Shown: positions 1-21,621 of the stretch, piece by piece | Layout of the letters: the number at the start of each line of letters is the position of its first letter | Position numbering within the stretch: the first letter of the stretch is position 1 | Program-made: the position numbers and the translations under genes | DNA from: a virus | IMG/VR virus record: IMGVR_UViG_3300047551_000242 | Location: 1 to 21,621 of that record | Reading direction: 5' to 3' (one strand) | Length of the DNA stretch: 21,621 nucleotides | The notes under the pieces: generated by a model | What the model saw: only the letters and a program-made list of their open reading frames with translations | Databases searched by the model: none | What the model was told of the DNA's origin: nothing

Positions 1-1106
1 ATACATACTGGGCTTATACTGGTACTGTGCCTCCGGGAGAACTTTTACCTACAGCTGGTCAAGCTAGTAATGCATACTGGGCAAGATTAGGTTTAGAAGG
101 ACCTACAGGTAATCCAGGATTTAGTACAGCTGTAATGAAACTTTATCAATGGTCTACTACAGCACCTACAGTATTTCCTAATGATGATTCAGCATATACT
201 TGGGCTAGTGGTGCATTTACACCTCCTAGTACTATAGGTCTATGGTCACAAACCATTCCTTCATCACCTGTTGCTGGTGAAACTCTTTGGGAACTTACTC
301 AACAATACACAGCTTATCCAGCAGGAGCTGTTCAAAATATTACTTGGGCTAGCACATCTCCAAAAGCAATAGCTTATTTTGGTAATACTGGTACAGATGG
401 TAAGTCAGTATTATCAGGTTCAGGTGCTCCTGATAATAGTTTAGGAGAAGACGGTGACTTTTATATAAATACAGATTCTGCAGAGTATACCATGTATGGT
501 CCTAAGCTATCTGGTAACTGGACAGCAAACCCTAGTAAAAATCTAAAAGGTAGTAATGGACAAGATGGTTCTATAACTTATTCTGGTACAGGAGCTCCAC
601 CTGATGGAACAGGTGTAACAGGAGATTACTATATACAAACAGACTCTCCTAACTATACCATGTTTGGTCCTAAATTAGTAGATGGTGACTGGATAGGTGT
701 TACTCAATTAAATCTTAAAGGTCCTGCTGGTGCTGCAGGCGCACCCGGAGGTGCTGTAGTCACAATAGGTTCAGGAACTTCATCTGCTACATATACTCTT
801 TTAGCTACTGATGCTAGTAATTTAATTAAGATTAATACTACTTCTAATAATGTAGTTATAAAAATACCTAATAACTTATCAGGAATGACTGATGGTAGTC
901 AAGTTATGTTTGCATGGGATCAAAGAGATGCTAATCAGGATTACTCTGCAAGTTTTGGTACTTTTACTGCACCGGATCCTCTTGCAGGAGTAACTATTAA
1001 AAGTGCTAATAGTATGTTAAACTTAAGAACTCAGTATAGTGCTGCTACTTTGATTAAAATATCAAATACAGAGTACTATTTGGTGGGTGATATAGCTCCT
1101 TACTAA
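1..1106 (+). CDS. Tail fibre / tail-tip protein, 5' end missing
   Basis: The reading frame is open from base 3 with no stop, so the gene starts before the window; a GTG at 27 is only an internal codon. About 367 residues are visible. The first part (nt 130-360) has a Trp/Pro-rich module of the kind found in phage tail-tip and fibre proteins. Two tandem copies of a Gly-rich module follow (nt 417-552 and 585-722), each with a GAP...GD(F/Y)YI.TDS..YTM(Y/F)GPK core. A short collagen-like GPAGAAGAPGG stretch at about nt 721-750 probably forms a trimeric stalk. The C-terminal third (nt 760-1103) is a Ser/Thr/Asn-rich beta domain ending YYLVGDIAPY. By family logic it is a trimeric adhesin at the virion tip. 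The stop is one base before the next ATG, suggesting coupled expression with the propeller-like protein. Confidence 0.75.
   Translation, partial: TYWAYTGTVPPGELLPTAGQASNAYWARLGLEGPTGNPGFSTAVMKLYQWSTTAPTVFPNDDSAYTWASGAFTPPSTIGLWSQTIPSSPVAGETLWELTQQYTAYPAGAVQNITWASTSPKAIAYFGNTGTDGKSVLSGSGAPDNSLGEDGDFYINTDSAEYTMYGPKLSGNWTANPSKNLKGSNGQDGSITYSGTGAPPDGTGVTGDYYIQTDSPNYTMFGPKLVDGDWIGVTQLNLKGPAGAAGAPGGAVVTIGSGTSSATYTLLATDASNLIKINTTSNNVVIKIPNNLSGMTDGSQVMFAWDQRDANQDYSASFGTFTAPDPLAGVTIKSANSMLNLRTQYSAATLIKISNTEYYLVGDIAPY
417..722 (+). repeat. Two-copy protein-coding repeat in the tail fibre gene
   Basis: Copies lie at 417-552 and 585-722. Both encode the series G(S/T)GAP, GD(F/Y)YI, TDS, YTM(Y/F)GPK, W, NLKG. 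The DNA has diverged more than the protein, so this is an old duplication kept by selection. Such modules are common in phage fibres and usually form short beta segments between stalk pieces. Confidence 0.75.
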
Positions 1107-1107
1107 T

Positions 1108-2841
1108 ATGTTTATATCAATCTCATCCACACAAAGTTCTCTATGGGGATGGAAACAAAGACCCCTACCTGCTACAGGAATATCAGCACCTACGAGTAAT
1201 CCAACAATTACCTTTACTAATTATACATATTCACCAAAATATGCAGGTAATGATGTAAATCGACTTTATGCAATTGCTACATCTCCCGGAACAAATCCTC
1301 GTATAATGATGTTAACTCCTGGAACCTGTAATTCCGGTAAAGTAAACTATTCTCAAGCATCTGGAGAATTGATATCACCTAACGGCAGTACTAGGGCTAC
1401 TTTTCCAGCAAATCATACGTATGCTAAAGCGGGTATATTAGGACAAGATGGAAAAATTTATTTTATACCATGGATAGGTAGCAATATTTGTATACTTACA
1501 CCTAATGCTAATTCTGCTTCGGTAAGTTGGACTTTTTTTGACTTAGCACCAGGATATGGTTCAATATTAGCATTTCCTAGATTAGCCGGCGGTATTTTGG
1601 GAAAAGACGGGAAAATATATATTATTCCTTTTTTGGGCCAAGGAGGTGGAGGAAGTAGATTTGTAACACCTTTGACCCGTTTAAATATATCAAGTGGAAC
1701 ACCAACTGTAGAAATGAGTTTCTATACAGGACTTAGTGCTACAACAGGACTTTCCGGAAATGCTTTTAATAGTGGTAATAGAGTAAAATCTCTTTCTTTT
1801 TTAGGTTATAATAACGCGACTACTGTTGGTTCTGATACAGTAAATTGTAGTAGTTCTTTATCAGAAGGTCCTCTTTTTTCAAATCAAATGATTTTTGGAA
1901 ATGCTAGTTATACAGGAAATACATCAATGGATTATTACTTTAGTTTAGACCCTTATAGTAATAAAATATATGTTAACAGTCTTCATGGAACATGGTTATT
2001 TTATATAGATCCTAGTAATTGGAGTAATGCTGATTGTCTATATAGTACTGTTGGTCTATGGTTAAAAAATCTTATTGCTGGTGGTCAAGGATACAGAAGT
2101 TCTAACAGTATTACAGGATGCGCTAATAATGGTTTTAAGTTTTCATCTATTATTCCTGGGTTAAATAGAAAACTTTACATAACTATATCAAATGCTTATA
2201 ATGATAATACATCAGGTGCAGATGCCAGACGAGCTATTCCAGATAATTTAAAATATCATATTCAATTAAACACCACAAATAATACGACATCTTTAATACA
2301 AACAGGTATAAATTCTAACATGACATCTGGAACATATTCTGGAGCAGCAATGTTACCTAATGGTGTTATTTTTGGAGTACCCAATAGAAACTATCCAACA
2401 TATACAACAGGTCCTACTAAAAATGCTTTTGAGATTTTAACTAAGGATTCTAATAATATAAAAGTAATAGCTGATAAAACAATAACTACACCCTCTGTAA
2501 TAAATGACAAAAAATGTGCTATTGATGTAACAAGTAGTGAAACAAAGTCTTATTCTGGTGGTATGTTTGGAGGAGCTGCTGCTGATGCCATAGGATTCCC
2601 CGGACCAACTTTTATAACACTACCAGATTCTAATAAAAGAGGTAAAATTATAATATCAGGATCAAATAAAGTTTACGGCATGGAAGTAATGAGTATAAAA
2701 AACTTTTATGAAGATGTAACTAACTTTGATTTAAGAAACACACTAGATATTGATAATAGTATTAACCTTTTAGAACCACCTGCAGATCTAACAAATTTAC
2801 CGACAAGTGATTACAATCTTTATGTAAACAGGCCTAGATAA
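1108..2841 (+). CDS. Putative beta-propeller-like receptor-binding or tail protein
   Basis: I do not recognise a named family. The 577 residues show a recurring unit, best seen as G(Q/K)DGKIY(F/I)IP at about residues 112-121 and 165-174. Weaker versions are NRLYAIA (about 51), NKIYVNS (about 287), RKLYITI (about 354) and NGVIFGVP (about 418). A short beta strand with KIY after a DG turn, repeated every 50-70 residues, is typical of beta-propellers. The composition is Ser/Thr/Asn/Gly-rich with few charges, as in surface-exposed phage proteins. No signal peptide or membrane segment is visible. It starts two bases after the stop of the tail fibre gene and is followed by a real spacer, so it closes a fibre operon. 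The likely role is host-surface contact. An enzymatic depolymerase cannot be excluded. Confidence 0.5.
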   Translation: MFISISSTQSSLWGWKQRPLPATGISAPTSNPTITFTNYTYSPKYAGNDVNRLYAIATSPGTNPRIMMLTPGTCNSGKVNYSQASGELISPNGSTRATFPANHTYAKAGILGQDGKIYFIPWIGSNICILTPNANSASVSWTFFDLAPGYGSILAFPRLAGGILGKDGKIYIIPFLGQGGGGSRFVTPLTRLNISSGTPTVEMSFYTGLSATTGLSGNAFNSGNRVKSLSFLGYNNATTVGSDTVNCSSSLSEGPLFSNQMIFGNASYTGNTSMDYYFSLDPYSNKIYVNSLHGTWLFYIDPSNWSNADCLYSTVGLWLKNLIAGGQGYRSSNSITGCANNGFKFSSIIPGLNRKLYITISNAYNDNTSGADARRAIPDNLKYHIQLNTTNNTTSLIQTGINSNMTSGTYSGAAMLPNGVIFGVPNRNYPTYTTGPTKNAFEILTKDSNNIKVIADKTITTPSVINDKKCAIDVTSSETKSYSGGMFGGAAADAIGFPGPTFITLPDSNKRGKIIISGSNKVYGMEVMSIKNFYEDVTNFDLRNTLDIDNSINLLEPPADLTNLPTSDYNLYVNRPR

Positions 2842-2851
2842 AACTTTTTTT

Positions 2852-2862
2852 TCGTATATTAT
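2852..2862 (+). promoter_or_regulatory. Promoter-like motif TCGTATATTAT, copy 1
   Basis: The 11-mer TCGTATATTAT follows a run of eight T in the 104-base spacer after the propeller-like gene. The same 11-mer recurs at 12158-12168 in the other large spacer. TATATTAT resembles a -10/-7 box, but no TTTG lies 19-21 bases upstream, so it differs from the host-type promoters in this window. It could be a phage-specific or weak promoter for the genes from 2946 on. Confidence 0.4.
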
Positions 2863-2880
2863 AGATATACCCTAAGTAAT

Positions 2881-2940
2881 ATGACATCAGGCTTTGTACT
2901 CAGATTTTTAAAAAAGGTTACTCAGATCATTAAAAAGTAA
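2881..2940 (+). CDS. Possible 19-residue leader peptide or relic
   Basis: An ATG at 2881 opens 19 codons, a basic and hydrophobic peptide (MTSGFVLRFLKKVTQIIKK), ending with TAA five bases before the next ATG at 2946. The start context (AGTAATATGACATC) closely matches that of the downstream gene (AGTAATTAATATGACACC). It could be a translated leader, a remnant of a small duplication around a gene start, or chance. Coding is unproven. Confidence 0.25.
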   Translation: MTSGFVLRFLKKVTQIIKK

Positions 2941-2945
2941 TTAAT

Positions 2946-3383
2946 ATGACACCCGGAGAACTTAAAATATTAATGGCTTTAGACAAGCTTGCAGGTGGTT
3001 TAAAAAATTATGATGTTATCAGTGGTTTTTTCAGACCTGAATTTGATGAAGCATGGTCATTATCTATAGAGATAACTACTAATGACACAAACTTATCAGT
3101 AGTGCAGGGTACAATAAATGACGGGTTTGTAGAACTTATAGTAATAGATGCTTTTGCTGAAACATCACCCTATAGTAAAAAAACATTTCAGGTATTTAAC
3201 GGAACTTCTATGCACCCAAGTTGTGTGGTAGCATGTATACCAGATTCATCAACTACTCAAAATCTTATACTAACATATTTTTCTGAAAATGCAGGAAGTG
3301 CTTTTGATCCAGATTCTAGAGGTATAGGGGGAGGTAAAGATATAGGATTTCCTTTTGAAATAAGATTATATAAAGTAGCATAA
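2946..3383 (+). CDS. Unknown protein, 145 residues
   Basis: I do not recognise this protein. It starts with a short helical stretch (residues 4-22, with LKILMALDKLAGGL), followed by alternating hydrophobic strands up to the end, so a small beta-rich domain with an N-terminal helix is likely. No membrane segment or Cys pair pattern is seen. It lies between the host-recognition genes and the one-TM protein at 3383, whose ATG overlaps its stop codon (TAATG). A virion accessory role, such as a fibre chaperone or a small tail protein, fits the position but is only inference. The ATG at 2946 is chosen because the frame is closed shortly upstream and the context is A/T-rich like other starts here. 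Confidence 0.6.
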   Translation: MTPGELKILMALDKLAGGLKNYDVISGFFRPEFDEAWSLSIEITTNDTNLSVVQGTINDGFVELIVIDAFAETSPYSKKTFQVFNGTSMHPSCVVACIPDSSTTQNLILTYFSENAGSAFDPDSRGIGGGKDIGFPFEIRLYKVA

Positions 3384-3697
3384 TGGAAGCAGAAAACTTA
3401 GTATTCACAGCTAAGGATGTTATAGGTATAATCTTATTAGCTGTTTCAGTTTTGGGTGCTTATTTTGCTCTAAAGAAGGACGTAGAGAAAGCAGTTACTA
3501 AAATCAAAGAAATAGATACACAGTTGCTACACAAAGAAACTATAATATATAAGCGTATGTCAGAAATTAAAGATGAACAAAAGTCTGATCATGAAAAACT
3601 TTCTGTAAAAATAGATACCTTAAATCAGCACATGAATACAATCAGCACAAGCTTAGCAGAACTTACTGGCTATATCAAGGCTAAGAAGGAAGATTAA
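3383..3697 (+). CDS. One-TM coiled-coil protein, holin- or spanin-like candidate
   Basis: The 104 residues have an N-terminal hydrophobic segment at about 12-30 (VIGIILLAVSVLGAYFAL), flanked by acidic residues before and lysines after. A long charged helix follows to the C-terminus, with heptad-like spacing, consistent with a coiled coil. A single membrane anchor plus a coiled coil occurs in small phage lysis proteins (inner-membrane spanins, some holins) and in phage membrane anchors. No lysin gene is visible in the window, so the lysis assignment is weak. The gene begins with the TAATG junction to the 145-residue gene, so the two are likely translated together. The -33 element of the next promoter begins 16 bases after its stop. 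Confidence 0.6.
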   Translation: MEAENLVFTAKDVIGIILLAVSVLGAYFALKKDVEKAVTKIKEIDTQLLHKETIIYKRMSEIKDEQKSDHEKLSVKIDTLNQHMNTISTSLAELTGYIKAKKED

Positions 3698-3713
3698 AGT
3701 TACAGATTATAAA

Positions 3714-3745
3714 TTTGGTAAGTTTAAAGTTTTATTCTATCTTTG
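3714..3745 (+). promoter_or_regulatory. Bacteroidota-type promoter (TTTG, 20 bases, TATCTTTG)
   Basis: TTTG at 3714-3717 and TATCTTTG at 3738-3745 are separated by 20 bases, matching the Bacteroidota housekeeping consensus TTTG-N19-21-TAnnTTTG exactly. Transcription would begin near 3750, leaving a leader of about 15 bases before the ATG at 3765. It would drive the run of small genes from 3765 and possibly the packaging genes beyond. Confidence 0.75.
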
Positions 3746-3763
3746 TTAGAGTAAAACTTTAAA
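3723..3763 (+). repeat. 17-bp inverted repeat centred on the promoter -7 box
   Basis: The left arm 3723-3739 (TTTAAAGTTTTATTCTA) and right arm 3747-3763 (TAGAGTAAAACTTTAAA) pair at 16 of 17 positions, and the exception is a G/T pair. The 7-base centre (3740-3746) lies within the -7 element, and the right arm ends one base before the ATG at 3765. No T-run follows, which argues against a terminator. A dimer-binding operator over the promoter is the simplest reading. A read-through RNA hairpin next to the start codon is the alternative. Confidence 0.8.
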
Positions 3764-3764
3764 T

Positions 3765-3992
3765 ATGGAAAACCAACAGATTACCCAAGAAGAGTTACAA
3801 GCTAGAAAAGCTGAACTCAAAGCTCACTTTGAAAGAGAAATCCCTTTCTTAGAAACACAGCTTAAGTATGAAACACTTATGGCTGACATTGAAGAGCAAC
3901 GTGCTAGAAGAACCTATAGTATGGTTAAGATGGCACAGATGATGGCTCCTCCCTCAGAAGAGCCTGTAGAAGAACCTAAAACAGAAGAATAA
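3765..3992 (+). CDS. Small coiled-coil protein, 75 residues
   Basis: First gene after the palindromic promoter. The protein is almost entirely helical and charged. Residues 5-55 have alternating Glu/Lys/Arg with regularly spaced Leu/Ile/Met, as in a coiled coil. The tail (about 61-75) is Pro/Glu-rich (PPSEEPVEEPK) and probably disordered. There is no Cys, membrane segment or known motif. Its stop shares a base with the next start (TAATG at 3990-3994), which suggests coupled translation with the winged-helix-like protein. I do not recognise it; an oligomerising partner or scaffold-type small protein is possible. Confidence 0.6.
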   Translation: MENQQITQEELQARKAELKAHFEREIPFLETQLKYETLMADIEEQRARRTYSMVKMAQMMAPPSEEPVEEPKTEE

Positions 3993-4366
3993 TGGCGGTA
4001 GTAAATCAGGTACGCAAGACTGTAAGAATGGACCTATGGAGTATAGTTAAGTTTCAACTATCTACTCATTGTGTTCTTAATGAGTTAAATGTATCAGATT
4101 TAGATCTAAACTGTCTAACTTTTTTAGCATTAGGAGGTGAACAACCTTTAACAGAGTTTTGCGAAGCTGCTACCAAGAACAAGATTTTTGGTAGTAGCCA
4201 ATCTGTTAGAAGTGCTGTTACTAAAGCTGAAAAAAAGAATCTGGTACAAAAGAGTTCAGGTTATAATAAACTTGTAAAGATTAATCCTGAACTTAAAATT
4301 CAAACATCAGGTAATATTTTATTGGACTATAAATTTGTAAGAGTTGATTCCGAAGCATCTAAATAA
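3992..4366 (+). CDS. Putative winged-helix DNA-binding protein, 124 residues
   Basis: The middle of the protein (about residues 43-100) reads as a helix-turn-helix with wing. A helix around LTFLALGG and LTEFCEAATKN is followed by a serine-rich recognition-helix candidate (SSQSVRSAVTKAEKKNLV), then a short beta hairpin (VQKSSGYNKLVKINPEL). The pattern of a basic helix ending in KKxLV and then a strand pair is characteristic of MarR- and other winged-helix regulators, but I cannot name a family. It is the second gene behind the palindromic promoter, so self-regulation through that palindrome is a reasonable hypothesis. It overlaps the next gene by 23 bases. Confidence 0.5.
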   Translation: MAVVNQVRKTVRMDLWSIVKFQLSTHCVLNELNVSDLDLNCLTFLALGGEQPLTEFCEAATKNKIFGSSQSVRSAVTKAEKKNLVQKSSGYNKLVKINPELKIQTSGNILLDYKFVRVDSEASK

Positions 4367-4730
4367 AATACTTTCTGAGTTTTCTAAGAACTATGAGAAC
4401 TCTGAGCTTATAGAAGACATCATAGATTTTTACTGGCTTCATGTTAGAAAAGTAATCACTAACAAAGAATACTATAACATTAACCTTAAAGGATTAGGTT
4501 CATTTGTAATAAATGAAAAGAAGCTAAACCAATCTATGGCTAAGAGATATGCCTTACTTGCTTCTATAAATAAGAAAAACTATTCTTCTTTTGCCAAGTA
4601 TGCTAACATACAAACAGAACTAGATAAGCTTAAGAAAGTAAAAGATCAAATAGTAAAAGAAAAAGACCGTAGAATAAAAATAAGACAAGCAAACTATGCT
4701 GACCAAAATAAAGAAAATCTGGGAGAATAA
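4344..4730 (+). CDS. Conserved-type phage protein with HU/IHF-like core, TTG start
   Basis: The start is taken as TTG at 4344, inside the end of the previous gene; no in-frame ATG lies near the beginning of the frame. Residues about 19-60 recall the core of HU/IHF proteins: a long helix with VRKVIT, then NINLKGLGSFVI, close to the family's helix-GxGSF strand signature. The DNA-binding beta arm with its Pro is not recognisable. The C-terminal half (about 85-128) is a highly charged Lys/Glu helix instead. IHF-like subunits are known from crAss-like phages, so a chromatin-like or head-DNA role would fit, but the match is partial. It overlaps the next gene by 35 bases, the longest overlap in this run. 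Confidence 0.5.
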   Translation: MIPKHLNKILSEFSKNYENSELIEDIIDFYWLHVRKVITNKEYYNINLKGLGSFVINEKKLNQSMAKRYALLASINKKNYSSFAKYANIQTELDKLKKVKDQIVKEKDRRIKIRQANYADQNKENLGE

Positions 4731-5016
4731 ATGGTTGATTCTAGAAGGAGTAATAGGTTATTACTTTACTAAGAAGAAACACAAGAAGATAGCGGACTAT
4801 AGAATGACTATCTGTAGAAACTGTCCTCTATTTGATATAGTTGGTAAAAGCTGTTTAGTACCCGGTACTCAACCTTGTTGTGGTAGCTGCGGGTGTTCTT
4901 CAGATTATAAAGTACATAGCATGTCATCTTCTTGTCCAGAAGGTCATTGGGATGCTGTAATGTCTGAAGAAGACGAAGATAAATTAAATGCATACATAGA
5001 TGGCACTAATATTTAA
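4696..5016 (+). CDS. Small Cys-rich, probably zinc-binding protein
   Basis: Of its 106 residues, 8 cysteines fall between about 40 and 81: CRNC, then a single Cys, then CCGSCGC, and lastly CPEGHW. Paired CxxC spacing implies one or two structural zinc sites. The N-terminus (about 1-36) is a basic amphipathic segment with WENKWLILEGVIGYYF followed by KKKHKK. The C-terminus is acidic. Similar short Cys-rich proteins are common in phages of Bacteroidota, but I know of no established function. It is embedded by overlaps between the HU-like gene and the nuclease gene, so it belongs to the same transcript. Confidence 0.6.
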   Translation: MLTKIKKIWENKWLILEGVIGYYFTKKKHKKIADYRMTICRNCPLFDIVGKSCLVPGTQPCCGSCGCSSDYKVHSMSSSCPEGHWDAVMSEEDEDKLNAYIDGTNI

Positions 5017-5815
5017 ACCAGAAACACATAGTTACATAAGTGTAGATCCTAATGAGAATATCACATGGACTAGTGTAACCAGTGTAATTTCTAAGTTCAA
5101 GAAACCATTTGATGCTGATGCTGTAGCTAAGAAATCTTCTAAGAATAAGAAGAGTAAATGGTACGGCATGACACCAGATCAAATTAAAGAAGCTTGGAAA
5201 AATGAGTCTCAAAAAGCTATGAATCTAGGAACCTGGTATCATGGTCAAAGAGAAAAAGATCTTCTATCTTGTGAGACTATTAGTAGAGAAGATCTTATAG
5301 TACCTATTATTAAACCTATAGAAGAAGATGGACTTAAAAAAGCTCCGGAACAAAAGCTTGCTGATGGTATTTACCCTGAGCATCTGGTATATCTTAAGTC
5401 TGCTGGTATCTGTGGTCAAGCAGATAGAGTAGAGGTAGTTAATGGAAAAGTAAACGTATATGATTACAAAACTAACAAAGAAATAAAAGCAGAGTCTTAC
5501 ATTAACTGGGAAGGTATCTCAGATAAGATGTTAGATCCTCTTAGTCACCTAGATGACTGCAACTTAAATCATTATAATATTCAGCTTAGTCTTTACATGT
5601 ATATGATTCTAAAGCACAATCCTAGATTAAAACCTGGTAAACTATGCATAGAACATATACTTTTTAAAGAAGCAGGTAAAGATGCTTATGATAATAGAGT
5701 TGTATATTATGATCAGTTTGGTGAGCCTGTGGTAGATAAAATAGTTACTTATGACCTACCTTATTTAAAAACAGAAGTAATAAGTATAATAAACTATTTA
5801 AAGAATGACAATTAA
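5000..5815 (+). CDS. PD-(D/E)XK nuclease, RecB/Cas4-like
   Basis: All expected residues are present in order. His81 (in WYHGQREKD) is the N-terminal metal or phosphate ligand; Asp142 (in GQADRVE) and Asp155-x-Lys157 (in DYKTNKE) form the catalytic core; Gln195...Tyr199 (in QLSLYMYMI) is the QxxxY motif of the RecB/Cas4/AddB class. At 271 residues it is a stand-alone nuclease domain without a helicase, and I see no Fe-S cysteine set as in Cas4. It likely cuts or resects DNA as a metal-dependent exonuclease. Its place directly upstream of packaging genes suggests processing of concatemers or recombination intermediates before packaging. It overlaps both neighbours by 11-17 bases. Confidence 0.8.
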   Translation: MALIFKPETHSYISVDPNENITWTSVTSVISKFKKPFDADAVAKKSSKNKKSKWYGMTPDQIKEAWKNESQKAMNLGTWYHGQREKDLLSCETISREDLIVPIIKPIEEDGLKKAPEQKLADGIYPEHLVYLKSAGICGQADRVEVVNGKVNVYDYKTNKEIKAESYINWEGISDKMLDPLSHLDDCNLNHYNIQLSLYMYMILKHNPRLKPGKLCIEHILFKEAGKDAYDNRVVYYDQFGEPVVDKIVTYDLPYLKTEVISIINYLKNDN

Positions 5816-6323
5816 ACTATTTGATATACAGAACAATGTAGTAATTCCTACTGAGCATTGTTATACACTGACTACTTTAAAAAACATTATGGATAACTAT
5901 CCAGATGACTACTTAAAGATATATCAGTACTTGTTTTATATGACCTGTCCTAACCCTGATCTTAATCCGTTTTTTTATATGATGGAAGAAGATAAAGAAG
6001 AACTAATACTTTCTGAAATAGAAGCTACCTTTAGCCCGGAGGATGATGGTATACCAGGAGCTTTACAGTTTTGCAAGAAGTTATATGAAACACCTACATC
6101 ACGAGCTTATAATGGTATTAAGAAGATGCTAGATAAACTAGCTGACTATATGGACAAAACCCCTATTACACATGGAAGAGATGGAAATATTACAGCGCTG
6201 GTCTCGGCTGCGTCCAAGTTCCAGCAAATTAGAGAAAGCTACAAAGGAGCATACAAAGACTTACAAGAAGAACAAACAAGCCACGTTAGAGGTGGACAAG
6301 GACTCGCATATGACCAAATGTAA
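5805..6323 (+). CDS. Packaging-region protein, small terminase candidate
   Basis: A 172-residue protein without a named family known to me. It has a short beta start (KLFDIQNNVVIPT), then helices with an aromatic and Pro-rich part (YLFYMTCPNPDLNPFFYM, about 45-62). A longer helical half follows, with SRAYNGIKKMLDKLADYM and ITALVSAASKFQQIRESYKGAYKDL, consistent with an oligomerising helical domain. Position two genes before the large terminase and the helical, basic C-terminus make it a candidate small terminase subunit, but no helix-turn-helix is obvious. The gene overlaps the nuclease gene by 11 bases and the next ORF by 14 bases. Confidence 0.55.
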   Translation: MTIKLFDIQNNVVIPTEHCYTLTTLKNIMDNYPDDYLKIYQYLFYMTCPNPDLNPFFYMMEEDKEELILSEIEATFSPEDDGIPGALQFCKKLYETPTSRAYNGIKKMLDKLADYMDKTPITHGRDGNITALVSAASKFQQIRESYKGAYKDLQEEQTSHVRGGQGLAYDQM

Positions 6324-6486
6324 TTTATCAGAATTTTTTTTATACTATGCTGAGTATAGAAAAGAATGGCTAGCAATACCAAGAGACAAGGTTGCTGAAT
6401 TTATGAATGATGCGTCTTTACCTACAAGTCACAAAGATGTAGTATCTTTGATAAAAAGGATAGAAGATGGCAAAGCAAAACATTGA
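6310..6486 (+). CDS. Small helical protein, 58 residues
   Basis: The same frame is open back to an ATG at 6172, but that would overlap the 172-residue gene by 150 bases. The ATG at 6310 gives the usual short overlap (14 bases) and a sensible protein starting MTKCNLSEFF, so I choose it. The product has an aromatic N-terminal helix (FFLYYAEYRKEWL) and a basic amphipathic C-terminal helix (VVSLIKRIEDGK). I do not recognise it. Its ATG-to-stop span is enclosed by overlaps with the 172-residue gene and the PhoH-like gene, so it is part of the packaging operon and could assist terminase assembly. Confidence 0.5.
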   Translation: MTKCNLSEFFLYYAEYRKEWLAIPRDKVAEFMNDASLPTSHKDVVSLIKRIEDGKAKH

Positions 6487-7129
6487 GAAAACTCCACCTA
6501 AAGGTGATATCAAGTTTTCACTAACTCTTTCAGAAGAGCAAAAACGTGCTAAGGAACTTATCTTACAAAGACCATTTAACTTTCTTATTGGTCAAGCTGG
6601 GTCAGGTAAAACCTTATTAGCTGTACAAATAGCATTAGATATGTTGTTTAAAAGACAGGTAAATAAGATTGTTATTACTAGACCTACTGTATCTACAGAA
6701 GATAATGGTTTCTTACCAGGTTCTGAAAAAGAAAAAATGGAGCCTTGGTTAGTTCCTATTAAGTCTAATATCCGTAAGGTCTATAATAAACCTGAGATTC
6801 TTACTAAGCTAGAAGAAAATGAATCTTTAGAGTTAGTATCTCTTACACACTTCAGAGGTAGAACTTTTGAGGATTGCGTGTGTATAGTAGATGAATTTCA
6901 GAACCTAACTAAAGCACAGTTGCAAATGTGCATAGGACGTCTAGGTAAAAATGCTACTATGATATTTACCGGGGATGCTCAGCAGATAGATTTAAAATTT
7001 AAAAATGACTCAGCTATACATGACATAGCAAAACTTGATAAATCACAGTGGGTTAATAAGATTGTTCTACATGATAATCATAGACACGAGTCATTAAATG
7101 AAATACTAAGACTTCTTAATGAATACTAG
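6467..7129 (+). CDS. phoH: PhoH-like P-loop ATPase
   Basis: Walker A is GQAGSGKT at residues 42-49, Walker B is CIVDE with Asp142-Glu143, and the following FQN matches the PhoH family. ITRPTVSTEDNGFLPGS and the sensor-like IFTGDAQQID (about 167-176) are further PhoH signatures. At 220 residues it is the compact core of the family. PhoH-like proteins are common in phages. They belong to the superfamily 1-like ATPases and are thought to act on nucleic acid, with the phage role still unclear. Being placed between the small packaging proteins and the large terminase, overlapping the latter by 11 bases, it may contribute to DNA metabolism around packaging. Its coding style (AGA, TTA, CTA) is like its neighbours. 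Confidence 0.9.
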   Translation: MAKQNIEKTPPKGDIKFSLTLSEEQKRAKELILQRPFNFLIGQAGSGKTLLAVQIALDMLFKRQVNKIVITRPTVSTEDNGFLPGSEKEKMEPWLVPIKSNIRKVYNKPEILTKLEENESLELVSLTHFRGRTFEDCVCIVDEFQNLTKAQLQMCIGRLGKNATMIFTGDAQQIDLKFKNDSAIHDIAKLDKSQWVNKIVLHDNHRHESLNEILRLLNEY

Positions 7130-9329
7130 TTTTATAGACATACCTACTTGGAAAAATGGTACTTGGTTTACAACATCTTTTGAAACAAGAGATGAGTATA
7201 AAGACTTTGTACTATCTATATTTAAAGAACCTGGTCAATATAACTTTGATGAAACTAGCTTTCTATTTAATGAGCAAGCTAGACTATTTAATAAAAATGG
7301 TTTCTATTGTACATCTCCACAAGGTAGTAAAGACTATAGAGCATACTGGGATCATGAAAAGAATAAATGTAGACATGGTGTAATATTTCAGAATGGTACC
7401 AATACTTGGTATCTTCCTAGGGATTATTACATGTGGCTTAATTTCTTACCCATCTTTAATAAGGAGATTCAGAAGTTTGGCTTTGCCGATGTCAGAGATG
7501 CACAATATCATATGGCTCTATATGAGTTATTAGCTGAATTACATTACAAGCATAGTTCTATACTTAAGAAACGTCAGATAGCTTCATCATACTACCATAT
7601 GGGTAAGATGATTAATCAGATCTGGTTTGAAGAAGGTATTACTTTAAAGGTAGGAGCTAGTCTTAAGGACTATATTAATGATAAAGGTTCTTGGAAGTTC
7701 TTGAATGAATATGAAGCATTCTTGAATAAACATACAGCTTGGTACCGTCCTATGAACCCAGGAAAAGTTTTGTTGTGGCAACAAAAGATAGAAATAGTAC
7801 AAGGTCCACAAAAGCGTAAAACAGAAGTAGGTCTTAAAGGTGTACTTCAAGGTATGTCTTTTGAAAAAGATCCTACTAATGGAGTAGGAGGACCTTGTAA
7901 GTATTTCTTCCATGAGGAGGCTGGTATTGCTCCTAAGATGGATACTACATTTGAGTATATCCGTCCTGCTATGAGATCCGGATTTGTTACTACAGGTATG
8001 TTTATAGCAGCAGGTTCTGTGGGTGACCTTGATCAATGTGAACCTCTAAAGGAGATGACATTAAGACCAGAGCCTAATGACATTTATGCTGTAGAAACAA
8101 ACTTAATAGATTCTAAAGGTACTCTAGGTAAATCAGGTTTATTTATTCCTGAGCAATGGTCTATGCCTCCTTTTATAGATGAGTTTGGTAACTCTAAAGT
8201 AGAAGAAGCTCTTCAAGCTTTAGAAGAACAGTTTACTATATGGAAGAAAGACCTTAGTCCTGAGCAATATCAGTTGCGTATATCCCAGCACCCTAGAAAT
8301 ATTGAGGAAGCTTTTGCTTATAGAAAAGTATCTATATTCCCATTAAATCTTATTACAGCTCAACAAAGAAGAATTGAAGATAAGGTATACGCTACAGAAT
8401 ATCTAGACATATTCCGAGATGAAAAAGGTGACATAGAAGTAAAGAATACAAATAAGTTACCTATTATGGATTTTCCTGTAGATAAGAAACAGGAAGACAA
8501 GACTGGTGTATTTGTATGCTATGAAAGACCTGTAAAGAATCCGGAGTTTGGAATGTACTATGCTTCTGTTGACCCGGTTGGTGAAGGTAAAACAACTACC
8601 TCAGAATCATTGTGTTCTATCTATGTATACAAAACTGCTGTAGAAGTAACCAGAAATGATGGTGAAAAAGTAGAGACTTTTGTAGAAAGAGATAAAATAG
8701 TAGCAGCATGGTGCGGAAGATTTGATGATATTAATAAAACACATGAGAGATTAGAGCTTATTATAGAATGGTATAATGCCTGGACTATAGTAGAAAATAA
8801 TATTTCTCAGTTTATTAATCACATGCTCTATAGAAAGAAACAGAAGTATTTAGTTCCTAGATCACAAATATTATTTTTGAAAGACCTGGGTGCTAATGCT
8901 AATGTATTTCAGGAATACGGCTGGAGAAATACCGGCACATTATTCAAGAGTCATATGCTAAGTTATGCTATTGACTTCTTAAAAGAAGAACTTGACCAAG
9001 AGTTAAAGCCTAATGGTGATGTAGTAAAAACAACATATGGCATAGAACGTATACCAGATACTATGTTGTTAAAAGAAATGGCTGCTTATCAAGAAGGATT
9101 AAACGTGGATAGACTAGTTTCTTTTGCAGCTTTAGTAGCTTTTGCCAAAGTACAACAAGCTAATAGAGGTTATAAAAAGCGCTATGAAGAAACTGGAAAG
9201 CCTAAAAACTTGGATAACCGCAATAATTTCAGTAAATTAAATATGAGCCCTTTCCGTCATATTGGATCAAAGGGCTCAGCTTTTAGTGGAATGAAGATAC
9301 CTAAACAACCTTTTAGAAATTTAAGATAA
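7119..9329 (+). CDS. terL: Terminase large subunit
   Basis: The packaging motor ATPase with headful or site nuclease. Residues about 150-157 (KKRQIASS) occupy the place of Walker A, which is deviant: terminases often have a K/RQxG form, and here the Gly is Ala. Walker B with catalytic Glu is YFFHEEAG (about 259-266), and the coupling motif is GSVGD (about 298-302). The RNase H-like nuclease has YYASVDPVGEG (Asp at about 484), a middle acidic site in WTIVENNIS (about 556-564) and a final Asp664 in NVDRLVSF. At 736 residues it is longer than many, as in crAss-like and related phages. The C-terminal 60 residues are basic and low-complexity. The gene overlaps phoH and lies two bases before the portal gene. 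Confidence 0.9.
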   Translation: MNTSFIDIPTWKNGTWFTTSFETRDEYKDFVLSIFKEPGQYNFDETSFLFNEQARLFNKNGFYCTSPQGSKDYRAYWDHEKNKCRHGVIFQNGTNTWYLPRDYYMWLNFLPIFNKEIQKFGFADVRDAQYHMALYELLAELHYKHSSILKKRQIASSYYHMGKMINQIWFEEGITLKVGASLKDYINDKGSWKFLNEYEAFLNKHTAWYRPMNPGKVLLWQQKIEIVQGPQKRKTEVGLKGVLQGMSFEKDPTNGVGGPCKYFFHEEAGIAPKMDTTFEYIRPAMRSGFVTTGMFIAAGSVGDLDQCEPLKEMTLRPEPNDIYAVETNLIDSKGTLGKSGLFIPEQWSMPPFIDEFGNSKVEEALQALEEQFTIWKKDLSPEQYQLRISQHPRNIEEAFAYRKVSIFPLNLITAQQRRIEDKVYATEYLDIFRDEKGDIEVKNTNKLPIMDFPVDKKQEDKTGVFVCYERPVKNPEFGMYYASVDPVGEGKTTTSESLCSIYVYKTAVEVTRNDGEKVETFVERDKIVAAWCGRFDDINKTHERLELIIEWYNAWTIVENNISQFINHMLYRKKQKYLVPRSQILFLKDLGANANVFQEYGWRNTGTLFKSHMLSYAIDFLKEELDQELKPNGDVVKTTYGIERIPDTMLLKEMAAYQEGLNVDRLVSFAALVAFAKVQQANRGYKKRYEETGKPKNLDNRNNFSKLNMSPFRHIGSKGSAFSGMKIPKQPFRNLR

Positions 9330-9330
9330 T

Positions 9331-12087
9331 ATGCAGATATATAATGCCATGCAGCTCAAGAATGGAGCTAAGGTAGAACAAAACAGAATGGGTACTCTTA
9401 ATCAGCCTATTCAGTTTTTACCTAAAGCTAAAAAAGATGACCAGTGGGCAGCATGGAACCTAGACTGGTTAGAGTGGGAGGGTCTTAAGCAAATAAGACG
9501 TAATGCACGCAGGCTCATGAAAAACTATAAGCTTGCTAAAGGTATTATAGATAGAACAGACTATATAGTAGAAGATGATAATGAGTACGGAGATTTGATA
9601 GATGTTCTTACTAAAGAAGATGCTTCAGCTTTAGAACTTAAGTTTTATCCTATTGTACCTAATGTAGTAAATACATTGGTAGCTGAATTTGCTAAAAGAA
9701 GTACCCGGGTAAACTATTCTGCAGTAGATGAGTACTCATATAATGAATTACTTGAGCAGAAAAGAGCTCAATTAGAAGAAACTCTTGTTGCAGATGCTAC
9801 AGCTAAACTTGCTATTAAGTTAGAAGAGATGGGTATGGAACCTGACTCTGAAGAATTTCAGCAAGAACTAGACCCGGAAAAAGTTAAAAGCTTACCTCAG
9901 ATCCAAGACTACTTTACTAAAGATTACAGAAGTATGGTAGAACAATGGGCTGAGCATCAACATAGAGTAGACGTAGAGAGATTTAAAATGGATGAGCTTG
10001 AAGAAAGAGCCTTCCGTGACATGCTTATTACAGATAGAGAGTTCTGGCATTTCCGCATGATGGATGATGACTATGATGTAGAATTATGGAATCCAGTACT
10101 TACTTTCTACCACAAGTCTCCTGAAGTACGTTATATTTCTCAAGCTCAATGGGTAGGTAAGTTTGATATGATGACTGTAGCTGATGTCATAGATAGATAT
10201 GGCTGGCTTATGACAGAAGAACAAATGTCTTCCTTAGAGTCTATATATCCAGTAAGAGCAGCAGGTTATCCTATTCAAGGTTATCAGAATGACGGTAGTT
10301 ACTATGATGCTACTAAATCATATGAGTGGAATACCCAAGGACCTTCTTTAGGTTATAGGCAGTTTACTTCTATGTGGGATAACACAGCTTGGGGAGGTGA
10401 TGTAGTTAACTGGATTATGTCAGAGAATGAAGATTACTTTGACATGGCTAATTCTAATTTACTACGCGTAACTACAGCATACTGGAAGTCACAACGTAAA
10501 GTAGGACACTTAACCAGAATTAATGATGTAGGTAATGTTGAGACAGATATTGTAGATGAAAACTACAAGATCACAGATAAGCCTATATATAATCTTGACT
10601 TATTTAAAAATAAGACAAAAGATAACTTGATTTTTGGTGAGCATATAGACTGGATATGGATTAATGAAGTATGGGGAGGAGTTAAAGTAGGACCTAATAG
10701 ACCTACATTCTGGGGTAGTAATAATGCTGGCCAGATTAATCCTATGTACTTAGGTGTTAATCAAAATAGAATTAAGCCTCTTAAGTTCCAGTTTAAAGGA
10801 GATAATACAACTTATGGTTGTAAGCTTCCTGTAGAAGGTTCTGTATTCTCAGATAGAAATACTAGATCTGTATCCTTGGTAGACTTAATGAAGCCTTTCC
10901 AAATTGGGTATAATATAGTAAATAACCAGATTGCGGATATCCTAGTAGATGAATTAGGTACAGTAATCTTACTAGATCAGAATGCTCTACCTAAACATTC
11001 ATTAGGTGAAGACTGGGGTAAGAATAATCTAGCCAAAGCTTATGTAGCTATGAAGAACTTCCAGATGTTACCTCTGGATACTTCTATTACTAATACAGAG
11101 AATGCATTAGCATTCCAGCATTATCAGAAACTAGACCTAGAACAGACTAACCGTCTTATGTCACGTATACAGCTTGCTAATTACTTTAAGATGCAAGCTT
11201 TTGAAGTTATTGGTATTACACCACAGCGTCTTGGTCAGCAGATAGGTCAGCAAACAGCTACAGGTATAGAGCAGTCTATTAATGCATCTTATGCACAAAC
11301 AGAGACCTACTTTATACAACACTGTGATTACTTGATGCCTAGAGTACACCAAATGCGTACAGACCTAGCACAGTTTTATCATTCTACTAAGCCGTCTACA
11401 AGACTTCAGTATATTACTACAGAAGATGAAAGAACTAACTTCCAGATAAATGGAGTAGATCTATTGCTTAGAGACTTAAATATTTTTGTTGCAACTAAAG
11501 CTAATCAACGTGCTATCCTAGAACAGCTTAAGCAAATGGCTATTCAGAATAATACAACAGGTGCCTCTATCTATGATCTAGGTAATGTACTTAAGGCTGA
11601 CTCTGTTGTTGAGGTATCTCATATCTTGAAGAAGGCTGAAGACAAACAAAATCAGCAGAAGCAAGCTGAAATGCAGCAAGCTCAACAAATGCAGGAACAA
11701 GCTTTACAAGCTAAGGCTGAAGAGAACAGAATGAAGTTAGAGTTTGAAGCTTCTGAGAATGCTAAAGATAGACAAGCTAGACTTGCTGAAGCACAAATTA
11801 AAGCTGCCGGTTACGGAGCTATGCAGGACATTAATGCTAACCAGCAAAGTGACTACTTAGATGCTCTAGGTATGATTCAGAAGTCTGATGAGTTTCAACA
11901 AACAGCTAATCTAGAAGAAAATAAACAATCTGCTAAAGCTGCTGAGCATAGAGATAAAATGGCTATGGAACAACAGAAGCTAAATGCTCAAATGTCTATA
12001 GCTGATAAACAACTAGAAATTGCTAAAACTAATAAGAACAAGTACGATTCTGGTACAAAAGAACCTAAGAAAAAGGACAAGAAATAA
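9331..12087 (+). CDS. Portal protein
   Basis: The 918-residue product directly after the large terminase is assigned as portal by position, size and architecture. The N-terminal 300 residues are mixed alpha/beta, with VVNTLVAEFAKRSTRVNYSAVDEYSYN (given in parts here), a pattern seen at the start of large phage portals. The middle region has Trp- and Asn-rich strands. From about residue 770 to 918 there is a Gln/Ala/Lys-rich coiled coil (with HILKKAEDKQNQQKQAEMQ and LAEAQIKAAGYGAM) that would form the barrel or crown inside the head. The tail ends in KEPKKKDKK. In the head it forms the ring through which DNA passes and docks the terminase. Portals of crAss-like phages are of similar length. 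No catalytic motifs are seen or expected. Confidence 0.8.
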   Translation: MQIYNAMQLKNGAKVEQNRMGTLNQPIQFLPKAKKDDQWAAWNLDWLEWEGLKQIRRNARRLMKNYKLAKGIIDRTDYIVEDDNEYGDLIDVLTKEDASALELKFYPIVPNVVNTLVAEFAKRSTRVNYSAVDEYSYNELLEQKRAQLEETLVADATAKLAIKLEEMGMEPDSEEFQQELDPEKVKSLPQIQDYFTKDYRSMVEQWAEHQHRVDVERFKMDELEERAFRDMLITDREFWHFRMMDDDYDVELWNPVLTFYHKSPEVRYISQAQWVGKFDMMTVADVIDRYGWLMTEEQMSSLESIYPVRAAGYPIQGYQNDGSYYDATKSYEWNTQGPSLGYRQFTSMWDNTAWGGDVVNWIMSENEDYFDMANSNLLRVTTAYWKSQRKVGHLTRINDVGNVETDIVDENYKITDKPIYNLDLFKNKTKDNLIFGEHIDWIWINEVWGGVKVGPNRPTFWGSNNAGQINPMYLGVNQNRIKPLKFQFKGDNTTYGCKLPVEGSVFSDRNTRSVSLVDLMKPFQIGYNIVNNQIADILVDELGTVILLDQNALPKHSLGEDWGKNNLAKAYVAMKNFQMLPLDTSITNTENALAFQHYQKLDLEQTNRLMSRIQLANYFKMQAFEVIGITPQRLGQQIGQQTATGIEQSINASYAQTETYFIQHCDYLMPRVHQMRTDLAQFYHSTKPSTRLQYITTEDERTNFQINGVDLLLRDLNIFVATKANQRAILEQLKQMAIQNNTTGASIYDLGNVLKADSVVEVSHILKKAEDKQNQQKQAEMQQAQQMQEQALQAKAEENRMKLEFEASENAKDRQARLAEAQIKAAGYGAMQDINANQQSDYLDALGMIQKSDEFQQTANLEENKQSAKAAEHRDKMAMEQQKLNAQMSIADKQLEIAKTNKNKYDSGTKEPKKKDKK

Positions 12088-12136
12088 TACTTTAGCTATA
12101 TAGTGACAACATAAAAAAAATAGAAGCTAATCTGTA

Positions 12137-12148
12137 AAGTTTAAACTT
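12137..12148 (+). repeat. Perfect 12-bp palindrome AAGTTTAAACTT
   Basis: It lies in the 105-base spacer between portal and scaffold-like genes, 10 bases before the second TCGTATATTAT motif. It differs by one base from AAGTTTAAAGTT at 3720-3731, at the left arm of the promoter palindrome. A shared binding site for a regulator is possible; AT-rich palindromes of this kind also arise by chance. Confidence 0.5.
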
Positions 12149-12157
12149 CTAAATTTG

Positions 12158-12168
12158 TCGTATATTAT
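12158..12168 (+). promoter_or_regulatory. Promoter-like motif TCGTATATTAT, copy 2
   Basis: Identical 11-mer to 2852-2862, 24 bases before the ATG at 12193. A TTTG at 12154-12157 is too close to be a -33 box. Start of transcription near 12175 would give a short leader made almost entirely of the AAAACCAACC element. It is a candidate late promoter for the scaffold-capsid gene pair. Confidence 0.45.
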
Positions 12169-12192
12169 TAATGTAAACTCAAAACCAACCAT

Positions 12193-13434
12193 ATGGAGGA
12201 TACAAACAAAACCAACACAGAGTCTACTTCTGTTGAACAAGTAGAGATTAACCTAGATGAAATTCTAGGTACACCGGGAGCAGAAAACGTGATGCTTCCT
12301 GAGGACGGTAAGAAGCCTGATGAAAAACCTAATATTTTTTCTAAGACTTCTCCGGACCTCTCCTTCATTGACAATGAGGATGATGAAACTGGTGAAGGTA
12401 ATCCTCAAAAAAAGAAAGAAGAGAAAGTCTCTATAGATGAGATTATTGATGAAGCTCTACCTGCAGATGATGCTGCTGAAGATGATAAACCTAAGGGTGG
12501 ACGTCCTAAGACAGATAAGTCTGGTATGTTAGACTTAGTTAATAAGCTTATTGAAAAAGGACAGCTTGTACCTTTTGATGATGATAAACCATTAGAAGAG
12601 TATAGCACTAAAGACTTTGAAGAACTTCTTGAGGCTAACTTTGCAGAGCGTGAGAATAAAATCCGTCAAGATACTCCACGTGAGTTTTTTGAAGCTTTGC
12701 CTGAAGAACTTCAGTATGCTGCAAAATATGTAGCTGATGGAGGACAAGACCTTAAAGGTTTATTCAAAGCACTTTCTCAAGTAGAAGAGATGCGTCAGTT
12801 AGATGTAACAGATACCTCTGACCAAGAACAAATTGTAAGAGAATATCTTAGAGCTACCAACTTTGGTAATGCGGATGAGATAGAAGAAGAGATTTATTCT
12901 TGGAAGGACATGGGATCTCTAGAGTCTAAGGCACGTAAGTTCAAGCCAAAGTTGGACAAGATGCAGGAAAGCATTGTAGCTCAAAAGGTAGCTCAACAAG
13001 AACAAATGCGTAAAAAACAACAACAGGCTGCTGAAGCTTACATGAACAATGTGTATCAAACTTTGACACCAGGTGAATTAAATGGTGTTAAACTAGATAA
13101 ACGCACGCAAGCTCTTCTATATAATGGCTTAGTTCAGCCTCAGTATCCTTCTATCTCAGGTAAACAAACTAACTTGTTGGGTCACCTGTTAGAGAAGTAT
13201 CAGTATGTTGAACCAAGACATGACTTAATTGCCGAAGCTCTTTGGTTATTATCTGATCCTGATGGATATAAAGGTAAGATTAGAGAACAAGGTAAAACTG
13301 CTGCTGTAGAAAAAACAGTAAGGCAGTTAAAAACAGAACAAGCTAAAATGACAACTAGTACTCCTGTTATTGAAGAAGATAAAACTTCTCAGCGCAGAAT
13401 ACCTAGGAATAATGGTGGCTTTTGGAAAAGATAA
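12193..13434 (+). CDS. Scaffold-like head assembly protein
   Basis: The gene sits between portal and major capsid protein, the standard site for scaffolds. The 413 residues start with a long acidic, low-complexity region (about 1-110, with runs of Asp/Glu and an isolated basic PKGGRPKTDK). A mainly helical part follows, with AERENKIRQDTPREFFEAL, RKFKPKLDKMQ and a Gln-rich helix (about 265-285), and it ends in basic residues (RRIPRNNGGFWKR). Acidic N-terminus plus helical body and basic end is the usual make-up of scaffolds that bind the capsid protein through the basic tail. No protease motif is visible. It starts behind the TCGTATATTAT motif, so it may begin a transcript with the capsid gene, 27 bases downstream. 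Confidence 0.7.
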   Translation: MEDTNKTNTESTSVEQVEINLDEILGTPGAENVMLPEDGKKPDEKPNIFSKTSPDLSFIDNEDDETGEGNPQKKKEEKVSIDEIIDEALPADDAAEDDKPKGGRPKTDKSGMLDLVNKLIEKGQLVPFDDDKPLEEYSTKDFEELLEANFAERENKIRQDTPREFFEALPEELQYAAKYVADGGQDLKGLFKALSQVEEMRQLDVTDTSDQEQIVREYLRATNFGNADEIEEEIYSWKDMGSLESKARKFKPKLDKMQESIVAQKVAQQEQMRKKQQQAAEAYMNNVYQTLTPGELNGVKLDKRTQALLYNGLVQPQYPSISGKQTNLLGHLLEKYQYVEPRHDLIAEALWLLSDPDGYKGKIREQGKTAAVEKTVRQLKTEQAKMTTSTPVIEEDKTSQRRIPRNNGGFWKR

Positions 13435-13438
13435 CCCT

Positions 13439-13461
13439 TTTAATAAATAAATAAATAAAAA
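13439..13461 (+). promoter_or_regulatory. A-rich AAAT-repeat leader before the major capsid gene
   Basis: The 27-base gap ends in a TAAA/AAAT tandem repeat and five A before the ATG at 13462, with no Shine-Dalgarno sequence. In Bacteroidota, A-rich unstructured leaders support strong initiation, which fits the high demand for capsid protein. Confidence 0.55.
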
Positions 13462-15099
13462 ATGGCAACTCCAGTTTTAAACAATGGTATATTTCTACGA
13501 GATACCAATTATGCGGCTAGTTCGCACGTAGATTCTTACCACTTGGTTAACATGTTGAAGAATGCAGAACCTATGGACTTAGGCCCCGTTGATTTGTGGG
13601 CTATGGTTCAAAAGGTAGAAATGCCTCTTTATCAAATGTCTAGCTTTGGTGGAAAGAACATTATTAATGTTGACAATGCTCGCGGAGAGTACAAATGGCA
13701 AACACCAGTTGTACAAGATCTTCCTTACATTGTTGATAACAGCCTTACCTTAGATGGTGAAGGTAACGCTATTACTAATGCAGGTAGAGATGGTCAAACT
13801 TTCCAAATTAAAGTTTCAAGACGTGAGTTTGGACATGGTGATATCATTACTTATGACAAGTATAATGGTTATGAGATGTACATTACTGCTGATGATATTA
13901 TTCCTGCAGTTAATGGTTTCATCTATACTGTACAACTTGTAAATAATGATTCTGACCAAGGTTTGAATACAGGTCTTTACTTGACTCCTGGTACTAAGAT
14001 CTTCCGTAAGGGTTCTGCACGTGGAGAATATGGTGAGAGATTCTCTGATATTCAAATCCAGTCTGGTTTCCGTGAATACTATAACTATGTTGGTGGTGCT
14101 GAGGCTCACGTACATTACTCTATTTCATCTCGTGCAGACTTGATGATTAAGGGTGGTATGAATGCTGATGGTACAGTTCCTGTAGTTGAGATCTGGAGAA
14201 ACTTTGACAAGACTTCTGATCCTTCTATTACTAACTTGGAATCTATGGTTACCAAGATGGGTAAGGATTATGTTAAGCGTGCTATGGGTAATGGTACCTT
14301 GTCACGTACTTTCTTGACAGCTATGGAAGCAGCTCACTTGACTAAAGTAGCTTCTGACATTGAGACCTACTTGATGTGGGGACAAGGAGGACGTGTACGT
14401 CAAGATGGTCCAGATGACTTGCGTCTATCTGTGGGTCTATGGAAGCAGCTAGATAACTCTTTCAAGCGTGTATATAATAAGTCTGGCTTTAACTTAGACT
14501 TGTTCCGTTCTGAAATTTATAACTTCTATGCTGGTAAAGTAGACTTCCAAGGACCAGATCCTAAGCGTCAGCTTATTGTACAAACAGGTATGGGTGGTAT
14601 GCGCATGGTTAATGAGGCTATTAAGCGTGAGGCTGTTAACTCAGGTTTGTTAATTCAAGCTGCTGATATTGGTGCTATTACTGGTAAGGGTATGGACTTG
14701 AACTTTGGTTTTGCTTACACTAGCTATGTTATTCCATTCTTGGCTAACGTCAAGTTTGTGCTTAACCCAGCTTTTGATAACTTGCATACCAATGATATTG
14801 AGAACCCAATTATTGACGGATTCCCATTATCTTCTTATAGCTTCATTATCTTTGATATCACAGATAACACTAATGACAACATCTATATGTTGAAACTTAG
14901 CTGGGATAATCAGTTGAAATGGTGGTATCAGAATGGTACTATGGACTACATGGGACGTAGCCAAGGCTTCCAGTCTTCTGGTCAGTTTAATGGATACCGT
15001 GTATACATGACACAAACCATGCCTGCTATTTGGGTAAAAGATCCAACCAAGGTATTGAAGATTGTTATGCGTAACCCTATCACAGGAGGTTCATTCTAA
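13462..15099 (+). CDS. Major capsid protein
   Basis: A 545-residue protein in the capsid position behind portal and scaffold. It is not recognisable by a short motif, but the features suit an HK97-fold coat protein: a long beta-rich N-terminal region, helical middle (FLTAMEAAHLTKVASDIETY, about 283-302), then a long beta-rich C-terminal domain. There is no signal peptide. The coding style differs sharply from most neighbours: Arg is almost all CGT and Leu largely TTG, as in strongly expressed genes. The A-rich leader upstream and hairpin just downstream fit a high-copy product. Length is somewhat above the 450-500 residues usual for such proteins in crAss-like phages, so an extra insertion domain is possible. 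Assignment is from context plus expression style. Confidence 0.8.
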   Translation: MATPVLNNGIFLRDTNYAASSHVDSYHLVNMLKNAEPMDLGPVDLWAMVQKVEMPLYQMSSFGGKNIINVDNARGEYKWQTPVVQDLPYIVDNSLTLDGEGNAITNAGRDGQTFQIKVSRREFGHGDIITYDKYNGYEMYITADDIIPAVNGFIYTVQLVNNDSDQGLNTGLYLTPGTKIFRKGSARGEYGERFSDIQIQSGFREYYNYVGGAEAHVHYSISSRADLMIKGGMNADGTVPVVEIWRNFDKTSDPSITNLESMVTKMGKDYVKRAMGNGTLSRTFLTAMEAAHLTKVASDIETYLMWGQGGRVRQDGPDDLRLSVGLWKQLDNSFKRVYNKSGFNLDLFRSEIYNFYAGKVDFQGPDPKRQLIVQTGMGGMRMVNEAIKREAVNSGLLIQAADIGAITGKGMDLNFGFAYTSYVIPFLANVKFVLNPAFDNLHTNDIENPIIDGFPLSSYSFIIFDITDNTNDNIYMLKLSWDNQLKWWYQNGTMDYMGRSQGFQSSGQFNGYRVYMTQTMPAIWVKDPTKVLKIVMRNPITGGSF

Positions 15100-15116
15100 T
15101 AATAACCCGGATAAAA

Positions 15117-15144
15117 GAGAGGGGATCAGAGATGGTCCCCTTTC
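15117..15144 (+). terminator. Hairpin after the major capsid gene
   Basis: A 9-bp stem pairs 15117-15125 with 15136-15144, around GGGGA/TCCCC, with one G/T pair and a 10-base loop. Only a weak T stretch follows, so it may be a terminator with leaky read-through or an RNA-stabilising 3' end for the abundant capsid message. Confidence 0.6.
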
Positions 15145-15168
15145 ATTATCCACAAAAAATATAAAATC

Positions 15169-15582
15169 ATGGCTTTTGTAGATATTTTTAATTATAAAAA
15201 GTATTTCTCTAATAAGGGAGATTCTAATGTGGCACGTATAGGTCACGTAAATAAACTAGCAGCACGTGTTACTTCACCAGCTGCTGTAACTCAGCTTACT
15301 AGTAATATTACTCCTGTAACTATAGATTCTTATTCTGGAGTTATTACTACAGCTGCTGTTATAACTGCGGCAGGTTCTGTTATTCCTGTAAATAATTCTT
15401 TAGTTACTACAAATAGTACAATCTTAGTAACTTTAGAAACTGCAACAGCAGACCAATCTAAAGATCTTGTAGTATCTGTTAACACTATTGCTGATGGTTC
15501 TTTTAAAATCAGTGTAAGTGTAATAACAGGTGGTACAACTACAGCAAATGTCGTCAAAATTCACTTTTTGGTAATTAGTTAA
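15169..15582 (+). CDS. Head fibre / decoration-like protein, 137 residues
   Basis: The gene follows the capsid gene. The N-terminal 35 residues (with IFNYKKYFSNKGDSNVARIG and HVNKLA) look like a short anchor with a conserved ARIGH(V/L)N pattern. The remaining part (about 40-137) is a Thr/Val/Ser-rich beta sandwich with almost no charges, ending KIHFLVIS. An anchor plus an extruded beta domain is typical of head fibres and capsid decoration proteins, and crAss-like phages carry such proteins on the capsid. Similar beta C-domains also occur in tail fibres, so the position next to the capsid gene decides. The TTTG of the next promoter is inside its last codons. Confidence 0.6.
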   Translation: MAFVDIFNYKKYFSNKGDSNVARIGHVNKLAARVTSPAAVTQLTSNITPVTIDSYSGVITTAAVITAAGSVIPVNNSLVTTNSTILVTLETATADQSKDLVVSVNTIADGSFKISVSVITGGTTTANVVKIHFLVIS

Positions 15583-15597
15583 TTCTAATTATCTTTG
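15567..15597 (+). promoter_or_regulatory. Bacteroidota-type promoter (TTTG, 19 bases, TATCTTTG)
   Basis: TTTG at 15567-15570 (in the end of the 137-residue gene) and TATCTTTG at 15590-15597 are 19 bases apart. The -7 octamer is identical to the one at 3738-3745. Transcription would begin near 15603 and its leader would be the AAACCAATAAACCAACA element. It likely drives the 337-residue gene and the basic-peptide cluster. Confidence 0.75.
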
Positions 15598-15605
15598 TTA
15601 CACAT

Positions 15606-15622
15606 AAACCAATAAACCAACA
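15606..15622 (+). promoter_or_regulatory. Leader motif AAACCAATAAACCAACA
   Basis: This run ends four bases before the ATG at 15627. Close relatives sit before the ATG at 21584 (21562-21580) and, in shorter form, before 12193 (12181-12190). It replaces a Shine-Dalgarno site. It may be a translation enhancer. Confidence 0.4.
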
Positions 15623-15626
15623 AATT

Positions 15627-16640
15627 ATGAGTTTTACTAAAGTAGAAGGCTTTCTAAAAGAAAAAGGAGCAATCACAATTAAGCCGTACTTCAATGACCG
15701 TGTAGAAAACATGGGACTAGAGAAGTACGGCTTAGCTCTTTATGATGGAGTATTCCATGAAGAGCAACTAGCATGTCTAGAAAATAATGGTATTAAGAGA
15801 TACCTTACAGGACTTAATGAATTTGCACCAGATGTAAAGAACATTAAAGATCCTGAAACTAGAGAAGCTAAGATAAAAGAAATTAGAACTGCCGTAGCTG
15901 ACTTAGAAAAGGAGTTAGCCGCTAATGTTATTGAGATAGAAGATCCTCAGTTCTGGAATAAAGTAAAATTACTTAAGCCAGATAATGATGAGTTCTGGGC
16001 TAAAATTACTGTAAGATGTGGTAATGAGCCTGTATTCTTAGATCCTAAGAATGATCCATATGACAGAATTAAGTTGTATGCTATAGAAGCTGGTGGTTTT
16101 AGTATTGTAGCTAAGAGCTATGAAGATGCTAAAACTAGAAGTAAGTCAGCTAAGTTCTTCTTAGATAAGTTTGAAGAAACGGTATCTAGTAAGACAGAAC
16201 TTAAGAAACTACGTAATAAAGCCCTATCAGAATTACAAAAGCTTTACGAAAAGAATATTAATAAGCTAATGTATGTAGCTAAGATTGTGGATATAGCTTC
16301 CGCACAATATAAAAAATCTACTCCTCATGATGTTATCTATGATATTATGGATAAATATATTACGGGAGAAGGTTCAGAAAGAAGTGCACAAAGAGCTGCT
16401 CAAACTTTCTTAGATGCTTGTAACCTAGATATGGAAACTCTAAAATTAAAAGCTATTGTAAAAGATGCTTTGTATTATAAGTTATTCATGACTAGAACAG
16501 ATGGTTTCATTTACTATAAAGAAAAACAAGCTATGTTGGGAAGAAACCAAGCAGAGATTGTAGAGTTCTTAAAGAATCCTTTACAGGAAGAAATTCTGGT
16601 AGATATAACCAAAAGAATAGAAAAGTATTGGAATAATTAG
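15627..16640 (+). CDS. Unknown mostly helical protein, 337 residues
   Basis: I do not recognise this protein. The start is a small mixed domain (about 1-70, with TKVEGFLKEKGAITIKPYFND). Then come a charged helical region (about 75-105), a middle alpha/beta section containing a KLLKPDNDEFW stretch, and a long helical C-terminal half with many Lys/Glu (KTELKKLRNKALSELQKLYE and KRIEKYWNN). No Cys clusters, membrane segments or catalytic motifs stand out. Its codon use (AGA, TTA, CTA) is of ordinary style for the window, so it is not an abundant coat protein. Its place between head decoration and the basic cluster, under its own promoter, suggests a head-internal or head-completion protein. Confidence 0.55.
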   Translation: MSFTKVEGFLKEKGAITIKPYFNDRVENMGLEKYGLALYDGVFHEEQLACLENNGIKRYLTGLNEFAPDVKNIKDPETREAKIKEIRTAVADLEKELAANVIEIEDPQFWNKVKLLKPDNDEFWAKITVRCGNEPVFLDPKNDPYDRIKLYAIEAGGFSIVAKSYEDAKTRSKSAKFFLDKFEETVSSKTELKKLRNKALSELQKLYEKNINKLMYVAKIVDIASAQYKKSTPHDVIYDIMDKYITGEGSERSAQRAAQTFLDACNLDMETLKLKAIVKDALYYKLFMTRTDGFIYYKEKQAMLGRNQAEIVEFLKNPLQEEILVDITKRIEKYWNN

Positions 16641-16648
16641 TATATTAT
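16640..16648 (+). promoter_or_regulatory. Weak promoter-like motif GTATATTAT, copy 3
   Basis: This repeats nine of the 11 bases of the 2852 and 12158 motifs, in the 12-base gap before the ATG at 16653. No TTTG is found at the right distance upstream. Start from here would make a nearly leaderless message for the basic-peptide cluster. Weak evidence on its own. Confidence 0.25.
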
Positions 16649-16652
16649 TAGT

Positions 16653-16838
16653 ATGGCAGCTAAGAAAACAAAATCTAAGGTTAATGAAGCTGGAAACTAT
16701 ACTAAACCAGGTATGAGAAAATCTTTATTTAATAAGATTAAAGCTGGTACTAAAGGTGGTGATCCAGGGGAATGGTCAGCTAGAAAAGCTCAGTTACTTG
16801 CTAAAGAGTACAAGTCTAAAGGAGGAGGATACAAGTAA
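16653..16838 (+). CDS. Small basic protein 1, 61 residues
   Basis: First of eight adjacent tiny basic genes. The sequence begins MAAKKTKSKVNEAGNYTKPGMRK and has a central AGTKGGDPGEWSARKAQLLAK, ending GGGYK. Short proteins with the same NxAGNYTKPxMRK...GEWSARKAQ(L/M)LAK pattern are familiar to me from uncultured aquatic phages and other large DNA viruses, but no function is established. Lys and Arg make up a large share and there is no Cys. It overlaps the next start by one base (TAATG). A virion-internal or DNA-contacting role is inference. Confidence 0.7.
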   Translation: MAAKKTKSKVNEAGNYTKPGMRKSLFNKIKAGTKGGDPGEWSARKAQLLAKEYKSKGGGYK

Positions 16839-17107
16839 TGGCACTAGCTAAATCACAACAGAGTTTAAAGAACTGGAGCAAACAGGAATGGATGACTTCA
16901 GGTACAGCAGCTAATAGAAAAAAAGGTTCTTCTAAAGAGGTTCCTTCTAAGGGTAAGAAAAGATACTTACCTAAAGCTGCTTGGGATGCTTTAACTTCTG
17001 GTGAAAAGGCTGCTACTAATAAAGCTAAGGCTGAGGGTAACAAAAAAGGTAAACAATTTGTTTCTCAGCCAAAGTCAGCAAAAGAAAAATCTAAAAACTT
17101 CAGATAA
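16838..17107 (+). CDS. Small basic protein 2, 89 residues
   Basis: Starts at the TAATG junction. It has a SQQSLKNWSKQEW motif (about 6-18), then a lysine-rich linker, a RYLPKAAWDALTSGEKAATNKA stretch (about 43-64, given here in part) and a tail KQFVSQPKSAKEKSKNFR. I recognise this arrangement as one repeated in uncultured phage contigs (a Trp-containing head, RYLPKKA, and a basic QPK tail), without known function. It is very rich in Lys with some Ala/Ser and has no Cys. GGAGGAGG at 16821-16828 lies nine bases before the ATG, but it encodes the previous protein's GGGY, so its role as ribosome site is uncertain. Confidence 0.7.
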   Translation: MALAKSQQSLKNWSKQEWMTSGTAANRKKGSSKEVPSKGKKRYLPKAAWDALTSGEKAATNKAKAEGNKKGKQFVSQPKSAKEKSKNFR

Positions 17108-17108
17108 T

Positions 17109-17312
17109 ATGGCACAAATGAAAATGTCTAAAGAAGACAAGATGCGTGAAGAACGCTGGAAAGTAGAATCTGCTATGGATACTATTCGTAGATATAATGA
17201 CCTACAAAAAGATAAAGCTCTTTTAGGTAAGGTTCGTAAGGCTACTGAACAACAACTAATGATGTTAGGTGGTATGGTAAAACCCGCCACAACTCGTAAA
17301 ACTAAGAAGTAA
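17109..17312 (+). CDS. Small basic protein 3, 67 residues
   Basis: The frame is open further upstream to 17001, but that would overlap basic protein 2 by over 100 bases; the ATG at 17109 comes one base after its stop and gives MAQMKMSKEDK, so I choose it. Two helices are likely (residues 8-35 with Arg/Glu/Lys, and 36-56 with a Met/Leu-rich part QQLMMLGGMV), followed by a basic tail TRKTKK. I do not recognise a family. It ends in the TAATG junction with the next gene. Confidence 0.65.
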   Translation: MAQMKMSKEDKMREERWKVESAMDTIRRYNDLQKDKALLGKVRKATEQQLMMLGGMVKPATTRKTKK

Positions 17313-17458
17313 TGGCGAAGAAAAAAATCATTGAGTACAAAGGTACCAAAGCAGAAGAGCGTTATTCTTCTAAGTCTGCTGCTATGAAGCATGAAAAGAC
17401 TGAAAGTAAGAAAGAAGAAAAACGTGAAAAAACATTAATGCGTAAAAAGAAAAAATAA
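17312..17458 (+). CDS. Small basic protein 4, 48 residues
   Basis: A short gene held by TAATG junctions at both ends (start overlaps the stop at 17310-17312; its own TAA at 17456-17458 overlaps the next ATG). The peptide starts MAKKKIIEYKGTKAEER and finishes with KRE and then RKKKK. It is almost all Lys, Glu, Ala and Ser, probably one helix and disordered ends. No relative is recalled. Coding is supported by the exact fit between neighbours and the same MA start and lysine-rich tail as them. Confidence 0.65.
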   Translation: MAKKKIIEYKGTKAEERYSSKSAAMKHEKTESKKEEKREKTLMRKKKK

Positions 17459-17721
17459 TGGCAAAGAATGCAAAACAACAAGCTGCTATAGCTATGGCTA
17501 TGAAAGCAGCAGGTAAAAAACCTAAAATGGCTATGGGTGGTGGAACAGGTAATTTAAAATCTGTTGATACCTCTAAGAATCCTGGACTAGCAAAACTACC
17601 TTCAGAAGTTAGAAATAAAATGGGGTATGCTAAGAAAGGTGGTGCTTACAAAGCAGGTGGTGCTTATAAAAAGAATATGGGTGGAAGTTGTTCTACTCCT
17701 AGAATGCTTAAGAAAAAGTAA
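17458..17721 (+). CDS. Small basic Gly/Lys-rich protein 5, 87 residues
   Basis: The N-terminal 25 residues (KNAKQQAAIAMAMKAAGKK) are a short Ala-rich helix. The middle contains a KLPSEVRNKMGYAKKGG stretch, and the C-terminal third has two copies of KKGGAYKAGGAYKK-like units, ending in one Cys and RMLKKK. Gly-Gly-Ala-Tyr-Lys repeats look disordered and positively charged. Such sequences occur in small virion proteins of uncultured phages. No enzymatic motif is present. It is coupled by TAATG on both sides. Confidence 0.65.
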   Translation: MAKNAKQQAAIAMAMKAAGKKPKMAMGGGTGNLKSVDTSKNPGLAKLPSEVRNKMGYAKKGGAYKAGGAYKKNMGGSCSTPRMLKKK

Positions 17722-17963
17722 TGGCTAATAAGGTTAGAGTATCAGCCGGAGGAGAGAAACATGTAGTCTATAAAAAGACTAGTAAACGTGGTAAAGGAGA
17801 ACCTGGTAATATTATGGTAAACCATCCAACTAAAGATAAAGGTAAATGGGATACTATAGATCTAACTAAAAAAGCCGGAGCTAAAACAGTAGCACAAGGA
17901 GTAGCAGCAACTAAAAAATGGCATAAGGAAAATCCTTATATGAAACCTAAAAAGAAAAAGTAA
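17721..17963 (+). CDS. Small basic protein 6, 80 residues
   Basis: The product starts MANKVRVSAGGEKHVVYKK and has a middle part KGEPGNIMVNHPTKDKGKWD with likely beta strands, followed by a helix rich in Lys and Ala (ATKKWHKENPYMK) and ends in PKKKK. It looks more folded than the others: a beta hairpin and helix with strongly basic ends. I recall no function. The gene is coupled to protein 5 by TAATG and sits two bases before protein 7. Confidence 0.65.
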   Translation: MANKVRVSAGGEKHVVYKKTSKRGKGEPGNIMVNHPTKDKGKWDTIDLTKKAGAKTVAQGVAATKKWHKENPYMKPKKKK

Positions 17964-17964
17964 A

Positions 17965-18213
17965 ATGGCAAAGTCACCAGCATGGCAAAGAAAGGAAGGT
18001 AAGTCTCCATCAGGAGGTCTTAATGCTAAAGGGCGTGCTTCCTATAATAGAGAAACAGGAGGGAACCTTAAAGCACCACAGCCAGAAGGTGGTCCTAGAA
18101 AAAGGTCATTTTGTGCCAGGATGGAAGGTATGAAGAAAAAAAATACATCTTCTAAAACAGCTAATGATCCTAATAGTAGAATTAATAAATCACTCCGTAA
18201 ATGGAAGTGCTAA
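17965..18213 (+). CDS. Small basic protein 7, conserved FCARM-type, 82 residues
   Basis: It begins KSPAWQRKEGKSPSGGLNAK and has the core RKRSFCARMEGMKKK (about 45-59) and the end KTANDPNSRINKSLRKWKC. This KSPAWQRKEGK...SFCARM.GMKK...NDPNSRINK(S/A)LRKW.C pattern I recognise from many aquatic phages as a conserved protein family of unknown function. Two Cys, one in the core and one at the very end, could bind metal or form a disulphide across subunits. The conserved, compact motif suggests a specific contact, perhaps with DNA or capsid, rather than mere charge. Confidence 0.7.
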   Translation: MAKSPAWQRKEGKSPSGGLNAKGRASYNRETGGNLKAPQPEGGPRKRSFCARMEGMKKKNTSSKTANDPNSRINKSLRKWKC

Positions 18214-18224
18214 AATAAGTAAGC

Positions 18225-18431
18225 ATGGCAAAAAAATGTATGAAATGTGGTGGTGCAATGTACAAGAAAGGTGGCGCTGCACATCCCGGATTTAAAGCAG
18301 TAGCTGCAGGTATAGCTAAAAAACAAGGAGTATCTAAAGAAGCTGCTTCTGCTATTCTTGCTGCCTCTTCTCGTAAAGCATCACCTGCTGCTAAAAAAGC
18401 AAACCCAAGATTAAAGAGAGTTAAAGGATAA
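18225..18431 (+). CDS. Small basic protein 8 with N-terminal CxxC, 68 residues
   Basis: An N-terminal CMKCGGAMYKKGG gives one CxxC pair, suitable for half of a zinc site. The rest reads HPGFKAVAAGIAKKQGVSK, EAASAILAASSRKASPAA and KKANPRLKRVKG: one helix-turn-helix-like pair of Ala/Ser-rich helices with a basic tail, similar in style to histone H1-like tails. The GVSKEAASAILA..SRKASPAAKKANP pattern is one I know from other uncultured phages, with no known role. It closes the basic cluster and is coupled by TAATG to the neck-like gene. Confidence 0.65.
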   Translation: MAKKCMKCGGAMYKKGGAAHPGFKAVAAGIAKKQGVSKEAASAILAASSRKASPAAKKANPRLKRVKG

Positions 18432-19135
18432 TGAATAATACTACCTTACAGTTAAAGATAAAGCAGCGTCTAAATAAATTAGATAGCTCTGACTATGACA
18501 ACTTTGAATGTTGGCAGTTAGTTGAAGCATTTAATAAAGGACAACTTCAATGGTGTAGGCGCCAGATAGAAGGTAATAATGCTACTAAATCAGGTGGTGA
18601 AGCTACTACTGTAAGAATAGATGATTTACAAGTTATTCTAAAAGAACTACCTTTAGACCTATACACACACTCTAGATATGTAGATGCTCAAATACCTACA
18701 GATTATCTAGGATATAAAAGATTAGATACATATGCTGTATCAGATTGCTGCCCAGATAGTATGCACATTAATGTAACATATCTAGCAGAAGAAGAAAACA
18801 TATCTATCTTATTAGATGATTATCTTAAAAAACCCAGCTTTGAATGGGGAGAAACTTTTTGTACTCTCATAGGAAACAGGATAAGAATATATACTAATAA
18901 TGAGTTTAGTTTAACTGATACTAAACTTATGTATTATAGAATGCCTAGGATGATACAAATAACAGGATGTCTTGATCCATATACTTTACAAATAGCAACT
19001 GAAGACATTACCTGTGAATTCAAAGATGACATTGCTGAAATCTTAGTAGATGAAGCTGTCAAAATCTTATCCGGTGATATTGAGTCTATTACACAATATC
19101 AACTAGCCCAATCTTCTGAACAATTAAATACCTAA
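18431..19135 (+). CDS. Putative head-tail adaptor (neck / ring protein)
   Basis: The 234-residue protein begins LQLKIKQRLNKLDSSDYDNF with ECWQLVEAFNKGQLQWCRRQ (about 26-44, given in part), a pattern I recall in crAss-like and related phage structural proteins. The N- and C-terminal helices (the latter with DDIAEILVDEAVKILSGDIES, residues about 203-222) surround a beta-rich middle, which resembles neck adaptors that sit beneath the portal. In such adaptors the closing helix typically contains a VDEA(V/I)xIL...GD motif. Role as the first or second ring linking portal to tail is probable from this and from its position after the head genes. It is coupled by TAATG on both sides. Confidence 0.6.
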   Translation: MNNTTLQLKIKQRLNKLDSSDYDNFECWQLVEAFNKGQLQWCRRQIEGNNATKSGGEATTVRIDDLQVILKELPLDLYTHSRYVDAQIPTDYLGYKRLDTYAVSDCCPDSMHINVTYLAEEENISILLDDYLKKPSFEWGETFCTLIGNRIRIYTNNEFSLTDTKLMYYRMPRMIQITGCLDPYTLQIATEDITCEFKDDIAEILVDEAVKILSGDIESITQYQLAQSSEQLNT

Positions 19136-19581
19136 TGGAACCTACCAGAATGCTTAAAAGAAATCCCGCAGCTCCAGCTAAAGAAATGACTGTGGGTAAG
19201 AATCCAACTAAGAAGATGGAATCTTTATTAGCTGACCTATTAGAGTCAGTTACTGTAGTTCACAAAGCTCATCTAAAAATTACAGGAGAAGGCTCTTATG
19301 CTGCTCATAAAGCTATGGGAGAATTCTATGATGAAATTGGCGGACTAGCTGATAAAATTGCAGAAGGTTACCAAGGAGCAACAGAAAGCTTATTAGAGAT
19401 TGGTGTAGGAGAAATACCTACATGTAAATCCGCTAAAGATTGTGTAGCTCTTATGAATAACTTGTACCAAAAAGTAAATGATGTTCAGGCTACATGTGGG
19501 CATTCTGAGATTATTAATGACTTAGATAATGTTAAGTCTTTGATTAACAGTACTAAGTACAAGTTACTTTTCTTAAAATAA
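19135..19581 (+). CDS. Dps/ferritin-like four-helix protein
   Basis: A 148-residue protein. His46, His58, Asp73 and Glu77 fall at the exact spacing of the Escherichia coli Dps ferroxidase residues His51, His63, Asp78 and Glu82 (12, 15 and 4 residues apart), inside HLKITGEGSYAAHK and FYDEIGGLADKIAE. The Asp67 position is Gly62, with Glu63 next to it, so the iron centre may be altered. Helices 1-2 look intact, and helices 3-4 are plausible (about 100-120, 122-146). Related short Dps-like proteins exist in T4-like marine phages. The basic N-terminus (MLKRNPAAPAKEM) could bind DNA or a partner. Its place between neck and major structural gene suggests a virion part that adapts the fold. It ends in a lysine. 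Confidence 0.7.
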   Translation: MEPTRMLKRNPAAPAKEMTVGKNPTKKMESLLADLLESVTVVHKAHLKITGEGSYAAHKAMGEFYDEIGGLADKIAEGYQGATESLLEIGVGEIPTCKSAKDCVALMNNLYQKVNDVQATCGHSEIINDLDNVKSLINSTKYKLLFLK

Positions 19582-19613
19582 TTTGGAAGTATTAAGAAAA
19601 CTTCCTATATTGA
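19582..19613 (+). promoter_or_regulatory. Bacteroidota-type promoter (TTTG, 20 bases, TATATTGA)
   Basis: TTTG at 19582-19585 is followed after exactly 20 bases by TATATTGA (19606-19613), six of eight consensus positions if the free bases are counted. Start near 19620 leaves a leader of AT repeats and A-runs before the ATG at 19642. A 6-bp inverted repeat (GGAAGT 19585-19590, ACTTCC 19600-19605) fills the spacer and may be an operator or a hairpin ending the upstream message. Confidence 0.6.
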
Positions 19614-19641
19614 ATATATATATTTATAAAAACAAAAAACT

Positions 19642-20916
19642 ATGAGTTATTTCAGCCATGCCTTTAAAAAAACCTTTGTGGGAACAGCAGGTTTTGATTC
19701 AACAGCAGGACTCTCTACTACAGGTCTTGCCGCTAAAGAATTTACTTTTGTTAATCCTAAGACTTGGGATGTGCCAACAGGTTTGTTGACCATTAATACA
19801 CCAACTCCTTTGGTATTAGTAGCAGGTTCTTTCCGTTCTTCTGATAAGATTGGACCTTTTGCTGGTGGTTACCAAGAGTCTGTTAAGTCTAAGACTATTA
19901 ACCCTAAGTATGTTAGTAGTGTTTACCGTGTAGATCCTAACATTGCTTCACAATGTCAAATTACCGTAGGTAATGCAGACTTAACTGAAGCTTCAGGACT
20001 AGAATGTAAAAAAGAATTTTTGTGTGGTAACAACTACAACTTGCGTGTAGATGTTAAAGGTTCACCAGTATTGCGTACCTTGACACACAATGGTTACTTG
20101 ACAGTTACAGCTTATACAGGTTGTTGCGCAGATCCTGCTACAGTTGAAGCAGTAGATCCAGCAATGGTGTATAATCAATGGGGAGCTTATATCAATGAGC
20201 ATCCTATTATGTCTAAGTTTATTCAAGCTACTCTTGCAGTTAGTACTACCTCTGGAGCTACTTGGTCTTACTCTACACCTAATGCAAACTATGGTAATGC
20301 TTTTCCTGCTAATGCTACAAATGATGCATACCGTGTAGGTTTAGTTCTTACAGGAGCATATGTTGATACACAGTTTGCTGACTGTACATTCTACCCAACA
20401 GATTCTATGATTTCACGTCTAGAGCCTTTGAAGATTTATGCTTCAGAAGTAGACTTGAATGGTGATCCTTGTGTATTCTCAGGAGTATGTGTAAATACAG
20501 CTTGTCCTGGTTATCAAATGAATGGTTCAGGTGAAACAATCATCCGTGATGTTATCATGACAGAAGCTTACATGCAACAACCTTTGTATACTGGTATGGA
20601 CTTGCGCATCCGTGAAATCACTGGAGGACAAGCAGGACAAAATGCTGATGTATTTTCTGCTATTGACCGTAATACTTTGTATACTACTTACTACATTCAA
20701 CATAATGTACCTCGCTTTAATAATCCAACTAGTACCTTTGATAATGATCAATACTTGTTGCAGATTGTTACTAATGGGTCAGACGGAGATCTAGAAGATT
20801 TCTTGATGGCTTGGTTGGATGCAGCTAATAACTCTGAAGCATATGACAACGGTACAGGAGGATTTAAAGTTTATGCTTTTGGTAGCAGCACTACTTGTGT
20901 AGACTTGTTAGACTAA
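19642..20916 (+). CDS. Abundant structural protein, tail tube / major tail candidate
   Basis: A 424-residue beta-rich protein. It begins SYFSHAFKKTFVGTAGF, a start I recall in a family of structural proteins of uncultured aquatic phages, with no role known to me. The Cys pattern (about 130, 138, 166-167, 281, 287 and 293) includes a CC pair. Three facts suggest very high expression: Arg is almost wholly CGT and Leu largely TTG as in the capsid gene, it has its own promoter and A-rich leader, and a strong terminator follows at once. Being the next abundant protein after the neck, a tail tube or sheath subunit is the natural guess. A second coat protein is the alternative. In a podovirus-type crAss-like phage, a tube would not be expected, so this matters for classification. 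Confidence 0.6.
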   Translation: MSYFSHAFKKTFVGTAGFDSTAGLSTTGLAAKEFTFVNPKTWDVPTGLLTINTPTPLVLVAGSFRSSDKIGPFAGGYQESVKSKTINPKYVSSVYRVDPNIASQCQITVGNADLTEASGLECKKEFLCGNNYNLRVDVKGSPVLRTLTHNGYLTVTAYTGCCADPATVEAVDPAMVYNQWGAYINEHPIMSKFIQATLAVSTTSGATWSYSTPNANYGNAFPANATNDAYRVGLVLTGAYVDTQFADCTFYPTDSMISRLEPLKIYASEVDLNGDPCVFSGVCVNTACPGYQMNGSGETIIRDVIMTEAYMQQPLYTGMDLRIREITGGQAGQNADVFSAIDRNTLYTTYYIQHNVPRFNNPTSTFDNDQYLLQIVTNGSDGDLEDFLMAWLDAANNSEAYDNGTGGFKVYAFGSSTTCVDLLD

Positions 20917-20936
20917 TACTTAAAAACTTATCTGAA

Positions 20937-20980
20937 AAGGGGAAGGGATAACAAAAATTCCCTTCCCTTTTTTATTTTTA
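20937..20980 (+). terminator. Rho-independent terminator after the 424-residue gene
   Basis: Stem GGGAAGGGA (20940-20948) pairs with TCCCTTCCC (20959-20967), 10-base loop, extended by A-T pairs (20937-20938 with 20969-20970) and followed by a T-rich run. This is the clearest terminator in the window. It limits transcription of the abundant protein message from the downstream gene. Confidence 0.85.
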
Positions 20981-20985
20981 CATAA

Positions 20986-20993
20986 TATATTTG
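20986..20993 (+). promoter_or_regulatory. -7 element TATATTTG before the 185-residue gene
   Basis: TATATTTG matches TAnnTTTG perfectly and lies 12 bases before the ATG at 21006. No TTTG stands 19-21 bases upstream, where the terminator stem lies, so the promoter is weaker than the others. The product would have a very short leader. Confidence 0.5.
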
Positions 20994-21005
20994 TAACTTA
21001 GTAAT

Positions 21006-21563
21006 ATGGCAAAACATCAATTAGCTTTAGATATTCCAGATACTCTTAATACTTGTGTACTAAGAGTCGTGGATATGAGTACTTATGATCCTAATATCAC
21101 ACCAGAGTGCTTAACTTTAAACATTACTGTACCTGGATTTACAGAGTCATCTGTGGTAGTACCTACCTCTATTGATTTTGCTAAGAACATTACAGCTTGT
21201 GATTTAGGTATTCAAACTACAAACTGTGAAACAACTAGGAATAATCTTCCAGATGGAGTATATGTTGTAAAGTATAGCATAGCTCCTAATGATGTTGTTT
21301 ATGTAGAATATAACCACTTGAGAATCTCTCAAGCATTAAATAAGATAAATGACTTACTTTGTTGTTTAGATCTACCAGTTTCTGAACCACAAGGTATGAT
21401 AAAAGATAGATTAAAAGAAGTTCAGCTCTTGTCTATTATGCTTAAAGCAGCTAAGGCAAAAGTTGAATATTGTCATAACCCAGCTCAAGGTATGGACATG
21501 TATAATTATGTCATGAAACGCCTTACTAAATTAAGTTGTGGTTGTGGATGTGAATCATGCTAA
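21006..21563 (+). CDS. Cys-rich structural-region protein, 185 residues
   Basis: The N-terminal half (about 1-105) is a beta domain with HQLALDIPDTLNTCVLRVVD, ITVPGFTESSVV and NLPDGVYVVKYSIAPND, as in small immunoglobulin-like folds. Then comes a helical half with LNKINDLLCCLDL and LKAAKAKVEYCHNPAQGMD. The very end is CGCGCESC, a dense Cys cluster that could bind metal. I recall relatives next to tail proteins in crAss-like and other Bacteroidota phages, always unnamed. It follows the terminator, so it starts a new transcription unit, and the next gene is also Cys-rich. A tail completion or chaperone role is a guess. Confidence 0.6.
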   Translation: MAKHQLALDIPDTLNTCVLRVVDMSTYDPNITPECLTLNITVPGFTESSVVVPTSIDFAKNITACDLGIQTTNCETTRNNLPDGVYVVKYSIAPNDVVYVEYNHLRISQALNKINDLLCCLDLPVSEPQGMIKDRLKEVQLLSIMLKAAKAKVEYCHNPAQGMDMYNYVMKRLTKLSCGCGCESC

Positions 21564-21580
21564 ACCAATAAAAACCAACA
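21562..21580 (+). promoter_or_regulatory. Leader motif AAACCAATAAAAACCAACA
   Basis: It ends three bases before the ATG at 21584 and is nearly the same as the leader at 15606-15622. See that entry for interpretation. Confidence 0.4.
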
Positions 21581-21583
21581 GAT

Positions 21584-21621
21584 ATGGCAAAATGTAGTAA
21601 TTGTGGAGCAGCTTTAAGTTG
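21584..21621 (+). CDS. Cys-rich small protein, 3' end outside the window
   Basis: ATG at 21584 opens MAKCSNCGAALS before the window ends. The CSNC pair within the first eight residues suggests a zinc ribbon. Short proteins of this type follow tail genes in several phages of Bacteroidota, usually below 50 residues. Only 12 codons are visible, so nothing more can be said of its function. Confidence 0.55.
   Translation, partial: MAKCSNCGAALS

Follow-up and report, generated by a model that had tools for sequence, protein, structure and literature searches.

A variable island of small basic genes in the virion module of a crAss-like phage, with a possible likeness to head-packaged proteins

The internal proteins of phage T4 are basic, are present at 360-370 copies each, bind DNA at low salt, are non-essential and are poorly conserved between relatives (PMC9026906). 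Within the crAss-like phages, the virion module of crAss001 includes gp34, the tail-barrel ring protein R4/R5, and that of phi4:1 includes gp062, a structural protein detected by mass spectrometry (MS). Here we describe a block of eight small basic genes, A to H, within a window of 21,621 nucleotides that is the whole stretch analysed (IMG/VR record IMGVR_UViG_3300047551_000242). Judged by profile matches, TerL (phrog_6681), portal (phrog_6547) and major capsid protein (MCP, phrog_11589) are of crAss-like type and form a Crassvirales-like backbone, and tblastn gave 21-29% identity to crAss-like records. The MCP has relatives encoded in at least 599 IMG/VR stretches, and the named ones are in Leptolyngbya phage Lbo-JY46 (27%), Azobacteroides phage, gut crAss-like phages and Cellulophaga phages. 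The closest named relative found belongs to a phage of the cyanobacterium Leptolyngbya, which places a crAss-like virion module beyond the usual Bacteroidota hosts. The genes of the region are as follows.

13462..15099, plus strand: MCP (phrog_11589, E 7e-32), the anchor for fetching relatives
15627..16640, plus strand: left island border, 337 aa, homologous to crAss001 gp33 and to the gene that follows the MCP in the Leptolyngbya phage
16653..16838, plus strand: gene A, 61 aa, charge +12; phrog_17747; corresponds to the first half of a bacterial A-B protein
16838..17107, plus strand: gene B, 89 aa, charge +17; phrog_14910; corresponds to the second half of that A-B protein
17109..17312, plus strand: gene C, 67 aa, charge +9; family in 20 of 40 islands
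17312..17458, plus strand: gene D, 48 aa, charge +11; 18 IMG/VR loci
17458..17721, plus strand: gene E, 87 aa, charge +18; in relatives its N-terminal piece is fused to G and its C-terminal piece to other families
17721..17963, plus strand: gene F, 80 aa, charge +16; fused to G in several relatives
17965..18213, plus strand: gene G, 82 aa, charge +16; Pfam DUF6321; 36 of 40 islands, 538 phage records
18225..18431, plus strand: gene H, 68 aa, charge +16; CxxC N-terminus; C-terminal domain shared with Atu_ph07 and a Bradyrhizobium phage
18431..19135, plus strand: right island border, 234 aa, tail-barrel ring protein homologue by profile matches; phrog_29507, virion structural protein

E-values for the border genes refer to a small set of 22 target proteins. 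The left border matched the Leptolyngbya phage protein (E 5e-14) and crAss001 gp33 (E 5e-7), with no profile match to phi4:1 gp063 (E 0.7). The right border matched phi4:1 gp062 (E 9e-22), the Leptolyngbya phage protein (E 6e-16) and, weakly, crAss001 gp34 (E 1e-3); an earlier note on this DNA had taken this downstream gene for a neck gene, and it is instead a homologue of the crassvirus tail-barrel ring proteins. Two further genes of the module deserve mention. The gene after the MCP (15169-15582, 137 aa, phrog_18251) is missing from most relatives, its matches adjoining the MCP only in L026 and L044 and lying elsewhere in L072. The gene after the ring protein (19135-19581) is ferritin/Dps-like (DUF5856; phrog_858, starvation-inducible regulator), a further protein type associated with DNA protection in this module.

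The basic description of the block in the earlier note held up well. Eight consecutive tiny genes of 48-89 aa, all on the plus strand, occupy positions 16653-18431; the proteins are strongly basic (pI 10.1-10.9, net charge +9 to +18 each), all begin with MA, and C, D, E and F end in TRKTKK, RKKKK, LKKK and PKKKK, respectively. The absence of gaps was nearly right, as single nucleotides separate B from C and F from G and an 11-nt spacer lies between G and H. TAATG joins most neighbours as claimed (four of seven internal junctions) and also links H to the next large gene. Together, A-H amount to 64 kDa and a net charge of +115. Their charge per residue ranges from +0.13 to +0.24, compared with -0.09 to +0.07 in the 21 other genes of the window (35% GC), and judged against those genes their basicity exceeds chance. 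No protease gene was identified within the window, and MA is all that the N-termini of A-H have in common. Because pairwise codon comparison with relatives gave median dN/dS values from 0.02 (D) to 0.25 (H), the value for E coming from a single pair, A-H are translated genes under purifying selection; the values resemble those of the MCP (0.10) and its neighbours, and on this ground we rejected the idea that A-H are non-coding or chance open reading frames.

Comparison with relatives shows that the block is an island, inserted exactly where the gp33-like gene meets the tail-barrel ring gene. Empty sites were found in crAss001, where the two border genes are adjacent with 4 nt between them, and in the Leptolyngbya phage, where they overlap by 1 nt; in each case both borders were matched by profile. 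We did not accept phi4:1 as a third empty site, as its ring homologue directly follows gp063 but only the right border was matched and the likeness is positional. Using our own gene calling, with families clustered at 60% coverage, we found 44 loci with both borders, corresponding to 40 distinct islands. The gap between the borders measures 348-4302 nt and is 81-99% filled by small ORFs across the 44 loci. Each island has 2-12 genes with a total charge of +20 to +238, two relatives holding only 2 genes. Net charge exceeds +0.1 per residue in 260 of 289 island proteins, and in 244 of the 289 when the last six residues are left out; a few islands contain non-basic genes. The proteins fall into 107 families, 69 of them found once, while G is present in 36 islands, and F, wherever it occurs in a crAss-like locus with both borders visible (47 of 47), lies between them. 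Modules are also fused in relatives (the N-terminal piece of E with G, and F with G). Thus, conservation of the block in relatives, on which the earlier note would have let its proposal stand or fall, applies to the slot and the basic character and not to the individual genes. Random shuffling of cassettes can be dismissed, since relative order is mostly kept: C precedes G in 17 of 18 cases, f7 precedes G in 16 of 16, f5 precedes G in 12 of 12 and A precedes B in 5 of 5.

The lysine-rich ends of these proteins have a simpler origin than a shared function. At least two lysines occupy the last three residues in 166 of 289 island proteins, against 32 expected from composition. Such tails occur in 108 of 142 proteins (76%) when the next start lies at -1 to 3 nt, and in 12 of 53 (23%) when it lies at 12 nt or more. 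A is enriched at -14 to -10 in all spacing classes, as well as upstream of the MCP, the gp33-like gene and the ring gene, and Shine-Dalgarno-like motifs precede only 0-11% of starts. Because their frequency tracks the spacing to the next start codon, the tails are best read as mostly the A-rich start signal of the following gene written in lysine codons. A targeting tag or DNA grip was rejected as the main cause, given the spacing dependence and the A-rich box at backbone starts, and the shared KKK ends are not supported as evidence of DNA binding. Basicity is independent of the tails, the median charge being 0.170 per residue without the last six residues. Near-absent Shine-Dalgarno-like motifs and an A-rich box match the start signals of Flavobacterium johnsoniae, and we infer that the start signals fit a Bacteroidota host. 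More generally, terminal lysine runs in the proteins of such phages can arise where the following gene has its start signal.

Several islands contain recombination endonuclease VII genes (L040:11416-11871, L052:12913-13332, L055:15366-15803 and L071:9767-10339), which are possible agents of cassette movement. These genes, the non-basic members of a few islands and the origin of the lysine tails would all be expected if the slot were a landing hotspot, that is, a transcribed space separating two late genes in which small mobile genes accumulate without a common role, their basicity reflecting only AT-rich, lysine-rich coding. We consider this very unlikely, since the great majority of island proteins are basic and the remaining genes of the window, at the same 35% GC, lack this character, dN/dS is low, gene order is kept, and the same families occupy virion slots of unrelated phages, as described below.

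Searches for known domains gave one clear assignment. In a Pfam search of the kind proposed in the earlier note, G matched DUF6321, and no other member of A-H had a Pfam or NCBIfam match above cut-off; none of A-H matched a profile of the nucleoid and histone families HU/IHF, H1 and Dps. Scanning PHROGs placed A-H in families without an assigned function or in none, with no labelled internal-protein family. Matches to NikA-like and Sp-DndD profiles were below cut-off and were treated as chance. AlphaFold predicted small, mainly helical folds for G (pLDDT 82.5, pTM 0.45) and for a bacterial A-B protein (pLDDT 81, pTM 0.52). Neither PDB sequence searches nor Foldseek/VIA searches with these two models gave a PDB match, which counts against a DNA-binding reading; the bacterial A-B model is similar to viral proteins left unnamed in the tables searched.

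The same families are widespread in other phages. G is a full-length member of DUF6321 (PF19846; 78.5 bits against a cut-off of 28.5, profile positions 1-72 of 72), known as T4-GC119 in T4-like cyanophages. It was found in 538 phage records and is up to 82% identical in HTVC115P, where one gene separates it from the MCP. In the T7-like cyanophage P-SCSP1a, G directly follows the MCP and is itself followed by an f8-family protein (E 1e-26) and then the tail-tube gene, and in T4-like cyanophages it lies near gp15/gp16/gp17. Here the domain stands alone as an 82 aa protein within the gene block, whereas in T4-like cyanophages it is often the C-terminal part of a multi-module protein of 271-517 aa. 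Three such proteins (SSM1_115, PSSM2_123 and SSCSM1_29) combine G with f5, an island family of the relatives that belongs to DUF5872 (PF19197; 51.7 bits against a cut-off of 27.5). DUF5872 is also annotated in the genome of an alga-infecting Chrysochromulina virus. Our literature search found no papers on DUF6321, and one on DUF5872, a gene list.

Phages of SAR11, SAR116, Roseobacter and OM43 carry A and B together. The order G-A-B is found upstream of the terminase in MEP402, and in the unrelated contig L299 the A-B pair is flanked by the MCP and the next large gene. In the SAR116 phage HMO-2011 (L087, 6258-8619) A and B are separated by genes that include one labelled methanesulfonate monooxygenase alpha subunit. 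Some A-B relatives sit outside head genes, which counts against packaging. In bacteria, including Hymenobacter, Spirosoma, Myxococcus and Acidobacteriaceae, A-B is one protein, which is basic and carries KAPST-rich, H1-like tails in 16 of the 29 checked; these proteins scored 18-21 bits against DUF5872, below the cut-off of 27.5, and A and B of the window did not match it at E<1. On an Actinomycetales-labelled MAG contig a DUF6321 domain adjoins an A-B protein (L139:3260-3535, 3998-4372), and on a Pelagibacteraceae contig (L162:3713-4147) the halves stand in B-A order.

This breadth bears on the possibility that the island encodes head-borne cargo whose selected task lies in the host cell, for instance in inhibiting nucleases, restriction or other defences, or in holding on to the nucleoid, with turnover reflecting an arms race rather than DNA packing. 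Island membership indeed turns over far faster than the capsid gene, most island families differing between phages whose MCPs are 82-95% identical. In the nearest relative (L001), synonymous difference is 0.00-0.07 for C-F and 0.55 for the neighbouring border gene, which points to recent exchange of part of the block. In addition, variation among the T4 internal proteins has been explained in this way, T4 IPI acting against GmrSD. Nevertheless, the shared families are very well conserved across phages of cyanobacterial, SAR11, SAR116, Roseobacter and OM43 hosts, which would be odd for host-specific inhibitors, and inhibition does not require that nearly all members be basic. We regard host-directed cargo as unlikely.

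Evidence from virions comes from other phages. In the record of S-SCSM1, the f5-G protein SSCSM1_29 is labelled 'virion protein' and TerS and TerL are not. The accessible text of the S-SCSM1 report gives 45 proteins detected by MS in CsCl-purified virions, 13 of unknown function; going by the record label, SSCSM1_29 is presumably among those detected. Its homologue in S-SM1, a phage with 41 virion proteins detected by MS, is still called hypothetical, which counts against packaging. We set aside decoration of the outer capsid, as cryo-EM of P-SCSP1u, of the same naming series as the G-carrying P-SCSP1a, reported no decoration or cement protein; this leaves the interior open and lends it no support. 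The proteins could instead act only during assembly and be absent from the finished particle, as small basic partners of the acidic scaffold or the packaging motor. In favour of this, a strongly acidic product (-0.058 per residue) is encoded between portal and MCP, G and A-B often adjoin terminase genes, and the unlabelled S-SM1 homologue would fit as well. Such a role predicts a fixed set, yet membership varies down to the two relatives with only two genes, and the S-SCSM1 record separates SSCSM1_29 from both terminase subunits, so that we find assembly factors quite unlikely.

The reading we favour, which we hold to be about evenly balanced between right and wrong, is that A-H are one version of a variable island of head-packaged, DNA-touching proteins resembling the T4 internal proteins. 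We favour it because the genes are real, the slot is exact, basicity is kept amid turnover, the modules recur in virion slots of unrelated phages and a cyanophage protein with two of them carries a virion-protein label. The proteins would be made late, together with the head, carried inside it against the DNA, where they would offset part of the DNA charge, and would probably leave with the DNA on infection. Like T4 internal proteins, they would be individually dispensable and swapped between relatives. For this phage we infer packaging, DNA contact, copy number and exit with the DNA from these comparisons. At a T4-like number of about 360 copies each, the set would by our arithmetic bring about 41,000 positive charges, equal to roughly one fifth of the phosphates in a genome of 100-120 kb. 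The earlier note's suggestion of DNA-condensing virion proteins finds partial support, in the position of the block in the virion module, the conserved slot and basicity, and the labelled two-module protein of S-SCSM1, and none in the KKK ends. Since crAss001 has no island, the function must be dispensable or met otherwise, which counts against head packaging, as does the fact that our literature search found neither a cultured member of this phage group nor proteomics of one.

More tentatively, and as a somewhat doubtful extension, these families may form a cross-lineage set of small basic DNA-associated proteins that serve as interchangeable head 'chromatin'. Such a set would pass between aquatic phages of unrelated lineages and have relatives among bacterial H1-tailed proteins and in an alga-virus family, being carried as a gene block in crAss-like and T7-like phages or as one multi-module protein in T4-like cyanophages. 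It looks far more widely shared than any described set of DNA-associated virion proteins. If head packaging is right, the internal-protein idea of T4 would extend from one coliphage group to several abundant aquatic phage lineages, and about 15 uncharacterised families, for which cultured carriers exist, would be named for testing. DUF6321, a common marine-phage domain without a known role, would be explained as a head-packaged protein.

Two known systems invite comparison. Like the crAss001 cargo proteins gp45, gp46, gp47, gp49 and gp50, the island's products would be stored with DNA in a crassvirus virion; the crAss001 proteins, however, are large (60-277 kDa), show broad conservation and have their genes in another part of the genome, and no small basic set was described (PMC10172136). 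Compared with T4 IPI, IPII and IPIII (PMC9026906), A-H are not homologous by the searches made, which gave no sequence match, and no capsid-targeting propeptide was seen in them. They share with the T4 proteins small size, basicity, several members per phage, a set that varies between relatives and a tie to head assembly, and they differ in forming a row of eight genes at one junction rather than three, with families common to unrelated types of phage.
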